Part shown: in pieces, positions 1 to 64,000 of the stretch
How positions within the stretch are numbered: the first letter of the stretch is position 1
Layout: every line of letters starts with the position of its first letter
Assembly: GCA_030123605.1 (NCBI GenBank)
Contig: CP126123.1
Span: 3,142,001 to 3,206,000 of the forward strand
Source of the DNA: Nitrospira sp.
GTDB lineage: Bacteria; Nitrospirota; Nitrospiria; Nitrospirales; Nitrospiraceae
Reading direction: 5' to 3'
DNA: 64,000 nt
Notes under the pieces: model-generated
Told to the model about the DNA's origin: nothing
Seen by the model: only the letters and a program-made list of their open reading frames with translations
Databases searched by the model: none
Made by a program: the position numbers and the translations under genes

Positions 1-6
1 GATGCC

Positions 7-768
7 ATGAGCCTGCTCGATCAATTCTTCGTCTACCATCCCCATCCCTGGGAGGAGCGTGATTGGTCTGCCGTCAGCGGCCTGCCGTTGGAAGAGGTGT
101 GGTTTCAAGCTGCCGACGGTACGAAGTTGTTCGGGTGGTATGCGGAGCGATCTGCGACCTCTGCGGTCCTGCTCTGGTGTCACGGCAATGCCGGCAATAT
201 GATCCATCGATTGGAGAATCTTCGCGAATTGTATCGGCTCGGGTTGTCGGTCTTTCTGTTCGACTATCGAGGGTATGGGAAGAGTCAGGGGCGGCCCTCG
301 GAAGACGGGCTCTACCAGGATGCGCAGGGAGCCTATGATTACCTCACGTCGGTTCGCCGGATCAGGCCGGAACGGGTGGTGATCTTCGGCCGGTCGTTGG
401 GTGGCGCCGTCGCCGGAGAACTGGCGACACAACGGCCTGCCGTGGGTCTGCTGCTGGAGTCCTGCTTCCCCTCGATCGAAGCGGTGGCGCGCCGGCACTA
501 CATGGGGTTGCCGCTGCATTGGTTGTTGGGCGCGGCCTTCAGATTGGAGGACCGGTTGCCGCACCTCTCTCTGCCCAAGCTGTTCATCCATGGAGATCGC
601 GACGACATCATCCCGATCGAGTTGGGTCAGGAGGCCTTTGCCGCGGCGAAGGATCCGAAGGAATTTTATGTCGTGGTCGGAGCCGACCACAACAATGTGA
701 CTTCGGTGGGAGGGAGGGCCTACTTTACCAAATGGTCCGAATTCATCGCGTCCGTCCTCAGGCGGTAA
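7..768 (+). CDS. Alpha/beta hydrolase, BEM46/ABHD13-like
   Basis: Predicted serine hydrolase of 253 residues. The nucleophile elbow is GRSLGG with Ser130; the likely acid is Asp199 in HGDRDD and the base His228 in GADHNN. The oxyanion-hole segment CHGNAGN sits at residues 58-64, a spacing typical of the BEM46/ABHD13 branch of alpha/beta hydrolases. The substrate cannot be read from the sequence. No signal peptide is visible from this ATG; many relatives carry an N-terminal membrane anchor, so an upstream start outside the window is possible. It is followed by 230 bp before mlaA and shows no clear operon partner. Confidence 0.85.
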   Translation: MSLLDQFFVYHPHPWEERDWSAVSGLPLEEVWFQAADGTKLFGWYAERSATSAVLLWCHGNAGNMIHRLENLRELYRLGLSVFLFDYRGYGKSQGRPSEDGLYQDAQGAYDYLTSVRRIRPERVVIFGRSLGGAVAGELATQRPAVGLLLESCFPSIEAVARRHYMGLPLHWLLGAAFRLEDRLPHLSLPKLFIHGDRDDIIPIELGQEAFAAAKDPKEFYVVVGADHNNVTSVGGRAYFTKWSEFIASVLRR

Positions 769-773
769 CGTCC

Positions 774-803
774 GGCGCGAACCATGCGCCTTCTGCATTT
801 TTT
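774..803 (+). terminator. Weak candidate terminator after the hydrolase
   Basis: A 5-bp GC stem (GGCGC at 774-778, GCGCC at 786-790) is followed within 8 nt by a run of six T. The stem is short, so this is only suggestive. Confidence 0.3.
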
Positions 804-998
804 CTGTTCGCGATCATTTCTCTTGATAAGATGCATTGCGTATGGCGAGGCCGAGCCACCGCTCCTGGACCGGCGCGAGCCCAGGGGCCATCTGGCAGGA
901 TAATCGGCAGTTCTGATACAGTGCGTTCGTTAGTCGTCGCGTGCGATCACGGCGGCGGAATGTAGTGAGGGACCACGGGAGCAGGATAAGGAGGAATG

Positions 999-1976
999 GT
1001 GCATCGGACAGCTATGACTGTGAGACGGTTCGTCGGGGTTGTCTATATGGTTGCAGTGATGATGATGGTGGGATGTGCCGGAGGGCCATCTCGCACCACG
1101 ATGAATTCCGATGTCGGGCTTGATTCTGACAGACAAGCCGATCATCGACAGGGTGGAACGGAACCCTTATCGGACGGAGCTGCACCGTCGGCCCCTCCGG
1201 TCCCGATGTCGGTGGCGAACAAGGAGGATTCGGCAGTTGCAACGGAACCGACCAAGGAGCCGGCTGCGGATCCGTTTTACGATCCCTTTGCGAAGAGTGA
1301 CGAACCGGCAGGGGGAGAGGAGTACGATCCCTGGGAACCGCTCAACACGAAAATATTTGAATTCAACCGGCAAGTGGATCGGTGGGCGCTCAAACCGGTC
1401 GCCCAAGGCTATAACGCGATCCTCCCCGACCCGCTCCAGATCGGCATCAGCAATTTTTTCTACAATCTTCGGTTCCCCCCACGATTCATCAATAATCTTG
1501 CGCAGGGGAAATTGCGGGGTGCGGGGACTGAATTCGGCCGGTTTCTGCTGAACAGCACCGTCGGGCTCGGCGGGTTTGTCGATGTGGCGAAGTATCTGGA
1601 CATCACGACCCCGGAAGAAGACACCGGACAGACCCTCGGGTATTACGGCGTGGGCCCTGGGCCCTATTTGGTCGTACCGTTCCTTCCACCCTTCACGTTG
1701 CGGGATTTTATCGGCTACTTCGGAGACATTGCCCTGAATCCCATCAACTGGATGGTGTTTCCCATCATCGAGGTGAACGGCATTCCTTCGTTGGTCGCCC
1801 ATCACAATCGCACGACGTCTTCCATCGCCCAGATCGGCGGCCGGGTCGAGGAAGTCTTGAATGAACGGTCGCTGAACTTAGAGAAATTTCAGGGGGTGGA
1901 GGAGGCGACGCTGGATCTCTACACGGCGGTCAAGAACGCCTATCTTCAGAAGCGGCGGAATCAGATCAGGGAATAG
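999..1976 (+). CDS. mlaA: MlaA (VacJ) family phospholipid-transport lipoprotein
   Basis: Outer-membrane lipoprotein of the Mla system, which removes misplaced phospholipid from the outer leaflet. A hydrophobic signal ends at a lipobox with Cys26 (MMMVGC). A low-complexity Pro/Ala/Glu linker follows to about residue 105, then the MlaA domain opens with the hallmark YDPWEPLNTKIFEFNR and continues with long hydrophobic segments (GISNFFYNLRFPPRFINNL). The linker is longer than in the E. coli protein. The AAGGAGG at 988-994 leaves 1 nt to ATG 996 and 4 nt to GTG 999, so GTG 999 is preferred; ATG 1014 is also possible. No other mla gene is in the window. Confidence 0.9.
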   Translation: MHRTAMTVRRFVGVVYMVAVMMMVGCAGGPSRTTMNSDVGLDSDRQADHRQGGTEPLSDGAAPSAPPVPMSVANKEDSAVATEPTKEPAADPFYDPFAKSDEPAGGEEYDPWEPLNTKIFEFNRQVDRWALKPVAQGYNAILPDPLQIGISNFFYNLRFPPRFINNLAQGKLRGAGTEFGRFLLNSTVGLGGFVDVAKYLDITTPEEDTGQTLGYYGVGPGPYLVVPFLPPFTLRDFIGYFGDIALNPINWMVFPIIEVNGIPSLVAHHNRTTSSIAQIGGRVEEVLNERSLNLEKFQGVEEATLDLYTAVKNAYLQKRRNQIRE

Positions 1977-1981
1977 ACCGG

Positions 1982-3172
1982 CTACGAGATGACTTTGAGT
2001 TCCCGCCCCACCTTTGTGAAGGCGGCGACGGCCCGTTCAAGCTGCGTGCGGCTGTGGGCGGCGGACGGCTGCAGGCGGATGCGCGCCCGCCCTTTCGGCA
2101 CCACCGGGTAACTGAACCCCACCACATAGATCCCTTCTTGCAGCAGGCGATCCGCCATGTGGGCGGCGAGGCGAGCTTCGCCGAGCATCACGGGAATGAT
2201 CGGATGGTCGCCTGGGACGAGGGTGAAGCCGAGCGCCGTGAGTCGGCTGCGGAGAAACGCGGCGTTCTCCTTGAGGGCGGCGCGCAGGTTGTCGCCCTGG
2301 GCTACGAGCTTCACAGCCTTCAGGGCCGCTGCGGCGATCACCGGTGGCAGGCTGTTGGAAAAGAGATAGGGCCGTGATCGCTGCCGCAACAGTTCGATGA
2401 GTTCCTTTCGGCCGGTGGTAAATCCGCCGGCTGCGCCTCCTAGCGCCTTGCCCAAGGTACTGGTGATGAGGTCCACCCTGTCGGCGACACCGAAATGGTC
2501 GGGAGTCCCACGCCCGCCCTTCCCCAAGACTCCCGTGGCATGACTGTCGTCCACGACCACCGCCGCGTCGTATCGGTCGGCCAACTCCACAATGCGATCA
2601 AGCTTGGCGAGATCGCCGTCCATCGAAAAGACCCCGTCGGTCACGATCATCCGCGCCCGACTCGATGCCGATTCGACCAGCCGTGCCTCCAACTCTGCCA
2701 TGTCCGCGTGAGCGTACCGCAGGCGGGTGGCTTTGCAGAGGCGGATGCCGTCGATCAGGCTCGCATGGTTCAAGGCATCGCTGATGATGCTGTCCCGCTC
2801 GTCGAGAAGGGGTTCGAACAGCCCGCCGTTCGCATCGAAACAGGAGCCGTAGAGAATCGTGTCGTCCGTGCCGAGGAAGGTACTGATGGTCTGTTCGAGT
2901 TGCCCGTGCAGTTGCTGGGTTCCGCAAATGAACCGGACGGAGGCCATGCCGTAGCCATAGTCCTTGAGGCCGTCGGCGGCTGCCTGTTTCACATCCGGAT
3001 GGTTCGCCAGTCCGAGATAATTATTCGCGCAGAGGTTGATGACCTCTCCCTGCGCCACGCGGATCTCGACACTCTGCGGACTCAGGATCTGCCGCTCGGT
3101 TTTGTAGAGGCCGGATGCGCGGATGCCGGCGAGTTGTTGTTCGGCGGCGTTCTTGAGGGAGTGATAGGCCAT
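1982..3172 (-). CDS. kbl: 2-amino-3-ketobutyrate CoA ligase (glycine C-acetyltransferase)
   Basis: PLP enzyme of 396 residues, the size of E. coli Kbl (398). It cleaves 2-amino-3-ketobutyrate with CoA to glycine and acetyl-CoA, the second step of threonine breakdown. The PLP lysine is Lys242 in STLGKALGG; the DDSHATG motif around 208-214 carries the conserved Asp and His, and the NYLGLANHP segment near residue 51 is typical of alpha-oxoamine synthases. It lies 51 nt downstream of tdh on the same strand, so the pair is almost certainly one operon, in the order tdh-kbl rather than the kbl-tdh order of E. coli. Confidence 0.95.
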
Positions 3173-3223
3173 GGTGCTCGTGCGGCGGACAGCGTAAGTT
3201 CCTCACGCCTTCCGCGTCACCCG

Positions 3224-4258
3224 TCACGGAAACAAGACTACTTTGCCGCATTGACCGGATTGGATCAATTCAAATCCCCGGGCGAAGTCTTTCAACTGAA
3301 AGGTATGGGTGATGACCGGGCGGATGTTGAGGCCCGCCTTGAACAGACCGGCCAGGCGATACCAGGTGCTGAACAGACGGCGGCCCGTGATGCCGTGGAC
3401 ACGAATGCCCTTGAAGATGACTTCGTTGGCGAGGTCGCAGGTGACCGGTCCCGTGGGAATGCCGAACAGGGTGACACGGCCTCCGTTTTTGACGGAGTGG
3501 AAGGCATGGTGCAGCGCTGTGGGGTGCCCGGACATCTCTAACGAGGCATCGACACCTTCGCCCCCCGTGATGTCCTGGATAGCGGCGGCGATGGCGTCCG
3601 GCCCGTCCGTCTTCGCGTTCAGCGCATGGTCGACCCCCACCTGTTTCGCCAAGCCGAGACGGTAGTCGCTGATGTCGGTGGCGATGATCGTGGCGGCTCC
3701 GGCGGTGCGGGCCACGGCGGCGGCGAAGAGACCGGTCGGGCCGCAGCCCGTGATCAGGACGGTGTGGCCGGTCAGGTCTTCCACCAAGGCCGCATCGACG
3801 GCATTGCCCAAGGGTTCTTGCACGGAGGCCAATTCAGGCGGAATGTCCGGCGAGGTTTTCCAGAGCACCGTTTCGGGGAGGACGACAAAGTCGGCGAACG
3901 ACCCGTCCAGATCGATCCCGAGAATCCGATAGTTCTTGCAGACGTGGGCCTGGCCGGTGCGACATTGAAAGCAGGCGCCGCAGGTCAGGTGTGATTCGGC
4001 CGCGACATAGTCTCCCACCCGCACCAGTGTGACATCCGTCCCGACGGCGACGACCTCCCCGCACATTTCATGGCCGATCGTTCTGGGAGGGTGAATGCGG
4101 CTGTGGGCCCAGGCATCCCAATTGTAAATGTGGGCATCGGTTCCACAGAGCGAAGTGGCCTTGACCCGGATGACCGCGTCGGAGGGACCAGGCGTGGGAT
4201 CGGGGCGGTCGGTGTAGGTCAAGCCGGGCCGGGCGGAAGTTTTGACGAGTGCATGCAT
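3224..4258 (-). CDS. tdh: L-threonine 3-dehydrogenase
   Basis: Zinc-dependent medium-chain dehydrogenase of 344 residues (E. coli Tdh 341). It oxidises threonine to 2-amino-3-ketobutyrate with NAD+, feeding Kbl next door. Visible features are the catalytic-zinc segment LCGTDAHIYNWD, the GHEMCGEVV motif, the structural-zinc cysteines in LTCGACFQCRTGQAHVC, and the nucleotide-binding GCGPTGLFAA. The ATG at 4258 is chosen because homologues start at this MHALVK-type end; the frame continues upstream without homology. No ribosome-binding site precedes this ATG, while a TATAAT lies 6 nt upstream, which suggests a leaderless message. Confidence 0.95.
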   Translation of the reverse strand: MHALVKTSARPGLTYTDRPDPTPGPSDAVIRVKATSLCGTDAHIYNWDAWAHSRIHPPRTIGHEMCGEVVAVGTDVTLVRVGDYVAAESHLTCGACFQCRTGQAHVCKNYRILGIDLDGSFADFVVLPETVLWKTSPDIPPELASVQEPLGNAVDAALVEDLTGHTVLITGCGPTGLFAAAVARTAGAATIIATDISDYRLGLAKQVGVDHALNAKTDGPDAIAAAIQDITGGEGVDASLEMSGHPTALHHAFHSVKNGGRVTLFGIPTGPVTCDLANEVIFKGIRVHGITGRRLFSTWYRLAGLFKAGLNIRPVITHTFQLKDFARGFELIQSGQCGKVVLFP

Positions 4259-4264
4259 GGGCTC

Positions 4265-4270
4265 ATTATA
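4265..4270 (-). promoter_or_regulatory. Candidate -10 box for tdh-kbl
   Basis: Perfect TATAAT on the minus strand, with 6 nt between it and the tdh ATG (4258). Transcription would start at or within a base or two of the ATG. No convincing -35 hexamer is seen at 16-18 nt. Confidence 0.5.
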
Positions 4271-4405
4271 ACAAGACGGTGAAAAATGCCCAGTTGAAGC
4301 GAGAACTCGTCCGCACAGGGGCGGCGGCACGTTTCCGCGGGGAAGGAAGGTGGGGCGGCAATCATCGGTCGGGTCACACCGTATCTTCTCAAGGCAAAAA
4401 ACGGG

Positions 4406-4434
4406 TTGAACTGGGTAGGGCGCCTGGGTAGGAT
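4406..4434 (+). promoter_or_regulatory. Sigma70-type promoter for the TonB-like gene
   Basis: TTGAAC (4406-4411), 17-nt spacer, TAGGAT (4429-4434). The expected start of transcription is at about 4441, which is the A of the ATG of the next gene; no ribosome-binding site is visible. Confidence 0.55.
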
Positions 4435-4440
4435 GCGATT

Positions 4441-5475
4441 ATGCGGTGCGGTCTCCACAAGGCTCTCGGCTGTTCTGTCGCCGGACTAGGGCTGGCACTG
4501 TGCCTTGCGTTGCTGCCTCTTCCGGCAGAAGCCGGTCCCTCTCCCTCCTCGCCGTCTCCCTCTCCGAAACGATGGGCGCAATTTGAACTGGTGAGCACCG
4601 AGGCGGACGGAACCGTGCAGGCGGGCAAAGATCTCGTACTCAGCGTCACGCTCGGCGGCGTGCCGGCCGGGATTGAATCGGTCATGGCGATCATCGAATC
4701 GCACGGGTTTCAGAGTCAGACGGTGTCGCTGAGCGAAGATCCGACGGCGGCGGTCTACCAGGGCACGGCGATTTTGGAGCCCAATTCGACCTTGAAGAGC
4801 CGGACGACCGTGCACCCGAAGGCCGTCCGAGTCCGGGTGACCTTCGCCCGCGCCAAAATCACGGGGCTCGAAGAGTTCTTGAAGCGGGATGTGTATGTCA
4901 CGCTCGGCGACAAGCCGCCCGAAGGGGACGAGGCTGAAACACCACCGGGGCCTCCGGTCGAGAATTCCGAGGGCGACGCGGCGGCGGTGCAAAAGGCGAC
5001 GGAGCAGGTGATGGCCGTCAATGCGACGATTGCCGAGGAAGATCTCTTGCCCTTGCCGACGCCGGGGGAATCGAAAGCCTATTGGAAACAGGTGAGTGAC
5101 TTGATCAGCCGGAACTGGAGCCGGCAAGTCCGTTCCATCCGCCGCGCGCCCAGCAGTGAAACGGTGCGCGTGCAGTTCAAGATGTATGCAAGCGGCGTCG
5201 CGCAGCTGATTCAGTTGGAAAAAAGCTCCGGGGCGCGGGATATCAACGACGCCGGATTGCAAACGATCATCCATGCCCATCCGTTCCCTCCGATCCCGCC
5301 CGGCGTGGGCGGAGACGTCGTGGACGTGCATGTGCGCATGCGTACCGGGGCGAAAGTCGCAACCCGCGACGTGCAGATGACGGTGGAGAAAAAACCGTCC
5401 AAACCTGCCGCTCCCCAGGCCTCACCACCATCACCACAAGAAGGAGCCGCTGCGAGCGGTGCTGCAAAGGAGTGA
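4441..5475 (+). CDS. Periplasmic protein with TonB C-terminal-like domain
   Basis: Secreted protein of 344 residues. A signal peptide ends near residue 31 (LPAEA), followed by a Ser/Pro repeat stretch. Residues about 45-160 form an unidentified beta-rich region (KDLVLSVTLGGVP). Residues about 205-295 resemble the TonB C-terminal fold: SYWKQ-like opening AYWKQVSDLISRNW, then VRVQFKMYASGVAQLIQLEKSSG and the DAGLQTII/FPPIPPG elements. The usual N-terminal membrane anchor of TonB is replaced by a cleavable-looking signal, so it is probably not an energy transducer itself. The tail is Pro/Ala-rich. It ends 2 nt before the YceI gene start and is co-transcribed with it. Confidence 0.7.
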   Translation: MRCGLHKALGCSVAGLGLALCLALLPLPAEAGPSPSSPSPSPKRWAQFELVSTEADGTVQAGKDLVLSVTLGGVPAGIESVMAIIESHGFQSQTVSLSEDPTAAVYQGTAILEPNSTLKSRTTVHPKAVRVRVTFARAKITGLEEFLKRDVYVTLGDKPPEGDEAETPPGPPVENSEGDAAAVQKATEQVMAVNATIAEEDLLPLPTPGESKAYWKQVSDLISRNWSRQVRSIRRAPSSETVRVQFKMYASGVAQLIQLEKSSGARDINDAGLQTIIHAHPFPPIPPGVGGDVVDVHVRMRTGAKVATRDVQMTVEKKPSKPAAPQASPPSPQEGAAASGAAKE

Positions 5476-5477
5476 CT

Positions 5478-6089
5478 ATGACGAATCGAACGGGTCGTGC
5501 GTGGGTCATGTTGTGCGTGGGCGCGAGTGTGTTGATCGGTGCGACGGTGGGGCAGGCCGAAATGGCACGCTACGATGTGGATCTGGAGCATTCGATCGTG
5601 GAGTTCAAGGTCGCCCATATGGTGATCTCCAAAACGACCGGGCATTTCAAGGACTATACCGGGTTCATCGAGATGGATCCTGATGCCGGCACCGTCAAGG
5701 GCATCGAAGCCGTGATCAAGACGGCCTCGGTGACCACCAACCATGAAAAGCGCGACACCCATCTGCGCACGCCCGATTTCTTCGATGTCGAAAAGTATCC
5801 GACCATGACCTACAGGATGAAAAGTTACAAAAAGAACGGTGAGGGGTACAGCGCGGTGGGCGATCTGACGCTGCACGGCGTGACGAAAGAGATCACCCTG
5901 GTCGGTAATTTCAACGGCGTGACCAAGGATCCCTGGGGCAATACCCGCGCGGGCTTTACGGCCGAGGGCAAGGTGAACCGGAAGGATTTCGGCATGGTGT
6001 GGAACAAAGCGCTCGACAGCGGCGGGCTTGTCGTGGGGGACGAGGTGTTCATCAAGCTGGATATCGAGTGCATCAAGGCGAAGTCGTAA
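5478..6089 (+). CDS. YceI family periplasmic protein
   Basis: Lipocalin-like beta-barrel protein of 203 residues that binds a long hydrophobic (isoprenoid-type) ligand in characterised relatives. A signal peptide ends near residue 26 (GATVGQAEM). The mature part has the family pattern: YDVDLEHSIVEFKVAHM, GHFKDYTGFIEMD, HLRTPDFFDVEKYPTMTY, GDLTLHGVTKEITL and a closing FGMVWN. AAAGGAG at 5466-5472 is 5 nt before ATG 5478, which decides the start over the in-frame GTG at 5472. It follows the TonB-like gene by 2 nt. The ligand in this organism is unknown. Confidence 0.9.
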   Translation: MTNRTGRAWVMLCVGASVLIGATVGQAEMARYDVDLEHSIVEFKVAHMVISKTTGHFKDYTGFIEMDPDAGTVKGIEAVIKTASVTTNHEKRDTHLRTPDFFDVEKYPTMTYRMKSYKKNGEGYSAVGDLTLHGVTKEITLVGNFNGVTKDPWGNTRAGFTAEGKVNRKDFGMVWNKALDSGGLVVGDEVFIKLDIECIKAKS

Positions 6090-6406
6090 GCAGAAATCTC
6101 TCCTTTTCGTTCTGCGCGTCTGCCCGGCGACCCAACCGGGTAGACGCGGTGAAAGCGGCGCACGTGGCGGGGTATCCCTGAGTAGAGGGGATGCAGGCCG
6201 CCCCCTTCTCGTGACGCCGATCTTGGCATAACAGCAGTTGGTTGCATCGCAGGGAGACCGGCTTCGGACGCTCTCGTCGCGCCAAGGCCGGTCCATGTCG
6301 GTTTCTGAGCCGGGTCGGACGGAGCACCTGGGTGAGAGACGGTTCGCGGAATGATTCCGGGGATCGGGTGAACTCGCGGGAGAAAGGAAGAAGGGGGAAA
6401 ACACCC
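6090..6406 (+). other. Structured intergenic region, 317 nt
   Basis: No gene is seen. Two strong hairpins stand out: GTCTGCCCGG/CCGGGTAGAC (6118-6145) and a nested one made of GGCGG/CCGCC (6166-6170, 6198-6202) enclosing GTATCCC/GGGATGC (6172-6178, 6188-6194). Neither is followed by a T-run, so they are not simple terminators. They could belong to a leader RNA or small RNA for the next gene; I could not match them to a known riboswitch. Confidence 0.4.
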
Positions 6407-7057
6407 ATGTCCAACAAGAGCGCTGGAAAATTCGATCTTCACCTCGGTAGGATAGGTGGGATGTGGACTTGTAAGCTGTTCGGGCTGGCGGCGGTTCTCT
6501 GGAGCCTGAGCGTGATCGAGGCGGGGGCGTTGGAGTTTACCGCCGATCAGGTGACCAAGATCAATGGGCGCATTCAGAAGGCCAACATCTATTACCGGGA
6601 CAACATGTGGCGGATCGAACACCACACGATGAGCCCGGTCAATGTCAGCATCGTGCGCAAGGACAAGCAGCTGGTGTGGCTGTTGTTGTCGCGGATGAAA
6701 CACTTCAAAACCATGCCCTACAGCGCCGAACAGGATCTGAAGGTGTCGGAGCGGTTGGAAGGAGAAGTTTCGCGCGAAGAGATCGGAACGGAAACGCGCG
6801 AAGGGCATCCGACGACCCTCTACGAAGTGACGGTCAAGCAAGGTGAGCGGACGGAGGTCTACTATCAGTGGCTGGCTACGGACATTCGTTTTCCCATGAA
6901 GCTGGCCAAGAAAGACGGAAGTTGGATCGTCGAGTATCAGCACGTCAAGCTGCGGCCCGTGATCGACTATCTATTTCAGTTGCCCCTCAACTTCGAACCG
7001 TTGGAAGAGTTTGATCAGCCGCCGGCTGCGTCGGAACCGAGTCAGCAGCCGATGTAA
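6407..7057 (+). CDS. Secreted protein, LolA/DUF4412-like fold suspected
   Basis: Periplasmic protein of 216 residues. The start at ATG 6407 has a purine-rich AAGGGGG 8 nt upstream; ATG 6461 (GGTGGG just upstream) is the alternative and gives a more ordinary signal peptide. The hydrophobic core is LFGLAAVLWSLSVIEAGA. The mature part is a run of beta strands (NGRIQKANIYYRDNMWRIEH, SIVRKDKQLVWLLLS) reminiscent of LolA-type lipid-binding sheets, but the match is by eye. It lies just upstream of the first FGE-fold gene (31 nt), so the two may be expressed together. Function is not established. Confidence 0.7.
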   Translation: MSNKSAGKFDLHLGRIGGMWTCKLFGLAAVLWSLSVIEAGALEFTADQVTKINGRIQKANIYYRDNMWRIEHHTMSPVNVSIVRKDKQLVWLLLSRMKHFKTMPYSAEQDLKVSERLEGEVSREEIGTETREGHPTTLYEVTVKQGERTEVYYQWLATDIRFPMKLAKKDGSWIVEYQHVKLRPVIDYLFQLPLNFEPLEEFDQPPAASEPSQQPM

Positions 7058-7088
7058 TGTTTGAGTCGATACAAGGAGGGTGGTCATT

Positions 7089-8015
7089 GTGCAAAAGGCG
7101 GGGATGACTGCGTGGACCATGGTAGTGAGCCTATTGGGGCTGAGCGGGGTCGTGTCAGCGCTGGATGTGGCCGACGTGACCAGGGAATGGACTCCGGAGG
7201 GAAAGAAGCTCGCGGCAGAACGGATCAAGCTGCCCGCCCATGACGAGATGATCCGCATTCCGGCCGGTGAGTTTCTCATGGGGAGCGACAAAAAGATCGA
7301 TAAGAACGCCTATCTGGCCGAGTTCCCACAACACAAGGTCTATCTGGATGCCTACGAGATCGACAAATACGAAGTGACCACCGTGCAGTTCTTGAAATTC
7401 GTGTTGGCCTCGAATCGCGATCCCTTGATCGACTGGCAGTACGATGGCGGAAATTTTCAGGAGACGATGGTCGGTCACCCCGTCATGCATGTGTCCTGGT
7501 TCGACGCGGAGGCCTATTGCAAATGGGCGGGCAAACGGCTCCCGACCGAGGCTGAATGGGAGAAGGCCGCGCGCGGTACCGATGGCCGCATCTACCCCTG
7601 GGGCAACCAGATGGCGGGTCTCTCTCGCGCCAACTTCGGCCGGACCGGCCTGTCCGGTCCGGTGCGGGACCGCCCGGAGCGGTTGTTGCTGTATCCGCCG
7701 ATCATCTCCGTCGATAAGTACGACAATGCCGCCGGCCCCTACGGCGCGTTTCAGATGGCCGGCAATGTCGCCGAGTGGGTGGCGGATTGGTTCGATCCGA
7801 AATATTATGCGGTCGCGCCGGACAAAAACCCCAAGGGGCCGGAGACCGGCACCCAGCGGAGCTTTCGAGGCGGCGGCTGGATCGACAGCACCCCCAGCGT
7901 CCGCGCGGCGCAGCGCAACGGGACGGACCCGAACACCAAGATGAATTGGATGGGGTTCCGTTGTGCGCGAGATGCGAAGGAAGGGGCGGCCGCCCCGGTG
8001 TCCGATGTCAAGTGA
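7089..8015 (+). CDS. FGE/SUMF1-fold secreted protein (copy 1)
   Basis: Formylglycine-generating-enzyme-sulfatase domain protein of 308 residues with a signal peptide (VVSLLGLSGVVSALD). The domain runs from about residue 50: IPAGEFLMGSD, AYEIDKYEVT, PVMHVSWFDAEAYCKWAGKRLPTEAEWEKAARG, GNVAEWVADWFDPKYY, and the end FRGGGWIDSTPSVRAAQRN...GFRCARD. True sulfatase-activating enzymes use two cysteines in the RGGS/NRYR segment; here that stretch has none, so sulfatase activation is unlikely. GTG 7089 is chosen because AAGGAGGG (7073-7080) is 8 nt away. A paralogue lies at 10175-11014. No sulfatase substrate is encoded nearby. Confidence 0.88.
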   Translation: MQKAGMTAWTMVVSLLGLSGVVSALDVADVTREWTPEGKKLAAERIKLPAHDEMIRIPAGEFLMGSDKKIDKNAYLAEFPQHKVYLDAYEIDKYEVTTVQFLKFVLASNRDPLIDWQYDGGNFQETMVGHPVMHVSWFDAEAYCKWAGKRLPTEAEWEKAARGTDGRIYPWGNQMAGLSRANFGRTGLSGPVRDRPERLLLYPPIISVDKYDNAAGPYGAFQMAGNVAEWVADWFDPKYYAVAPDKNPKGPETGTQRSFRGGGWIDSTPSVRAAQRNGTDPNTKMNWMGFRCARDAKEGAAAPVSDVK

Positions 8016-8091
8016 CCGCAGCGGATCGTAACGTCGGCCGCAGAGCATTCTCGTCTTCGTCCGCCGTGTTGCTCAGGAAAGGCATTTTGCC

Positions 8092-9210
8092 TCACGGGCG
8101 ACCGTCCGGAGAGAAAAGCTTGAAAAGATCCGGATGACGGCTGAGTTTTTCGTACAGGATCTTTGCGACAAACTCATTGCCTCGCTCGGTAAAGTGTCCG
8201 TCTTTTTTCCTGTACATGGCGGCGATCTCTTTATGCGGTAAGGATTGGAAGTCGTCAAAGAAATTGATAAGGATGATGTTCTGAGCGGCGGCCTCCGACT
8301 GAATGAAGTCGATCCATTCTTGCGGTACGTTGGTGGTGAGTTCGCTTTCCACGGGGAAATAGACAAGAACGAGGTGACTCGACCGCGTTTCGTTCATATG
8401 TTTGAGATCGGCGAAAATTTTCCGAAGCACCCTCCGAGTCTGTTCCAAGGTATCTCCTGTCATCGACTCGGTTGAACGCGCCTCAGCCCGGATCATCCCA
8501 GATTTTTTCAAGGCTCGATTGATGAACTGGAGGGTCCGCCACGCTTCCAGGTTTCCGGCCTGTGCCGTGAACCAGGAGCGGTCATAGCTGCGCCGCGGCA
8601 CCGGCACGTTGGTGATGACCAGCGCGCCTTGTTGTTCCTTTACGACCGGCTTCGCATATCCCCAGAAAGTATCGAAGGACATTCTGAGGAAGTCTTCCGT
8701 GATAAAAGCGAGTAGCTGAATCTGATGCTGAAATTTGGAGCCGTCGCGCTTATACCACAGGTAGGCCTGATCAACTCCGTATCCGCCTTGTCCCATGTTC
8801 ACTGTCTCGAGTCGGGAATTATATAATTTCAAGCGCTCACACCACGCGTGATCATTATCGACACCCCAGCCGAGGGTGAACGAATCACCGGAACACAAGA
8901 TACGGAACTTTCCTTTCGGCACCGTAATGTCGAAAGCCTGATCGTTTCTAAATCCTTGTTCGTTTGTCTTGAGGTAGGTATTGGGGCCGTACAGGTTCGT
9001 AACATATAGGTTGGGTATATTCACCCATCCTAGATCGGGATCGTACTGGGTGTGGGTGCGCTCGGCAAGAAACGGCGTCGTCGCGACATCGTAGACAAGA
9101 AGAACAATGCTTGTCAGCCCTTCTACGGCGACAAGCATCAATCCGAGGATGAGAACGTTGATTGCGATGGTTCGCAAAAGGCGGAACATGTTTACGCGTA
9201 TGATGATCAA
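8092..9210 (-). CDS. SGNH/GDSL-type hydrolase, membrane-anchored
   Basis: Protein of 372 residues with one N-terminal transmembrane segment (about residues 12-40) and a periplasmic SGNH domain. The catalytic serine is Ser110 in CSGDSFTLGWG; the block-V Asp/His pair is in KKDGHFTERG near residue 336. Such proteins hydrolyse or transfer acyl groups on polysaccharides or lipids, but the substrate is unknown here. The first codon in frame is TTG at 9210; ATG 9189 (MFRLLRT) is an equally plausible start. It is the last gene of a minus-strand run FGE-fold protein, hemD, SGNH, with gaps of 41 and 77 nt. Convergent with the first FGE-fold gene. Confidence 0.8.
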   Translation of the reverse strand: MIIIRVNMFRLLRTIAINVLILGLMLVAVEGLTSIVLLVYDVATTPFLAERTHTQYDPDLGWVNIPNLYVTNLYGPNTYLKTNEQGFRNDQAFDITVPKGKFRILCSGDSFTLGWGVDNDHAWCERLKLYNSRLETVNMGQGGYGVDQAYLWYKRDGSKFQHQIQLLAFITEDFLRMSFDTFWGYAKPVVKEQQGALVITNVPVPRRSYDRSWFTAQAGNLEAWRTLQFINRALKKSGMIRAEARSTESMTGDTLEQTRRVLRKIFADLKHMNETRSSHLVLVYFPVESELTTNVPQEWIDFIQSEAAAQNIILINFFDDFQSLPHKEIAAMYRKKDGHFTERGNEFVAKILYEKLSRHPDLFKLFSPDGRP

Positions 9211-9287
9211 AATCCTGCAGACTGGTCAAGAACTATCGCGGGAAACAGCCGGGCGGGAGATGGCACGGAAGGGGAGTGTTCTGCAGG

Positions 9288-10133
9288 TTAGACGGGAGTA
9301 TTTCGCTGCTTCAAGATGGAGTGAACCTGCTCGCTCGTTTCTTTGACCAGAATGCCCATCTTGCCGTGCGAAGGTTCGAGATCGACCGGTATGCCGTGGT
9401 GGCGGAGCCGTTCGCCGGCGGTGGGACCGATTGATGCGACGACCATCCTCTTGCATGCTGCTTTGAACTGCGCCGTTGTGCCTTCGTGCTCCAAGACCTG
9501 CACCACATGATCGATCTGGGCCGCGTTGGTGATCAGGATCACCTGAACCTGCCCTGTCAGGATCTCATTGAGGACTCGTTTCAAAGGGGCGATATCTTCC
9601 GGGAGCGCCCAGCGGTAGACCGGCACTGGAAAGACATCGGCCCCGCGCTGCTTCAACGCCGCCAGCAAGTCAGGGTTCGACAGGCCGTATTCCTGCACCG
9701 CCACTCGCAGGCCTTTCACGGGGCGGTACTGATCCAGGGTCGAAACGACATCGATCCACGTGTTGGGTTCGGGCACCGTCAAGGTCGGCTGAAGCCCAAG
9801 CGCTTTCAGCGCCGCGACCGGTTTGGGGCCACGCGCGATGAGCGCCACGCCTGTCAGTGCGCTCGTGATAGCTTCTCGTGAATGGCGACGGTGCAGGATT
9901 TCAAACAGCGTGGCGGTGCCGACGCCCGTCATGAGAACGAGCACGTCGATGCCTTCCGCCAGCAGCCGCTCACCGAACCGGAGGGCCGCTGAATTATCCT
10001 CCAGCGGGATTTCGCGCAGGGCCGGCGCCACCAACGGCGTCCCACCGTGACGCTCGATCAGTCGTGTCATTTCTGCCGCCATGCGCGATTCAAACGCGGC
10101 GACAGTCAAGCCCTGAAACCCTACCGTGGCCAT
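9288..10133 (-). CDS. hemD: Uroporphyrinogen-III synthase
   Basis: Cyclises hydroxymethylbilane to uroporphyrinogen III, the branch point to haem, sirohaem and cobalamin. The 281-residue protein shows the two-lobe HemD pattern: GLTVAAFESRMAAEMTRLIERHGG at the start, VLVLMTGVGTATLF for the first lobe, LRVAVQEYGLSNPDLLAAL for the hinge, and VILITNAAQIDHVV followed by MVVASIGPTAGERLRHHGI in the second lobe. HemD is poorly conserved, so the call rests on this overall pattern. It is not next to other haem genes; it sits between an FGE-fold gene and an SGNH hydrolase on the same strand, probably by chance of operon structure. Confidence 0.88.
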   Translation of the reverse strand: MATVGFQGLTVAAFESRMAAEMTRLIERHGGTPLVAPALREIPLEDNSAALRFGERLLAEGIDVLVLMTGVGTATLFEILHRRHSREAITSALTGVALIARGPKPVAALKALGLQPTLTVPEPNTWIDVVSTLDQYRPVKGLRVAVQEYGLSNPDLLAALKQRGADVFPVPVYRWALPEDIAPLKRVLNEILTGQVQVILITNAAQIDHVVQVLEHEGTTAQFKAACKRMVVASIGPTAGERLRHHGIPVDLEPSHGKMGILVKETSEQVHSILKQRNTPV

Positions 10134-10174
10134 AGTACTCCGTGACGCAACCGCCGCCTACCCAGCCGGCTGAG

Positions 10175-11014
10175 TTACTTGGCGTCCATCGCGCATCGAA
10201 ACCCGGTCGATTCATTGCGAATGGTCGGATCGCTGTCAACGCGGGTAAAGATACGCACCGTCGGGGTCTCGTTCTGCCAGCCGGCTCCTCGGATCACTCG
10301 CTTGGTACCGCTCTCCGGTCCGGGAGGATTCTTGGCGGGGCTCTTCTCATAGTATTTCGCGTCGTACCAATCGTTGACCCATTCCCAGACGTTTCCCGCC
10401 ATGTCGTAGACGCCGTAGGGACTCTTTCCTTTTTCGTAGCTGCCTACCGGCATGAGGGTCTTCTCGCCGATCCATTTCTGGTTGAAGTTGAGGTGTTTGT
10501 CCGTGGGTTCCACGTTCCCCCAGGGGAAGCGCCAGTCGTTGTCGCCCTTGGCGGCCTTTTCCCATTCGGCCTCTCGCGGCAACCGCCTGCCGGCCCATTT
10601 GCAATAGGCGTCGGCATCGGCCCAATCGACGTTGACCACCGGGCGGTCGGCGAGGGATTCCGGAATGCCGACTCCGTCCCAGAGATTGCGGGTCGGATTT
10701 TTTGGATTCTGCGGGACACGATGGTTCGTGGCCTTCACGAATTCCAGGTATCGGCCGTTGGTGACTTCGTACTTGTCGATATAAAAATCGTCGATGTCGA
10801 TGACGTGGCGAGGATACTCGTCGCGGCCGCCGTCGCGGTCTCCCTGCGGGACTCCCATGGGATAGGGACCGGCCGGGATCAGCACCAGCGGGATACCGTC
10901 CTTCCCCGTGAGTTCTTTGGGGAGCGCAGCACGCTCTGTTGCGAAGCCTTGCGACCCCACGCCGCACACTCCGATGAGGGCCACCACTACTGCCAAGACG
11001 GATCGTACCAACAT
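10175..11014 (-). CDS. FGE/SUMF1-fold secreted protein (copy 2)
   Basis: Second FGE-sulfatase domain protein, 279 residues. ATG 11014 is chosen because AAAGGAG lies about 9 nt upstream and it opens a signal peptide (LVRSVLAVVVALIGVCGVG); the frame extends upstream without signal. Domain landmarks: IPAGPYPMGVPQGD, FYIDKYEVTNGRYLEF, PVVNVDWADADAYCKWAGRRLPREAEWEKAAKG, YDMAGNVWEWVNDWYDAKYY and the end RVIRGAGWQNETPTVRIFTR...GFRCAMD. As in copy 1 the two redox cysteines of genuine formylglycine-generating enzymes are absent. It precedes hemD by 41 nt. Role unknown; periplasmic ligand binding or an unrecognised oxidation are both possible. Confidence 0.88.
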   Translation of the reverse strand: MLVRSVLAVVVALIGVCGVGSQGFATERAALPKELTGKDGIPLVLIPAGPYPMGVPQGDRDGGRDEYPRHVIDIDDFYIDKYEVTNGRYLEFVKATNHRVPQNPKNPTRNLWDGVGIPESLADRPVVNVDWADADAYCKWAGRRLPREAEWEKAAKGDNDWRFPWGNVEPTDKHLNFNQKWIGEKTLMPVGSYEKGKSPYGVYDMAGNVWEWVNDWYDAKYYEKSPAKNPPGPESGTKRVIRGAGWQNETPTVRIFTRVDSDPTIRNESTGFRCAMDAK

Positions 11015-11186
11015 AGCTCCAAACTCCTTTGGTTCGAGGAAGGTGATGGGGGATGGTACCACAGGGATGGACGGCAGAGACATGACTACTTCCGGCGTCC
11101 CGATGAGCATTTCCGAACCGGCCCGGCAGAATGAGGATTGACGGGGTGACGGGCCCCCACCTACTATACGGCCAAGGAGTGACTGT

Positions 11187-11618
11187 GTGCCGACCCATCG
11201 AGGCTTGCGACACCTGGCCCTGCGCGTGACGGACCTGGCACGGTCGCGCGCCTTCTACGAACGCTTCCTGGCGATGAAGGTGGTGTGGGAACCGGATTCC
11301 GACAATGTCTACCTCAGTTCCGGCAGCGACAACCTGGCCCTGCATCAGATCGCGCGCGTCGACCTTCCTCAGTACCAGCCGCCGCGGGGACAGTTGCTCG
11401 ACCATTTCGGCGTGATTCTCCAGAGTCCGGAGCAGGTGGACGAACTGTTTCGCGATGTGGAGCAAGACGCGAAACAGTATGGAGCCACGATCGCCAAGCC
11501 TCCGAAACAACATCGCGACGGCAGCTACTCCTTCTATTTTACCGATCCGGACGGGAACGTGATCCAAGCGCTCTATGAGCCGACCATCAGTCAACTTGAG
11601 TTTCATCGCGAGGGGTAA
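11187..11618 (+). CDS. VOC-superfamily (glyoxalase/dioxygenase-like) protein
   Basis: Small vicinal-oxygen-chelate protein of 143 residues. The first metal ligand is His9 (LRHLALRV), the middle one is in LLDHFGVIL, and the C-terminal acid is in IQALYEP; FTDPDGN is the usual VOC turn. The set of ligands is complete, so a divalent metal site is likely. Substrate cannot be inferred. It starts with GTG 11187, 6 nt after AAGGAG, and ends 14 nt before the MBL-fold gene, so the two are probably co-transcribed. Confidence 0.85.
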   Translation: MPTHRGLRHLALRVTDLARSRAFYERFLAMKVVWEPDSDNVYLSSGSDNLALHQIARVDLPQYQPPRGQLLDHFGVILQSPEQVDELFRDVEQDAKQYGATIAKPPKQHRDGSYSFYFTDPDGNVIQALYEPTISQLEFHREG

Positions 11619-11632
11619 GGCGCTTCACGACC

Positions 11633-13258
11633 ATGAGTGTGTGGGACAAACTTTCGCACGATCAGTATATCGGTTTGGCCCCCTGGGTCTGGGTGCAGCT
11701 GGAAAGCAACCAGCCGCCTGGTCCGTTTCCGTTCATCGGCGGGGTCGCGCCGGAGGTCGTGGCGAGTCTGCAGGAAGCCCATAGCCTGTTTCTCGCCTGT
11801 GTGGAGACGGCGATCAGCGATGTCTTCTCCCGCCGGGCGGCGCTCGGTGATCTGCGCACCAGGCGGCTGTTGGAGGATGCCTATGCCGAGCTGGTCGATT
11901 CCCGCCCGCAGTTGAACCAACACATCACGGCCAGGCGTCAACCGGATGGACAGTTCTGTTGGTCGCATCCGTTCGATGCGACCAAATCGGCGACCGTGGT
12001 CAATACCGGGCTTCGTATCTTCAATTCCGTGAAGCGCCAGGCGATTCCCGTATCCTTCGATCGGCCGATGGGGCCGGTCGTGGGAAAATTACTGGGCATG
12101 TTGGACGGCACGCAGCAGGCCGGGGCCGTTCGAACCATCGTGGCGACGGCCGGTCGGGACGGGGAGCGTCTGTTGACCAAGGTGATGGAACTGCTCGTCC
12201 AATACGAATGTCTCGTTTCGACGAAGCAATCGTCGATCAGGGAACAGTGGCTCCTGAATACCAGGGACCGGGATACGATCCATCTCGGCCATGCCGCGCT
12301 CATGTATCGGCAACGCGAGACCTTCCTGCTGTTCGATCCTTGGCTCCTGCCCTGGTTTGCGGAATCGAATGTGCCGAGCCTCTGGGTTTCCATGCTGCCG
12401 AAACCGGCGGCGATCTTCCTGACGCATGACCACGACGACCACGTCGATCCCAGGACGTTGCTGCATGTGCCGAAAGATGTGGCGATCGTCATTCCCAGTC
12501 GCCGAAACCGCAAGAAGTACTTCTACGACTATATTCCGTTGCTCAGGGAATTGGGGTTTTCCAACATCATCGAGTTGGCCCATGGTGAGACCTGGGCGTT
12601 CGACGGCGGCGCCGTGGTTTCGGTCCCCTTTTTCGGCGAAGACCCCTGCGATTTGGAGATGCCCAGAAACTGCTATCTCGTGACCGATCGTGGACAGAAC
12701 GTGCTGGTCCATGCCGACAGCGGACCGACCAACGGCGGACGGTCGGCCATCAAGGACGGCGTGATTCAGCAGCTGGTTCAGAAGTACGGCCCCATTTCGC
12801 TCCTGTTGGCGTCACAACAGCAGTTGCAGGAAATCCGCAGTTATGCCGCCCATGCACCCCTGTCCCATCCGGGGCTCTGGCTCGACGTGGGAGAAAACGG
12901 CTACCTCACCAACAGTTATTTGGATGAGCTCTGTGCCGCAGCCAGGGCGCGGCTGTTTGTGTCCTATGCCACCGGCGGCGCCGACTGGTATCCCGATCAT
13001 CTGTCGTTCATGTTCAGCCGGCGCAATCCGGCCCGCACGGCACTGCTCACCGCCAATTGGGAACCGCCGGAAAAACTGAAAGACCTTCTCGGACCAAGAG
13101 GATGCGGCTATCATCGCACCCAGGCGTTGGATTTCTTTCGAAGCGTCGGCGACGGATCGGTACAGGTCTCTTCTGCGGCCGAAGCCCTGGCTCCCTTGCT
13201 GCTCTACCGGCTCGACCACGGAGATCCGCCCTTTATGAAGCGGAGCGGGCATTCGTGA
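11633..13258 (+). CDS. Metallo-beta-lactamase-fold hydrolase with long N-terminal region
   Basis: Protein of 541 residues. The MBL core begins near residue 215 (RDTIHLGHAALMYRQRETFLLFDPWL) and contains the dinuclear metal motif T-H265-D-H267-D-D269-H270. Further ligands are likely in VHADSGP near residue 363. The first 200 residues have no recognised domain and are alpha-rich (EVVASLQEAHSLFLACVETAI). The opening of the core is like UlaG/lactonase-type MBL proteins that act on small molecules, but no substrate is evident. It follows the VOC gene by 14 nt and precedes the sugar epimerase by 47 nt; all three may share a transcript. Confidence 0.8.
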   Translation: MSVWDKLSHDQYIGLAPWVWVQLESNQPPGPFPFIGGVAPEVVASLQEAHSLFLACVETAISDVFSRRAALGDLRTRRLLEDAYAELVDSRPQLNQHITARRQPDGQFCWSHPFDATKSATVVNTGLRIFNSVKRQAIPVSFDRPMGPVVGKLLGMLDGTQQAGAVRTIVATAGRDGERLLTKVMELLVQYECLVSTKQSSIREQWLLNTRDRDTIHLGHAALMYRQRETFLLFDPWLLPWFAESNVPSLWVSMLPKPAAIFLTHDHDDHVDPRTLLHVPKDVAIVIPSRRNRKKYFYDYIPLLRELGFSNIIELAHGETWAFDGGAVVSVPFFGEDPCDLEMPRNCYLVTDRGQNVLVHADSGPTNGGRSAIKDGVIQQLVQKYGPISLLLASQQQLQEIRSYAAHAPLSHPGLWLDVGENGYLTNSYLDELCAAARARLFVSYATGGADWYPDHLSFMFSRRNPARTALLTANWEPPEKLKDLLGPRGCGYHRTQALDFFRSVGDGSVQVSSAAEALAPLLLYRLDHGDPPFMKRSGHS

Positions 13259-13305
13259 GAATCCGCAGCACCGGATAACCGGCCGGGAAAGGAGAGAAGG
13301 ACGAT

Positions 13306-14328
13306 ATGGGGCCTTCGAAGGAATGCGTGCTCGTCACCGGTGCGGCCGGGTTTATCGGGTTTCATTTGACCAAGCGGTTGCTCGATCGCGGTGACCGGGT
13401 CATCGGGCTCGACAACCTCAACGACTACTACGACGTTCGCCTCAAAGAGGCGCGGTTGGCAGAGCTCCTGCCGCACCGACAGTTCCAGTTCATCAAGCTG
13501 GACCTGTCCGATCGGACTGGGGTGACGGCTCTCTTTGAACGACAGCCCATCAGCCGGGTCGTACACTTGGCGGCGCAGGCCGGTGTCCGCTATTCATTGG
13601 TCAACCCCCATGCCTATACCACCAGTAATGTAGACGGGTTTCTCAACATTCTCGAAGGCTGTCGGCATCACACGACCGAGCATCTGGTCTATGCCTCCAC
13701 TAGTTCGGTGTACGGCGGCCACACGCACATGCCCTTCTCGGTGCATGACAATGTCGATCACCCTGTCTCGCTCTACGCCGCCACGAAGAAGGCGAACGAG
13801 CTGATGGCGCATTGTTATGCGCACCTCTATCGATTCCCGATCACGGGGCTTCGCTTTTTTACCGTGTACGGGCCCTGGGGCCGTCCCGACATGGCGCTGT
13901 TCCTGTTCACGAAAGCGATTCTGGAAGGGGCGCCGATCGATGTTTTCAATCACGGCAAGATGCAACGCGACTTTACCTATGTCGATGATATCGTCGAAGG
14001 GGTGATGCGGGTGCTGGATCGTCCTGCGCAGCCGGATCCGCAATGGTCGAGTGATAAGCCCGATCCAGGAGGCAGCTCAGCTCCCTATCGGCTCTACAAC
14101 ATCGGCAATCACCAGCCGGTGGAGTTGCTGCGATTCATCGAGGTGCTCGAGCAGACTCTCGGCAAGAAGGCCGAAAAAAACTTTCTGCCGCTCCAAGCCG
14201 GAGATGTGCCGGCGACCTATGCGGATGTGGCGGACCTGATGCGCGACACCGGCTTTAAGCCCGCGACGCCGATCGAAACCGGCATCGCCCGCTTCGTCGA
14301 GTGGTATCGAAGCTATTACAAAGTCTGA
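13306..14328 (+). CDS. UDP-glucuronate 4-epimerase
   Basis: Extended short-chain dehydrogenase of 340 residues. The NAD site is GAAGFIG (residues 12-18); the catalytic triad is in STSSVYG and YAATKKANE. The [16 protein letters not shown] segment is the signature that separates UDP-glucuronate epimerases from UDP-glucose epimerases. The reaction is UDP-glucuronate to UDP-galacturonate for surface polysaccharide. The UDP-glucuronate would come from Ugd (41065-42384). GAAGGAC lies 3 nt before the ATG. The convergent gene is a polysaccharide deacetylase-like protein. Confidence 0.9.
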
Positions 14329-14380
14329 CCGGGTCTGTTCACCGCTTCTCTCCCGTCGGCCGCCTTGGACAAACGACATA

Positions 14381-15349
14381 TTACAGACGGCTGTCCGCCA
14401 CTTCCGACACCCAGTGGGTCTCGTACCGCGATAAAAACCGGCAGAGGCGTTCGAACGACCGCATGCCGTCCGCGACTTCCATACAGAGGGGAGAGGCGTG
14501 AATCGTCGCAATCCCGCCGAGTCGTTCGATCGTCTCCACTTGTCGTTCTACGTCGGCTCGCCATTCGTCGATGGTCTTCCTCCCCTCCAATTGTGTGACG
14601 TGAGTCTGCTCATGCAGATACTTGCCGTGCAGCAGATGTTCATGGGCGGGCAGGGTATTGATCGGCAACGACAGGAGTTCCTGGCTCACACGTTCGACCG
14701 CAGTGGTATTGGCCGCGACTCGATCCGAGACGATGCGGATGCCTGATTCTCCGAGCAGCGGATAGGTGTGTGCGTCGTGTTTGTATGCGTGGTTCCGCCA
14801 GGTGGTGATTCGTTTCCCGATGACATCCCTGATGGCCTCGATGGTTCGTTCGATATCCTTGTGTTGCGTCGAGACGGATCCCAACACAGACCCGCCCAGG
14901 CTTTTTGAAAGCCAATGGCGAAACGACCGGAAGGCGCAGAAGGTGTGGCCGCCGATTTCGCAGTGAGTCCTCCGGCCCAGGTCCATGAGGGTCTCCCGCT
15001 CTTCCAGACAGGCTTTCCCGGTGACGAAGAGCGTCACTTTCACGTGGTGTCGGGCGGCAATGTCGCAGTAGCGCAACGCCAATCGCGCGTCGGTCTGCTC
15101 GGTATACGGAGTATCGACGCCACGGTAGGACCGATGGTGGACGTCGCCAGTCAGGCAGATCATGGCACTTCCCGATGGGTGGGTTTCCTGCACGCGATCG
15201 CGCGCAGGAACGACACATCCCGCTTCGCTGTTCAAATGGAACTGTGTCTTCTGGGAAGAGTAATCGGACGTATCGACATAATCAAGGTTGTCGGTCATGT
15301 CGAAATCCGGAGCCGTCGTTCGCCTTTCAACGATCAGGATGCTTTCCAT
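14381..15349 (-). CDS. Polysaccharide deacetylase-like (NodB-fold) protein
   Basis: Protein of 322 residues resembling the NodB/CE4 fold. Metal motif 1 is changed from TFDDGP to LTGDVHH, keeping one Asp; motif 2 is GGHTFCAF in place of HTxxHP; motif 3 is WRNHAYKHD in place of RPPY. The closing strand GGIATIHASPLCMEV keeps the last His. It may therefore act on an unusual substrate or be a carbohydrate-binding relic. The N-terminal 62 residues have no homology that I recognise; an internal start at ATG 15163 (MICLTGDVHH) would remove them. It converges on the epimerase and has no partner on its strand. Confidence 0.7.
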   Translation of the reverse strand: MESILIVERRTTAPDFDMTDNLDYVDTSDYSSQKTQFHLNSEAGCVVPARDRVQETHPSGSAMICLTGDVHHRSYRGVDTPYTEQTDARLALRYCDIAARHHVKVTLFVTGKACLEERETLMDLGRRTHCEIGGHTFCAFRSFRHWLSKSLGGSVLGSVSTQHKDIERTIEAIRDVIGKRITTWRNHAYKHDAHTYPLLGESGIRIVSDRVAANTTAVERVSQELLSLPINTLPAHEHLLHGKYLHEQTHVTQLEGRKTIDEWRADVERQVETIERLGGIATIHASPLCMEVADGMRSFERLCRFLSRYETHWVSEVADSRL

Positions 15350-15444
15350 GCGATAGGGAGCGGCTTGTCGTAGGGAGAGCGGATGGAGTATGGTGAAGGG
15401 TAGAGTCAGAACGCGAAGCAGTCATGGAACGGGCGGAATCGAGC

Positions 15445-15840
15445 ATGAAGAACCAGCGGGTGTTCCGATCGCTGCTCTGCGTATGGTTGTCCCTCGTTGC
15501 AGGGGGTGGAATTGCCTGTGCCGGAGCGCCTTCCAGTGATTCTCCGGAAGGCGGTGCGTTTCGTGCTCCGTCATTGAGCGCCGCGCCGCAGGCTCCAGCC
15601 GTGAGCGATCAGCGCCTGGATCTGTTTCGGCAAACGCCGACGTTGAGCGGACGGTTGCAGATCAACGAACAGACAGTGATCCCCTATATCGGCGCCGGGT
15701 TCGGCGGAGGGTATGCGACGGAGCGCGATCGGGCGCTGGGTCCGTCGTCGGCGTTCCCGCAACAACACCTCTTGGGCGAATCGTTGAGCAAGGGTATGGT
15801 GCCGAACGAATTCCAGATGGGCATCCGCATTCCTTTTTAG
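15445..15840 (+). CDS. Small secreted protein of unknown function
   Basis: I do not recognise the family. The 131-residue protein has a signal peptide (RSLLCVWLSLVAGGGIACAGA); GIAC could be a weak lipobox. The mature part is Pro/Ala/Ser-rich, then has RLQINEQTVIPYIGAGFGGGYATERD and ends in GIRIPF, a C-terminal Phe as in outer-membrane beta-barrel proteins, although it is too short for a barrel of its own. ATG 15445 has GGGCGGA about 9 nt upstream; ATG 15424 is the alternative. It lies alone between a deacetylase-like gene and a convergent HAD gene. Confidence 0.6.
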   Translation: MKNQRVFRSLLCVWLSLVAGGGIACAGAPSSDSPEGGAFRAPSLSAAPQAPAVSDQRLDLFRQTPTLSGRLQINEQTVIPYIGAGFGGGYATERDRALGPSSAFPQQHLLGESLSKGMVPNEFQMGIRIPF

Positions 15841-15865
15841 CCTCGTTCCTCTTAGCGCTCACCTC

Positions 15866-16549
15866 TTAAAATAGTTGGCATGCGAGGTCGGCGGGTTCGA
15901 CTCCGTTCAAGGTCGGAAGGACGAGGTGCGCCTCGCTCAGCTTTGGCGCCTGATAGGTGGTTGTGAGCGCGAGAACGCGCATGCCTGCCTTCAGGCCCGC
16001 CAGAATCCCGGCGCGGGAATCCTCGATCACCAAACATTCACCGGCTCGGAGCAGCGGCGGCCTAGGCATGCGCGCGTTCAATCGTCGAAGCGTCACCTCA
16101 TAGATCGCAGGGTCCGGTTTGCCGACGGCGCACTCGTCGGCGGAGACGATCACCTCGAACGCCTGTTCGATGGGACTGTTCTTCAGCACAGCGAGGATTT
16201 GCTCGCGCCTACCGCCGGAGGCAACCGCCAGCCGATACCGTTTCGCCGCTCGGCGAACGAAGTCCACCACGCCCGGAAACAATGTCGGAGGATGTCGTGC
16301 GGTATGGTCACGGAAGAGGGCGGCCTTCCGTTCGATGATCTCGGCATGCAGGGCGGCGTCGCAGGCTCCGTTCCGCTTTTCCAATAGAGCGGCGGTACAA
16401 GTCCGTTCGTCCATGCCGAGATAGGTGCCGTAGTACTCCTCCGTGGTCAAAGCGAGGCCCTGCTCCGCCAATGCTTGCTGAAAGCACCGCACATGCGGCG
16501 TTTCATCGTCGGCGATGACGCCGTTGAAGTCGAAAATGATCGCGCGCAG
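15866..16549 (-). CDS. HAD-superfamily phosphatase/phosphomutase-like, probable CTG start
   Basis: Beta-phosphoglucomutase-like HAD protein of about 227 residues. Motif I is IIFDFNGVIAD: the nucleophile Asp is present but the second Asp (general acid/base) is Asn. Motif II is VASGGRREQ, the lysine motif AVGKPDPAIY, and motif IV ECLVIEDSRAGILAG, all intact. No ATG or GTG sits where homology starts; a CTG (16549) does, 5 nt after CAGGAGG. The frame is open further upstream to 16690 with no homology. Substrate unknown. The gene diverges from the CPA2 antiporter. Confidence 0.8.
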   Translation of the reverse strand: MRAIIFDFNGVIADDETPHVRCFQQALAEQGLALTTEEYYGTYLGMDERTCTAALLEKRNGACDAALHAEIIERKAALFRDHTARHPPTLFPGVVDFVRRAAKRYRLAVASGGRREQILAVLKNSPIEQAFEVIVSADECAVGKPDPAIYEVTLRRLNARMPRPPLLRAGECLVIEDSRAGILAGLKAGMRVLALTTTYQAPKLSEAHLVLPTLNGVEPADLACQLF

Positions 16550-16714
16550 AGCGGCCTCCTGTTTGGCGCTGTTCGAGCCTGTGCGCACTGTAGCCGAGCG
16601 CGCGGTGCTGAACAAGGAGTTCCGCTTGTTCAACGCAGTGCCCTCCTGTATGCTGCGTGGCGCGGCGCATCGGCATTCGGTCCTGACCACATCCGAACCC
16701 CATTACACGACACG

Positions 16715-18739
16715 ATGAGTGACTACGCGGTTCTCGGCGATCTCTTGGTGATCTATGCGGTGTCCACCGTGGTGGTCTTCGCCTTCCATCAGTTTCGTCT
16801 CCCCTCCATCGCCGGTTTTTTGGTGGCGGGAGCCCTGATCGGCCCCCACGGGCTTCACTTGATTCCGGATGTGTCCCAGGTGCAGGTGCTGGCCGAGATC
16901 GGGATCGTGCTGCTCCTCTTCACGATCGGGATGGAGTTTTCATCCTCACACTTTGCGTCGGCCCGTCGCATCCTCATGGTGGCCGCTCCCCTTCAGACGG
17001 GAGGCGTACTTATCTTGGCATTGCTGGGGGCGCTGGCGGTGGGACTCTCGTATCAGCAAGGGATCTTCTGGGGCTTTCTCCTGTCTTTGAGCAGCACCGC
17101 GATCGTCCTGAAAGCCCTCGCCGAACAGGGCGAGAGCGATTCGTTTCACGGCCGTGCCACGGTCTCGATTCTGATCTTTCAGGATCTCGCGGTCGTGCCG
17201 ATGATGCTCATCTCGCCGATCCTGGCCACCCCCAGCGGAAGCGCGATGGGGGCGGTGCTGATGACCTTGGTGAAGGCGGCGATGGTCGTCGGGTTGATCG
17301 TCGCGGCGGCCTGGTACTTGGCGCCGCGGTTATTGCGGCACATCGTGCGGAGCCGAAGCCGCGAGTTGTTTTTGCTCTCGATCATCGTGCTTTGCCTCGG
17401 GATCGCCTGGCTCACCTCGTTAGGCGGACTGTCGCTGGCTCTCGGGGCGTTTATCGCCGGGCTGGTCATCGCGGAATCCGAATACAGCCATCAGGCGCTG
17501 GCGGAGGTCCTGCCCTTTCGCGACAGTTTCAACAGCCTGTTTTTCGTGTCGATCGGGGTCTTGATGGACCTGCGCGTGGTGCTGGACCATCCGTTCATTG
17601 TCTTGGGGCTGCTGCTGGCGGTGATTGTCGGAAAGCTGGTGACCGGAGCCGGTGCGATGGTCGCGACGGGGGCTCCGCCGAGATCGTCGGTCCTGGTCGG
17701 CGTGGCGCTGGCTCAGGTGGGAGAATTCAGTTTCATCCTGGCGCAGCAGGGGCAGGATGCCGGGTTATTGACCGGTGACCACTATCAATTGTTTCTCGCG
17801 ACGTCGGTCTTGACGATGGTGGTGACTCCCTTCTTGATGCAATGGTCGCCCAATCTGGGGCGTCGGGTCGAGGCGATGCAACGGCTGCGAGGCTGGTTGC
17901 CTGCCCGCACGGCCGCGCATGTCGCGCAACTGGAAGGGCAGCAGGTCCGCATCAAGGACCACGTGATCATCGTGGGGTATGGGCTCAACGGTCGAAACCT
18001 CGCCCGCGTCCTGAGCGAAACCGAGATCCCGCACGTCGCCCTCGACCTGGACGGCGACACGGTGCGCCGCGAGTCGCGCCATGGTGTCCCCATTTATTAT
18101 GGCGACGGCTCGAACGCCAACGTTCTGCGGCACATGCGAATCGACGACGCCAAGGTGCTGGTGGTGGCGCTGTCCGATCCATTCACAGCCCGGCGGACGG
18201 TGAAGGTGGCGAAGGGGTTGAATCCTAAACTGCACATCGTGGTGCGGACGCGGTATCTGCGCGAGTTGGAGGAACTGCATCAGCTGGGCGCGGACGACGT
18301 GGTGCCGGAGGAGTTCGAGACGTCGATCGAAATTTTCGCGTTGGTGCTGCGGACCTATAGCCTGCCGCAAGAATTCGTGACGCGCAAGGCCGAACAAATC
18401 CGGCGGGAGGGTTATGCCCTGCTGCGTCGCAGCGACATGCCGGAGCTGGCCCATCACCTTCGCGGAGGTACCTTGACCGATGTCGAGGTGGAAACCTGCC
18501 GAGTCGACGAGGAGGCGCCGGCGGTGGGCAAGTCATTGGCGGAACTCTCGATCCGTCCGCGGACCGGCGCGTCGATCATCGCCTGGACCCGCAACCAGGT
18601 GACCCAGTCGAATCCGTCGGAAGCGGTGCGCCTGCAGGCAGGCGATGTGCTCACGCTTCTTGGCTCTCGCGATCAGATCAGGCGGGCGATGGCACTGTTG
18701 AATGAGCCGAATCACGATGCAAGCCGACAGGCCGGCTAA
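16715..18739 (+). CDS. CPA2-family cation:proton antiporter with TrkA-N/TrkA-C domains
   Basis: KefB/KefC-like inner-membrane transporter of 674 residues. Roughly twelve transmembrane segments fill residues 5-385 (YAVLGDLLVIYAVSTVVVF to LTMVVTPFLMQW). A nucleotide-binding TrkA-N domain starts at HVIIVGYGLNGRNLARVL (about residue 410) and a TrkA-C domain closes the protein (ELSIRPRTGASIIAWTR). Such proteins exchange K+ or Na+ for protons under control of NAD(H) or nucleotides bound to TrkA-N. The ATG at 16715 is used because the conserved first helix starts there; the frame extends upstream over the divergent HAD gene without homology. Confidence 0.93.
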   Translation: MSDYAVLGDLLVIYAVSTVVVFAFHQFRLPSIAGFLVAGALIGPHGLHLIPDVSQVQVLAEIGIVLLLFTIGMEFSSSHFASARRILMVAAPLQTGGVLILALLGALAVGLSYQQGIFWGFLLSLSSTAIVLKALAEQGESDSFHGRATVSILIFQDLAVVPMMLISPILATPSGSAMGAVLMTLVKAAMVVGLIVAAAWYLAPRLLRHIVRSRSRELFLLSIIVLCLGIAWLTSLGGLSLALGAFIAGLVIAESEYSHQALAEVLPFRDSFNSLFFVSIGVLMDLRVVLDHPFIVLGLLLAVIVGKLVTGAGAMVATGAPPRSSVLVGVALAQVGEFSFILAQQGQDAGLLTGDHYQLFLATSVLTMVVTPFLMQWSPNLGRRVEAMQRLRGWLPARTAAHVAQLEGQQVRIKDHVIIVGYGLNGRNLARVLSETEIPHVALDLDGDTVRRESRHGVPIYYGDGSNANVLRHMRIDDAKVLVVALSDPFTARRTVKVAKGLNPKLHIVVRTRYLRELEELHQLGADDVVPEEFETSIEIFALVLRTYSLPQEFVTRKAEQIRREGYALLRRSDMPELAHHLRGGTLTDVEVETCRVDEEAPAVGKSLAELSIRPRTGASIIAWTRNQVTQSNPSEAVRLQAGDVLTLLGSRDQIRRAMALLNEPNHDASRQAG

Positions 18740-18751
18740 CGGATCGGTCGG

Positions 18752-19840
18752 CTAACTTCTCCAACGTAGTGTGACGCGGCCCTTGAGGGGGTGGTCCAAC
18801 GGATGGCCGGTTTGCACGGCGGTGAGATGGGCTGCCTTCAGCTTGTAGTACCACTTGGCCGGGGTGTCCGCGTCATCGATCAGCATGAGCGCCGGCTTGT
18901 ACTTCAACCCGACGGCCTGCCGTTCCATCGCCTGCTTGTCCTGCTGCATGAAGATGTTGGCGAAGTAACGAAACAGGGGTTTGGCGAAGGGGAGCCAGGG
19001 AAGGACGTTCCAGGCCGCAGCGAAATCGATGCGGCATTGTTGCTCGCCGACGGGCGTGACGGTGGCGCGTGAGGACACGAACCTCGAGCCGCACTGCACG
19101 AACTCGAATCGTTGGTTGGGGAGGACGAAGTCGATGGTGGTCGTCAGCGGCCCGCCGTAGAATCGATTCAACAGTTTGTAAGGTCCGCTGTTCTTGGATG
19201 GCGCATGGGGAACCATCCGAAACCCGTTCGGAATCGGTTCGAAGGTTTTGGCCTTGTCGTGCATGCTGGCTTTCGTTCGCCACCAGGAACTCTGGTGTAC
19301 AAAGGGGCCGTGGGCCGGATCCATGAGGCCCACGATGCCGTCGTCGATGGTGCAGTCCAACATTGTCGAAATCTGGACCATGCGGTAGGGCTCGGACGGC
19401 AACGGAAGGCGCGGGACTTCCGGCACCGGTTGAGACGGTTGCTGCGGGTCCGGGAGAAAGACCCATATGTAGCCGTCCCGATCCTGACAGGGATAGGAGA
19501 TAATGCCGATCTTGTCCGGTCGGAGCGGCGAGCCTTCGATCAAGGCCGGTATGTGGCGGCAACGGCCTCCCGTGTCGAATTGCCAGCCGTGGTAGGAACA
19601 TTCGACACGCTCCCCATCGAAATGTCCGAACGACAACGGCATCCCGCGATGCGGGCAAATATCGCGCATCGCCGCCACCTGTCCCCGGCGGTCACGACAG
19701 ACCAGAATCGGTTGTCCGAGCATCACTTGCGATTGCATGTGGCCGACGGCCAGCGACGAACTCGTCGTCGCCGGATACCAAAAGCCCAGCAGAGGGACAT
19801 TCTTCGTCGGTTTGAGTTCAGTGATAAGGTCTGTGTTCAT
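18752..19840 (-). CDS. Rieske non-haem iron oxygenase, alpha-subunit type
   Basis: Ring-hydroxylating-type oxygenase of 362 residues. The Rieske cluster ligands are Cys62, His64, Cys81 and His84 (CPHRG, CSYHGW). The mononuclear iron motif is D173-x2-H176-x4-H181 in DPAHGPFVHQ. The second half (residues 150-330) looks like the START-type catalytic domain of the pheophorbide a oxygenase/vanillate demethylase group. No signal peptide. No reductase gene is adjacent, so the electron donor is unknown; the substrate too. It ends 12 nt from the convergent antiporter gene and diverges from the dsrE-tusA unit. Confidence 0.85.
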   Translation of the reverse strand: MNTDLITELKPTKNVPLLGFWYPATTSSSLAVGHMQSQVMLGQPILVCRDRRGQVAAMRDICPHRGMPLSFGHFDGERVECSYHGWQFDTGGRCRHIPALIEGSPLRPDKIGIISYPCQDRDGYIWVFLPDPQQPSQPVPEVPRLPLPSEPYRMVQISTMLDCTIDDGIVGLMDPAHGPFVHQSSWWRTKASMHDKAKTFEPIPNGFRMVPHAPSKNSGPYKLLNRFYGGPLTTTIDFVLPNQRFEFVQCGSRFVSSRATVTPVGEQQCRIDFAAAWNVLPWLPFAKPLFRYFANIFMQQDKQAMERQAVGLKYKPALMLIDDADTPAKWYYKLKAAHLTAVQTGHPLDHPLKGRVTLRWRS

Positions 19841-20006
19841 GAAGAACGGCGCGACCTGCGATAAGGTGAAATAGCCCGTGAGCGATGATGCGTGACGAAT
19901 GGACTATAACGACGGGTCCGCAACAGGTCAAGCAATCGCCTGTGTGTCTCACGCACTTCTCCCCACTCGGCGTGCCTTGAGATGCTCGTGTGCGGTCCTG
20001 CATTTC

Positions 20007-20036
20007 TTGACAAGAAAAAGAAGCGGAGACTATAGT
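20007..20036 (+). promoter_or_regulatory. Near-consensus sigma70 promoter for dsrE-tusA
   Basis: TTGACA (20007-20012), 18-nt spacer, TATAGT (20031-20036). The predicted start near 20043 leaves a leader of about 50 nt to the dsrE ATG. Confidence 0.75.
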
Positions 20037-20091
20037 CTTTTTCGACTGATTGTGGTGGCACCGTCCGTGCCACGAGACGTGAGGTGATCCG

Positions 20092-20622
20092 ATGACGACC
20101 GCACAAATCGAACCGACTGCCGCCCTGGCGGAACTTCGGGAATCGAAGCCTGATCGTGTCACGATCGTCCTCCTGAGCGGAGATTTGGATCGAGCCATGG
20201 CCGCCTTCATCATCGCGACAGGGGCCGCAGCCATGGGCATGCAGGTGACGGTCTTCTTTACCTTTTGGGGGCTCAACACGATCCGCAAGAAGGGGGCAGC
20301 CAGCTCGGCCACCGACTGGTTGCGCCGCATGTTCGGGTTTCTCAATAAGGGCGGCGCCGAGACCCTGCCGTTGTCTCGCTTTCACTTCTGGGGCTTGGGC
20401 ACGAAGATGATGCAAGTGGTCATGAAACAGAATCGCATGCCCGGTGTACCGGAGCTGATGGAGACGGCGCTGGATCTGGGGGTTCGTTTCATCGCCTGCA
20501 CGACGACGATGGGTTTGATGGGCATTACGAAGGATACGCTGATCGACGGGATCGACCAGTTCGCCGGTGTGACCACCTACTTGGCCGAAGCCAAGCAGGG
20601 TTCGGTCAACCTGTTCATATAA
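20092..20622 (+). CDS. DsrE/DsrF-like family protein
   Basis: Cytoplasmic protein of 176 residues with the DsrE fold: DRVTIVLLSGDLDRAMAAFIIATGAAAMGMQVTVFFTFWGLN, then a variable loop and a second half with ELMETALDLGVRFIACTTTMGLMGI, where the single conserved Cys may carry persulfide sulfur. Family members move sulfur between carriers or act as regulators of sulfur metabolism. It is 19 nt upstream of tusA, and the pair has its own promoter and terminator, which supports a shared sulfur-relay role. A second dsrE-type gene is at 23610-24029. Confidence 0.85.
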   Translation: MTTAQIEPTAALAELRESKPDRVTIVLLSGDLDRAMAAFIIATGAAAMGMQVTVFFTFWGLNTIRKKGAASSATDWLRRMFGFLNKGGAETLPLSRFHFWGLGTKMMQVVMKQNRMPGVPELMETALDLGVRFIACTTTMGLMGITKDTLIDGIDQFAGVTTYLAEAKQGSVNLFI

Positions 20623-20641
20623 AAAGGGCTGAGGGAGCTGC

Positions 20642-20887
20642 ATGATGCAGGCTGATGTGAAACTCGATACGTTGGGGTATTTTTGTCCCATGCCGATTAT
20701 CTTGACCTCGAAGAAGATCAAGGAACTCACGACCGGCCAGGTGTTGGAAGTCGTTTCGGACGACGAAGGCATTAAGAAGGACATGCCGGCCTGGTGTCAG
20801 ACCACCGGCCATGAAATGGTGGGGATGGAAGAGGAGCAGAGTTCTTCCAAGCGGATCTACAAGGCCTTCGTCAAGAAAACCAAGTAG
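20642..20887 (+). CDS. tusA: TusA family sulfur carrier
   Basis: Sulfur-carrier protein of 81 residues. The persulfide-carrying Cys15 is in the family motif CPMPI after LDTLGYF. TusA proteins pass sulfur to tRNA thiolation, molybdenum cofactor synthesis or dissimilatory sulfur pathways; the neighbouring DsrE protein suggests the general relay role rather than tRNA modification alone. The C-terminal half (GQVLEVVSDDEGIKKDMPAWCQTTGHEM) is standard. Start ATG 20642, 19 nt after dsrE. A strong terminator follows. Confidence 0.92.
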   Translation: MMQADVKLDTLGYFCPMPIILTSKKIKELTTGQVLEVVSDDEGIKKDMPAWCQTTGHEMVGMEEEQSSSKRIYKAFVKKTK

Positions 20888-20930
20888 CAATCAGAGACAG
20901 GCGCGCGGGGGCGGGGCTGTCATGCTATGC

Positions 20931-20970
20931 AAAGCCGGAGGGCATGATCACCAGCCTCCGGCTTTTTTCT
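20931..20970 (+). terminator. Rho-independent terminator after tusA
   Basis: An 11-bp perfect stem AAAGCCGGAGG (20931-20941) / CCTCCGGCTTT (20955-20965) runs into a TTTTTTCTTG tail. Confidence 0.9.
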
Positions 20971-21033
20971 TGCCTTGTATTGATGGAGCGAGGGCCGTCT
21001 GCCGGTTGAAGGCGGCGATGAGAGAGGGACGGT

Positions 21034-22593
21034 GTGAATCAGGTCGTCGAATGTGTGCCAAATTTCAGTGAAGGCCGGAACCCAGACGTCCTGCGGGCCT
21101 TGGTCGACGTGGTCCGTTCGGTGCCGGGCGTGGCGTTACTGGACGAGACGATGGACCGAGACCACCATCGTTCGGTGGTCACGTTCGCCGGCCGTCCCTA
21201 TGCCGTAGCCGAGGTGGCCTTTCAGATGGCTCGGATCGCCTCCCAATTGATCGATCTGCGCAGCCACCATGGCCAACATCCTCGGGTCGGCGCGACGGAT
21301 GTCATTCCCTTCGTGCCCATCCGCGGTGTCGGCATGCAGGATTGTGTACAGCTGGCAAGGATGGTCGGTCAACGGATCGGGAATGAGCTGAAGGTCCCGG
21401 TATTTCTCTATGAGCAGGCGGCGTCACGACCTGAGCGTACGAACCTCGAATGGATTCGCAAGGGTGGCGTGAAGGGGCTGGCGGCTCGCATGGAAACCGA
21501 TCAAGCCTGGGTGCCGGACTTTGGTCCGAAGCACCTGCACCAGACGGCAGGGGCCACGGTGGTGGGGGCGCGTTGGGCGCTCATCGCCTTCAACGTAAAC
21601 CTGAAGAGTCGAGACCTTGCAATCGCCGATGCGATCGCCAAGGCTGTTCGGCAATCAAGCGGCGGTCTCCCGTTCGTCAAGGCCATCGGGGTGGAGTTGA
21701 AAAGCCAGGGTCTGGTGCAGGTCTCGATGAACCTGACGAATCACGAAGAGACTCCGCTCCATGTCGTCTTCGCTGCGGTTCAGCGGGAGGCGGAGGTCCA
21801 TGGGGTAGAACTGGCCGGGACCGAAATCGTCGGGTTGGTGCCCGAGCAGGCGCTCGTCGAAACCGCCCGACAGGCGCTTCGCCTCGATCGATTCGAGGGG
21901 CGACAGGTGCTGGAGGCGCGACTGGACAGTTCCGAGTCGCGTGAGGCGTTCGGACGGCTGACGGTGTCGCAGTCGCTGAAGGAAAAACCGCCGCCGGTGA
22001 AGGCCGGGGCGGTCGATGGGACTACGGCGGAAGCCCATGGATTGACAGGGGGCAGTGTGGGGGCCCTCTCGGCCGCGTTCGCGGCCTCGTTGGGTATCAT
22101 GGTCGCCAAGCTGAATCGGGCGCGGGCGGTCGAAACTCGTCTGTCTGAGGTTCGAACTCGTCTCCATGAGTTGGTGCAGGTCGATCGTGACGTCTATGCG
22201 CAGGTGCTCCAGGCGAGCAAGCTCCCGCTCACCCATCCCGATCGCACGCTCCAGCTTTCGTCGAACCTGTTGGCGGCGACGGAGGTTCCCATGGAGATAG
22301 TAAAACTCTCATGCGAGATCATTCCGCTCCTGCGAGGGCTCTTGTCGCAGGCGAAGCCGGAGGTCCAGCCTGATCTCACCATGGGGATGCGCCTCGCGGA
22401 CGCCGTCATCGACGGATGCCTCGGTATGGTCGATGAGAACATGAAAGCGCAACCAAATCAGCAGCTTATTGCATCGATCCGGGATCGATTCTCAGCTGCG
22501 GAACAAATGCTTGTAGATGCGAAATCGCTATGCTACACTCCGCCCTTCGATTCGTGGCCGCAAAACATGTTGAATATTTTGAAACTTCGGTGA
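21034..22593 (+). CDS. ftcD: Bifunctional glutamate formimidoyltransferase / formimidoyl-THF cyclodeaminase
   Basis: Fused folate enzyme of 519 residues, close to the vertebrate FTCD length (541). Residues 1 to about 300 form the transferase (VVECVPNFSEGRNPDVLRAL; DHHRSVVTFAG; HPRVGATDVIPFVPI), and about 330-519 the all-helical cyclodeaminase (SVGALSAAFAASLGIMVAKL). It channels the formimino group of formiminoglutamate onto tetrahydrofolate and then to methenyl-THF. No histidine-utilisation gene is nearby, so it may serve general one-carbon metabolism. The start is GTG 21034. It precedes rpsU by 23 nt. Confidence 0.93.
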   Translation: MNQVVECVPNFSEGRNPDVLRALVDVVRSVPGVALLDETMDRDHHRSVVTFAGRPYAVAEVAFQMARIASQLIDLRSHHGQHPRVGATDVIPFVPIRGVGMQDCVQLARMVGQRIGNELKVPVFLYEQAASRPERTNLEWIRKGGVKGLAARMETDQAWVPDFGPKHLHQTAGATVVGARWALIAFNVNLKSRDLAIADAIAKAVRQSSGGLPFVKAIGVELKSQGLVQVSMNLTNHEETPLHVVFAAVQREAEVHGVELAGTEIVGLVPEQALVETARQALRLDRFEGRQVLEARLDSSESREAFGRLTVSQSLKEKPPPVKAGAVDGTTAEAHGLTGGSVGALSAAFAASLGIMVAKLNRARAVETRLSEVRTRLHELVQVDRDVYAQVLQASKLPLTHPDRTLQLSSNLLAATEVPMEIVKLSCEIIPLLRGLLSQAKPEVQPDLTMGMRLADAVIDGCLGMVDENMKAQPNQQLIASIRDRFSAAEQMLVDAKSLCYTPPFDSWPQNMLNILKLR

Positions 22594-22616
22594 AAGAGGG
22601 TCGAAGGTAGCCGACG

Positions 22617-22811
22617 ATGGAAATCAAGGTCTTCAATAACAATGTCGAAAAAGCCCTGAAGGTCGCCAAGAAGAAATTGGCGGGCGAAGGATTGTTCCGC
22701 GAACTGAAGCGCCGCCGGTATTACGAAAAGCCGAGTGTCCGCAAAAAGGCGAAAGAGCGAGAGGCGCAACGTCGCCGGCAGAAGTGGCTCGCGAAGAGAC
22801 GGTCAGACTAG
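22617..22811 (+). CDS. rpsU: 30S ribosomal protein S21
   Basis: Small basic ribosomal protein of 64 residues. It matches S21 throughout: MEIKVFNNNVEKALKVAKKK, LFRELKRRRYYEKPS and a highly basic C-terminal helix (KERE, RRRQKW). S21 is the last protein to join the 30S platform and affects initiation. It sits between ftcD and nth rather than in the dnaG-rpoD context of E. coli. Confidence 0.97.
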   Translation: MEIKVFNNNVEKALKVAKKKLAGEGLFRELKRRRYYEKPSVRKKAKEREAQRRRQKWLAKRRSD

Positions 22812-22882
22812 TCGTCCGGCATCCGCTCCCTCCGCCGACCCTTTCACACAGCTCCTGTTCCGCTCCGTTTCCTTGCAAAGCC

Positions 22883-23542
22883 ATGCTGGGGCGAGACATT
22901 CACGCCGTCATCCGAACGGTCCAGCGGGAAATCGCCCGCTGGCCTGAGCCGGTCGTCGGTGTCGTGGCCAGAGAGTCTGGACGCGATCCCTTCCTCGTAT
23001 TGATTTCCTGCCTGCTCAGCCTGCGGACCAAAGACAAGACGACCGCCGAAGCCAGTGCGCGGCTCTTTGCCCTCACCTCGACCCCGGCTACCATGCAGAA
23101 GCTGACGGCTTCGACCATTGAACAGGCCATCTACCCCGTCGGGTTCTATCGGACCAAGGCGAAACAGATCCGACAGATTTGTGCCGAGCTTCTCGAACGA
23201 TACGAAGGTCTGGTGCCGGATACGATCGACGAGTTGTTGACGTTACCGGGAGTGGGGCGTAAGACGGCGAATCTGGTGGTCACGGTCGGGTATGAAAAGC
23301 CGGGGATTTGCGTCGATATCCATGTGCACCGGATCAGCAACCGGTGGGGCTATGTGAAGACCAAGAATCCCGATGAGACCGAGCAGGCGCTCCGCGACAA
23401 ACTGCCCCGCAAATATTGGATCATCTTCAACGATCTGCTCGTGCCCTACGGCCAGCACCTCTGCCAACCGGTCTCCCCCTTCTGCAGCATGTGCAAGATT
23501 GCAAAGTACTGCGACCGGGTCGGAGTCACGAAGTCACGTTAG
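22883..23542 (+). CDS. nth: Endonuclease III (DNA glycosylase/AP lyase)
   Basis: Base-excision repair enzyme of 219 residues (E. coli Nth 211). The helix-hairpin-helix is LPGVGRKTANLVV with the catalytic Lys, and the catalytic Asp is in CVDIHVHRISNRWG. The C-terminal [4Fe-4S] ligands follow the exact C-x6-C-x2-C-x5-C spacing (CQPVSPFCSMCKIAKYC). ATG 22883 is preferred because homologues begin near this point; the frame is open upstream and overlaps rpsU. No strong ribosome-binding site is visible. Confidence 0.95.
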   Translation: MLGRDIHAVIRTVQREIARWPEPVVGVVARESGRDPFLVLISCLLSLRTKDKTTAEASARLFALTSTPATMQKLTASTIEQAIYPVGFYRTKAKQIRQICAELLERYEGLVPDTIDELLTLPGVGRKTANLVVTVGYEKPGICVDIHVHRISNRWGYVKTKNPDETEQALRDKLPRKYWIIFNDLLVPYGQHLCQPVSPFCSMCKIAKYCDRVGVTKSR

Positions 23543-23609
23543 GCGTAAACGGTCAAGCGTGGGAGAGTACGGTTCGCCTTACCCATGACGGTTCACGCCC
23601 TTACGGCCG
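23543..23609. terminator. Imperfect hairpin between convergent nth and dsrE-type gene
   Basis: The gap holds an imperfect inverted repeat (GCGTAAACGGTCA.../...TGACGGTTCACGC) whose tip is GTACGG-TTCG-CCTTAC, a UUCG-type tetraloop. There is no T-run on either side, so a bidirectional terminator is only possible. Confidence 0.35.
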
Positions 23610-24029
23610 TCAAATAAACAGTTTCGTTTCCGCATGTGCGGTCAAGGAGAGGATGGAGGGGAGACCGAGAACTTCATCCACGCTTCGCTCCACCGCGCCT
23701 GCCTCCACGCCCATATATTCCAGGCCCGCGCTGCAGGCGATGAGGCGAAACTGTCCGACGAGCCGGGCTTCGTGAAACATTTCGGAGATCGTCGGAACCT
23801 TCTTTTCTTTCAGGAGCCCGGCGACCTGTTCCGCGGAAGCGGCGTATTCCGGCGGGAAATCGATCGCGTCGATCTTGCCCTCGGCCAGTTTCTTGATTGT
23901 CCAAAACAGGAGGACGACGATGACGTCCTTACCCATGGCGGCGGCGGTGAGGCCGAGGGTCGCGACCTGGTGCAGTTTGTCGTAGGTGGCGTTGTGCGCG
24001 AAGATGACGAACTTGGGCTTGGCCGACAT
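23610..24029 (-). CDS. DsrE family protein
   Basis: Second DsrE-type protein, 139 residues: PKFVIFAHNATYDKLHQVATLGLTAAAMGKDVIVVLLFWTIK, then a loop and RLIACSAGLEYMGVE with the one conserved Cys, and a C-terminal VDEVLGLPSI. It probably binds a sulfur carrier like its relative at 20092, but the sequences are quite different. ATG 24029 is chosen because the fold starts there. It follows the gene at 24034-24438 by 4 nt, so they form a two-gene operon read from the promoter near 24450. Confidence 0.85.
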   Translation of the reverse strand: MSAKPKFVIFAHNATYDKLHQVATLGLTAAAMGKDVIVVLLFWTIKKLAEGKIDAIDFPPEYAASAEQVAGLLKEKKVPTISEMFHEARLVGQFRLIACSAGLEYMGVEAGAVERSVDEVLGLPSILSLTAHAETKLFI

Positions 24030-24033
24030 GGTG

Positions 24034-24438
24034 TTACTTGATCTGCTGCCTGGTTTTGACACTGTTGACAAAATCGGTGATCGCGGTATCGACTTCAGCG
24101 GGGGTCATGGCGCGATCGTGCGTCTCGCTCTCGTCGAGGAGGTAGCGCTCACCTTCCTTTTCCTGTCGCACTACCACGGAATTCTCCGGCGTGACTTCCA
24201 CCCGCATGAACCATTCTTTGCTGCCCTTGGTGATGACCACCTCTTTGCCGAGCCCGATTTTGGTGATGTCGATCTGAAGATCCGATTCCGTAGAAGCGGA
24301 GTTGGTATCGGCCGCGTGGACCGCGCGACCATTCGGGCCGACGGTGCTCAGCGATAGGAGCGTGCCGAGGGCGACCACGCGACAGCTTCGTGAGAGGACG
24401 GTCTTCCCGAATGCGTTGGCGGGTCGCTGTGTCAGCAT
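24034..24438 (-). CDS. Small secreted protein of unknown function
   Basis: I do not recognise the family. The 134-residue protein has a signal peptide (VVALGTLLSLSTVGPNGRAVHAAD) after a basic N-terminus. The mature part is about 90 residues with alternating strands (DLQIDITKIGLGKEVVITKGSKEWFMRVEV) and a helical, charged tail (TPAEVDTAITDFVNSVK). No ribosome-binding site precedes the ATG; a TATAAT box lies 8 nt upstream, so the message may be leaderless. It is the first gene of an operon with the DsrE-type gene. Confidence 0.65.
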   Translation of the reverse strand: MLTQRPANAFGKTVLSRSCRVVALGTLLSLSTVGPNGRAVHAADTNSASTESDLQIDITKIGLGKEVVITKGSKEWFMRVEVTPENSVVVRQEKEGERYLLDESETHDRAMTPAEVDTAITDFVNSVKTRQQIK

Positions 24439-24446
24439 GGCGTGGA

Positions 24447-24475
24447 ATTATAGCCTGGGTCGCAGGGAACGTAAA
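24447..24475 (-). promoter_or_regulatory. Promoter for the minus-strand secreted protein/dsrE operon
   Basis: TTTACG (-35, 24475-24470), 17-nt spacer, perfect TATAAT (24452-24447). The predicted start of transcription is within a few bases of the ATG at 24438. Confidence 0.6.
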
Positions 24476-24519
24476 CCCGCCTTGCCGTGACACCCTTTCC
24501 GCCGCGCGAAGCCCCATGC

Positions 24520-24525
24520 TAGGAT
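24520..24525 (+). promoter_or_regulatory. Candidate -10 box for the PGPGW-like membrane gene
   Basis: TAGGAT, 9 nt upstream of ATG 24535, same hexamer as in front of the TonB-like gene at 4441. The -35 region is weak and no ribosome-binding site is present. Confidence 0.4.
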
Positions 24526-24534
24526 GCGCCGGTA

Positions 24535-24966
24535 ATGAGTGAGTTTCTGACGCAGATCGAACCCTATGTGCCGGCCAATGTCTTAATCGGGTTTGCCGTC
24601 TCCTCCGTGTTCATGTTCGTGGGGACCCTCATTGCGATCCCCATCATTCTCATGCGGCTGCCGGCCGACTATTTCGACATTCGTATCCCGCGTCCCTGGA
24701 TGGAGAATCACCATCCGATCCTTCGTCTCGTCGGGCATATCGTGAAGAATGTCGTGGGGGCGATTTTTCTCTTTGCCGGCTTCCTCATGCTGTTCTTGCC
24801 GGGACAGGGAGTGCTGACGATGTTGATCGGTCTTTCGTTGATCGAGTTTCCGGGCAAGCGGCGCCTGGAGGCCAAGATCGTAGGGCAATCGACCGTTCTC
24901 AGTACGATCAACGCCATGCGAGCCAAGTTTGGCAAACCGCCGCTGATCATCGCGGCGGATCCATAA
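24535..24966 (+). CDS. PGPGW-type inner-membrane protein
   Basis: Membrane protein of 143 residues with two or three hydrophobic segments (VLIGFAVSSVFMFVGTLIAIPIILM at 16-40; VVGAIFLFAGFLMLFLPGQGVLTMLIGLSLI at about 72-102). The second carries LPGQGVLT, a form of the PGPGW motif of the transmembrane family PF09656, and is followed by the charged EFPGKRRLEAKIV. Its function is unknown. The gene diverges from the secreted-protein operon over a 96-bp spacer. Confidence 0.7.
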   Translation: MSEFLTQIEPYVPANVLIGFAVSSVFMFVGTLIAIPIILMRLPADYFDIRIPRPWMENHHPILRLVGHIVKNVVGAIFLFAGFLMLFLPGQGVLTMLIGLSLIEFPGKRRLEAKIVGQSTVLSTINAMRAKFGKPPLIIAADP

Positions 24967-25090
24967 TAATCAGCTCTCAGCGTACAGCGTTTGGATTTTC
25001 GAGACAGGTGATTGGTTATAATTGCGAGGCGTGGAGACCTGCTTCTCGCGTTCCCGATCACTCATGAGCTGAGGGCGAAGGGGCTTTCAA

Positions 25091-27736
25091 GTGCCGACCC
25101 TTTATCTGATCGATGGTAGTGCCTACATCTATCGAGCGTTCTTTGCTCTACCGCCCCTGTCCAATTCCAAAGGCCTGCAGACCAACGCCGTCTACGGTTT
25201 CACGACCATGCTGTTGAAGGTCCTGCGGGACCACCGGCCGGATTATGTCGCGGTGGTCTTCGACGAGAAGGGCCCGACCCATCGTCATGAAGCCTTCAAG
25301 GAGTACAAGGCGCAGCGGCCTCCGATGCCGCAAGGCATGAGCGCGCAGGTTCCCTACATCCATCGCGTGGTGGAAGCCCTGTCGGTGCCCGTGATCAGGC
25401 AAGCGGGGTACGAAGCGGATGACCTGATCGGCACCTTGGCACGCAAGGCGGAAGCCGGCGGCCTCGAGGTGGTGATCGTGACCAGCGATAAGGACATGTT
25501 TCAGCTGCTCACGCCGAAGACGCGCATTTACGATCCGGTGAAGGACACATGGTTCGGCGAAGCAGATTCGCAGACACGATTCGGGGTGGAGCCGGCGCGG
25601 GTCGCCGAGGTGATGGGCCTGATGGGCGATACGAGCGACAACATCCCCGGGGTGAAGGGGATCGGCGAGAAGACGGCGGTGAAATTGATCACGCAGTTCG
25701 GCACGATCGACGAGCTGTTGGCGCGCGTTCAGGAGGTCACGTCGACCAAAACCAAGAATCTCCTGTTGGAGCAGGGTGAGAACGCCCGCTTAAGCAAACA
25801 GCTGGCGACGATTCAATTGGATTGTCCGGTCGAGTTCGACTCGGCTCGGTTTCGGGTGAAGACGCCGCATACCGAGACATTGGTGGGGCTGTTGCGAGAG
25901 CTGGAGTTCATGACGTTGGCCAAGACGTTTCAGGGTGAGACGCCCGAGCAAAATCGGTTAGGGGCCGAGATCAAGCAGATCCATGAGGTCGCCGAAGCCG
26001 AGGCCTTTCTCAAAAGGCTGCGAGATGAAGACATTGTGGGGGTTGCCTGCCTATTGAGCGGCGAAACAGGCGTGAGAGCGGAAGTGCAGGGGTGTGCGTT
26101 GGGCCTACCGGACGGCGGTGTCGCATTTGTGCAGGGCGAGACGCAAGGCTGGCCACGACCGATCACCGGGCTCTTGCGAGACACGCACCGGCCGAAAGCG
26201 GTGCACGATCTTAAGCCGGCCCTCTTGGCGTTCCACCGTCAGGGGGTGGAGGTACAGGGGCCCTGCTTCGACACGATGGTCGCAGATTATCTGTTGAACC
26301 CGAATCGCCGCGCGCACACCTTGGAGGCGGTCGCCATCGACCAACTGAGTTATCAGCTCGGCACGGGGACGAGCGAGCAGGCAGGCAAGGGGTCTGCGTC
26401 CCTGTTCGATGTCGATGAAGGTCTGGTCCGTCGGACGGGAGAAGCGGCAGCTGTGACGGCCAAGGTCGCGCCGCTGCTATACGACCGATTGAAGGAGCAG
26501 GGGAGCCTGGCGCTGTTCGAACAGGTGGAGATGCCCCTCGTGCCGGTCTTGGCCGAGGTCGAGCGTAATGGGTTTCTACTCGATGTGGAGGGACTGCATG
26601 GGTTGAGCAAAGAGTTGGAGCGGGAACTCGACCACATGGTGGAAGGGATTTATCTCCTGGCAGGCGGTGAGTTCAATATCGGCTCACCGAAGCAACTCGC
26701 CACTGTGCTCTTCGAGACATTGGGGTTGAAGCCGTTGCGGAAAACGAAAACCGGGTACTCGACGGATGAAGACACGTTGACTCAACTCGCAACCCAGCAT
26801 GAGCTGCCGGCGCAAATCCTGAACTACCGTACCTTGACCAAACTCAAATCGACCTATGTCGATGCCCTGCCGCAGCTGGTGAATCCCGAGACCAAGCGGC
26901 TCCACACCTCACTCAACCAGACGGTGGCGGCCACGGGACGTCTCTCTTCCACCGATCCCAATCTGCAGAACATTCCGGTCAAGGGCGACTACGGCCTGCG
27001 CATCCGCGAAGCCTTCATCGCGGCATCGGGGCATCAATTGCTCTGCGCGGACTATAGCCAGGTCGAGCCGCGCATTCTAGCGCACCTCTCGCAAGATCCG
27101 CGGCTGTTGCAAGTGTTCGAACGCGGCGAAGACATTCATATGGCCACGGCGATGGAGCTTTTCAACCTTCCGGCCGGGCAGGTTACGCGAGACATGCGGC
27201 GCGCGGCGAAGAGCGTGGTGTTCGGGATCGTATACGGGATCAGCCCGTTCGGTCTGGCCTCGAACATCGGTGTCTCGCAAGCCGACGCCAAGAAATATAT
27301 CGAGACGTTTTTCGAAAAATTCCCGGCAGTGCGAGCCTTGATGGATCGCAATATCGAAGAGGGAAAGACGAAGGGGTATACCACGACCATCCTCGGGCGC
27401 CGGCGCCAGATTCCGGAATTGCAGAGCGGCGACCCTGCTCAGCGCGGCATGGGCGAGCGTATGGCCGTGAACAGTCCGATTCAAGGTTCAGCCGCGGATC
27501 TCATCAAGGTGGCCATGATCAACGTCCACCGACGGCTGCGGGACGAACTACCGGCCACCAAGATGATTCTCCAGGTGCATGACGAGTTAATCTTCGAAGC
27601 GACGGAACTTGATCTTGAGCAGGCCAAGCGGCTGGTGAGGCAGGAGATGGAGGCCACCGGCACCAAACTCGGCCTGTCTGTCCCGCTGAAAGTCGATCTG
27701 GGGGTCGGTCGGAACTGGCGAGCCGCCCATCCGTAG
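25091..27736 (+). CDS. polA: DNA polymerase I, proofreading domain degenerate
   Basis: Repair and Okazaki-fragment polymerase of 881 residues. Residues 1 to about 290 are the 5'-3' exonuclease (YLIDGSAYIYRAFFA, DEKGPTHRHE, TSDKDMFQLL, GDTSDNIPGVKGIGEKTA). Residues 300-480 occupy the 3'-5' exonuclease position but lack its catalytic acids: motif I reads GVACLLSGE instead of DTET, motif II HDLKPALL instead of NLKYD, and motif III TGEAAAVTAK instead of YAAEDADVT. The polymerase domain is intact (DYSQVEPRILAHLS; RRAAKSVVFGIVYG; VHDELIFEA). The start is GTG 25091 with AAGGGG about 7 nt upstream. It should polymerise and nick-translate but not proofread, as in Taq. Confidence 0.95.
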   Translation: MPTLYLIDGSAYIYRAFFALPPLSNSKGLQTNAVYGFTTMLLKVLRDHRPDYVAVVFDEKGPTHRHEAFKEYKAQRPPMPQGMSAQVPYIHRVVEALSVPVIRQAGYEADDLIGTLARKAEAGGLEVVIVTSDKDMFQLLTPKTRIYDPVKDTWFGEADSQTRFGVEPARVAEVMGLMGDTSDNIPGVKGIGEKTAVKLITQFGTIDELLARVQEVTSTKTKNLLLEQGENARLSKQLATIQLDCPVEFDSARFRVKTPHTETLVGLLRELEFMTLAKTFQGETPEQNRLGAEIKQIHEVAEAEAFLKRLRDEDIVGVACLLSGETGVRAEVQGCALGLPDGGVAFVQGETQGWPRPITGLLRDTHRPKAVHDLKPALLAFHRQGVEVQGPCFDTMVADYLLNPNRRAHTLEAVAIDQLSYQLGTGTSEQAGKGSASLFDVDEGLVRRTGEAAAVTAKVAPLLYDRLKEQGSLALFEQVEMPLVPVLAEVERNGFLLDVEGLHGLSKELERELDHMVEGIYLLAGGEFNIGSPKQLATVLFETLGLKPLRKTKTGYSTDEDTLTQLATQHELPAQILNYRTLTKLKSTYVDALPQLVNPETKRLHTSLNQTVAATGRLSSTDPNLQNIPVKGDYGLRIREAFIAASGHQLLCADYSQVEPRILAHLSQDPRLLQVFERGEDIHMATAMELFNLPAGQVTRDMRRAAKSVVFGIVYGISPFGLASNIGVSQADAKKYIETFFEKFPAVRALMDRNIEEGKTKGYTTTILGRRRQIPELQSGDPAQRGMGERMAVNSPIQGSAADLIKVAMINVHRRLRDELPATKMILQVHDELIFEATELDLEQAKRLVRQEMEATGTKLGLSVPLKVDLGVGRNWRAAHP

Positions 27737-27773
27737 CGCGGGAATCGACGGGGCAGTCTCACAACACACTATC

Positions 27774-28160
27774 ATGGGACGGAGACGATCACCGCTTTCA
27801 GTCACGGAGCCTGAGTTTCAGGCCTTGGTGCAGCAGGCCCTGGACGGCTTGCCGGACGAGTATGCCAGGCTCTTGTCCAACGTCGCGGTGGTCGTGGAGG
27901 AAGAACCTCCCCCAGACGTACGGGCCGACCTGGAAATGGACGAAGACGAGGATCTTCTCGGCCTCTACCAAGGACTTTCCATCGACAAAGAATCCTTCTT
28001 CCAGACCGGCGGGCAACTGCCGGCAAAAATTTCCATCTATCGCGGGCCGATCCTCCGGCTCTGCCGCACGAAACAAGAAGTGGTACAGGAAGTGCGCGAC
28101 ACGGTCGTGCACGAGATCGGGCACCATTTCGGGCTGGACGACGACGAGATGCCGTATTAG
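27774..28160 (+). CDS. Zincin-like metallopeptidase family protein
   Basis: Protein of 128 residues of the metallopeptidase family PF06262 (formerly DUF1025). The zinc motif is HEIGHHFGLDDDEM at the very C-terminus, with HExxH followed by the third ligand Asp. Members of this family are short like this one and their substrate is unknown. The N-terminal half (FQALVQQALDGLPDEYARLLSNVAVVVEEEP) is the conserved helical lead-in. No signal peptide. It follows polA by 37 nt and is directly followed by an inverted-repeat element. Confidence 0.88.
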   Translation: MGRRRSPLSVTEPEFQALVQQALDGLPDEYARLLSNVAVVVEEEPPPDVRADLEMDEDEDLLGLYQGLSIDKESFFQTGGQLPAKISIYRGPILRLCRTKQEVVQEVRDTVVHEIGHHFGLDDDEMPY

Positions 28161-28286
28161 CAGGATGGTCAAAACGGCTGTCTGCTTCGTTCTTGGTCAC
28201 ACGCCTCCCTGCGACGTACCCCAGGCGGTACGCCTCAGTCGTCACGCTTCCTGCGGCCTTGCTGGACAGCCTTTTTGACCATCCTG
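28161..28286. repeat. 126-bp element with 22-bp inverted ends (REP/MITE-like)
   Basis: The left end (28161-28182, CAGGATGGTCAAAACGGCTG...) and right end (28265-28286) are inverted copies with one mismatch in 22. A smaller palindrome CGTACC-CCAGGC-GGTACG lies inside. Reading from the right end, the order CAAAAAGGC-TGTCCAGC-GCCGCAG is shared with the element at 53478-53598, so this looks like a dispersed intergenic repeat of this genome. It carries no gene and marks the left edge of the AT-rich insert. Confidence 0.75.
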
Positions 28287-28330
28287 TGAAGAGAAGTTTC
28301 GAGATCGCATTGACTTCCACTCCCCAAGAC

Positions 28331-30073
28331 TCAACTACGGTAAAAGCCAATTTGTGGATGTTGTACGACTTGCAGATAGGACTTCAGAGTTTTGCGAATC
28401 CACTCATGATTAAGAGCGTTACGTGGCAAGGCTTCTTGAGGAGAGAAAACCGTTGTGATGGCATGAATGATTTTAAGCAAAAACTCAACCATGGCATCGA
28501 AGCCTAGCAGGCATTCTTCGCACCTCTCAGACCAACTGTAATCGTTTCGCCTTGAGATCCAATTGGGGGTGAATAGAAGTTCGTGGTTAACTGATAACAG
28601 GGCGCCAGAGATGCCATCAATAGAGACCTCTAAAATGAAATCGCGGTATCTCCTGCTCTGGAAATAGAGTTCAGCACAAGGGAGAAATCGCAAAAGCCCG
28701 TTGAAAATGTTATCACCCATCACGGCGTGAATGTCAGGGATGTATTTTTGCTTAACAGTGAGAGTGGCTGATCCATCCGTTGCAATCGAATATAACTGGG
28801 TTAGTTCATGATCTCGGCTTGCGACGAGAGCTGATACTCGGTTGTTTTCCTTGACCAAGTTACTGCTGTTATCGAGCAATGGAAAGCGATATCTTCTTCC
28901 GATGTCCAGCGGTAGGAAGTACGAACACCGGATTAGGTATTCCAACAGTTCATGCTCAGGTATCGGCATGTGTTTCTTCGGTTTCAAAGTGACGGTAAGT
29001 TGCCACGAAGCGTCCAGCCTCACCCTATGACCGCTTTTGGTAGTGGATTCATCGATTGTTTCTGCGGGCATGTCAACAGCTGCACACCTATTCCTGATTC
29101 CTTCTTTTTTTGTGTCTAAAAGCTTCTTGTCGGCTACGGCGAAGAGGTCTTCGGGATTGGAAACTGGATTAGGGTACGCTGCTATGCCTATGGTTACTGT
29201 TGACTTAACATCAGGGGCAAGATGTTGTAGCCTTTGCACCTCTTTCCGTAGTCGCTCTGCGACCACTTTTGCCTCCCCCAATTCGAAATTGGGCAGAACG
29301 GCAACCATTTCATCGCCACCGTAACGATAAACCGTTCCTTTGCCCTGCAGAATTTTTTGGATCTTTTGTGCCACGGCATGAAGCACGAGATCTGCACCAT
29401 CATGACCGGCGAGTTCGTTAAGTTTCTTGAAGTAGTCTAAATCAATGACTAGCAAAGCCAAGGGCATTTGCTGCTCTTTTGATTTGGAAATAAAGCCAGG
29501 AAGATCAGCATCATATTGCTTCCGGCTCGGAATCTTAGTGACGGCATCTATGTCTGGGGCTCGTCGGTTGGGCATAAGCCTCTCTTCGGAGCCAACTTGC
29601 CATCCTTGTGCAGTGAGTCTGCATCTGATGTTTGTCGTAACTGGGAACTGCTCAGGTTCAATCCGATTGTCCTTGCGCAAATGTTCAAGAATGAAAAGCA
29701 GCTCCTCACGATTTTGAGTGTGGAACAACGGCCAATCTAGATCCAGGTCAATAGCTACCCAATCTCCCATAAAGCGGGAACGTCTTTTCATGTGGCCCAA
29801 GATCACGGCAGTCTTGGTTTCGATCGGAATCGATTCCATCTCTTTTGTGATGGCTTCGACCTTCGCGCTGATTAGTACTGCCTTCTCGCCCTGAGATGAA
29901 TGTGTTCTTGTGTAAATAGATAAAAGTGGTCGGAGCCTGACCTCGAAGTGAACTTTTCCTCCCGGCATCTCAAATTCGCCACAACGGGGGCAAATAACGA
30001 TAAAAGAGTCTCTCCCTGAAGTGGGTTGAACCTTCGGGATGGTATGACTACAAAGAGGACATTCGGCGATCAC
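28331..30073 (-). CDS. Zinc-ribbon / winged-helix-like / GGDEF-domain protein
   Basis: Protein of 580 residues in visibly AT-rich DNA. N-terminal zinc ribbon: C5-x2-C8 and C28-x2-C31 (CPLC, CPRCGEFEM). Residues 45-165 look helical, with ELLFILEHLRKDNRI and CRLTAQGW resembling a winged helix. A GGDEF domain follows (about 175-335): LVIDLDYFKKLN, YRYGGDEM at 250-256 (Met for Phe), TIGIAAYP, DKKLLDTKKEGIRNR. No RxxD inhibitory site is seen. The last 240 residues are unassigned. Signal or membrane segments are absent, so it should be a soluble nucleotide cyclase or sensor. The start is GTG 30073, with AAGGT 11 nt upstream. Possibly horizontally acquired. Confidence 0.75.
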   Translation of the reverse strand: MIAECPLCSHTIPKVQPTSGRDSFIVICPRCGEFEMPGGKVHFEVRLRPLLSIYTRTHSSQGEKAVLISAKVEAITKEMESIPIETKTAVILGHMKRRSRFMGDWVAIDLDLDWPLFHTQNREELLFILEHLRKDNRIEPEQFPVTTNIRCRLTAQGWQVGSEERLMPNRRAPDIDAVTKIPSRKQYDADLPGFISKSKEQQMPLALLVIDLDYFKKLNELAGHDGADLVLHAVAQKIQKILQGKGTVYRYGGDEMVAVLPNFELGEAKVVAERLRKEVQRLQHLAPDVKSTVTIGIAAYPNPVSNPEDLFAVADKKLLDTKKEGIRNRCAAVDMPAETIDESTTKSGHRVRLDASWQLTVTLKPKKHMPIPEHELLEYLIRCSYFLPLDIGRRYRFPLLDNSSNLVKENNRVSALVASRDHELTQLYSIATDGSATLTVKQKYIPDIHAVMGDNIFNGLLRFLPCAELYFQSRRYRDFILEVSIDGISGALLSVNHELLFTPNWISRRNDYSWSERCEECLLGFDAMVEFLLKIIHAITTVFSPQEALPRNALNHEWIRKTLKSYLQVVQHPQIGFYRS

Positions 30074-30224
30074 GTGTAAGCTACCTTCTTAAATTGGCTG
30101 ATGCAGAGCCCTCGCTAGTGGTTTGTATTGAACCGCATCGTGTGAAGGCAAGTGTGGGTGGCGTGACGGTATCTGTGGTTGCCCAGGAAAATGTGGATAG
30201 CCCGGTCGAGTCCTCTCGGCAAAC

Positions 30225-30425
30225 TCAAGACAGGGTTTCGAGTAAGTCGACGTCTTTCTTGAGGAGCTGGTTCACGACATCTTGAACCGCTTTTCCCTTC
30301 TTCCGGGCGATGCGTTCGAGTCGACTTTGCACCTTAGTATCGAGATAGATGGGCAAGCGCAGTTCCGCCCCCTTCCTATAAAACTTTCCTTTCACAGCGT
30401 CGGAAAAATCATACTCTCGTTTCAT
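30225..30425 (-). CDS. brnA: BrnA-type antitoxin
   Basis: Antitoxin of 66 residues. The N-terminal MKREYDFSDAVKGKFYR matches the toxin-binding start of BrnA proteins, and the C-terminal half (LRLPIYLDTKVQSRLERIARKKG) looks like a ribbon-helix-helix DNA-binding domain. It would neutralise the BrnT toxin and, with it, repress the operon. Its ATG shares one base with the stop of brnT (TGATG), giving the toxin-first order that is standard for BrnTA. Confidence 0.85.
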   Translation of the reverse strand: MKREYDFSDAVKGKFYRKGAELRLPIYLDTKVQSRLERIARKKGKAVQDVVNQLLKKDVDLLETLS

Positions 30426-30730
30426 CAGGTCCTCCGATATTGCTTGGCCTCGTTCTTGGTTGCCTTACGAGATGAGATAATGCGTATCGTGGCGCTTCCT
30501 ACTTCAATCTCGTGGTAGGTGTGGCAAACAACCAATATAGCCCCTGTCCCATCGAGTCCTAACGTGACCCATCGATCTTCATCTTGGCTGTGCTCTTCGT
30601 CAAACTTGGAGAGAGCCTCTGGGTCAAGGAGGACTGAGGTTGCCCGGTCAAAAGAGATGCCGTGCTTCCTAACGTTTTGCTTCGCTTTGTCGGGATCCCA
30701 CTCAAACCGGTACTGGAATGGTTTAGCCAC
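30425..30730 (-). CDS. brnT: BrnT-type ribonuclease toxin
   Basis: Type II toxin of 101 residues with a RelE-like fold. The family pattern is clear: YRFEWDPDKAKQNVRKHGISFDRAT, LLDPEAL, DEDRWVTLGLDG, LVVCHTY, IRIISSRKATKNEAKQY. BrnT cleaves RNA and stops translation until BrnA binds it. The start is GTG 30730, preceded in frame by a stop. The pair sits beside the GGDEF-type gene in AT-rich DNA, consistent with a mobile acquisition. Confidence 0.9.
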   Translation of the reverse strand: MAKPFQYRFEWDPDKAKQNVRKHGISFDRATSVLLDPEALSKFDEEHSQDEDRWVTLGLDGTGAILVVCHTYHEIEVGSATIRIISSRKATKNEAKQYRRT

Positions 30731-30751
30731 AGGCGCATTATTTCATAAAGT

Positions 30752-30769
30752 TTCCTTCTAACCAAGGAA
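30752..30769. promoter_or_regulatory. Inverted repeat upstream of brnTA, candidate operator
   Basis: TTCCTT-CTAACC-AAGGAA, a perfect 6-bp inverted repeat with a 6-nt centre, lies 22 nt upstream of the brnT start. BrnA-type antitoxins are known to repress their own promoter, so this is a plausible binding site. Confidence 0.45.
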
Positions 30770-30976
30770 GTCCTTTCGGCGAGGGGGCAAGAGGTGAAAG
30801 GAGTCACAATAGTTGATCAAGCGGCAGGGTTGTCGCAATTGATCGGAGGATGATAGCGTGGCCAAAGCTCACTGACTGCTAGTCCGTGCAGTAGGCTTCG
30901 CTCCATGGCCTGGCGACTCGACTAAGGTTTGCTGGACTTGGTTGCGGACGGAGCAGCCGTGTGGGCTATGAGCGGC

Positions 30977-32230
30977 TTATGAATAGAACCGACCGACGAT
31001 CTGGTTGAAGTTGAACAGTATCGCGTTCGTACGGGTATAGGCGGCGTGGCCGTAGTAGTGGTCGCGGACATTGGTCGAGCCGGTGCAGTCTTTGTAGTCC
31101 GCCAACAGGCACTGCCCTTCACTCGGGAAGCGAGTGGCGCGGCGCGCACATTCCACCCACCGTTCGAAACCATCGTAGGGTTCCAGCAATTCCCAGACTG
31201 CTTTATTGGCGGCCTTGGCCTGCTCGGCGGGAAGCGCATCGCTGCCGGCGACGGCGAGTTCCTGTACGTAATCGCCGCCCCAGGCGATCGGCATTTCTAC
31301 GGTGATCTGCGGCAGGTCCATTTTGGAGAGCCAGGTTTTGTCGTCGGTTCGGAGGTGGCGGTGGTTCACGATGTGGAGCAGTTTGCCGATGCCGGATGGG
31401 TCCCAGCCGTAACGGACCGGCGTGCCGAAGGTCACGATATCGACCACCGCTCCGTTCAGCAACGTGCTGCCGTTCAGCAACGGATCGATGCGCCGAATCG
31501 CCTGGGCATCCGGTCCTTCGCCTGAATGGGCCAGCAGGAGATCGAACAGCGTTTTCCGTCCCGTGATGGGCGAAGGGCAGAGCAGGTTGGAGACGAGTGC
31601 GAGGACGAGTCCTGCCTGGCCATGGGCCTGGACCAGGATGCGGTCGTCCGGTCCCAAGTGGTGCTCGGTGATCAACGCACGCAGTCGATCCAGCAATCGA
31701 CAGGCGGCCGATGCACGGCCAAGGTGATGGTGCTCGCTGGACCAGAGTTCCCGGATGCAGGCGATGGGTTTCGTCGGCGCCTGGTTCAGGGCTTTCCGGC
31801 ATTGTTCGATCGTGGTTGCCGTGAAGTTCCCCGCATCGCCGATTTGCTGATCGAGCAGGTTCTTAGTGGCCTCATCGTCGGCCAGCGGAGGCTTCAGTCC
31901 GCCCGGAAGCGGGGTGATCCCGTTCGTGCCTTCCCGCATGAACGAGAGGAGCGAATCCAATCCGGAGATGCCGCGCGAATAGCCGCGTTTGAGACCGCCC
32001 ACCTCATCGAGCCGCCCCAAGCCGAAGACATCGGTGCCTGGGATAGACCCATGCAGAAACAGGATCAGCCGTACGCCTGCTTCTGACAACTTCCGGCCTG
32101 CGTGGCCCATCGCCTCTTGCCAAGCAGGCGACTCAGGATCGGGCGGGGTCGTCCATTCCGCAGAGGTGAGACGGTCGCCGGGACTTTTGCGGGAGAGTTC
32201 GTCGTGCTGGAAGTTGTTTGCGATGGGCAT
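30977..32230 (-). CDS. Alpha/beta-hydrolase-like protein lacking the nucleophile Ser
   Basis: Protein of 417 residues with lipase-like layout: an oxyanion-strand LILFLHGSIPGTDVFG near residue 55, and an elbow VQAHGQAGLVLALVSNLL near residue 195 that aligns with the canonical GHSQGG but has Gly for Ser. A later segment VVDIVTFGTPVRYGWDP resembles the lipase VTFGTP stretch. No signal peptide. Without the nucleophile it may be a scaffold or use another residue. ATG 32230 has no obvious ribosome-binding site. It is 73 nt downstream of the LPP20-like gene. I do not recognise a named family. Confidence 0.65.
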   Translation of the reverse strand: MPIANNFQHDELSRKSPGDRLTSAEWTTPPDPESPAWQEAMGHAGRKLSEAGVRLILFLHGSIPGTDVFGLGRLDEVGGLKRGYSRGISGLDSLLSFMREGTNGITPLPGGLKPPLADDEATKNLLDQQIGDAGNFTATTIEQCRKALNQAPTKPIACIRELWSSEHHHLGRASAACRLLDRLRALITEHHLGPDDRILVQAHGQAGLVLALVSNLLCPSPITGRKTLFDLLLAHSGEGPDAQAIRRIDPLLNGSTLLNGAVVDIVTFGTPVRYGWDPSGIGKLLHIVNHRHLRTDDKTWLSKMDLPQITVEMPIAWGGDYVQELAVAGSDALPAEQAKAANKAVWELLEPYDGFERWVECARRATRFPSEGQCLLADYKDCTGSTNVRDHYYGHAAYTRTNAILFNFNQIVGRFYS

Positions 32231-32303
32231 GGGAAGATTGTCTTACCCGAAACCGAACGTGAAGTTCAATGGAATGCTCGGCGATCTGCTCAGAACGAGG
32301 CGG

Positions 32304-32864
32304 TCAGCGAGGTGGAGACGAATCGGGGCCGGTCGATTCAGTGGATGGGTTCGGCTGCAGCCGGTTCTTCGGCATGACGGCTATGGCAGAACAGGTTTTG
32401 GCCTCGTCGTCAATGCGGCGATCGATAATAGTCACGCCTTGCAGATACTCCTGCACGATTTCTTCTCGGACGACTTCGATGTCCTGTTCTGCCTCCCGGC
32501 CGGTCCGTTCGCGTAGTCGGTCGGTGGCATGTTCCTTCACCAGGACTCGGATCTGCTTGGCGATGTCCGCTCGAGCGGCCAGTTCGGAGACACGCTGACA
32601 GACCAGTTTCCCCTTGCCGAGATCACCTTGACCTCGCCCGATCAGGACCTGCTCGGAGTCATAGGTCAGAGTATGTTCACGCTGCGGATGGTCCAAGGCC
32701 GCCGGTGCGACAGCCTGTTCACGTTTATGCAGGCGATCGAAGGTCTGGTCGGCGTGCTCGCGAACCGCCGGGACGGTCATCTCTGCTGCCATGACGGGAG
32801 GTGCCGCAAACAGGGCGCACAAGAACCACCATCCTGGTCGAGCGGGACTCGGTAGCGCAGGCAT
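32304..32864 (-). CDS. Secreted LPP20-like protein
   Basis: Protein of 186 residues with a signal peptide (WWFLCALFAAPPVMAAE). The middle (LVCQRVSELAARADIAKQIRVLVKEHATDRL) and the C-terminal ...IVQEYLQGVTIIDRRIDDEAKTCSAIAVMPK follow the LPP20/FlgT-type pattern of an Ala-rich helix after processing of the precursor followed by strands. The tail is Pro/Ser-rich. AAGGAGGA lies 7 nt before ATG 32864, and only 2 nt separate it from the stop of the upstream gene, so the two are translated from one message. Function is unknown; envelope location is inferred. Confidence 0.65.
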   Translation of the reverse strand: MPALPSPARPGWWFLCALFAAPPVMAAEMTVPAVREHADQTFDRLHKREQAVAPAALDHPQREHTLTYDSEQVLIGRGQGDLGKGKLVCQRVSELAARADIAKQIRVLVKEHATDRLRERTGREAEQDIEVVREEIVQEYLQGVTIIDRRIDDEAKTCSAIAVMPKNRLQPNPSTESTGPDSSPPR

Positions 32865-32866
32865 TG

Positions 32867-34156
32867 CTACTGTCCTCCTTGATTGCTGCTCCTGTTGGGG
32901 TTGTGTTGTGGAGATGGTGCGGGGGGAGTACCACCAGCCGGTGGAATCTGCCGAGTGGCCGGAGGGTGAAACTGTTGATGCGGCGGGGTCGGTCGTTGAG
33001 GGGAGGATGATCCCCCCACGTCGCCTGGTTGATGGGTATGGAGCGTCGGCGAGGCCGGCGGACTATTCGGCGCCGGGACCTGTCGATACGTCGGCATCAT
33101 GCTGCGGCCGGACTGCGGCAGGGGAATGCCTGGTTGAGCGGGGATTTGGATGATCGTGGTTGAGTTCCCCGAGACCGGCGGTTGTCCCGATGGATTGGGC
33201 AGCAGCGGGTTGAGTTGATAGACGCTCGAAAGCTGCCGCGAATTCGTTGAGGCGGGCGGCTGGATCGTGCCAGGCTGTGCCGGTGGTTGTGGGATCACGT
33301 AGTATCCCGGCAGGAATGGAACCGTGTGGGGGACCGGCGGCCGTGGCGGTTGCGGCGGCAAGGGCGGCGCCTTGATTCCCACGACCTGTTGTGCGACCGC
33401 CAAGTGGGGATTGCCGGGATTTAGTCTGCCCGCGAGGCTCAGCAAAGCCTGGATCTGCGCGAGGCCCCCCTGTGGATAGGGTTGGACGAACGGCGCCATC
33501 AAGACCCAGTCGGTCCAAGCCTGGGCCACCATGGCATTCGACTGGGCGCGATCAAGCAGGTCATGACGCTGTTGACTCAGCTGCCGGACCTGTTCCGACG
33601 AGGTGGCTGAGTCCAAGGCACGGTTGGCCGCCTCGAGTTCCTGTTGCAATTGATCCACCTCCTGTTTGAGCGCGAGGAGTTCCCCCCTGGCCTCCTGATT
33701 TTGTTTCAGGGCGGCAATGGCGTGGGCGACCTCGTCGGTATCGACTTGGGCCGTCAGGTCGACTCGAATGACGATGACTTCTCCATCGAGATGGGTCTTG
33801 ACCTGCTGATCGAGGACCAGCACCATGCCGGCCGTATAGCTACGGATTTCATCCTGGGTGACATCCAGATCCCGTACCACCGTCACGCTTTCCAGGTACG
33901 AGGCGACCTGTTCCAACGCCTGTTTTTTGGCCTGTTCCGTTGCAAGTCTGACGGCGTCGTCTTTGGTCTCTCGATCACTCATCCGATGTTCCCCGGTTCC
34001 GGTGACGACTCGAATCTCGGCTCGACCGACATCAGGCCGGGCAAGTATGGTGCAGAGGATGATCATGAACAGGCAGAGGAGGGAGAAGCGGCATCCCGGC
34101 TGCGAGGGGGGTGAACGTCTGAGGCTCGTGTCTGTAAAGGAACTATTTAAGGACAT
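32867..34156 (-). CDS. Secreted FlgT-N/LPP20-like protein with proline-rich tail
   Basis: Protein of 429 residues. A signal peptide (SLLCLFMIILCTILA) is followed by EIRVVTGTGEHRMSDRETKDDAVRLATEQAKKQALEQV, the pattern of FlgT N-terminal and LPP20 domains. A predicted coiled coil follows (ALKQNQEARGELLALKQEVDQLQQELEAANRAL), and residues about 260-429 are a disordered Pro/Gln/Ser tail. ATG 34156 is used because the signal peptide starts there; the frame is open to 34246. It diverges from the plus-strand HEAT operon and heads a minus-strand run with the LPP20-like gene. No flagellar gene is nearby, so an envelope structural role is only a guess. Confidence 0.65.
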   Translation of the reverse strand: MSLNSSFTDTSLRRSPPSQPGCRFSLLCLFMIILCTILARPDVGRAEIRVVTGTGEHRMSDRETKDDAVRLATEQAKKQALEQVASYLESVTVVRDLDVTQDEIRSYTAGMVLVLDQQVKTHLDGEVIVIRVDLTAQVDTDEVAHAIAALKQNQEARGELLALKQEVDQLQQELEAANRALDSATSSEQVRQLSQQRHDLLDRAQSNAMVAQAWTDWVLMAPFVQPYPQGGLAQIQALLSLAGRLNPGNPHLAVAQQVVGIKAPPLPPQPPRPPVPHTVPFLPGYYVIPQPPAQPGTIQPPASTNSRQLSSVYQLNPLLPNPSGQPPVSGNSTTIIQIPAQPGIPLPQSGRSMMPTYRQVPAPNSPPASPTLHTHQPGDVGGSSSPQRPTPPHQQFHPPATRQIPPAGGTPPAPSPQHNPNRSSNQGGQ

Positions 34157-34338
34157 CGCCTCACCAGGGACAGGCCTGTCGACCGTGGTTGCCGGTCGAG
34201 TGTACCCGGCAGGTTCAGGATAACATCGATCCCGTGATGACGCCATTGCAGGCGGGGTTCGTGCCTTGCCTTCCCAGAAAACAGCGTGCTAAGGTACCTT
34301 CTCTTTCCATTAGAACGGAACGCGGGGTGAGGCAGGTA

Positions 34339-35382
34339 ATGAATCCTCTCAAGAGCCTTCGTACGGTCATGGCGGTCTTGTGGATGGTCACCGTCTTGGC
34401 GGTTCCCTTGACCTTGCCCTCGTCCCTTGCCCTGGCAGCACGGGGTACTGCAGAAGTCCCGTCTACTGCGCCGGGCGTTACGACGGAACATGTCATCCTG
34501 TTTGTGCTGGAAGGGCTCGGCCAGGAATCCATGAAGAGCGGAGCCATGCCGGTCTTGTCGAACCTCGTGAAAGACGGGGCTGTGACCTGGTCTGCCACCG
34601 CCGTCGCTCCGGCGCGCCGGTTGCCGACCATGGCGTCGTTGTTGATGGGGATGCCGGTCGGCAAGCACGGGATCACGTGGAATGTGTTTGAATTCAGCCG
34701 GGGGTATCCTCGCGCGCCGACGATGTTCGACTATCTCGATCTGAGCGGTGGCCGTGACAGCACCATATTTTTCATGGACGAGTCCTTGTATCAACTCGCG
34801 AAGCCGGAACCCTACACGGACTATCAGATGTGCGGAGCGTTGCGAGCCGAGTGCAGCCCGGACCGGTTGGTCAGTTATGTGCGGGATTATTTCAAGAAAG
34901 CCACCAGCGGATCCGGTTATGGCCATGCGATTCCGTCATTGCCTCACCTCTTGGTCGTGCACTTGCCCGCGCCTGGTCGTGTCGGCGAGGCACAGGGCTG
35001 GAAATCGGCTGAATACAAGGACTCATTGAGGGCTGTGGATAAAGCGATGGGCGCGGTGCTCGATCTGTACCGTGATCTCGGCCTAATCAAGCGGACGACG
35101 GTGTTCGTTACCTCGCTGAGCGCAGTCGGCGAGACGCAGTTCTCGGCCGGCGATGTGACAGGTGAACAGGCCGGCACCGTTCCGGTGGTGCCCTGGATCG
35201 CCTCGGGAGTCGGGATCAAGGCCGGCCATACGATTCGCCAGCCCGTGTCGATCATCGATACGGGAGCGACGGTGATGCGGGCGCTCGGGCTCAAGACTCA
35301 CACCGAATGGGAGAGCCACGCAGTCGAGGAAATATTCAAGACTGCGTTTTCGGCCGCTCCCGTCAGTCCACTGTTGCAATAG
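34339..35382 (+). CDS. Alkaline-phosphatase-superfamily protein with altered metal site
   Basis: Secreted protein of 347 residues, first gene of the HEAT-repeat run. Signal peptide VMAVLWMVTVLAVPLTLPSSLALA. The opening strand reads HVILFVLEGLG where the family has VIDGxR (Asp changed to Glu), the nucleophile-helix region is RRLPTMASLLMGMPVGKHGI with Thr retained, and the late motif TVFVTSLSAVGET replaces the metal-binding TSDHG. DTGATVMRALGL is the normal C-terminal stretch. It is therefore likely to be catalytically changed or dead. ATG 34339 has GAGGCAGG upstream. The next gene begins 7 nt after its stop. Confidence 0.75.
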   Translation: MNPLKSLRTVMAVLWMVTVLAVPLTLPSSLALAARGTAEVPSTAPGVTTEHVILFVLEGLGQESMKSGAMPVLSNLVKDGAVTWSATAVAPARRLPTMASLLMGMPVGKHGITWNVFEFSRGYPRAPTMFDYLDLSGGRDSTIFFMDESLYQLAKPEPYTDYQMCGALRAECSPDRLVSYVRDYFKKATSGSGYGHAIPSLPHLLVVHLPAPGRVGEAQGWKSAEYKDSLRAVDKAMGAVLDLYRDLGLIKRTTVFVTSLSAVGETQFSAGDVTGEQAGTVPVVPWIASGVGIKAGHTIRQPVSIIDTGATVMRALGLKTHTEWESHAVEEIFKTAFSAAPVSPLLQ

Positions 35383-35389
35383 GGGATGT

Positions 35390-35881
35390 ATGCGTTCGTC
35401 GTCTCGGGTAGGTTCCACCGGGCAGCAGGTTTCTGTTTGGATCGTGGCGTTGACCTGTGTGGGTCTCGCAGGGCATCCTGAGTGTCTTTCTGCAGCCGGT
35501 CCCCCTCCCGCCTATACCAAGGAACATACAATCACGATCGATCCCACTCCGCTGGTGCCCCAGTCCTGGTGGCAGGTTCCTGGTGTGACTCCGCAGCTCT
35601 GGACGTTGGATCCCGAGACGTCGGACGCCTATCGGACGACCGAGGCGCGCGAGTTGAAGCTCAAGCCGGGACAATACAAATTCATCAGTTTTACGTTCGA
35701 CTTTCCCTTCACGATCGGTTTGGACGGAAAAGTGGAGTACTCCAAGTCACTCGATCAATGTGTGGAAGGCCGCGGGACCCAGACCTTGGTGGTGCGGTGC
35801 AAACGCACCTATCCCCATGGAGGTCAACGCGATGCCTATTACGGCAACAGCGAGGTTGGTGATGGCACAAGCACTCGATGA
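35390..35881 (+). CDS. Small secreted protein preceding the HEAT-repeat genes
   Basis: I do not recognise the family. The 163-residue protein has a signal-like segment (VSVWIVALTCVGLAGHPECLSAAG) and a mature part with strands (EHTITIDPTPLVPQSW, GQYKFISFTFDFPFTIGLDG) and two late cysteines (DQCVEGRG, VVRCKRTY) that could form a disulfide. Its 3' end overlaps the start of the first HEAT-repeat gene by 20 nt, so translation of the two is probably coupled. The overlap ties a periplasmic-looking protein to cytoplasmic-looking HEAT proteins. Confidence 0.65.
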   Translation: MRSSSRVGSTGQQVSVWIVALTCVGLAGHPECLSAAGPPPAYTKEHTITIDPTPLVPQSWWQVPGVTPQLWTLDPETSDAYRTTEARELKLKPGQYKFISFTFDFPFTIGLDGKVEYSKSLDQCVEGRGTQTLVVRCKRTYPHGGQRDAYYGNSEVGDGTSTR

Positions 35882-37232
35882 TCTCCTCGATTCGCTTGAC
35901 GATGCGGACGATGCGACCCGCGAAGAGGCGGCGAAGGCCCTGGCGGAATTAGCGGACCCCTCCACGTTGGATGCGCTTGTGGGCGCCTGTGGCGATGAAT
36001 ATTGGTCCGTGCGGGCTCGGGCCGGGTGGGGTGTCGCCAAGATCGGCGGCTCCAAGGCGATCGACGCCCTCATTACGCTGTTCAACGACCCCATCATGGA
36101 AGTGCGCAACGAGGCTGTCGCGGCGGTCGTGTCCCTCGGCGCGGGTCTGCTCGATCGATTGCTCACGGCGATGAAGGATGAGCGTTGGAGGGTGAGGGAA
36201 CATGCCGCGAAGGTGTGTGGGGATCTCCGCGATCGACGCGCGGTCGACGGGTTGATCTTCGCCTGTCGGGATCGTGATGGAGCCGTGAAGAGCGCCGCGG
36301 CGGAAGCACTGGGCAAGATCGGCGACCCGAAAGCGGTTCCTGCGCTGGTCAAACTGTTCCGGGATTCATCGAAAATCGTGCGTGAAACGGCCGGTATCGC
36401 TCTGGTGACGATCGGACAACCTTCCGTCGATCTGCTGATCGAGACGCTGAAAGATAAGGATTTCGTCGTGCGGTGCCATGCGGCCCGCGCGTTGGGCGGC
36501 ATGACGACGGACTACCAGATCGGCCGGAGTTGGGTGCGCGAACCGCGTGTCGTCGATGCCTTGATTGAGGCGTTGAAAGATCCGGATCGCGCCGTCCGTG
36601 AAGATGCCACGATCGCCCTCGGGATGATCGGCGACCCCCGTGCCATCGATGCGCTCTTGGAGGCCATGAAGGACGGTGCGGTCAAGCGCCATGCGATCGC
36701 GTCGTTGGGCATGATCGGCGATCCGCGGGCTCTTCCTGCCGTCTTAGCCGCCCTCAAGGGGAAGGGCATTCGCCAAGAAGGGACGCCGACACCGGGCTGC
36801 ATCGTCAGTGAAGACGCCTTCATCAAGGAAGCGGCCGCCACGGCGCTCGGACATTTCCGCGACCCGCGGGTCGTTCCCGATCTCATCATGTTGTTGAAAG
36901 ACGGTGTGTTGCGGGAGAAGGCGGCGGCTGCGCTGGTGCTGATCGGCGACTCGGCCATCGAGCCGCTGATTTCATTTCTCTACGATCCCAAGGCTTCGGA
37001 GGTCGAGGCCGAAGGCGAGCGTGTACTCTCCTATGCGTCGGTCCGGCTCACCGCCAAGGATTCCCTGCGGCTGTTGGTAGTCGAGACGTTGGAACAACTG
37101 GGGTGGACGCCTCCGGACGAAGATACGGCGGTGGACTCCAGTCAGGCGGACAATCTGCGTGTCGATCGGCCGCTCGGCGACATCGGCCGGTTCGGTCCCA
37201 GCGGAGATTTTGCGAAGGGTTCGGTGCGGTAA
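35862..37232 (+). CDS. HEAT-repeat protein 1 of 5
   Basis: Protein of 456 residues made of about a dozen 31-residue HEAT repeats of the PBS-lyase type: each has a helix like VREEAAKALAELAD or VREDATIALGMIGDPRAI followed by a helix such as DALLEAMKDG. No signal peptide and no catalytic motif; such alpha-solenoids serve as protein-binding scaffolds. The C-terminal 40 residues are non-repetitive and acidic. ATG 35862 is chosen because the repeats start there; the frame is open upstream. Related, non-identical proteins follow at 37291, 38458, 39551 and 40333. Confidence 0.85.
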   Translation: MAQALDDLLDSLDDADDATREEAAKALAELADPSTLDALVGACGDEYWSVRARAGWGVAKIGGSKAIDALITLFNDPIMEVRNEAVAAVVSLGAGLLDRLLTAMKDERWRVREHAAKVCGDLRDRRAVDGLIFACRDRDGAVKSAAAEALGKIGDPKAVPALVKLFRDSSKIVRETAGIALVTIGQPSVDLLIETLKDKDFVVRCHAARALGGMTTDYQIGRSWVREPRVVDALIEALKDPDRAVREDATIALGMIGDPRAIDALLEAMKDGAVKRHAIASLGMIGDPRALPAVLAALKGKGIRQEGTPTPGCIVSEDAFIKEAAATALGHFRDPRVVPDLIMLLKDGVLREKAAAALVLIGDSAIEPLISFLYDPKASEVEAEGERVLSYASVRLTAKDSLRLLVVETLEQLGWTPPDEDTAVDSSQADNLRVDRPLGDIGRFGPSGDFAKGSVR

Positions 37233-37290
37233 CCGCCGTTCCATTTCCAGGGGCCCGTTTCTTGGGAGCGTCAAGCCGGGCCGAGGCACC

Positions 37291-38373
37291 ATGGCCGACA
37301 GTGTCAGTGAACAGATTGCAGCCCTATCGGATGATGATTGGGCGGTCCGCGAAGAAGCAGCGATCCTGTTGGGGACTCTCAAGGATCCTCGGGCGGTTGT
37401 GCCGCTGACGAGGGCTCTTCGCGATGCCGATCGTGCCGTGCGCGAAGCCGCGATCGGAGCCCTTTCTTCCATCGGCGAACCGTCTGTTCTCGTTTTGGGT
37501 ACTTGTTTGGCCGATTCCGCCTTGCACGTGCAGGAAGCGGCATCGGCCATTCTGGCTTCGATCGCCGATACGCGGGTGTTTGAGCCGCTCGTCGCCGCGC
37601 TGGGCAGTCATGATTGGATCGTGCGCATGCATGCGGCGAAGGCGTTGGGTCGGATCGGCGATTCGGAGGCAGTCGCCGCTTTGATGCCATTGCTTCAGGA
37701 CAAGGTCAAGGCTGTTCGCGAGGAAGCATCGGGCGCCTTGGCCGCCATCGGTGGCGCCGCCGTGACGGCGTTGGTCCACGCGCTGCAACACGACGACTGG
37801 CTGGTTCGCCTCCATGCCGTGGAGGCGTTGGGAAAGCTGAAGTCACCGGATGCCGTCGATCCACTGCTGCGCGCATTGTTCAACGATCGAGACTCGTCCG
37901 TTCGTGAGGATGTGGTGCGGGCGTTGGGTGCCATCGGGGATGCGCGGGCGGTGGACTATCTGGTTGCCGTGATGAAGGAGCCGAGCCTGCGTCTCCTGGC
38001 GGTGGAGGCGCTGGGCCACATCGGCGACCCGCGGACCGTGTCGTTGCTGCGGCGGATCGTCGAAGGAGCGCCACAGGGCGACCCGAGCCGTTCCGTCGCC
38101 GCCTGCGCCGACGGGTGGACCGATGAGATGGCGGTCATGGGCATGGCGGCTCGGGCGTTGGGGATGATTGCCGATCGGGATGCGATTCCCTCACTTCTGA
38201 TAGCCCTGCGAAACACCGTGACGCGAGCCGAGGCGGCTGCGGCCCTGGCGAAGTTCGGACCGTCCGTCATTCCGACGTTGTTGCCCTTGCTGAGCGCGGA
38301 ACAGGATGAAAATGTTCGGTATCACGTCCGAGAAACCCTGTCCGCCGTCGGTTGGCGTCCGGGGCGAGTGTAG
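37291..38373 (+). CDS. HEAT-repeat protein 2 of 5
   Basis: Protein of 360 residues, nearly all HEAT repeats (WAVREEAAILLGTLKDPRAVVPLTRALRDAD; WIVRMHAAKALGRIGDSEAVAALMPLLQD; WLVRLHAVEALGKLKSPDAVDPLLRAL). The Trp-Val-Arg start of several repeats recurs in proteins 3 to 5 and points to common descent. No signal peptide. ATG 37291 has GAGGCACC upstream. It lies 58 nt after protein 1 and 84 nt before protein 3, whose spacer holds an AT-rich inverted repeat. Partner proteins are unknown. Confidence 0.85.
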   Translation: MADSVSEQIAALSDDDWAVREEAAILLGTLKDPRAVVPLTRALRDADRAVREAAIGALSSIGEPSVLVLGTCLADSALHVQEAASAILASIADTRVFEPLVAALGSHDWIVRMHAAKALGRIGDSEAVAALMPLLQDKVKAVREEASGALAAIGGAAVTALVHALQHDDWLVRLHAVEALGKLKSPDAVDPLLRALFNDRDSSVREDVVRALGAIGDARAVDYLVAVMKEPSLRLLAVEALGHIGDPRTVSLLRRIVEGAPQGDPSRSVAACADGWTDEMAVMGMAARALGMIADRDAIPSLLIALRNTVTRAEAAAALAKFGPSVIPTLLPLLSAEQDENVRYHVRETLSAVGWRPGRV

Positions 38374-38378
38374 AAATT

Positions 38379-38442
38379 GAAAGGAAAAATAAAACAGCAA
38401 CATGACCTGGTTCTCGGTGTTTCCTTTTGAATTTTTCCTTTT
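38379..38442. repeat. AT-rich inverted repeat between HEAT genes 2 and 3
   Basis: AAAGGAAAAAT (38380-38390) and ATTTTTCCTTT (38431-38441) can form an 11-bp A/T stem around a 40-nt loop. The composition is unlike the GC-rich surroundings, and HEAT gene 3 has no ribosome-binding site after it. It may be a regulatory hairpin or a remnant of a small insertion. Confidence 0.5.
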
Positions 38443-38457
38443 GTCTTGTCGTTGACC

Positions 38458-39558
38458 ATGCCCAAAGAGACCCTCGACACACTTGTTTCCGAATTGACCC
38501 ACGAGGAAGAGTGGCGGCGCATGCGGGCTACGGCTGCCTGCCTGGCCGGTGGTCCGCGGGCGGTGCAGGCGCTCACGCATGCATTGGAGACAGGGACCGT
38601 TCCGCTCCGGACCGAAGCGGCAGGGATGTTGGCGCGGATCAAAGATCCTGCCGCGGGCGTTGCCTTGGTCCGGCTGCTTGGCGACGCCGATGAGACCGTG
38701 CGGCAGGCTGGGTTTGTCGCACTCGAACAAATGGCCGGTGTGCTGAATGACGCGACGGCGGCGAGCCTTGTGCGTAATCTCCACGAGTCGCAGGACGAGG
38801 ATGTGCGGAACCGGGTCCGTCACCTCCTGGGGCTGATCCCGAACGCGATCGCTCCGCTGTGTGAGATGTTGACCCATCACGAAGTCGAGGCGCAGACGAC
38901 AGCGGCGACAATTTTGGAGCATTTGCTCGACCCACGTTCGGCGGACGGGCTGATCGATGCGATGGCGTCCCCGGCCGTCCGCGACATTGCCGTGCGGACC
39001 CTGAAGAAGCTGGGGGCGATCCGTGAGCGGATCGACGCGTCGTTCAATGCGCTGCGGGACATCGAGGGCACGAGTGAGCGTGAAGAGGCCCGCATGGCTG
39101 TCGTCATGGATCTGCTCGGGATCGGACGGCCGAGCGTCGAGATCTTGATCGAGTACCTGGAGGATGACGATTGGGTGGTGCGAGAAGCGGCCGCCGATCT
39201 GCTGGGAAAAATCGGGGACGTCCGCGCAGTCGAGCCGCTGATGAAGAGGTTGCAGGTCGACCGGGATACCGGGGTAAAGGAGTATGCACTCAAGTCTTTG
39301 GGGCTCATCGGCGACCCGCGACCGGCGCAATTGTACATCGAGGCCATTCCGATCAGGCCGTTGCGGGTGATGGCGATCGAGGCCCTGGCAAAAATCAAGG
39401 ACGTCGAGGTGTTGCGTCCGCATAACGAGCTGTTCAATCGGTTGCGAACCGACCGCGACGGCATCGTGTCCTACAGCGCCGGACTCATCGCAGACAAACT
39501 CGCCGCCCTCGAAGGCGGACAGCCGGTCGGACAGGAGGGATCGGAGGATCATGAGTGA
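38458..39558 (+). CDS. HEAT-repeat protein 3 of 5
   Basis: Protein of 366 residues. HEAT repeats run from residue 5 (EEWRRMRATAACLAGGPRAVQALTHAL) to near the end, with a less regular middle (residues 180-215, GAIRERIDASFNALRDIEGTSEREEARMAVVM). WVVREAAADLLGKIGDVRAVEPLMKRL is a typical unit. Start ATG 38458 is in frame with a TTG at 38446; there is no good ribosome-binding site. Its stop overlaps the start of protein 4 by 8 nt, so the two are translationally coupled. No catalytic motif. Confidence 0.85.
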   Translation: MPKETLDTLVSELTHEEEWRRMRATAACLAGGPRAVQALTHALETGTVPLRTEAAGMLARIKDPAAGVALVRLLGDADETVRQAGFVALEQMAGVLNDATAASLVRNLHESQDEDVRNRVRHLLGLIPNAIAPLCEMLTHHEVEAQTTAATILEHLLDPRSADGLIDAMASPAVRDIAVRTLKKLGAIRERIDASFNALRDIEGTSEREEARMAVVMDLLGIGRPSVEILIEYLEDDDWVVREAAADLLGKIGDVRAVEPLMKRLQVDRDTGVKEYALKSLGLIGDPRPAQLYIEAIPIRPLRVMAIEALAKIKDVEVLRPHNELFNRLRTDRDGIVSYSAGLIADKLAALEGGQPVGQEGSEDHE

Positions 39559-40312
39559 GACAGCAAGAATTGCGCAATTGATTTCCGCGCTTCGCGACGA
39601 TAATGACGCGTTGCGGGACCATGCGATGGCAAGCCTGGGGCAGATGGGCATCGAGGCCGTTCCCCAACTGATCGGTCTGATGGCGGATGAGGATGCCGTC
39701 GTACGTGAAGCGGCGGCGACCGCCGTGGTGCGTATCGGCCCCGTCGCCTTCGATCATCTGCTCGACGCGCTCCGCGACGATGAATGGGCGATTCGTGAAC
39801 AGGCGGCGAATGCGCTGGGACGTCTGCGTGATACGCGGGCGGTCGAGCCCCTCATGGCGGTCCTGAAAGACAAAGACGGCGCCGTCAGGACGGCGGCGGT
39901 GTGGGCGTTGGAACGCATTGGAGACGCACGGGCGACGCCAGGTTTGATCGACGCACTCGGCGACGGCACGGTGCGCGAGGATGTGGCGCGAGTCCTGAAA
40001 AAAATCGGCGACAGCAGGGCGGTCGATGCGCTGATCGACGGTCTCTTGGGCCCCAATTGGATGGTGCGACGCCATGCGGCTGAGGCGCTCGGGAAAATCG
40101 GCGATCCGCGTAGCGCCGATGCGTTGATCCGGTCGCTGCAGGATGAGGATTGGCTCGTGCGCCGGAATGCCGCCGAGTCGTTGGCGCGTCTGGGGGCGAA
40201 GCAGGCGATCGAGCCGTTGCTTCCTCTCTTGGAAGACGAAAATACGATGGTGCAGGAAACGGTCGAAGGTGTGCTCGCGAGTTTGGGGTGGAAACAGGCG
40301 GCCTCGTCATAA
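39551..40312 (+). CDS. HEAT-repeat protein 4 of 5
   Basis: Protein of 253 residues, eight or so HEAT repeats, the most regular of the set: AVVREAAATAVVRIGPVAFDHLL, WAIREQAANALGRLRDTRAVEPLM, WMVRRHAAEALGKIGDPRSADALI, WLVRRNAAESLARLGAKQAIEPLL. It overlaps gene 3 by 8 nt and is followed 20 nt later by gene 5. GGAGG lies 3 nt before the ATG. Cytoplasmic scaffold by inference; no enzyme motif. Confidence 0.87.
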   Translation: MSETARIAQLISALRDDNDALRDHAMASLGQMGIEAVPQLIGLMADEDAVVREAAATAVVRIGPVAFDHLLDALRDDEWAIREQAANALGRLRDTRAVEPLMAVLKDKDGAVRTAAVWALERIGDARATPGLIDALGDGTVREDVARVLKKIGDSRAVDALIDGLLGPNWMVRRHAAEALGKIGDPRSADALIRSLQDEDWLVRRNAAESLARLGAKQAIEPLLPLLEDENTMVQETVEGVLASLGWKQAASS

Positions 40313-40332
40313 CCGGATAAAGGAACTCTACT

Positions 40333-41043
40333 ATGGCAGATGAAGCACCGGCAAAACTGATTCAGATCGGACCGAAGGGTGGCCTCAAGAAAGACGGCTT
40401 CAACTTGGTGACGGAGCGGGTTGTGGCCGTCAATCCGGAAGCCAAGCAGTTGGAAGTCGAACTGCTCGCGTACGACGGGAAAACCGTCGTACTCGATGTG
40501 GGAGAAGAGGCCCTCGAAGAGTTCCTCAAGATCAAACCCGGCGACGGGGCGACGATCCGCGTGGTCGAAGAAGGCGGCAAGCGCATTGCGAAGAGCTTCC
40601 GGGTTCGCGCGAAGGATCCGAATGCGGCCAAGGCCGATGCCATGTTGATCGACTTGAAAGACTCCCATTGGCTCAACCGCAAATATGCGGCGGAAGTCCT
40701 CGGTGAGTTGAAAGATCCGCGCGCCGTAGGGCCGCTGGTCGATGCCCTCACCGACGAAGTGGGCGACGTGCGGCAACGGGCCTATGACTCGTTGATCAAG
40801 ATCGGCGGGACGGCCGTGCCCTCCCTCGTGCCGTTGTTGGCTGTCGAGGAGGACGATGTGCGTCAATCGGCGACGGAAATCATCCGGAAGATCGGAAAAC
40901 CGGCCGTCGAACCATTGGCCACGGCCCTGGCAGAAGCCGACGACCGGCTGAAGATCAAGATCATGAAGGTGCTCGACCGGATGGGTTATAAACCGAAGCC
41001 CAAAGAAGGGGCGCAGGCCGAGGCGGCGAAGCTTCTCAGCTAG
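40333..41043 (+). CDS. HEAT-repeat protein 5 of 5 with N-terminal beta domain
   Basis: Protein of 236 residues, different in build from the other four. Residues 1 to about 95 are a beta-rich domain (RVVAVNPEAKQLEVELLAYDGKTVVLDVGEEALEEFLKIKPGDGATIRVVE), perhaps a small barrel, followed by three to four HEAT repeats (WLNRKYAAEVLGELKDPRAVGPLVDALTD; DVRQRAYDSLIKIGGTAVPSLVPLL) and a lysine-rich tail. AAAGGAACT precedes the ATG. It is the last gene of the run and converges on ugd, leaving a 21-bp gap with no terminator. Confidence 0.82.
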   Translation: MADEAPAKLIQIGPKGGLKKDGFNLVTERVVAVNPEAKQLEVELLAYDGKTVVLDVGEEALEEFLKIKPGDGATIRVVEEGGKRIAKSFRVRAKDPNAAKADAMLIDLKDSHWLNRKYAAEVLGELKDPRAVGPLVDALTDEVGDVRQRAYDSLIKIGGTAVPSLVPLLAVEEDDVRQSATEIIRKIGKPAVEPLATALAEADDRLKIKIMKVLDRMGYKPKPKEGAQAEAAKLLS

Positions 41044-41064
41044 TTGTGGAGACCTGCCCGTCGG

Positions 41065-42384
41065 CTAGGCGAACGGGTCCTTGGTTGGGCGCCCGACCGA
41101 GACGTGGCGGAAACCGAAGCCGACGACGCGGTCCGTGTCGTAGACGTTGCGTAGATCCAGCAGCAGCGGCTGCCGCATGGACTGTTTCAGCCGCTCGAAG
41201 TCAAGATTTCTGAACTGGTTCCATTCGGTCATGATGATCAGGCCATCGGCGCCCTCCGCTGTGCCATAGGGGTCCTGGCAGGGAACCAGGCCCGGCAGCA
41301 ACTTCGTGGATTCCTCCATCGAGACCGGGTCATAGGCGCGAACGGTCGCGCCGTCTTTCATCAACTCGCCGAGGATCGTCAGGGATGGCGCTTCCCGCAT
41401 GTCGTTGGTGTTGGGTTTGAACGACAATCCCAGCACGCCGAGGGTCTTTCCCTTCACCCCGCCGCAGGCCTCCCGGACTTTGGCTACCATGCGCAGGTGT
41501 TGTTCATAATTCACCTTGGCTGCGGCGCCGGCGATTTGAAACGGGTATCCCACCCGTTCTCCGGTCTGGACCAACGCGGCCAAGTCCTTTGGGAAACAGG
41601 AGCCGCCGAACCCGGGTCCGGCATGCAAAAACTTGCTCCCGATGCGATTGTCGAGCCCCATGCCCTTGGAGACCATTTGTACGTCGGCCCCCACCTTTTC
41701 GCACACCGTGGCGATTTCATTGATGAAGGAGATCTTCACGGCGAGAAATGCGTTGGAGGCGTATTTGATCATTTCGGCCGTGGGAATATCGGTTACGACG
41801 ATCGGGGTTTCCAGCAAGTAGAGGGGGCGATAGAGATCCTTCATGATCGCGACGGCCTGCTCGCTGTCGGCCCCGATCACCACGCGGTTCGGCCGCATGA
41901 AGTCTTCGATGGCGGAGCCTTCACGGAGGAATTCCGGATTCGACACGATATCGAAGCGGAAGCGGCCGGTCTGGTTGGCCTTGATCACCTCACGCAATTT
42001 TTCGCCGGTCCCGACCGGAACCGTGGACTTGGTGACGATGACTTTGTAACCGGTCATGTTTTTGGCGATGCCGCGTCCCACTTCCTCGACATAGGACAGG
42101 TCGGCCGAGCCGTCGGACTTCGGCGGAGTCCCGACAGCGATAAAAATAGCCAACGCCTTGTCCACGGCCTTGGCCACATCGGTGGTGAAGTGAAGCCGGC
42201 CTTCTTTGATGCCCTTGGCCACCAGTTCGGTGATGCCCGGTTCAAAAAAGGGGACTTCGCCCTTCTCAAGCTTGGTGATGCGGCGCTCGTCCGTATCCAT
42301 ACAGGTGACGTTCACGCCGAATTCCGCGAAGCAGGCTCCGGTGACCAGGCCGACATAACCAGTTCCAATCACGCTGATATGCAT
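41065..42384 (-). CDS. ugd: UDP-glucose 6-dehydrogenase
   Basis: Oxidises UDP-glucose twice to UDP-glucuronate, 439 residues. NAD site GTGYVG at residues 6-11; catalytic Cys in GPGFGGSCFPKDL; the SLGFKPNTNDMREAPS-type motif is LSFKPNTNDMREAPS. AAAGGAGACGC is 5 nt before ATG 42384. The product is the substrate of the UDP-glucuronate 4-epimerase at 13306, so together they make UDP-galacturonate for surface glycans. The frame is open upstream to 42582 without homology. Confidence 0.96.
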   Translation of the reverse strand: MHISVIGTGYVGLVTGACFAEFGVNVTCMDTDERRITKLEKGEVPFFEPGITELVAKGIKEGRLHFTTDVAKAVDKALAIFIAVGTPPKSDGSADLSYVEEVGRGIAKNMTGYKVIVTKSTVPVGTGEKLREVIKANQTGRFRFDIVSNPEFLREGSAIEDFMRPNRVVIGADSEQAVAIMKDLYRPLYLLETPIVVTDIPTAEMIKYASNAFLAVKISFINEIATVCEKVGADVQMVSKGMGLDNRIGSKFLHAGPGFGGSCFPKDLAALVQTGERVGYPFQIAGAAAKVNYEQHLRMVAKVREACGGVKGKTLGVLGLSFKPNTNDMREAPSLTILGELMKDGATVRAYDPVSMEESTKLLPGLVPCQDPYGTAEGADGLIIMTEWNQFRNLDFERLKQSMRQPLLLDLRNVYDTDRVVGFGFRHVSVGRPTKDPFA

Positions 42385-42572
42385 GGATGCGTCTCCTTTT
42401 ACAGCACTATCGTCGGGTGTTCGTGTGAGTGTACGTGGAGCGCCGTCAGTATAACAATGACGACAAGGGCGAGCAATCAAATCGCTTGTTTTTGGCCGAA
42501 GGCTCGCGGAAGAATTGCAGATTGCGCCGCACTTCAGTAGAATTTCGCCCTCTTCACAGGAGCGACCGGCGA

Positions 42573-42983
42573 ATGGCGGCATCGAGTGGACCCATCCAGC
42601 GACCCTTGGCGATGATGATGCGTCCCATCACCAGGACGGTGCATCCGGATGACACCTTGCTGGCTGTGGCGCGACAACTGCGCGATGCCAGGGTGGGGGC
42701 GATGCTCGTCTCCGATCATGGAGACTACGTGGGCATCGTCAGTGAGGCGGACCTGGTTCGAAAGGCCATGGCCAGCGGGGCAGCCGCCGATCAGGTTCTT
42801 GTGCGGGCGGTGATGAGCGCACCGGTGATGACGATCGATATTGCCCAATCGGCGCATGAGGCGAGCGATGTCATGGCTGAACGAGGGATCCGACACCTCG
42901 TCATTACTGAAGAAGGCCGCGTGGTCGGCATGATTTCGGTGCGCGATCTGCTTCGCTACTTCAAGAATTGGGGAACGCTGTAA
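42573..42983 (+). CDS. Two-CBS-domain protein
   Basis: Protein of 136 residues made of a tandem CBS pair (Bateman module). The first CBS covers MMRPITRTVHPDDTLLAVARQLRDARVGAMLVSDHGDYVGIVSEADL, the second VMSAPVMTIDIAQSAHEASDVMAERGIRHLVITEEGRVVGMISVRDLL. Such modules bind AMP, ATP or SAM and regulate partners; no fused effector is present. ATG 42573 has CAGGAG 11 nt upstream. It diverges from ugd and precedes the membrane spermidine-synthase-like gene by 24 nt. Confidence 0.9.
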   Translation: MAASSGPIQRPLAMMMRPITRTVHPDDTLLAVARQLRDARVGAMLVSDHGDYVGIVSEADLVRKAMASGAAADQVLVRAVMSAPVMTIDIAQSAHEASDVMAERGIRHLVITEEGRVVGMISVRDLLRYFKNWGTL

Positions 42984-43007
42984 CATGATGCCTGCTCACT
43001 TCACGCC

Positions 43008-44621
43008 GTGTCTCTTGCCGGTCTTGTCTTCAACGGCACTTCGTCGATGATGGGGCAGGGACCTTCGGTGCCTTCCACTTCCCGCATCTTTTTGCTCGTG
43101 ACCGCGCTAGTGACGGGCGCGATTGTCATGGCGCTCGAGATCTTGGGCAGTCGTTTGCTCGCTCCGGTTTTTGGAAACTCCTTATTCGTCTGGGGAGCGC
43201 TGATCGGGATCATATTGGCGGCCATGAGTTCGGGCTATGCCTTCGGTGGATGGGCGTCGGATCGGTATCGCGTCGCGGCGGTTCTGGCGTGGCTGCTCCT
43301 TGGATCGGGGGCCTGGACGTTGTTGATGTCCTGGGTGGGGCATACGACGATTCTCAAAGTGGCGAGAGCCATAGAAGATCCTCGGTGGGGGCCGAGCCTG
43401 GCCGCCTGCGTGTTGCTCGCTCCTCCTGCGTTCGGGCTGAGCGGGGTCATGCCGGCGCTGCTCCGTTTGGCCGTTGTGGATATGGGGTATCTCGGTCGTC
43501 ACACGGGCAGCATGATTGCTCTGTCCACGGTCGGGAGTTTGGCCGGAACCTGGGGCACTGCATTTTTTCTCCTCTCATGGCTGGGGACCCACGCACTGGT
43601 CGCTTCGTTGGGCATCGCGCAGCTCCTTCTGGGACTATTGTGGTTGCAGCGAGGGAGCGATAGAAGGACGAAGCTGGCGGGATTGTTTCTGACCGGTCTG
43701 CTCATTTTGAGCTGGCAATTGTTCGGTCAGGCTCCTCCCGTTGCCGGGCTTGTGCATCAGGAAGATAGCCCTTACCAGCAGGTACGGGTCCGTGACGATG
43801 ATCTGTTTCGGTATCTGGTGCTTGATCGAACGTGGCACGCGGTCATGTGGCGGGCTGATCCTGCGACCCTCTTCCTTCCCTATAGCCAGCTCATGGTCGC
43901 GGCTGTGGCACTGACGCCTGAACCGAAGCGGGGGCTCATCTTGGGACATGGAGGTGGATCACTGGCCAAGTGGTTGGCTCTGGTCTGGCCGGAATTGGAG
44001 TTGGACGTCGTCGAATTCGACCCCGTCGTCGTGCAAATGGCGGAACAATATTTCGAATATCGGCCGCCTGCGAATCACCATGTCTTCGTCAAAGATGCCA
44101 GGGTGTTTTTGCGGGACACGGAGGCGACCTACGACGTCATCTGGGTCGACGCGTTTGCCCGACACCTCATTCCCTTCCACCTGACCACGGTCGAGTTTTT
44201 TTCAGAGCTCAAGAGGAGGCTGAATACGAACGGCGTCATGGCGCTCAACCTGGCTTCCTCGGGGGAAGGTGGAGATCTCCAGCGAGCAAGTGCGGTGGTG
44301 CAAACGTTGAAAACGGCCTTCCCCACCGTCGAATCCTTCGGAGTGAAGGGGCCATGGCGTGCTCATCAAACGACTGCAGAGAACCTGATTTTTTTCGGCG
44401 GGAGTCCGATCGACCGCATGTCTTACGAGGAGATGGTCTCCCTTATTCAATCGCAGGTCGAGGCTCGACGACTTCCGCCGGAGGCGACGGCGTTGCTTGC
44501 GTCGCGGAGAACGAATCCGTGGTCACCAGGTCTGACATTAACAGACGACTATACCCCCTACGACCTCCTGATCGGATCACAGGTTGAAGCAGCGTTGCCT
44601 GATGCGAAAATATTTCCGTAA
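43008..44621 (+). CDS. Membrane protein with spermidine-synthase-like C-terminal domain
   Basis: Protein of 537 residues. Residues about 25-235 hold six or seven transmembrane helices (FLLVTALVTGAIVMALEILGSRLLAPVFG through LFLTGLLILSWQLF). From about residue 250 it has the methyltransferase-like fold of polyamine aminopropyltransferases: GLILGHGGGSLAKWL, LDVVEFDPVVVQMAEQYF, VFVKDARVFLRDTEATYDVIWVDAFARHLIPFHLTT. Several membrane-fused spermidine-synthase-like proteins exist with unproven substrates, so polyamine synthesis should not be assumed. Start GTG 43008; ATG 43047 or 43050 are alternatives, none with a strong ribosome-binding site. Confidence 0.85.
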   Translation: MSLAGLVFNGTSSMMGQGPSVPSTSRIFLLVTALVTGAIVMALEILGSRLLAPVFGNSLFVWGALIGIILAAMSSGYAFGGWASDRYRVAAVLAWLLLGSGAWTLLMSWVGHTTILKVARAIEDPRWGPSLAACVLLAPPAFGLSGVMPALLRLAVVDMGYLGRHTGSMIALSTVGSLAGTWGTAFFLLSWLGTHALVASLGIAQLLLGLLWLQRGSDRRTKLAGLFLTGLLILSWQLFGQAPPVAGLVHQEDSPYQQVRVRDDDLFRYLVLDRTWHAVMWRADPATLFLPYSQLMVAAVALTPEPKRGLILGHGGGSLAKWLALVWPELELDVVEFDPVVVQMAEQYFEYRPPANHHVFVKDARVFLRDTEATYDVIWVDAFARHLIPFHLTTVEFFSELKRRLNTNGVMALNLASSGEGGDLQRASAVVQTLKTAFPTVESFGVKGPWRAHQTTAENLIFFGGSPIDRMSYEEMVSLIQSQVEARRLPPEATALLASRRTNPWSPGLTLTDDYTPYDLLIGSQVEAALPDAKIFP

Positions 44622-44714
44622 TTGGTTGAAATAAAACATGAAACCTATTCAACCAGCCTCGAGATCTGAGAAGAGGCAGTCGCGGATGGGGTTGGCCGGC
44701 GCTCAAGAACTTTC

Positions 44715-44744
44715 TTGCTTCCTTTTTCATCCCTATGCTATAAG
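44715..44744 (+). promoter_or_regulatory. Candidate sigma70 promoter for the cupredoxin gene
   Basis: TTGCTT (44715-44720), 18-nt spacer, TATAAG (44739-44744). The predicted start near 44751 gives a leader of about 140 nt before the ATG. Aside from this, 44622-44893 shows only a loose hairpin GGTTGAA/TTCAACC (44624-44654). Confidence 0.5.
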
Positions 44745-44893
44745 GTGTCCCTCGCTAATCTATTATGTAGGATATTTTCGATTCGTAGCGACTGTGCTCC
44801 GGTGCAGGGCGTGCGACAGGGGTTACTGAGCGCGGTGGTCATTATTCACCAACCTAATCACATCTCTTCTTAATCTCTTTAAGGAGGTAGGTC

Positions 44894-45373
44894 ATGGGTA
44901 AGACGATGGTAGCAGTGTTCTTTAGCCTGGTCATGCTGGTGGCTGGGGCATCCGGCGCATACGCGCTGCAAGCTGGTGGCGTCGAGATCGGTGATCTGGA
45001 AACCGGTTCCGTCGTCGGCCAGCCGTTTAAGGAGTTGGTCGTGGATGCGGAATTGTATTCCGTGGAGATCGGCAATATAAAAGCCTGGTATCCACCCGTC
45101 ACGGTGATCGATTTCAAAGTTCGTCCAGGGCGTCCTGTGGTGCTCAAAGTCACGAACAACTCTTCTGCGGAGCATGGGTTTCAGATGACTGATGCCCCCA
45201 ATGCCGGTTCACCGTTCGTGATGAAGGCGGAAGTGGTTCTGAAGCCAGGTGAGACCAAGTACATCGGTGTCCCGACCAGCGACATGTTCTATGCCACGCA
45301 AGGGAACACGTTGAACTATCGCTGCCACTTGCATCCGGCCCACGTTGGTGGAAAGATTTTGATGCTCAAGTAG
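44894..45373 (+). CDS. Secreted cupredoxin-domain protein
   Basis: Periplasmic copper protein of 159 residues with a signal peptide to about residue 25. The cupredoxin core runs from PVTVIDFKVRPGRPVVLKVTNNSSAEHGFQM (first His ligand) to NYRCHLHPAHVGGKILML. Cys and the His three residues later fit copper ligands; another His lies six residues after Cys. The usual axial Met after the Cys-x2-His motif is Gly. This leaves a type 1 site without Met, or a nitrosocyanin-like site with an acidic ligand, both open. AAGGAGG is 6 nt before the ATG. The strong leader and promoter suggest high expression. Confidence 0.85.
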   Translation: MGKTMVAVFFSLVMLVAGASGAYALQAGGVEIGDLETGSVVGQPFKELVVDAELYSVEIGNIKAWYPPVTVIDFKVRPGRPVVLKVTNNSSAEHGFQMTDAPNAGSPFVMKAEVVLKPGETKYIGVPTSDMFYATQGNTLNYRCHLHPAHVGGKILMLK

Positions 45374-45392
45374 TTGATTCGCGCAGAGCGTG

Positions 45393-45438
45393 AAACACGA
45401 CGCCCCATCTGCAGTACTGCAGGTGGGGCGTCGTCATG
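45393..45438. terminator. Bidirectional terminator between cupredoxin and a convergent gene
   Basis: A long stem of about 16 bp, ACGACGCCCCA (45397-45407) pairing with TGGGGCGTCGT (45424-45434), extended by TCTGCAG/CTGCAGG around a tight loop. An A-rich flank precedes it and a short T-run follows, so it can serve both strands. Confidence 0.75.
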
Positions 45439-45482
45439 TTTCGGTATTGATGGTTTCGGTGAGGTATTGAGCGAGCCCTTGA

Positions 45483-45818
45483 TCAGACCTCTTGTTCCTT
45501 CTGACATTCGGTGGCAGCATCCAAGGGGATACTCTGAGACCCCTTCAGGGTACCGGCCACGATCAATAGTAAGAAGCGACTCGCCATAGGCTCCGCTTGC
45601 ATGTGATCTGTGACGATGGCATTCACATCCACAATCATTTCATCGCCATCCCATTGTGTCTCATTCACGACCCAAAAGTGACTGGCTGCGCCAGGAAATT
45701 GTTTCGTGACGAAACTCTCGATAATGGTGCCGACGTCACCGGTGCTGGCCTTAGCTTGGCCTGGAAGTATGAGGCCGATGAGGCAGCCGAGCAAAATCAG
45801 GCGGGTGAAGTGTGTCAT
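45483..45818 (-). CDS. Small secreted protein of unknown function
   Basis: Protein of 111 residues with a signal peptide (RLILLGCLIGLILPGQAKAS). The mature part has a helical start (DVGTIIESFVTKQF), a beta stretch (SHFWVVNETQWDGDEMIVDVNAIVTD) and a C-terminal strand-helix (SRFLLLIVAGTLKGSQSIPLD). ATG 45818 is chosen because the signal peptide begins there and GGAGGTG lies 3 nt upstream of it. The gene converges on the cupredoxin gene with a strong terminator between them. I do not recognise a family. Confidence 0.65.
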   Translation of the reverse strand: MTHFTRLILLGCLIGLILPGQAKASTGDVGTIIESFVTKQFPGAASHFWVVNETQWDGDEMIVDVNAIVTDHMQAEPMASRFLLLIVAGTLKGSQSIPLDAATECQKEQEV

Positions 45819-45992
45819 GGGCACCTCCAGGTGAGAGGGTGGCTGATGGGTTGGGGTGGCTACACAGGCATGAGAAGGCGGGTGCACGTCTGTACTGCGT
45901 ACCCCTTTTCATTAAAGTCTACAGCGGTCAACCGAGGAAAGCCAGAGGGGAATACATTTGTGTGTCACCCTGCAGCTCGGACCAACGGCAAT

Positions 45993-46023
45993 CAAAAAAA
46001 AGAAGGCTCCCGGAGGAGCCTTC
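45993..46023 (-). terminator. Rho-independent terminator after the ferredoxin gene
   Basis: On the minus strand GAAGGCTCC-TCCG-GGAGCCTTC is followed by eight T. It lies 34 nt past the ferredoxin stop and is a textbook terminator. Confidence 0.92.
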
Positions 46024-46057
46024 GTGTGGCGGCGGCTCTGGTGAGGGTCAGGTGGAG

Positions 46058-46405
46058 TTAGTTGCGGACGCCGCTCCAGACCTTGGCTGGGTCGATTTGC
46101 TTGTCAGGGTTCAACGTTTTGGCCTTTTCCAGCAAGACCTCGGTCGTTTCTGAATAAGCTGGATCGGAAATGCAGCAATTGTCGACCGGGCAGACCGCCG
46201 CGCATTGTGGTTCGTCGAAATGTCCTACGCACTCTGTGCAACGATCATGCGTGATGACGTAAATGTTGTCGCCGACTCCCTGGCCATCGCCGACATGATT
46301 GCCTTTCCCTTCGGCGTCGCTACGTGTTTCGAAGATTGCTTCATTCGGACATTCCGGCAGGCATGCTCCGCAGGAAATACATTCATCGGTGATCAGAAGC
46401 GCCAT
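46058..46405 (-). CDS. 2[4Fe-4S] ferredoxin, YfhL-like
   Basis: Electron carrier of 115 residues. The first cluster motif is CISCGACLPECP; the second is CTECVGHFDEPQCAAVCPVDNC, which has the eight-residue insertion between the second and third Cys that marks the YfhL/Alvin-type ferredoxins, which have a very low potential cluster. The C-terminal 30 residues form a helix (EVLLEKAKTLNPDKQID). GAAGGAGGCACG is upstream of the ATG. It is a single-gene unit with a clean terminator. The partner oxidoreductase cannot be deduced from the context. Confidence 0.95.
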   Translation of the reverse strand: MALLITDECISCGACLPECPNEAIFETRSDAEGKGNHVGDGQGVGDNIYVITHDRCTECVGHFDEPQCAAVCPVDNCCISDPAYSETTEVLLEKAKTLNPDKQIDPAKVWSGVRN

Positions 46406-46651
46406 GGCCCGTGCCTCCTTCTCAGTTCCTTAATGACGGATAAAATGTTGACAATTTCGTACCGCCGCGACCATAGTTTGCGACGAAGCAGGAAGGCATT
46501 CTAAGCTGCGTTTCTTCGGCAAGTCAACAGAGAGAGACTTGGGAAGAAGGCCTAGGTCGCTGAAAGTCATGGGCCTTTGGGCCCAATGTACATGCGGCTC
46601 TGCGCATGTGCGATCGATCGAGGATGATTTCATGTCGGGCAATGTTTCGCG

Positions 46652-47149
46652 ATGGTGACGAGGGCGGGTGGGCCTGAATCGGAGCAGCGACGCAAGAAAG
46701 TCCTCACGCTCGTGCTCTTGGTGGTGTTGCTGGTGAGTGTGAGCCTGTTTCTCGGGGGGCCGAAGGAATCCGAAATCATCATCGTGGAATTTCCGAACGG
46801 GAAGATCCTGGAAACGGAAGTGGCCAGCACTCCCGAGAAGCTGCTCTTCGGCCTGGCGTTTCGAGAAGGATTGCCAGCCGGCACGGGGATGCTTTATATC
46901 TTTGAGTCGACCGGATTGCATCGAGTTCAGACCAGGCAGTTTCGCATGCCGGTCGATATGGTATGGGTCGATGAGAGTCATCACGTGGTGTATCTTCTGG
47001 AGCAGGTACCGCCTTGCGCACAGGACCCTTGTCCGGTCTATGGGCCACCGCCAGAGCCGGTGCGCTATCTGATCGAGGCGGACGCAGGGTACGTCCGGCG
47101 CGAAGGGATCACGATGGGGATGGAGCTCAAATTTACGCTTCGTATGTAA
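46652..47149 (+). CDS. DUF192 family membrane-anchored protein
   Basis: Protein of 165 residues with one transmembrane helix near the N-terminus (VLTLVLLVVLLVSVSLFLGG) and a periplasmic DUF192 domain: VEFPNGKILETEVASTPEKLLFGLAFREGLPAGTGMLYIFE, then HRVQTRQFRMPVDMVWVDESHHVVYL and YLIEADAGYVRREGITMGMELKF. The family has a small beta-barrel fold and no established function. The DUF192 hallmarks MPxDxxWVD and GMLF are present. ATG 46652 lacks a clear ribosome-binding site. It is 18 nt upstream of the Rieske gene. Confidence 0.88.
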   Translation: MVTRAGGPESEQRRKKVLTLVLLVVLLVSVSLFLGGPKESEIIIVEFPNGKILETEVASTPEKLLFGLAFREGLPAGTGMLYIFESTGLHRVQTRQFRMPVDMVWVDESHHVVYLLEQVPPCAQDPCPVYGPPPEPVRYLIEADAGYVRREGITMGMELKFTLRM

Positions 47150-47167
47150 CGGAACCGGAGTCGCCTT

Positions 47168-47485
47168 ATGGAAGGATTTCAATGCGTGGCCAAGGTCGAG
47201 GATATTCCGCCCGGCCAGGTCAAGGTCGTGAAGGTGAACGAGCGCGCCATTGCGGTGTTCAATATCGAGGGGCGTTTTCACGCGATCTACAATGTCTGTC
47301 CTCATGAAGGCGGCCCGTTGAACAAGGGGCGTGTGAAGGGGCATGTCGTCTCCTGCCCTTGGCATGATCTGGCGTTCGATGTTCGAAACGGACAGGGAAC
47401 CGACGGCGGAGGCTACTGCGTCGGCAGCTATGACGTGCGGGTGGAGGACGGTCAGGTGTTCATCGGAGGGCGGCGCAAGGTCTAG
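47168..47485 (+). CDS. Rieske [2Fe-2S] ferredoxin
   Basis: Soluble Rieske-type electron carrier of 105 residues. The ligand boxes are CPHEGGPL and CPWHDLAFDV, with the spacing expected of dioxygenase-type ferredoxins and NirD-like subunits. The leading VAKVEDIPPGQVKVV and the closing YDVRVEDGQVFIGG are family standard. It could be the donor for the Rieske oxygenase at 18752, but the distance makes this only a guess. GGAG lies 9 nt before ATG 47168. Confidence 0.93.
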   Translation: MEGFQCVAKVEDIPPGQVKVVKVNERAIAVFNIEGRFHAIYNVCPHEGGPLNKGRVKGHVVSCPWHDLAFDVRNGQGTDGGGYCVGSYDVRVEDGQVFIGGRRKV

Positions 47486-47522
47486 TGTACGGAGCATCTT
47501 TACGGAGTCGTAAGAGCGTGCC

Positions 47523-47855
47523 ATGAGTCCATCGAGCAAGCCCTATCCGACAGGAACTGAGCGGGAACCGGGAGCCAAGAACCTGACGGCCCGAATAGGG
47601 GCGTCCGTCCTCATTCATTTATGGGAGGATCGCACGAGGGGGGAGCAATGGGTCCCGACCTATGATGCGGCCGTCATGCCTCTGGTGGAGGACGATTTTC
47701 TGCGCATCGCCAGCAATAACGCGGTCGATAACGGGCAACGCACGTTCGAATTCAAGCCCGTGGCGGCCGGAACCCACCGGCTGGTGTTTGAGAAACGAAT
47801 GGGGTGGAAATTCACGGCTGAAGACAGGCAGATTTTTTATGTGACTGTGTCCTGA
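47523..47855 (+). CDS. Chagasin/I42-like small beta protein
   Basis: Protein of 110 residues with the layout of I42 protease inhibitors (chagasin fold): GASVLIHLWED, a loop where inhibitors carry NPTTGYxW (here DRTRGEQW), GQRTFEFKPVAAGTHRLVFEKRMGW matching the FxF...RPW region, and a closing strand FYVTVS. The inhibitory loops are only partly conserved, so a role as inhibitor of cysteine proteases is uncertain. No signal peptide is visible. It lies between the Rieske ferredoxin and the aminotransferase on the same strand, 24 nt before the latter. Confidence 0.6.
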   Translation: MSPSSKPYPTGTEREPGAKNLTARIGASVLIHLWEDRTRGEQWVPTYDAAVMPLVEDDFLRIASNNAVDNGQRTFEFKPVAAGTHRLVFEKRMGWKFTAEDRQIFYVTVS

Positions 47856-47879
47856 AGATGGGGCTGTGAGAAATGCGCT

Positions 47880-48719
47880 ATGCCTGACATCGCCTGTGTG
47901 AACGGTCGATTCAGTCCTCTGGCTGATGCGGTCGTCGGCATCGAGGATCGTGGATTTCAATTCGGCGACGGCGTCTACGAAGTCATCCGCACCTATCGCG
48001 GGCAGCCCTTTGCCCTGGAGGCGCATCTGGCCAGGCTCGAACGGAGTGCGCAGGCGCTACGGCTTCCAATCGGCGACACGGCGCCCCAGTGGACCTCGAT
48101 GATTCATGAGGGGCTGCGGTTGAGCCGATTCCCCGAGACCAAGATTTATCTGCAGATCACCCGCGGGGCGGCCCCTCGCGACCACCCCTTTCCCATTGAT
48201 CGTACACCGACCACCGTCCTGACCTTTCGAGAACTTCATCCGCTGGAGATATCGGTTCGGCGTGCCGGAGTGCGGGCCGTCACGACCGACGACCTTCGCT
48301 GGGGTCGTTGTGACATCAAGAGCGTGAATCTGTTGCCGAATGTGTTGGCACGTCAGCAGGCCAAAGAAGCCGGGGTGTTCGAAGCGATCCTGATTCGTGA
48401 GGGGCTGGTGACGGAGGGATCGGTGAGTAATGTGATGGTCGTGCGGAACGGCACGATCCAGACTGCGCCGGAAGGGCCAAGAATTCTCTCCGGTGTGACA
48501 CGTGCGATCGTCTTGGAGTTGGCGCGAAAAGAAGGGCTCCCGGTCTCTGAAGCGTTCATGACCAGGGAAGAATTGTTCACGGCCTCGGAAGTCTTTTTGA
48601 CGGGTACGACTGTGGAGGTGCTGCCGGTGGTGTTGGTCGATGGGCGAGTGATCGGAGCCGGTGGATCAGGACCTGTCTCGCAGATCTTGGTGCGCCGATG
48701 GGATGCAATGGTCGGCTAG
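47880..48719 (+). CDS. dat: D-amino-acid aminotransferase (class IV PLP)
   Basis: Class IV aminotransferase of 279 residues. The PLP lysine is Lys147 in RWGRCDIKSVNLL, and the RCDIKS context is that of D-alanine aminotransferases rather than branched-chain enzymes. Other landmarks: FQFGDGVYEVIRTYRGQP near residue 26, EGSVSNVMVV, and the closing VFLTGTTVEVLPV. It would interconvert D-alanine and D-glutamate for peptidoglycan; ADC lyase (PabC) is the main alternative. A leader hairpin and the nusA operon follow. Confidence 0.85.
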   Translation: MPDIACVNGRFSPLADAVVGIEDRGFQFGDGVYEVIRTYRGQPFALEAHLARLERSAQALRLPIGDTAPQWTSMIHEGLRLSRFPETKIYLQITRGAAPRDHPFPIDRTPTTVLTFRELHPLEISVRRAGVRAVTTDDLRWGRCDIKSVNLLPNVLARQQAKEAGVFEAILIREGLVTEGSVSNVMVVRNGTIQTAPEGPRILSGVTRAIVLELARKEGLPVSEAFMTREELFTASEVFLTGTTVEVLPVVLVDGRVIGAGGSGPVSQILVRRWDAMVG

Positions 48720-48724
48720 TGCCC

Positions 48725-48753
48725 TTGCTTTCAATAAACCGGCGTGGTATGGT
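48725..48753 (+). promoter_or_regulatory. Candidate promoter of the rimP-nusA-infB operon
   Basis: TTGCTT (48725-48730), 17-nt spacer, TATGGT (48748-48753). It starts transcription just before the 48765 hairpin. Confidence 0.5.
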
Positions 48754-48764
48754 TCCTGCGCTTT

Positions 48765-48790
48765 AAGTGGGCTCAGGCCCACTTTTTTGT
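48765..48790 (+). terminator. rimP leader hairpin / attenuator
   Basis: AAGTGGGC-TCAG-GCCCACTT (48765-48784) followed by TTTTG, 26 nt before rimP. A GTGGGC/GCCCAC hairpin with a T-run in front of rimP is a known recurring leader; it may act as an attenuator of the operon, or as terminator of dat. Confidence 0.75.
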
Positions 48791-48809
48791 TTGAGCTTCT
48801 TTTTTGTCT

Positions 48810-49325
48810 ATGAGTGAAGCGGGAGCACTGTCGGCGGGCAAGTCCTCGACGAAAAGGACCGAGGCCCTTCACCTGCGAGTGCAGGAACTCGTAGGTCCTA
48901 TTTTACGGTCCCATGGCCTTGAGTTAGTCGAGACAATCTGTGTCGGCCAGGGGCCTCGGACCGTAATTCGTGTCTTTATTGACAAGCCGGGCGGTATCAC
49001 GCTGACGGATTGTGAGCAGGCGCATCGCTCGCTGAGCCCGGCGTTGGATGTCATCGATCCCTTCCCGCACGCCTATACGCTGGAAGTTTCATCACCCGGC
49101 CTGGATCGTCCCCTACGGAAACGAGAGGACTATCGGCGCCTGATCGGGCAGCCGGTGAACCTCAAGTTGCGTCGGCCGATGCAGGGGCAATGGCGGCTCG
49201 TGGGAACCTTGGTTGATGTTGAGGAGTATGCCGTGACCCTTGCGGTACAGCAGAAAAAAAATACGGAAACCGTTCGAGTTGAGCTTGAGCAGATTGCCTT
49301 GGCACGTCGAAACGTGGAGTTTTAA
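48810..49325 (+). CDS. rimP: Ribosome maturation factor RimP
   Basis: 30S assembly factor of 171 residues. The N-terminal domain (LRVQELVGPILRSHGLELVETICVGQGPRTVIRVFIDKPGGITLTDCEQAHRSLSP), the core SSPGLDRPLRKREDYRRLIG, and the C-terminal SH3-like barrel (VNLKLRRPMQGQWRLVGTLVDVEE) are all present. ATG 48810 is chosen over an upstream in-frame TTG at 48804. First gene of the operon, with nusA starting 50 nt later. Confidence 0.95.
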   Translation: MSEAGALSAGKSSTKRTEALHLRVQELVGPILRSHGLELVETICVGQGPRTVIRVFIDKPGGITLTDCEQAHRSLSPALDVIDPFPHAYTLEVSSPGLDRPLRKREDYRRLIGQPVNLKLRRPMQGQWRLVGTLVDVEEYAVTLAVQQKKNTETVRVELEQIALARRNVEF

Positions 49326-49375
49326 AATGAGCCGCAGGGGTGCCGGGGCGCAGTGTTAACCATGAGGTGTGAGCC

Positions 49376-50515
49376 ATGAACCGAGAGTTGATCGCAGTCA
49401 TCGATGAAATCGGCCGCCAAAAAGGAATCGACAAGGCCAGGGTCATTGGCGCGATCGAGTCCGCACTTCAGACCGCTGCGAAGAAACGATTCGGCCAGGC
49501 AGAGAACATCCAGGTAGAAATCGATCCCAAGACCGGCGAGATCTCGGTCGTGTCGAAGAAGGTGATTGTCGATACGGTCGCCAATCCGAAAGCCGAAATC
49601 TCCTTGAAGGAAGCGCGCCAATATGACGAGGGTGCAGAGGTCGGCGACGAAATCGGCTCCCTGATCGAAATGGATGAGCTGGGGCGCATCGCAGCTCAGA
49701 CGGCCAAGCAGGTCATTTTCCAGAAGGTGCGAGAGGCCGAATGGGAAGCTGTTCAGAAGGAATATTCGACCAGGCAGGGCGACCTGGTCAACGGTATCAT
49801 TCTCGGGATGGAGCGACGAAATTTCCTGGTGGATCTCGGCAAGACCGAGGCGATCCTCCCTATTCAGGAACAGATCCCACGCGAAACCTATCGGCGCGGC
49901 GATCGTGTGAAAGCATTGCTCTTGGAAGTGCGTCGTACGCCCAAGGATGTACAGGTCATCCTCTCGCGCAGCCACCCGCAGTTCGTGGCGAAACTGTTCG
50001 AACTGGAAGTCCCCGAAGTCGGGGAAAAGATCGTCGAGATCAAGTCGATCGTGCGTGAGCCGGGTGATCGTACCAAGATCGCGGTCTCCTCGCGCGACAA
50101 GGCCGTGGACCCGGTAGGAGCCTGTGTCGGCATCAAGGGGTCGCGAGTGCAGGCCGTGGTCCGCGAGTTGCGCGGTGAAAAAATCGACATCATCACCTGG
50201 ACGCAAGATCCGCGCGTGTTTATCGCGGAGGCGTTGAATCCTGCCACGATCGAGAAGGTCGGGATCGACGAAGAAAAGAAATCGGCGCTGGTAGTGGTGG
50301 CGGACTCGCAGTTGTCTCTGGCGATCGGCAAGAACGGACAAAATGTGCGGTTGGCCGCGCGGTTGACCGGTTGGAAGATCGACATCATCAGTGCGACCGA
50401 ATATGAGAAAGAGAAGGCCGAACGAGATCGAGAGATCAAGGCGGCTTTGGCGGAAGAGACCGAGGCGCAGCGTCAACAGGATGAGGCGCGGGCTGCGGCG
50501 CAACAGGCGGACTGA
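49376..50515 (+). CDS. nusA: Transcription elongation/termination factor NusA
   Basis: Protein of 379 residues with NusA N-terminal domain (MNRELIAVIDEIGRQKGIDKARVIGAIESALQTAAKK), an S1 domain (QGDLVNGIILGMERRNFLVDLG), and two KH domains (SRDKAVDPVGACVGIKGSRVQAVVRELRGEKIDI; LSLAIGKNGQNVRLAARLTGWKIDI). It ends soon after KH2 in a charged helix and lacks the acidic repeats of the E. coli protein, like many shorter NusA proteins. It couples transcription and antitermination. The start is fixed by the strong homology at MNREL. Confidence 0.96.
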   Translation: MNRELIAVIDEIGRQKGIDKARVIGAIESALQTAAKKRFGQAENIQVEIDPKTGEISVVSKKVIVDTVANPKAEISLKEARQYDEGAEVGDEIGSLIEMDELGRIAAQTAKQVIFQKVREAEWEAVQKEYSTRQGDLVNGIILGMERRNFLVDLGKTEAILPIQEQIPRETYRRGDRVKALLLEVRRTPKDVQVILSRSHPQFVAKLFELEVPEVGEKIVEIKSIVREPGDRTKIAVSSRDKAVDPVGACVGIKGSRVQAVVRELRGEKIDIITWTQDPRVFIAEALNPATIEKVGIDEEKKSALVVVADSQLSLAIGKNGQNVRLAARLTGWKIDIISATEYEKEKAERDREIKAALAEETEAQRQQDEARAAAQQAD

Positions 50516-50580
50516 AGCGGCCCACAATTTTCATGGGTCGAACGGCAATTCTCTAAGCGGGTGGAGCTGGGCGATACTGT

Positions 50581-53196
50581 ATGCGGGTGTACGAATTAGC
50601 AAAACAGTTGGGGATGGAAAATCGGGAACTGATTCCCGAACTGAAGCGACTCGGGATTCCTGTGGCATCCCATAGCAGCGCTCTGGATGAGGGGTCGGTT
50701 CGCATCGCGCTAGAGAAGTTGAGTCCCAAGGCGCGGGCCGGTGAGGTCCTGTCGGGTGGACACGATGTCAAGAAAGCGCTTCGTTCGACCAAAGATACCG
50801 CTTTCTCGCATGAGAGGGGACATGCGGTACCGCATGAGGAGCCTCAGAAGCCTGATAAGAAACGCATTCTCATTAAAAAGAAGAAGGAAGAGGGCGCTGA
50901 AGATGGTGTGGCGCCTCTTGCGGCGGCGGAAGCCGCGTTTGCGACAGTTCCTCCTGCCCATCCTGTCCATCCGGGAGGAGAAGCCGCCGTCGTTGCGTCG
51001 ACCGTCGGCTCTGGTCCTGAGGCGATTGGAGCGGCCCCGTCGGAGCCTGTTTCATCAGAGGAGTCGGTGGGCCAGCCAGCCGTCGTGGCGGCCTCGACAG
51101 AATCGCCAGCCACACCGGCTCAAGCGTCTGTGGCGACGACCCCCGCGCTTGATGCTCTTGCCGCCCTGGCGAAGAAGAAGAGCATGGTCACCGAAGCGCC
51201 GGAGAGCGAAGCGGCTGCGCGCGAAAAATTGAAGAAGGCCAAGAAGGCACCCCGGACGCGGGAAGAAGACGAGACGAAGTTTAAGAATGATGCCACTCGA
51301 TGGGGAGACCTGCGGGCCATCCCCGTGCAACGACGTGAAGACCGATCCAGACATATTCACCATGCGTCGCCTACGGAAGTCACAAAACCGAGAAAGAAAA
51401 GCGTGAAACTGAGCGCAGGAGTGAGCGTCAAGGAATTTGCCGAACTCATCGGTCAGCGGCCGGCGGACATCGTGCGAAAGCTGATGGAGATGGGCCAGAT
51501 GGTGACCTTCAATCAGCCCATCAATCTCGAAGCGGCCTCGTTGATCGCCGAAGAGTATGGTGCCAAGGTGGAGGTCTCGACGGAAAAAGTCGGCGAGGAG
51601 TTGCTTGAGGAGGCCGCGCAGTCAGCCGGTGAGGAGCATGCCGTGCCGCGCCCCCCGGTCGTCACGATCATGGGGCATGTCGATCACGGGAAAACCTCTC
51701 TGCTCGATGCGATTCGCCAAACGAAAGTGGCCGAGGGGGAAGCCGGTGGGATTACACAACATATCGGCGCATACATCGTCGGCGTCCGCGGCAAGCAAGT
51801 GACTTTCCTCGACACCCCGGGCCACGAAGCCTTCACGGCCATGCGCGCGCGGGGAGCCAAGGCGACGGACATCGTGATTCTGGTGGTCGCGGCCGACGAC
51901 GGTGTCATGCCGCAAACGGTGGAAGCCATTCACCACGCAAAGGCCGCCGGGGTACCCTTGATCGTGGCGATCAACAAGGTCGACAAGCCTGGGTCTAACG
52001 TCGATCGGGTCAAGAATGCCCTGACCGAACATGGGTTGATTCCCGAAGCCTGGGGCGGGGATACGATCATGGTTGAAGTTTCCGCCAAGCAACGGACCGG
52101 GCTGGATCAGCTCTTGGAAATGATTCTGCTGCAAGCGGAAGTGCTGGAATTGAAAGCGGACCCCTCACGTCTGGCGAAAGGCCTGGTGATCGAGGCGAAG
52201 CTGGATCGCGGACGGGGACCGGTCGCCACGGTATTGGTGCAAAGCGGAACTCTGCATGTTGGAGACGCGTTTGTGGTGGGGAACTTCAGCGGTCGTGTCC
52301 GGGCGCTGGTCACGGACACGGGGAGCAAGACCTCCGAGGCCGGCCCGTCGGTTCCTGTCGAGGTGATCGGATTGCCGGGCGTGCCCTCAGCCGGGGACCT
52401 GTTCACCATCGTGAAGGATGAGCGCGTCGCCCGCGAGATTGCCGAGGAACGGGCTAGGAAGCAGCGGGCCGCCGAACTGGCAGGGCCGGCGAAAGTCAGC
52501 TTGGACGATTTGTTCGCCAAGATTCAGGAAGGCAACGTCAAAGAATTGCCCATCGTCATTAAGGCCGACGTGCAGGGTTCGGCCGAAGCCTTGGCTGCCG
52601 CAGTGGAAAAGATGCCCGCCGGAGCCGTGAAACTCCGCGTCATGCACAGCGGTGTGGGCGGCATCACGGAGACGGATATTCTGTTGGCGGCGGCCTCCAA
52701 GGCGATCGTGATCGGATTCAATATCCGCCCGGAGCCGAAGGCGGCTGCACTGGCCGAGCGTGAAGGCGTTGATGTCCGCCTCTATAGCATCATTTATGAC
52801 GCGCTGAACGATATCCGCGCGGCGATGGAGGGGCTGCTGGAGCCGATGCTGAAGGAGCGCGTCCTCGGACGGGCGGAGGTGCGACAGGTATTTACGATTC
52901 CGAAAGCCGGGCTGGTGGCCGGTTGTTACGTGGTGGACGGCGTTGTCTCTCGGGCCAGCGTCGGCGCGCGGGTGATTCGAGACCATGTGGTGGTTTACGA
53001 AGGTAAGTTGGGGTCGCTCCGGCGGTTCAAGGACGACGTTCGTGAAGTGCAGCAGGGATATGAGTGCGGCATCACGATCGAGAATTTCAACGACATCAAG
53101 TCCGGCGACATTATCGAAGCCTATGTCTTCGATAAGATTGCCGCCAAGCTTGAACCGGCAAACCGGGGCGCGTCTCCGCAAAGTCATCGGGCATGA
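50581..53196 (+). CDS. infB: Translation initiation factor IF-2
   Basis: Protein of 871 residues. The N-terminal part (to about 280) contains the IF2_N motif ([25 protein letters not shown]) and a long Ala/Pro/Glu/Lys linker. The second IF2_N-like stretch [24 protein letters not shown] precedes the G domain: [15 protein letters not shown] (G1), [15 protein letters not shown] (G3), NKVDKPGSN (G4). Domains II to IV follow. Its last 4 bases overlap the ATG of the DUF503 gene (ATGA). Brings initiator tRNA to the 30S subunit in a GTP-dependent way. Confidence 0.97.
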
Positions 53197-53474
53197 TCGT
53201 CGGGCTCTGCACGGTTGAACTGTTCATTCCCGACGGCCATTCATTGAAAGACAAGCGTCAGGTTCTGCAGAGCGTGAAAAGTCGGTTGCGAGATAAGTTC
53301 AATGTCTCGGTGGCCGAGGTCGGGGATCAGGACTTGTGGCAGAAAGCGATTCTCGGTTTGGCCTGTGTGGCCAACGAATCCGCTCATGTCAATCAAGTGC
53401 TGGATCAAGCCGTGAATTTGATCCGGAGCGTACCCACGATCCAACTGGTGCGATCGCGAATCGAATTGCTTTAG
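53193..53474 (+). CDS. DUF503 family small protein
   Basis: Protein of 93 residues that fits DUF503 (YlxP-like): [29 protein letters not shown], then [46 protein letters not shown]. It is found between infB and rbfA in many genomes and has been linked to ribosome assembly or rRNA, function not proven. Its ATG overlaps the infB stop by 4 nt. A dispersed repeat separates it from rbfA. Confidence 0.92.
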
Positions 53475-53477
53475 CAG

Positions 53478-53598
53478 GGCGTTCAAAAAAGGCCGTCCAG
53501 CGCAGCCGCAGCGAGTGAAGAGGCGATGCGTGTGCTGTGCCATACGTAGGGCTTCCGAGTGATGTGAGAGCAACGCTGACGGATGTTTTCAACAGCCC
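53478..53598. repeat. Second copy of the REP-like intergenic element
   Basis: About 121 bp with imperfect inverted ends (GGGCGTTCAAAA and TTTTCAACAGCCC). It shares CAAAAA-GGC-GTCCAGC-GCCGCAG in the same order with the element at 28161-28286 in reverse orientation. It lies inside the rimP-pnp operon, between DUF503 and rbfA, and must be transcribed with it. Confidence 0.65.
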
Positions 53599-53612
53599 GT
53601 GAAGGCGGCACC

Positions 53613-54005
53613 ATGACGAAAGCGACATACAGCCGGGCTGAGCGCGTGGCGGATCAGATTCGCATGGAAGTCGCCGACATCCTGATGCGGAAGATCAAGG
53701 ACCCGCGGGTGCGTTCCGTCACGGTGACCGATGTGGAACTGACCAAGGATCTACGGATCGCGAGAATCTTTGTCACGACCATGGAGCGCAATGAAGACGA
53801 GCGGCAAGTGTTCGACGGGTTGGCGAAGGCGAGCGGCTTTGTCCGCGCTGAATTGGGTCGGCGGTTGGCGTTGCGGTATCTGCCGGAGGTGACGTTCGTG
53901 AAGGATGTGAGCGGTCCGAGAGGCGATCGTGTCTTGCAACTGCTGGAAGGCCTGCATCGCGATCAAGATGAGACTGCCGTTGAGGTTCCCCGCGCCGATG
54001 CCTAG
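53613..54005 (+). CDS. rbfA: Ribosome-binding factor A
   Basis: 30S maturation factor of 130 residues with the KH-like fold: YSRAERVADQIRMEVADILMRKIKDPRVRSVTVTDVELTKDLRIARIFV, then RAELGRRLALRYLPEVTFVKD. ATG 53613 is chosen because homology begins there and an in-frame start at 53583 lies inside the repeat element. GAAGGCGG is 5 nt upstream. TruB starts 3 nt after its stop. Binds 16S rRNA at the 5' helix during cold-sensitive assembly. Confidence 0.94.
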   Translation: MTKATYSRAERVADQIRMEVADILMRKIKDPRVRSVTVTDVELTKDLRIARIFVTTMERNEDERQVFDGLAKASGFVRAELGRRLALRYLPEVTFVKDVSGPRGDRVLQLLEGLHRDQDETAVEVPRADA

Positions 54006-54008
54006 TCA

Positions 54009-55040
54009 ATGACGATGATTGCCTCGACGGAAGCACAGGTGGGCGCTACCCTCCAAGATGGCATACTGAACGTCCACAAGGAAGCAGGATGGACCTCGCA
54101 TGACGTGGTGGCGCGGATCCGGGGGAAGTTGCGCGGGATAAAATTGGGCCATGCCGGGACGCTGGATCCTGCGGCGACCGGTGTCTTACCCTTACTCGTG
54201 GGGCGTGGGACGCGCATCGCCGAATTTTTACTGGAATGGGACAAGGCCTATCTGGCTGGCTTGCGACTCGGAGAGATTACCGACACGCAGGATGCCACAG
54301 GGACCGTGCTTCAGCGATCGCCGACTGAATCGATCACGGAGGAACGTGTCCGCGAGGTTGCGACAGAGTTTGAAGGGTCCATTCAGCAAGTGCCCCCCAT
54401 GTATTCTGCGGTGAAGGTCGGAGGGGTCCCGTTGTACAAGGCCGCAAGGGCCGGACGGGATGTGGCGCGCCGAGCTCGTGCGGTGACCGTCTCTCGCCTC
54501 GACGTCGTTCGGGTTCAGATTCCGGATGTGACGCTGCGGGTGGCTTGTTCCAAAGGGACGTATATCAGGACGCTGTGTGCGGATATCGGACAAAGGTTGG
54601 GCGTCGGCGGCCATATGACGATGTTGGTACGTGAACGAGTCGGCCCGCTGGCCCTGGAGCAGGCGTTGAGGGTGGAGGAAGTAGAGTCGCGGCTTGGGCA
54701 GGGCACACTCGCAGCATCCATGCTCACATTGGACGAAGCTCTGGCCGGTCTCCCGGTCTGCAGGGTGGGAGCCGGGACGGTCAGGCGGGTATTGCATGGA
54801 GCGCCGATCCCCCCTTCCGAAGTCCTGGCATGGGCGGGCCTGACGACGGCTTCCTTTGAGAGGTCGAAGCGGGCCATCCGTATCAAGGATGAAGAGGGAC
54901 GCCTGCTAGCCATCGGGACCCTGCCGGCAGGCATGGACATCGAAAGATATGGTTTGAGGGAACAGCCGATTGCTGTTTCAAAAGTTTTGATCACGGAAGC
55001 ATCACAGAGCGGTAGATTCGCGAATTCAATAGAGGAGTAG
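54009..55040 (+). CDS. truB: tRNA pseudouridine-55 synthase
   Basis: Protein of 343 residues making pseudouridine 55 in the T loop of tRNAs. The catalytic Asp is in GHAGTLDPAATGVLPLLVG. Other motifs are GILNVHKEAGWTSHDVV at the N-terminus, VPPMYSAVKVGGVPLYKAAR and CSKGTYIRTLCADIGQRLG. A PUA-like C-terminal domain is present (about 290-343). The gene starts 3 nt after rbfA and ends 6 nt before rpsO. Confidence 0.96.
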   Translation: MTMIASTEAQVGATLQDGILNVHKEAGWTSHDVVARIRGKLRGIKLGHAGTLDPAATGVLPLLVGRGTRIAEFLLEWDKAYLAGLRLGEITDTQDATGTVLQRSPTESITEERVREVATEFEGSIQQVPPMYSAVKVGGVPLYKAARAGRDVARRARAVTVSRLDVVRVQIPDVTLRVACSKGTYIRTLCADIGQRLGVGGHMTMLVRERVGPLALEQALRVEEVESRLGQGTLAASMLTLDEALAGLPVCRVGAGTVRRVLHGAPIPPSEVLAWAGLTTASFERSKRAIRIKDEEGRLLAIGTLPAGMDIERYGLREQPIAVSKVLITEASQSGRFANSIEE

Positions 55041-55046
55041 AGACGC

Positions 55047-55316
55047 ATGGCACTCGTAAAAGAAGTGAAGACAGATTTGGTGAAAAATTTTCAACAGCAT
55101 GACAAGGATACCGGCTCCCCGGAGGTGCAAATCGCCATCCTGACGAACCGGATTACCTATTTGACGGAGCATTTCAAGCTGCATAAGAAAGACCACCATT
55201 CCCGGCGTGGGCTGTTGACCTTGGTGGGACGTCGCCGGCGGTTGCTGGACTACCTACGCCATATCGACGAGGCGCGGTACCGTGCGATTCTGGAGCGCCT
55301 GGGCATTCGTAAGTAG
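55047..55316 (+). CDS. rpsO: 30S ribosomal protein S15
   Basis: Protein of 89 residues, identical in length to E. coli S15. It fits throughout: [50 protein letters not shown]. It binds 16S rRNA helices 20-22 early in 30S assembly. AGGAGTAGAGACGC is just before ATG 55047. A hairpin separates it from pnp. Confidence 0.98.
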
Positions 55317-55329
55317 TCGTGTGAACGAG

Positions 55330-55359
55330 GAGGCCGCCACCGTCTTGGGTGGCGACCTC
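55330..55359 (+). promoter_or_regulatory. rpsO-pnp intergenic hairpin
   Basis: GAGGCCGCCACC pairs with GGTGGCGACCTC around a 5-nt loop, one mismatch, with no T-run after it. In E. coli the rpsO-pnp spacer hairpin is cut by RNase III and used by PNPase to control its own mRNA; the position here is comparable. Confidence 0.6.
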
Positions 55360-55464
55360 ACCATCGTCTTCGCAGGTGAACACTGAAACAAGTTCAAGGG
55401 CCGGCCATGCCGATTGAGCTTATCTCTGTGGGCATCTGTGGGACTTAACTGAAGGAGACCATAG

Positions 55465-57582
55465 ATGAAACATGTTGTTGATATCGAACTGGCGGGTCGC
55501 CGCTTGACACTGGAGACCGGCCGTATTGCAAAGCAGGCGGACGGCGCGATCTGGGCGACCTACGGCGATACCGTCGTGCTCGCAACGGCCGTCGCGTCTC
55601 AAACCGTCAAGCCCGGCGTGGACTTTCTGCCGCTGACCGTGGATTACCAGGAAAAGACTTACGCCGCGGGCAAGATTCCCGGCGGGTATTTCAAGCGGGA
55701 GGGCCGTCCGTCGGAACGAGAAGTGCTCACCAGCCGATTGATCGATCGGCCGCTTCGCCCCCTGTTTCCCGAGGGATACTATTTCGACACGCAGGTCATC
55801 GCGTCGGTGTTGTCCGCCGACAAGAGCGGCGTGTCGGATGTCATCGGCATTATTGCGGCCTCCGCAGCGTTGGCGATCTCGCCAATTCCGTTCAACGGTC
55901 CGATTGCGGGCGTCAAGATCGGGCGTGTCAACGGACAGTTCGTGGTGAACCCCGACCTGGAGATTCTGGAAACCAGCGACCTCCACCTCGTGGTGGCAGG
56001 AACGGCGGACGCGGTGATGATGGTCGAGGCAGGAGCGAACGAATTGCCTGAAGCGACCATGTTGGAGGCCATCGAATTGGCGCACAGCGAGATCAAGCGG
56101 ATCGTCGCGAAGATCGAAGAATTGCGCGGACTGGCCGGCAGGCCGAAACGGACCGTGGAACAGGAGCCGATCGATGCGGCTCTGAGCGAACAGGTTCGTG
56201 CATTGGTGGCGGGGCCGATTCGTGAAGCCATCCTCATTCCAAACAAAAGTGCACGGCAGGAACGTCTGGACCAAGTGATGGCGGAGACGATCGAAAAGCT
56301 GAAGACCGACGATCCCAATCGAGCTCGGCATGTGAAAATCATTTTCCACGGCTTGGAGTATACGGAAGTCCGCAACATGATCCTCGAAAAGCGGGTACGC
56401 GCCGATGGTCGTGGCCCGGCGGACATTCGCCCGATCACCTGCGAAGTCGGAGTGTTGCCGCGCGCGCATGGCTCCGCCGTGTTTACCCGCGGAGAAACAC
56501 AGAGCCTGGCTGTGGTGACGCTGGGAACGACGGACGACGAACAACGGATCGACGCCTTGGAAGGTGAGTACATGCGCACCTTCATGTTGCATTACAATTT
56601 TCCGCCCTTCAGTGTCGGTGAGGCGCGGCCGCTCCGGTCGCCGGGGCGGCGTGAAGTTGGCCACGGAGCCCTCGCGGAGCGGGCGCTGAAGTCCGTCATC
56701 CCGGGCAAAGACACGTTTCCATACACGGTGCGGATTGTGTCGGAAATTCTGGAGTCGAACGGGTCGTCTTCCATGGCCACGGTCTGCGGCGGCACGCTGG
56801 CGCTGTTGGATGCGGGTGTTCCGATCAAGGAGCCGGTGGCTGGGATCGCGATGGGACTGATCAAGGAAGGGGATCAGGTTCTGGTTCTCTCCGATATTCT
56901 TGGATTGGAAGACCATCTGGGCGATATGGATTTTAAGGTGACCGGTACCAAGAACGGTGTCACAGCTCTGCAGATGGACATCAAGATCGGAGGGATTACG
57001 TCGGCGTTGATGCGTGAAGCGCTGGCTCAGGCAAAAGCCGGACGACTGCACATCCTCGAGCGGATGGCCCAGGCCCTGAACACTCCGCGGACCAAGCTGT
57101 CGGCCTTCGCGCCGCGGATATTTCCGATGAAGATCAAGCAGGACAAGATCCGTGACGTCATCGGTCCCGGTGGAAAAATGATCCGCAGCATCATCGCGGA
57201 GACCGGCGTGAAGATCAATGTCGAAGATACGGGCGATGTCACGATTGCCTCATCCGATGAGGCTTCGGCACAGAAGGCCATCGAGATGATCAAGCGCCTG
57301 ACCGAGGAAGTCGAGGTCGGTAAGATCTATCTGGGGACGGTACGAAAGATCATGGACTTCGGCGCTTTCGTCGAGGTGCTTCCCGGCACGGATGGGCTGG
57401 TGCACATTTCTCAGCTGGCCCACCATCGGGTCAAGGCGGTCTCCGACGAGGTCTCTGAGGGCGATCAGGTCATGGTGAAGGTGCTGGAAATCGATAAACA
57501 GGGGAAGATTCGTCTGAGTCGGAAAGAAGCGATGCCGGCGCCGGCCGGCTCTCCTACCACCGCGCCCACTCCGGCAGGATAA
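55465..57582 (+). CDS. pnp: Polynucleotide phosphorylase
   Basis: 3'-5' phosphorolytic RNase of 705 residues. Two RNase PH domains (TLETGRIAKQADGAIWATYGDTVVLATAVAS; PRAHGSAVFTRGETQSLAVVTLGT), a helical linker, a KH domain (IRDVIGPGGKMIRSIIAETGVKINVEDTG) and an S1 domain (GKIYLGTVRKIMDFGAFVEVLPGTDGLVHISQL). It degrades mRNA and may add tails, and is normally part of a degradosome. AAGGAG lies 9 nt before ATG 55465. The peptidase gene follows within 7 nt. Confidence 0.97.
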   Translation: MKHVVDIELAGRRLTLETGRIAKQADGAIWATYGDTVVLATAVASQTVKPGVDFLPLTVDYQEKTYAAGKIPGGYFKREGRPSEREVLTSRLIDRPLRPLFPEGYYFDTQVIASVLSADKSGVSDVIGIIAASAALAISPIPFNGPIAGVKIGRVNGQFVVNPDLEILETSDLHLVVAGTADAVMMVEAGANELPEATMLEAIELAHSEIKRIVAKIEELRGLAGRPKRTVEQEPIDAALSEQVRALVAGPIREAILIPNKSARQERLDQVMAETIEKLKTDDPNRARHVKIIFHGLEYTEVRNMILEKRVRADGRGPADIRPITCEVGVLPRAHGSAVFTRGETQSLAVVTLGTTDDEQRIDALEGEYMRTFMLHYNFPPFSVGEARPLRSPGRREVGHGALAERALKSVIPGKDTFPYTVRIVSEILESNGSSSMATVCGGTLALLDAGVPIKEPVAGIAMGLIKEGDQVLVLSDILGLEDHLGDMDFKVTGTKNGVTALQMDIKIGGITSALMREALAQAKAGRLHILERMAQALNTPRTKLSAFAPRIFPMKIKQDKIRDVIGPGGKMIRSIIAETGVKINVEDTGDVTIASSDEASAQKAIEMIKRLTEEVEVGKIYLGTVRKIMDFGAFVEVLPGTDGLVHISQLAHHRVKAVSDEVSEGDQVMVKVLEIDKQGKIRLSRKEAMPAPAGSPTTAPTPAG

Positions 57583-57588
57583 TTGATC

Positions 57589-58842
57589 GTGTATCGCAAG
57601 ATCGTCCTCGACAACCGGTTGCGTATTGTGGCGGAACATATCCCGACGTTGAAATCCGTCACGATCGGGATTTGGGTGAACGTCGGGTCTCGCGATGAGC
57701 AGGCGGGAGAAGAGGGGCTCTCTCATTTCCTGGAACACATGTTTTTCAAGGGGACGCGAAGCCGGTCGGCGACGCAGATTTCTCGCGAGATCGACGCACT
57801 GGGCGGGGAAATGAATGCGTTCACGACCCGTGAAACTACGACCTTTTACGTGAAGGTGCTGGATCAGCAATTGGAGACGGCCTTGGAACTGCTCTCCGAT
57901 CTGTTCTACCGTTCTCGCTTTGAATCCAAGGAGGTCGAAAAGGAAAAACAGGTAGTGCTCGAAGAGATTCGGATGGTTCAAGACGATCCGGAGGATCTGG
58001 TTCAGGAGCTCCACATGAAGCACATTCTGGGAAACCATCCGCTGGGTCGGCCGATCCTCGGACAGGCTCCGAGGATCCAGGCACTCGATCGAAACGATCT
58101 GCTGACGTATGTGCGGTCTCATTATGATCCGGAGCGGACGGTTGTGGCGGTGGCGGGCAACTTCACATGGAGACGTTTGGAGCAATTGTTGGCTCGATAC
58201 TTTTCCGGTTCGCATATGGGGCCGGCAGTCAAACCGAATCGCCGCCCGCCTGAAGTCAGGGGTGGGGTGTTGGTCCAGCGCAAGACGCTTGAGCAGGTCC
58301 ATCTCTGTTTGGGGCTGCAAGGCTTGGCCGCCGGGCATAAGGATCGTTATGCGGCCCACGCGCTCAATGGTGTGTTGGGAGGAAGTGTGAGCTCGCGGCT
58401 CTTTCAGGAAGTGCGAGAGAAGCGAGGCCTCGTCTATTCCATCTATTCCTATCTGTCCACCTATTCGGACGGAGGGATGATCACCGTCTACGCGGGCACG
58501 CGGCCGAAGGAAGTGGAGCGAGTCGTGGAAGTCGTCTGTCGAGAGCTCAAGAAGCTGCGCAGACATGGGGTTGATGCGAAGGATCTGGCCCGCGTCAAAA
58601 ACCAAATGAAAGGCAGTTTGATGCTTGGTTTGGAGAGTTCGCATAGCCGTATGAGCAAGCTGGCAAAAGATGAGTTGACGCAAAGTTGCCACGTGTCGTT
58701 GGAACAGATGACCGCGGAAATCGATCGCGTGACGATCGACCAGATCTTTCGTGTGGCACAAGACCTGTTTGACCAACATCGTCTTTCGATTACGGCGCTC
58801 GGGCCCATCTCGACGAAAAGCCTCCAGGGCTTCGCCCCCTAA
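57589..58842 (+). CDS. M16 family metallopeptidase
   Basis: Zinc peptidase of 417 residues of the processing-peptidase-like group. The inverted zinc motif is HFLEH (HFLEHMFFKGT) with the second Glu further on (ETTTFYVKVLDQQLETALELLSDLF...EEIRMVQDDPED). It has two M16 lobes, with GLVYSIYSYLSTYSDGGMITVYAG in the second. Genes of this type usually follow pnp in such operons. GTG 57589 (giving MYRKIVLDN) is the preferred start over TTG 57583, which follows the pnp stop immediately. Probably cytoplasmic, substrate unknown. Confidence 0.92.
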   Translation: MYRKIVLDNRLRIVAEHIPTLKSVTIGIWVNVGSRDEQAGEEGLSHFLEHMFFKGTRSRSATQISREIDALGGEMNAFTTRETTTFYVKVLDQQLETALELLSDLFYRSRFESKEVEKEKQVVLEEIRMVQDDPEDLVQELHMKHILGNHPLGRPILGQAPRIQALDRNDLLTYVRSHYDPERTVVAVAGNFTWRRLEQLLARYFSGSHMGPAVKPNRRPPEVRGGVLVQRKTLEQVHLCLGLQGLAAGHKDRYAAHALNGVLGGSVSSRLFQEVREKRGLVYSIYSYLSTYSDGGMITVYAGTRPKEVERVVEVVCRELKKLRRHGVDAKDLARVKNQMKGSLMLGLESSHSRMSKLAKDELTQSCHVSLEQMTAEIDRVTIDQIFRVAQDLFDQHRLSITALGPISTKSLQGFAP

Positions 58843-59209
58843 CAACCGCTTAACGAATGAGGGCATTTTAGCCTGGACCTTGAGAGAAGAGAGGCCTTAC
58901 GATTCTGCCGTATGAAGAGGCTAACTAACTGATAGTATAAGTGTTTGCCGGTTATGTTCGTGATGAAGTTTCGGCAAAACATTTTCTTGACACATTTCAT
59001 AGATTTCAGTACCATGACCGCGTTTTCGCTACCAAAGTCTGAATTTATTTCGACTGCATTACAGGGGAAGGTAAGCAGAGAGAAAGGGGGTGTGGGTCGC
59101 ACTTCCTCCTGCTAGCGCGTTCTCTGAATTTTGTTTTTTTGGCACTCTTTTTTGGATATTTAAGACTCACGGGTTCTCTAGCCATCATTTTTCCAAGGAG
59201 GGTAGGGTT
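58843..59209 (+). other. Long leader region before two secreted-protein genes, 367 nt
   Basis: No gene is supported here. The stretch is AT-richer than its surroundings and contains the promoter at 58987-59015. The 190 nt between its predicted start (about 59022) and ATG 59210 would be an untranslated leader; I see no strong hairpin in it. Confidence 0.5.
58987..59015 (+). promoter_or_regulatory. Strong sigma70-type promoter
   Basis: Perfect TTGACA (58987-58992), 17-nt spacer, TACCAT (59010-59015). Of the promoters seen in the window this has the best -35 and ideal spacing. Confidence 0.7.
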
Positions 59210-59722
59210 ATGAATAGGGTCGGAATTCTAGCCGCACTTGCAGTGTCCTCCGTTGTCGGCTTGCTGACCGCCGAGATTTCGGTGGCAGCCGATGCTCCAG
59301 CTGGAGGTGGGGTCAGCGAAATCATTACGGGCAGTGGAAAGGTTTTTAAGGGAGAGACCACCAACACCCTCAAGGGGCGTGTCTGGTCGCAGTGGGCGGA
59401 TAATCCTGACAATGAAATTCTTTTCGGTATTCAATACTGGAATACCGGTGAACCGGCATCCGGTGAAGGCGGTGGACGTTCGTCAACGCAAATGGAAGTC
59501 AAGCCGCCGGATCCTTTGTTCGTCTGCTGCGCCTGGGGCTTCACCGGCGGTACTGATAGGAACAATCCGTATGCCGGTTGGTACCATGCCGCAACCACTG
59601 TTCGGTTGGCCGTCAAGGATAAGAGCTTGATGGACCAGATCATCAAGGCGTCGCAGGAGCTCGTGGCGATGGAAGTGACGCTAGATGGTCGGACCATTAC
59701 TGGCTTTAAGGTTTTGAAGTAA
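59210..59722 (+). CDS. Secreted protein of unknown function (pair member 1)
   Basis: I do not recognise the family. Protein of 170 residues with a signal peptide (RVGILAALAVSSVVGLLTAEISVAAD). The mature part starts with GGGVSEIITGSGKVFKGETTNTLKGRVWSQW, has a loop of Gly/Ser, then FVCCAWGFTGG with a double Cys and NPYAGWYHAATTVRLAVKDKSLMDQII. AAGGAGG is 8 nt before ATG 59210. The TLKGRVW segment recurs as TLQGRVI in the next protein, so the two may share an origin. Probably strongly expressed from the promoter upstream. Confidence 0.7.
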   Translation: MNRVGILAALAVSSVVGLLTAEISVAADAPAGGGVSEIITGSGKVFKGETTNTLKGRVWSQWADNPDNEILFGIQYWNTGEPASGEGGGRSSTQMEVKPPDPLFVCCAWGFTGGTDRNNPYAGWYHAATTVRLAVKDKSLMDQIIKASQELVAMEVTLDGRTITGFKVLK

Positions 59723-59781
59723 TATTTATACGAGGGCGACGTTTTTTAGACTTTTTTGTCTTCTTTAAGGAGGATGCGATT

Positions 59782-60453
59782 ATGAAGCTTCAAAAGCAAG
59801 GGTGGTCTTTCATGGCTGCCGTGGCTCTTGTGGTAGGATTTGCCTCCACCGCGCTGGCCATTGAGGCATTCCAGGAGCGGTTTGAGTGGGGAGATTTGAG
59901 TAAGCCCACCACGCTGCAGGGGCGGGTGATCATTTTGGATCCTTATGATGAGGCGGTGTGGATCAATATCGCCGTGTTCGGGGGCAATGCCGAAAGCGGT
60001 CTGTTCTGGCAACGGATTCATCCAGGCAAGAACCTCAAGTTCTATCCTGCCGACAAGAATGTCTGGGAGCAGCTGAAGTCGATGGCGCGCCCGCATGCCG
60101 GACCAGCGGCTGCGAAAGAGGTTCCGCCTAGTTCCCCGACGACATTGGTTGAATTCGTGGCACAGGAAACCGAACAGAATCATCGGGTGATTTCTTCGGT
60201 CAAGAAGCTCAACGACAATGCCGGTGAGATGGGCAAAACGAAGAGCATTTCTTCACTTCGGTTGAAGGATTGTGAGGGAAAGACGGAAGCCGATGCGGCT
60301 TGCGCTGCAGCGAAGACAATGCTCAATACATCACCAAAGTCTCCTGATGGAGCCAACGTGCTGATGCAGTACGATGTGCTGTTGCCTAACGGCAAGCCGC
60401 TCGCCAACTTGATTCCTTGGACGGCTCAGTACAATCGAGGCGGTGGTCACTGA
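59782..60453 (+). CDS. Secreted protein of unknown function (pair member 2)
   Basis: Protein of 223 residues with a signal peptide (WSFMAAVALVVGFASTALAIE). Residues 27-95 are beta-rich (TTLQGRVIILDPYDEAVWINIAVFGG; GLFWQRIHPGKNLKFYPADKNVWEQL), the middle is Pro/Ala/Ser-rich and the rest includes a possible disulfide pair (LKDCEGKTEADAACAAAK) and a basic GNG-like tail ending in RGGGH. AAGGAGG is 9 nt upstream of ATG 59782. A strong terminator follows it, so it ends the transcript begun at 58987. No known domain. Confidence 0.7.
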   Translation: MKLQKQGWSFMAAVALVVGFASTALAIEAFQERFEWGDLSKPTTLQGRVIILDPYDEAVWINIAVFGGNAESGLFWQRIHPGKNLKFYPADKNVWEQLKSMARPHAGPAAAKEVPPSSPTTLVEFVAQETEQNHRVISSVKKLNDNAGEMGKTKSISSLRLKDCEGKTEADAACAAAKTMLNTSPKSPDGANVLMQYDVLLPNGKPLANLIPWTAQYNRGGGH

Positions 60454-60481
60454 TTTTTAACAAGCCATCGGCTTGAAAGAG

Positions 60482-60518
60482 AAGGCGGCGCTCCGAAAGG
60501 ACGCCGCCTTTTTCTTTG
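60482..60518 (+). terminator. Rho-independent terminator after the secreted pair
   Basis: AAGGCGGCG (60482-60490) pairs with CGCCGCCTT (60502-60510) around CTCCGAAAGGA, which itself can pair TCC/GGA; TTTTTCTTT follows. It also lies downstream of mutS on the other strand, and may serve both. Confidence 0.9.
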
Positions 60519-60553
60519 CTGAATTTTTGTGAGGGCACTGCTCGATATGCGTA

Positions 60554-63202
60554 TTACTCGCTCAACAGTCGTTGCTGAAGGGCCGCTAACCGATTGAGCG
60601 CATCCAGGGGGGTCATGGAGAAAAGATCCATTTGCCGGACCTCTTCAAGCAAGGGATGGGGAGTCGGCAAGGTCGCGTCGAATTGTAACGATTGTTGAGT
60701 ATCATCAAGTGGGCGAGAAGAGGATGTAGAGGATTCAAGTTGAGCCAAGACCGCTTTAGCTCGATGGATGATCGAATGTGGAAGACCGGCCAGTTGGGCC
60801 ACATGAATCCCGTAACTACGATCGGCCCCCCCGAGAATGATTTTTCGTAAGAACAGAACCTCACCGTCCCGCTCCTGCACAGCGACGCAATAGTTCGTAA
60901 TCCCTTCCCGCAAGCTTTCAAGTTGGGTCATCTCGTGATAGTGCGTGGCGAAAAGTGTACGTGCTCCGAGTCGGTGGGGATCATGGATGTATTCTGCGAT
61001 GGCCCATGCAATGCTGAGCCCGTCGTAGGTGCTCGTGCCGCGACCGATCTCGTCCAGGAGGATTAGGCTACGTGGTGTGGCGCAGTTGAGGATCTGGGCC
61101 GTTTCGGTCATTTCGACCATGAAGGTACTCTGCCCGCCGGCGAGGTTGTCGGAGGCACCGACCCTGGTAAAGATGCGGTCGACCAGTCCGATATGGGCCT
61201 CATTGGCCGGCACGAAACTTCCCATCTGCGCCAGCAGCGTGATGAGGGCGACTTGTCGAAGGTACGTACTTTTTCCTGCCATGTTGGGACCGGTCAGAAT
61301 GTGAAGGCGGCCGGCAGCAAGGTCTAGGTGCGTGTCGTTCGGGACGAACCCACCGGAGAGGTCGAGGCGCTCAATGACGGGGTGTCGGCCTTGAACGATA
61401 TGGAGGCCACTGCCTTCGTCCAGGATCGGGCGAACGTAACGATTGAGTGCGGCGATTTCCGCCAGGGTCGCCAGGACATCCAAGATGGCCAATCGGCGGC
61501 TAATATCTTGGAGGCGGGCCGTTTCCGTAGCCAATCGTACTCGGAGTGTTTCGAATAATTCTTGCTCCAGCGTCGTCAGTTTGATATCGGCGCCGATCAC
61601 ACGCTCTTCCAATTCTTTCAGTTCAGCAGTCATGAACCGTTCGGCATTGACCAGGGTTTGTTTCCGAATATAGTCTGGTGGAACCTTCCCAAGGTTGGCC
61701 TTCGTCATTTCAATGTAGTACCCGAAGACCTGGTTGTATCGGACCTTCAGCGAGTCGACTCCGGTGCGTGTGCGCTCCTTCACCTCCAGTCCGGCGATCC
61801 AGCTTTTTCCTTCACGACTCGCCTTGCGAAGCTCGTCCACTTCCGGGTGATAGCCGTCCTTCAGAATCCCTCCATCCCGCACCGAGATGGGTGCCTCCGA
61901 CACAATGGCTTGCTCGATCAACTCGTATAGATCCTGGGCGTTGTCCCACGCCGCCAAGAGATCCGTGAGGAGCGGGGCATGGAGTGCGGACAATCCGGCT
62001 TGAACCGCTGGAAGAGAGGAGAGTGAGCGTTTCAAGGCCACGATATCCCGCGGATTGGCGACGCCAAGAGACACTCTGCTGGAGAGGCGTGGAATATCCT
62101 GGACGGTCCGCAAAGCCGTCCGCAGGCGTATCCGTGCGTCGAGTTGATTCTTGAGGTCGTCGACCGCCGTGAGCCGAGCCTCGATTGGTGCACAGGTCAC
62201 AAGCGGATGCAGCAGCCACTCACGGAGCAAGCGGCCTCCCATGGCTGTAACGGTGCGATCCAAAACCTCCAACAGGGTATAAGTCTGCTGTCCTGGAAAT
62301 TCGTCAGCTCGGCCGGCAGGCCTGACGAGTTCGAGGTTGCGGATGGTGGTCGCATCCAGAGGCATCGCGTCATGACCATGTCTGACTCGTATCTGGCGGA
62401 TGTGGTCGAGCGAGGCGGACGGTTGTGTTTCCCGGACATAGCGCAGCACCGCCCCTCCGGCTTGAATTCCGAGTGAGAGACCCTGGCAACCGAAGGCTTC
62501 CAGCGAGTGGACACGAAACTGTGTCTGTAATCTGATGCGTCCTTCTTCCAGGTCGAACCAGGCAGCCGGTTGCGCACAGCACCGCGGTCCGACCACGTCT
62601 GCCGCCCAACGCAGTTCCTCAGGCGTCAGCCCTTCGGCAAACAACAATTCCTTCGGTTCGAGCCTGGTGAGTTCATCGAGAAGGGATCTCTGTGCCTGCG
62701 CTCCATGAAATTCGCTGATCCAATAGTCCCCGGTCGAGAATTCGAGCATGGCCAGCCCGAAAGACCGTTCCTTGCGTCCGGTGCCGACGGAACGAGACGA
62801 GACCGTCACTGCCGCCAACACGTTCGATTCGGCCGAGGTGAGGAATTCGCTGTCGATCAAGGTGCCGGGGGTGTAGAGCCGGACGACTTCGCGGCGTACC
62901 AGTCCCTTGGCGAGCTTGGGGTCTTCCACTTGCTCGCAGAGGGCGACGGTTCGGCCTGCATTGAGCAGTTTTGCAATGTAGTTGGTTGCGGCGTGGTGAG
63001 GGACACCGCAGAGGGGGATAGGGGTTTCACTGGATTTATTCCGTGATGTCAGCGCAATCGACAGGAGTTTGGAGGCTTCGACGGCGTCTTCATGGAACAT
63101 TTCGTAGAAGTCGCCGACGCGAAAAAATAGAATAGCGTCATGGTACACCTGCTTGATCTCACGATATTGCCGCATCAGCGGGGTGTCGTCGGCGTCACCC
63201 AT
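60554..63202 (-). CDS. mutS: DNA mismatch repair protein MutS
   Basis: Protein of 882 residues. The N-terminal mismatch-recognition domain has the FFRVGDFYEMFHEDA motif (Phe-x-Glu wedge in FYEMF). The ATPase has Walker A GPNMAGKSTYLRQ, Walker B LILLDEIGRGTSTYDG and the Ser/His motif ATHYHEMTQL. MutS finds mispairs and recruits MutL. ATG 63202 overlaps the stop of the lapA-like gene by 8 nt and has AAGGAG 8 nt upstream, which fixes the start. No mutL is in the window. Confidence 0.97.
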   Translation of the reverse strand: MGDADDTPLMRQYREIKQVYHDAILFFRVGDFYEMFHEDAVEASKLLSIALTSRNKSSETPIPLCGVPHHAATNYIAKLLNAGRTVALCEQVEDPKLAKGLVRREVVRLYTPGTLIDSEFLTSAESNVLAAVTVSSRSVGTGRKERSFGLAMLEFSTGDYWISEFHGAQAQRSLLDELTRLEPKELLFAEGLTPEELRWAADVVGPRCCAQPAAWFDLEEGRIRLQTQFRVHSLEAFGCQGLSLGIQAGGAVLRYVRETQPSASLDHIRQIRVRHGHDAMPLDATTIRNLELVRPAGRADEFPGQQTYTLLEVLDRTVTAMGGRLLREWLLHPLVTCAPIEARLTAVDDLKNQLDARIRLRTALRTVQDIPRLSSRVSLGVANPRDIVALKRSLSSLPAVQAGLSALHAPLLTDLLAAWDNAQDLYELIEQAIVSEAPISVRDGGILKDGYHPEVDELRKASREGKSWIAGLEVKERTRTGVDSLKVRYNQVFGYYIEMTKANLGKVPPDYIRKQTLVNAERFMTAELKELEERVIGADIKLTTLEQELFETLRVRLATETARLQDISRRLAILDVLATLAEIAALNRYVRPILDEGSGLHIVQGRHPVIERLDLSGGFVPNDTHLDLAAGRLHILTGPNMAGKSTYLRQVALITLLAQMGSFVPANEAHIGLVDRIFTRVGASDNLAGGQSTFMVEMTETAQILNCATPRSLILLDEIGRGTSTYDGLSIAWAIAEYIHDPHRLGARTLFATHYHEMTQLESLREGITNYCVAVQERDGEVLFLRKIILGGADRSYGIHVAQLAGLPHSIIHRAKAVLAQLESSTSSSRPLDDTQQSLQFDATLPTPHPLLEEVRQMDLFSMTPLDALNRLAALQQRLLSE

Positions 63203-63539
63203 CGGAAGGCTCTCCTTCCAGGTCGGTGACTGCCGAGGAGCCCATACGACGTGTGGCCTTATCGAGGGCCTGTCGGAGCCGTTCCAGATCCACTTCGGAT
63301 TCCTGCAGGGCCTTGGTTTTTCGTCGCAGTTCGATTCGCCCGCGTATCCAGGCGGGAAACAGCAATATTCCAGACACCAGCAGGCCGATCCCAAAGGCGG
63401 CTAGGATCGGTTTGTAGATCAGCGTCGAGGCGGATCGGAGGCCGAAAAAGTACCGCAGCGTCACTTCCTGCTCCTGGTTTTGCAGAAAAAACGCTAACGA
63501 GAGCAGCAGCAGGGTCCCCACCAATATCAACCGAATCAC
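63195..63539 (-). CDS. LapA-domain inner-membrane protein
   Basis: Protein of 114 residues with two transmembrane segments (LILVGTLLLLSLAFFLQN; PILAAFGIGLLVSGILLFPAWI) and a charged coiled-coil tail (RIELRRKTKALQESEVDLERLRQAL). This is the LapA (DUF1049) layout, named after a protein that tunes lipopolysaccharide assembly in E. coli. The start is GTG 63539, with AAGGAGG 8 nt upstream; its GTGA overlaps the tsaE stop by 4 nt. It overlaps mutS by 8 nt, so tsaE-lapA-mutS are translated in a row. Confidence 0.85.
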   Translation of the reverse strand: MIRLILVGTLLLLSLAFFLQNQEQEVTLRYFFGLRSASTLIYKPILAAFGIGLLVSGILLFPAWIRGRIELRRKTKALQESEVDLERLRQALDKATRRMGSSAVTDLEGEPSDG

Positions 63540-64000
63540 TGCGAAGCCCTCCTTGGCCGAGGCAATTGTACACGGGTTTGTCGAGGCGCTCCAGTGGGAC
63601 GACCGTTCGACAGGCGGGCACGAAGCGCCGCCAGCAAACGGCAAGCAGAGAGCCCGTCGGCCGTGAGGACGGCTCGACGGGTGCCTGGAGTGTCGTGAAA
63701 CAAACGGACCTCAAGTCGGTCCGGTGGAAGGCCATCCCCCCACCGGTCAGCCCATTCGATGACGGTGACGCTGTGGTCGTCTAAGTAGTCGCTGAGACCG
63801 GTGTCCGCGAGTTGTGACGCGGTCACACGGTACAAGTCGGTGTGGATAAGACGAAGTCGCCCTGGGTATTCGTGGATCAGCGTAAAGGTCGGGCTGCTCA
63901 CGGCGGTCGGTTCGGCGAGCAACCCTTCAGCGATGCCTTTGACCAGCGAGGTTTTGCCCGTTCCTAGGTCTCCGAACAGCGCCACGACTTCTCCTCCTTG
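63536..64000 (-). CDS. tsaE: tRNA threonylcarbamoyladenosine biosynthesis ATPase TsaE (5' partial)
   Basis: C-terminal 154 residues of TsaE; the gene runs off the right edge of the window. The Walker A is GDLGTGKTS, preceded by GGEVVALF, the usual TsaE entry into the P-loop, which shows that codons upstream of the apparent GTG at 63985 belong to the gene. Further landmarks: SSPTFTLIHEYPG and VTVIEWADRWG. With TsaD and TsaB it makes t6A37 in ANN-decoding tRNAs. Its stop overlaps the next gene by 4 nt. Confidence 0.93.
   Translation of the reverse strand, partial: QGGEVVALFGDLGTGKTSLVKGIAEGLLAEPTAVSSPTFTLIHEYPGRLRLIHTDLYRVTASQLADTGLSDYLDDHSVTVIEWADRWGDGLPPDRLEVRLFHDTPGTRRAVLTADGLSACRLLAALRARLSNGRPTGAPRQTRVQLPRPRRASQ

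Follow-up and report, generated by a model that had tools for sequence, protein, structure and literature searches.

Organisation of the locus

The window (the whole 64,000-nt stretch analysed; positions 3,142,001–3,206,000 of a 4.3 Mb single-contig genome, its genus shared with N. defluvii FP929003, G030) carries pnp, an M16-type peptidase gene and two open reading frames, P1 and P2, on the plus strand, followed by mutS on the minus strand (Table 1); M16-type peptidase and mutS are what we take these neighbours to be, by eye. P1 and P2 had been described, in an earlier sequence-only reading, as two exported proteins, and both open with Sec/SPI-type signal peptides as judged by eye; cleavage would fall between AEISVA and ADAP (P1) and between ASTALA and IEAF (P2).

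Table 1. Features at the P1–P2 locus (window coordinates).
Feature	Position	Strand	Remarks
pnp	55465-57582	+	upstream of M16-type peptidase
M16-type peptidase	57583..58842	+	neighbour, downstream of pnp
Promoter TTGACA-N17-TACCAT, sigma-70 type	58987..59015	+	conserved across the order, 118/121 distinct upstreams
Leader	59016..59209	+	194 nt, −10 end to ATG; conserved within genus
Shine-Dalgarno AAGGAGGG of P1	59195..59202	+	near-perfect
P1	59210..59722	+	170 aa; signal peptide and one predicted OB-fold domain
Shine-Dalgarno AAGGAGG of P2	59767..59773	+	near-perfect
P2	59782..60453	+	223 aa; signal peptide and predicted OB-fold; C-terminal extension more variable
Intrinsic terminator, hairpin AAGGCGGCG...CGCCGCCTT, U-rich tail	60482..60517	+	−28.0 kcal/mol, z −4.05 (60465-60520)
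mutS	60554..63394	−	neighbour, convergent

The strong terminator of the same reading is real: the region 60465-60520 was folded at −28.0 kcal/mol (z −4.05) and has a U-rich tail; a simple scanner did not pick it up. That P1 and P2 form one short transcription unit with a promoter and a terminator of its own is supported, and this anatomy, together with the lineage signature given below, is held with high confidence.

Promoter and leader

TTGACA-N17-TACCAT is the sole promoter-like match in 58000-61500; shuffles of this region yielded 1.6 such matches, and the promoter claim therefore rests on conservation. TTGAC[AT]-N16-18-TA[CG][CGA][AG]T was present in 118 of 121 distinct P1 upstream sequences (360 nt each), which bears out the promoter that had been proposed. 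The strict form, TTGACA-N17-TA[CG][CG]AT, was found in 80/121 upstreams vs 0/2,420 pair-shuffled ones; the shuffle preserves neighbouring bases only roughly, and the upstream sequences are related, so that they are not 121 independent events. The conserved element is accompanied by AAACATTTTC directly upstream of the promoter and by TTTCAG ahead of the −10 box; the 107 sites whose spacer measures 17 nt have the consensus aAAcAtTttCTTGACA...TTcAGTACCATggc. Throughout the genome the strict motif occurs at 11 sites (reversed control pattern: 0), nine of which, the P1 promoter included, have an ORF start within 350 nt; four of these ORFs resemble, by eye, the housekeeping or metabolic genes gcvH, mraZ, a urease subunit and recJ. 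The P1 promoter would thus be the organism's ordinary sigma-70-type promoter, unusually well kept.

Counted from the last base of the −10 box up to the ATG start codon, the leader comes to 194 nt, in keeping with the 190 nt given earlier. Leader-level regulation had been suggested as well, i.e., an attenuator or another RNA element in the leader of P1–P2 in at least some genera. Within the genus of the window leaders show 89% identity, with a consensus fold of −29.1 kcal/mol vs −19.5 kcal/mol after column shuffling (z −2.65); six sequences of group g2 gave −18.4 vs −4.4 kcal/mol (z −6.35). These two consensus folds make a genus-level RNA element possible, column shuffling being a lenient control. 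Three further groups gave z −3 to −15, but their consensus energies were no more than −1.2 to −5.8 kcal/mol; the remaining two of the seven groups compared gave no usable consensus-structure signal (for group g6b the fold test covered 7 of the 9 sequences). The single leader sequence gave a fold no more stable than those of its shuffles (z −0.5), no Rfam match was obtained at the gathering threshold in the whole window on both strands, leader length varies from 71 to 220 nt, and the only 8-base word common to all seven clade groups is the Shine-Dalgarno AAGGAGGG. An RNA element common to all clades is not supported, and a leader-regulated operon is regarded as very improbable.

Protein sequences

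The T-L-x-G-R-V motif said to be shared by the two proteins is indeed present, at residues 53–58 of P1 and 44–49 of P2. Alignments were made of 47 of the 122 distinct P1 and 47 of the 133 distinct P2 sequences; within the motif, L54, G56 and R57 of P1 and R48 of P2 are invariant. Invariant P1 residues further include W62, A63, N65, E69, F72, G73, Q75, Y76, W77, N78, G89, R90, P100, D101, W109, G110 and W124. CC-[AGS]-W-G was found in P1 of families f1 (103/103) and f3 (14/14), not in f2 (0/5), and a Cys-Cys pair in 117/122 distinct P1 sequences. In the f2 sequences read, mature P1 would start almost at the motif (ETLKGRIW), and the OB domain described below would thus be the core of P1.

Neither protein matches a family of Pfam, NCBIfam or PHROGs, in agreement with the earlier view that they belong to no known family. 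Pfam scans of the 47 aligned members gave scattered weak matches: CO_deh_flav_C for P1 (4/47, best E 0.0011), TatA_B_E (6/47, best 0.035) and DUF6152 (2/47, best 0.14) for P2. Sequence searches of solved structures with P1 and P2 returned nothing significant (best E 0.2). The profiles of P1 and P2 align weakly with each other (65 columns, prob 24.7, E 8e-4), which is no more than suggestive of a common origin. A second, weak P1 match in the same genome (L002) was dismissed as chance; two stops interrupt its frame, and a 734-aa ORF runs across it in a different frame. No description of the pair was found in the literature, as judged mostly from titles and the openings of abstracts, and locus tags estimated for the N. 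defluvii and N. moscoviensis orthologues returned 0 papers.

Predicted fold

AlphaFold models of the two proteins were weak (mean pLDDT 55.7 and 64.8); strands and helix were better, most core blocks reaching 70–87. The P1 model has strands 53–60, 69–74 and 129–135, helix 138–148, and strands 153–159 and 162–169, with a conserved, poorly modelled insert (76–128) that contains CC-A-W-G; the P2 model has strands 43–53, 58–63 and 83–89, helix 92–101, and strands 122–131 and 134–142. Both predictions give a five-stranded barrel with the order b1-b2-b3-alpha-b4-b5 that defines the OB-fold, and T-L-x-G-R-V is strand 1 of the predicted fold in each protein. SilF ranked first independently for each model (Foldseek, VIA): P2, Z 9.2 over 75 residues, rmsd 2.2, E 4.7e-4; P1, Z 9.6 over 70 residues, rmsd 2.4, E 9.0e-3. 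Many OB-folds were among the matches, with CusF at Z 7.2–7.4 for P2. To judge from these models, P1 and P2 very probably contain an OB-fold. OB-folds of unrelated function, among them LEF-3, SSBs and toxin B subunits, attain Z 7–8.5, and by the structure-comparison tool's own warning top scores of Z 7–8 are common; the SilF match therefore supports the fold and not the function. The second copy L183 and L165, which contains a run of N, were left out of the structure alignments.

SilF at the top of both lists, CusF for P2, and in P1 the invariant Trp124 and the Cys-Cys pair of 117/122 distinct sequences would suit Cu/Ag metal chaperones of the SilF/CusF kind. In SilF and CusF the metal is bound by His, Trp, Met and Met at one end of the barrel, according to PMC10656224. 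Against such a function, hhalign gave prob 0.5 and 0.1 with a profile of four CusF-type sequences (a Roseibium CusF-like piece, L214, whose reading frame was wrong, was left out of it), which is not significant, and a PF11604 scan of the genome gave three matches, none over the cut-off and none at the P1/P2 locus. In the same non-significant alignment the two Met ligands fall on Thr129 and Val131 of P1, P2 being unmapped; the Cys-Cys pair is missing from all five f2 P1 sequences, OB-folds with other functions reach Z 7–8.5, and no cus-type genes were seen in the 10 kb read. A chaperone role of this kind is accordingly considered quite improbable. CusF itself is given for 0–30.8% of nitrifier genomes in PMC13374858, the P1/P2 pair not being mentioned in the part of that paper available.

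Occurrence in the Nitrospirales

Among 98 genomes of Nitrospiraceae P1 was found in 93 and P2 in 96 (high-quality genomes: 79/80 and 80/80), each of them in 22/22 genera. Within the order, 108 of 117 genomes have a P2 match: f1 57/57, f2 8/8, f3 43/48 and f4 0/4, the nine misses being all four f4 genomes and five fragmented or contaminated f3 genomes; one f3 match counted here (G126: E 0.0047, internal stops) is at chance level. P1 was read in 5/5 f2 and 13/14 f3 main-locus stretches. The pattern suggests that f1, f3, f2 and f4 are Nitrospiraceae, UBA8639, NS-4 and UBA2166, respectively. In the phylum-wide search 56/198 genomes matched P2, all from f1 and f3, and the 20 genomes listed of the 142 without a match all lie outside the order; same-class genomes outside the order gave 0/9. 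P1 was not found in the stretches beside mutS of four f4 and six same-class genomes. The lineage specificity claimed in the sequence-only reading is thus upheld, the P2 matches of the phylum being confined to Nitrospirales.

In PMC12342949 the nitrite-oxidising machinery is placed in Nitrospiraceae, UBA8639 and NS-4, while nitrite oxidation is reported absent from UBA2166 (4 genomes), the only Nitrospirales family reported without nitrite oxidoreductase (NXR), and from other Nitrospiria. With the families equated as above, P2 is present in all three nitrifying families and was not found in the non-nitrifying Nitrospirales (f4, 0/4) or the other Nitrospiria sampled (0/9). Since P2 was not found in the sampled non-nitrifying relatives, the pair is a candidate part of the nitrite-oxidising lifestyle. 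The match of P2 and NXR amounts to a single event on a single tree; whatever other trait arose on the same branch would therefore fit equally.

NxrA was used directly for the comparison (E 1e-60; 93/117 order genomes), TIGR03479 having been dropped as a proxy since at most six candidates per genome were scored with it; with NxrA, under the same cap, scoring covered every candidate in most genomes, the whole of f4 included, and part of the candidates in a few. Both P2 and NxrA were found in 92 of the 117 genomes, P2 only in 16, NxrA only in 1, and neither in 8, all four f4 genomes included. The 16 genomes with P2 (among them G126, at chance level) but no NxrA match count against a role in nitrite oxidation; they may reflect either loss of NxrA or failure of assembly. 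NXR genes missing from many MAGs are put down to difficult assembly in PMC12342949. A single-contig Nitrospiraceae genome of 3.6 Mb (G073) contains P1 and P2, and NxrA was not found in it at E 1e-60. In the genome of the window the pair lies ~0.9 Mb from both nxrA copies.

Synteny

The order M16-P1-P2-mutS was read in 12 of 14 f3 main loci; of the two exceptions, one stretch ends before mutS and the other is broken by N, P1 not being seen. P1-P2-mutS was read in 4/5 f2 loci, M16 being undetected, and the fifth ends before mutS. An ORF profile search of the f4 stretches beside mutS gave no P1 or P2 (2/4 contigs end within 500 nt of mutS). In the same-class outgroup G338 the order is pnp-M16-(GGDEF-like gene, minus strand)-mutS and the pair is absent; no pnp or M16 was seen in the stretch beside mutS of the other five of six same-class genomes. 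On this one outgroup the pair appears to have entered the M16/mutS junction in the ancestor shared by the nitrifying families, either by insertion or in place of the GGDEF-like gene.

The intervening gene of G338 (L218 4215-5663, minus) has an NAD-binding-like start and a GAF/GGDEF-like remainder, by eye; ORFs starting in a similar way come after mutS in L219 and L220. A second, divergent P1-P2 pair is present in the f3 genome G142 (L183, 567-2313), its P1 copy lying within a 353 aa ORF.

Expression level

The pair had been taken for abundant envelope proteins specific to the lineage. Export and lineage specificity stand; abundance is unsupported, the codon usage of P1 and P2 being ordinary (codon adaptation ranks among 51 window ORFs: P2 23rd, P1 33rd). 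The test is weak and does not discriminate, because ribosomal proteins score alike. The ribosomal proteins of this genome (L208, L209, L211) have a codon bias no stronger than that of the average window ORF; tuf and nxrA of the same genome do show a stronger one (GC3 0.88 and 0.84).

Genome G165 is presumably that of N. moscoviensis; its P1 lies at 4,216,534-4,217,040, 92% along the chromosome. An exported protein of unknown function, NITMOv2_2496, is among the top N. moscoviensis transcripts beside nxrABC in PMC6606698. Its identity with a protein of the pair was considered and rejected: with tags numbered up to 4,539 at least, 2496 should lie near mid-chromosome, and the rejection holds if tags run along the record. 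nxrA, sought as a calibration of the tags, was not seen at 4.34–4.40 Mb of G165.

Proposed role

As a whole we tentatively propose, at a confidence short of probable, an OB-fold pair that was gained with the nitrite-oxidising Nitrospirales, has been inherited vertically and is accessory to nitrite oxidation. P1 and P2 would be a bicistronic pair of Sec-exported, soluble periplasmic proteins with predicted signal peptides and a predicted OB-fold, probably derived from one OB-fold ancestor. The pair, with its own housekeeping-type promoter, would have been gained at the convergent M16/mutS junction by the common ancestor of the nitrite-oxidising Nitrospirales and then passed on vertically, nearly always as a single copy. 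In the periplasm P1 and P2 may act together, as an accessory module (binding, delivery or assembly) of the nitrite-oxidising machinery there. A ligand or partner would most likely be bound at one end of the barrel, as SilF uses its barrel end, with the conserved Cys-Cys/Trp insert of P1 taking part.

NXR is located in the periplasm. Soluble periplasmic NxrC candidates, in keeping with that location, are described in PMC6606698. Distribution and compartment together point towards a tie between P1/P2 and nitrite oxidation, which we nevertheless consider doubtful. Still more specific, and unlikely, is the view that nitrite oxidation has in P1 and P2 two accessory components so far unrecognised, which would form a heteromer of OB-folds in the periplasm that arrived with nitrite oxidoreductase and helps to assemble, metallate, scaffold or electrically couple NXR.

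Constitutive periplasmic housekeeping OB-folds (envelope, quality control or stress), gained coincidentally on the same branch, are the rival reading: the promoter is an ordinary sigma-70 one of a type with an ORF start within 350 nt at 9/11 strict genome sites, P2 is retained in 16/117 genomes in which NxrA was not found, and the pair is unlinked to nxr. A universal role is less natural in view of the lack of P2 in 4/4 f4 and in the sampled same-class genomes, one of them with a related neighbourhood. General envelope proteins are quite possible, and this explanation and a role in nitrite oxidation are judged about as likely.

Nitrospirales rank among the chief nitrite oxidisers, and the complete ammonia oxidisers belong to the order as well. 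The proposed accessory pair is a compact, testable candidate for a missing part of the nitrite-oxidising machinery or of its periplasm. Even if it is only an envelope pair, it provides a marker of the group, and two proteins without a Pfam, NCBIfam or PHROGs family now have a predicted fold.

Comparison with known systems

Residues 30–142 of P2 are homologous to single-domain, exported-looking Nitrospirales proteins (L166-L172; hhalign prob 98.9, E 1.6e-17). These share with P2 the (T/R)-I-x-G-(R/K) strand and the exported appearance; unlike P2, they consist of a single domain (about 122–148 aa), no P1 partner was seen, and the kind is sporadic, 6 of the 98 family genomes carrying such a second, weak match. 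At L169, L170 and L172 the gene ahead of the short OB protein encodes an exported-looking protein containing SLFGVKLGDPESKA, and an ORF resembling a D-Ala-D-Ala-carboxypeptidase lies next to the OB gene in convergent orientation (both named by eye).

SilF and CusF (PF11604) are, like P1 and P2, small exported proteins with an OB-fold that has a helix between strands 3 and 4. P1 and P2 differ from them in being larger and in coming as a syntenic pair; sequence homology was undetected, the conserved His/Met metal site was not found, and RND pump genes were not seen in the 10 kb read.

In distribution the pair resembles a set of 140 genes that PMC12342949 (Table S12) puts forward as diagnostic of the nitrite-oxidising Nitrospirales and that likewise occur in the three nitrifying families and not in UBA2166 or other Nitrospiria; P1 and P2 may sit unnamed in that table.
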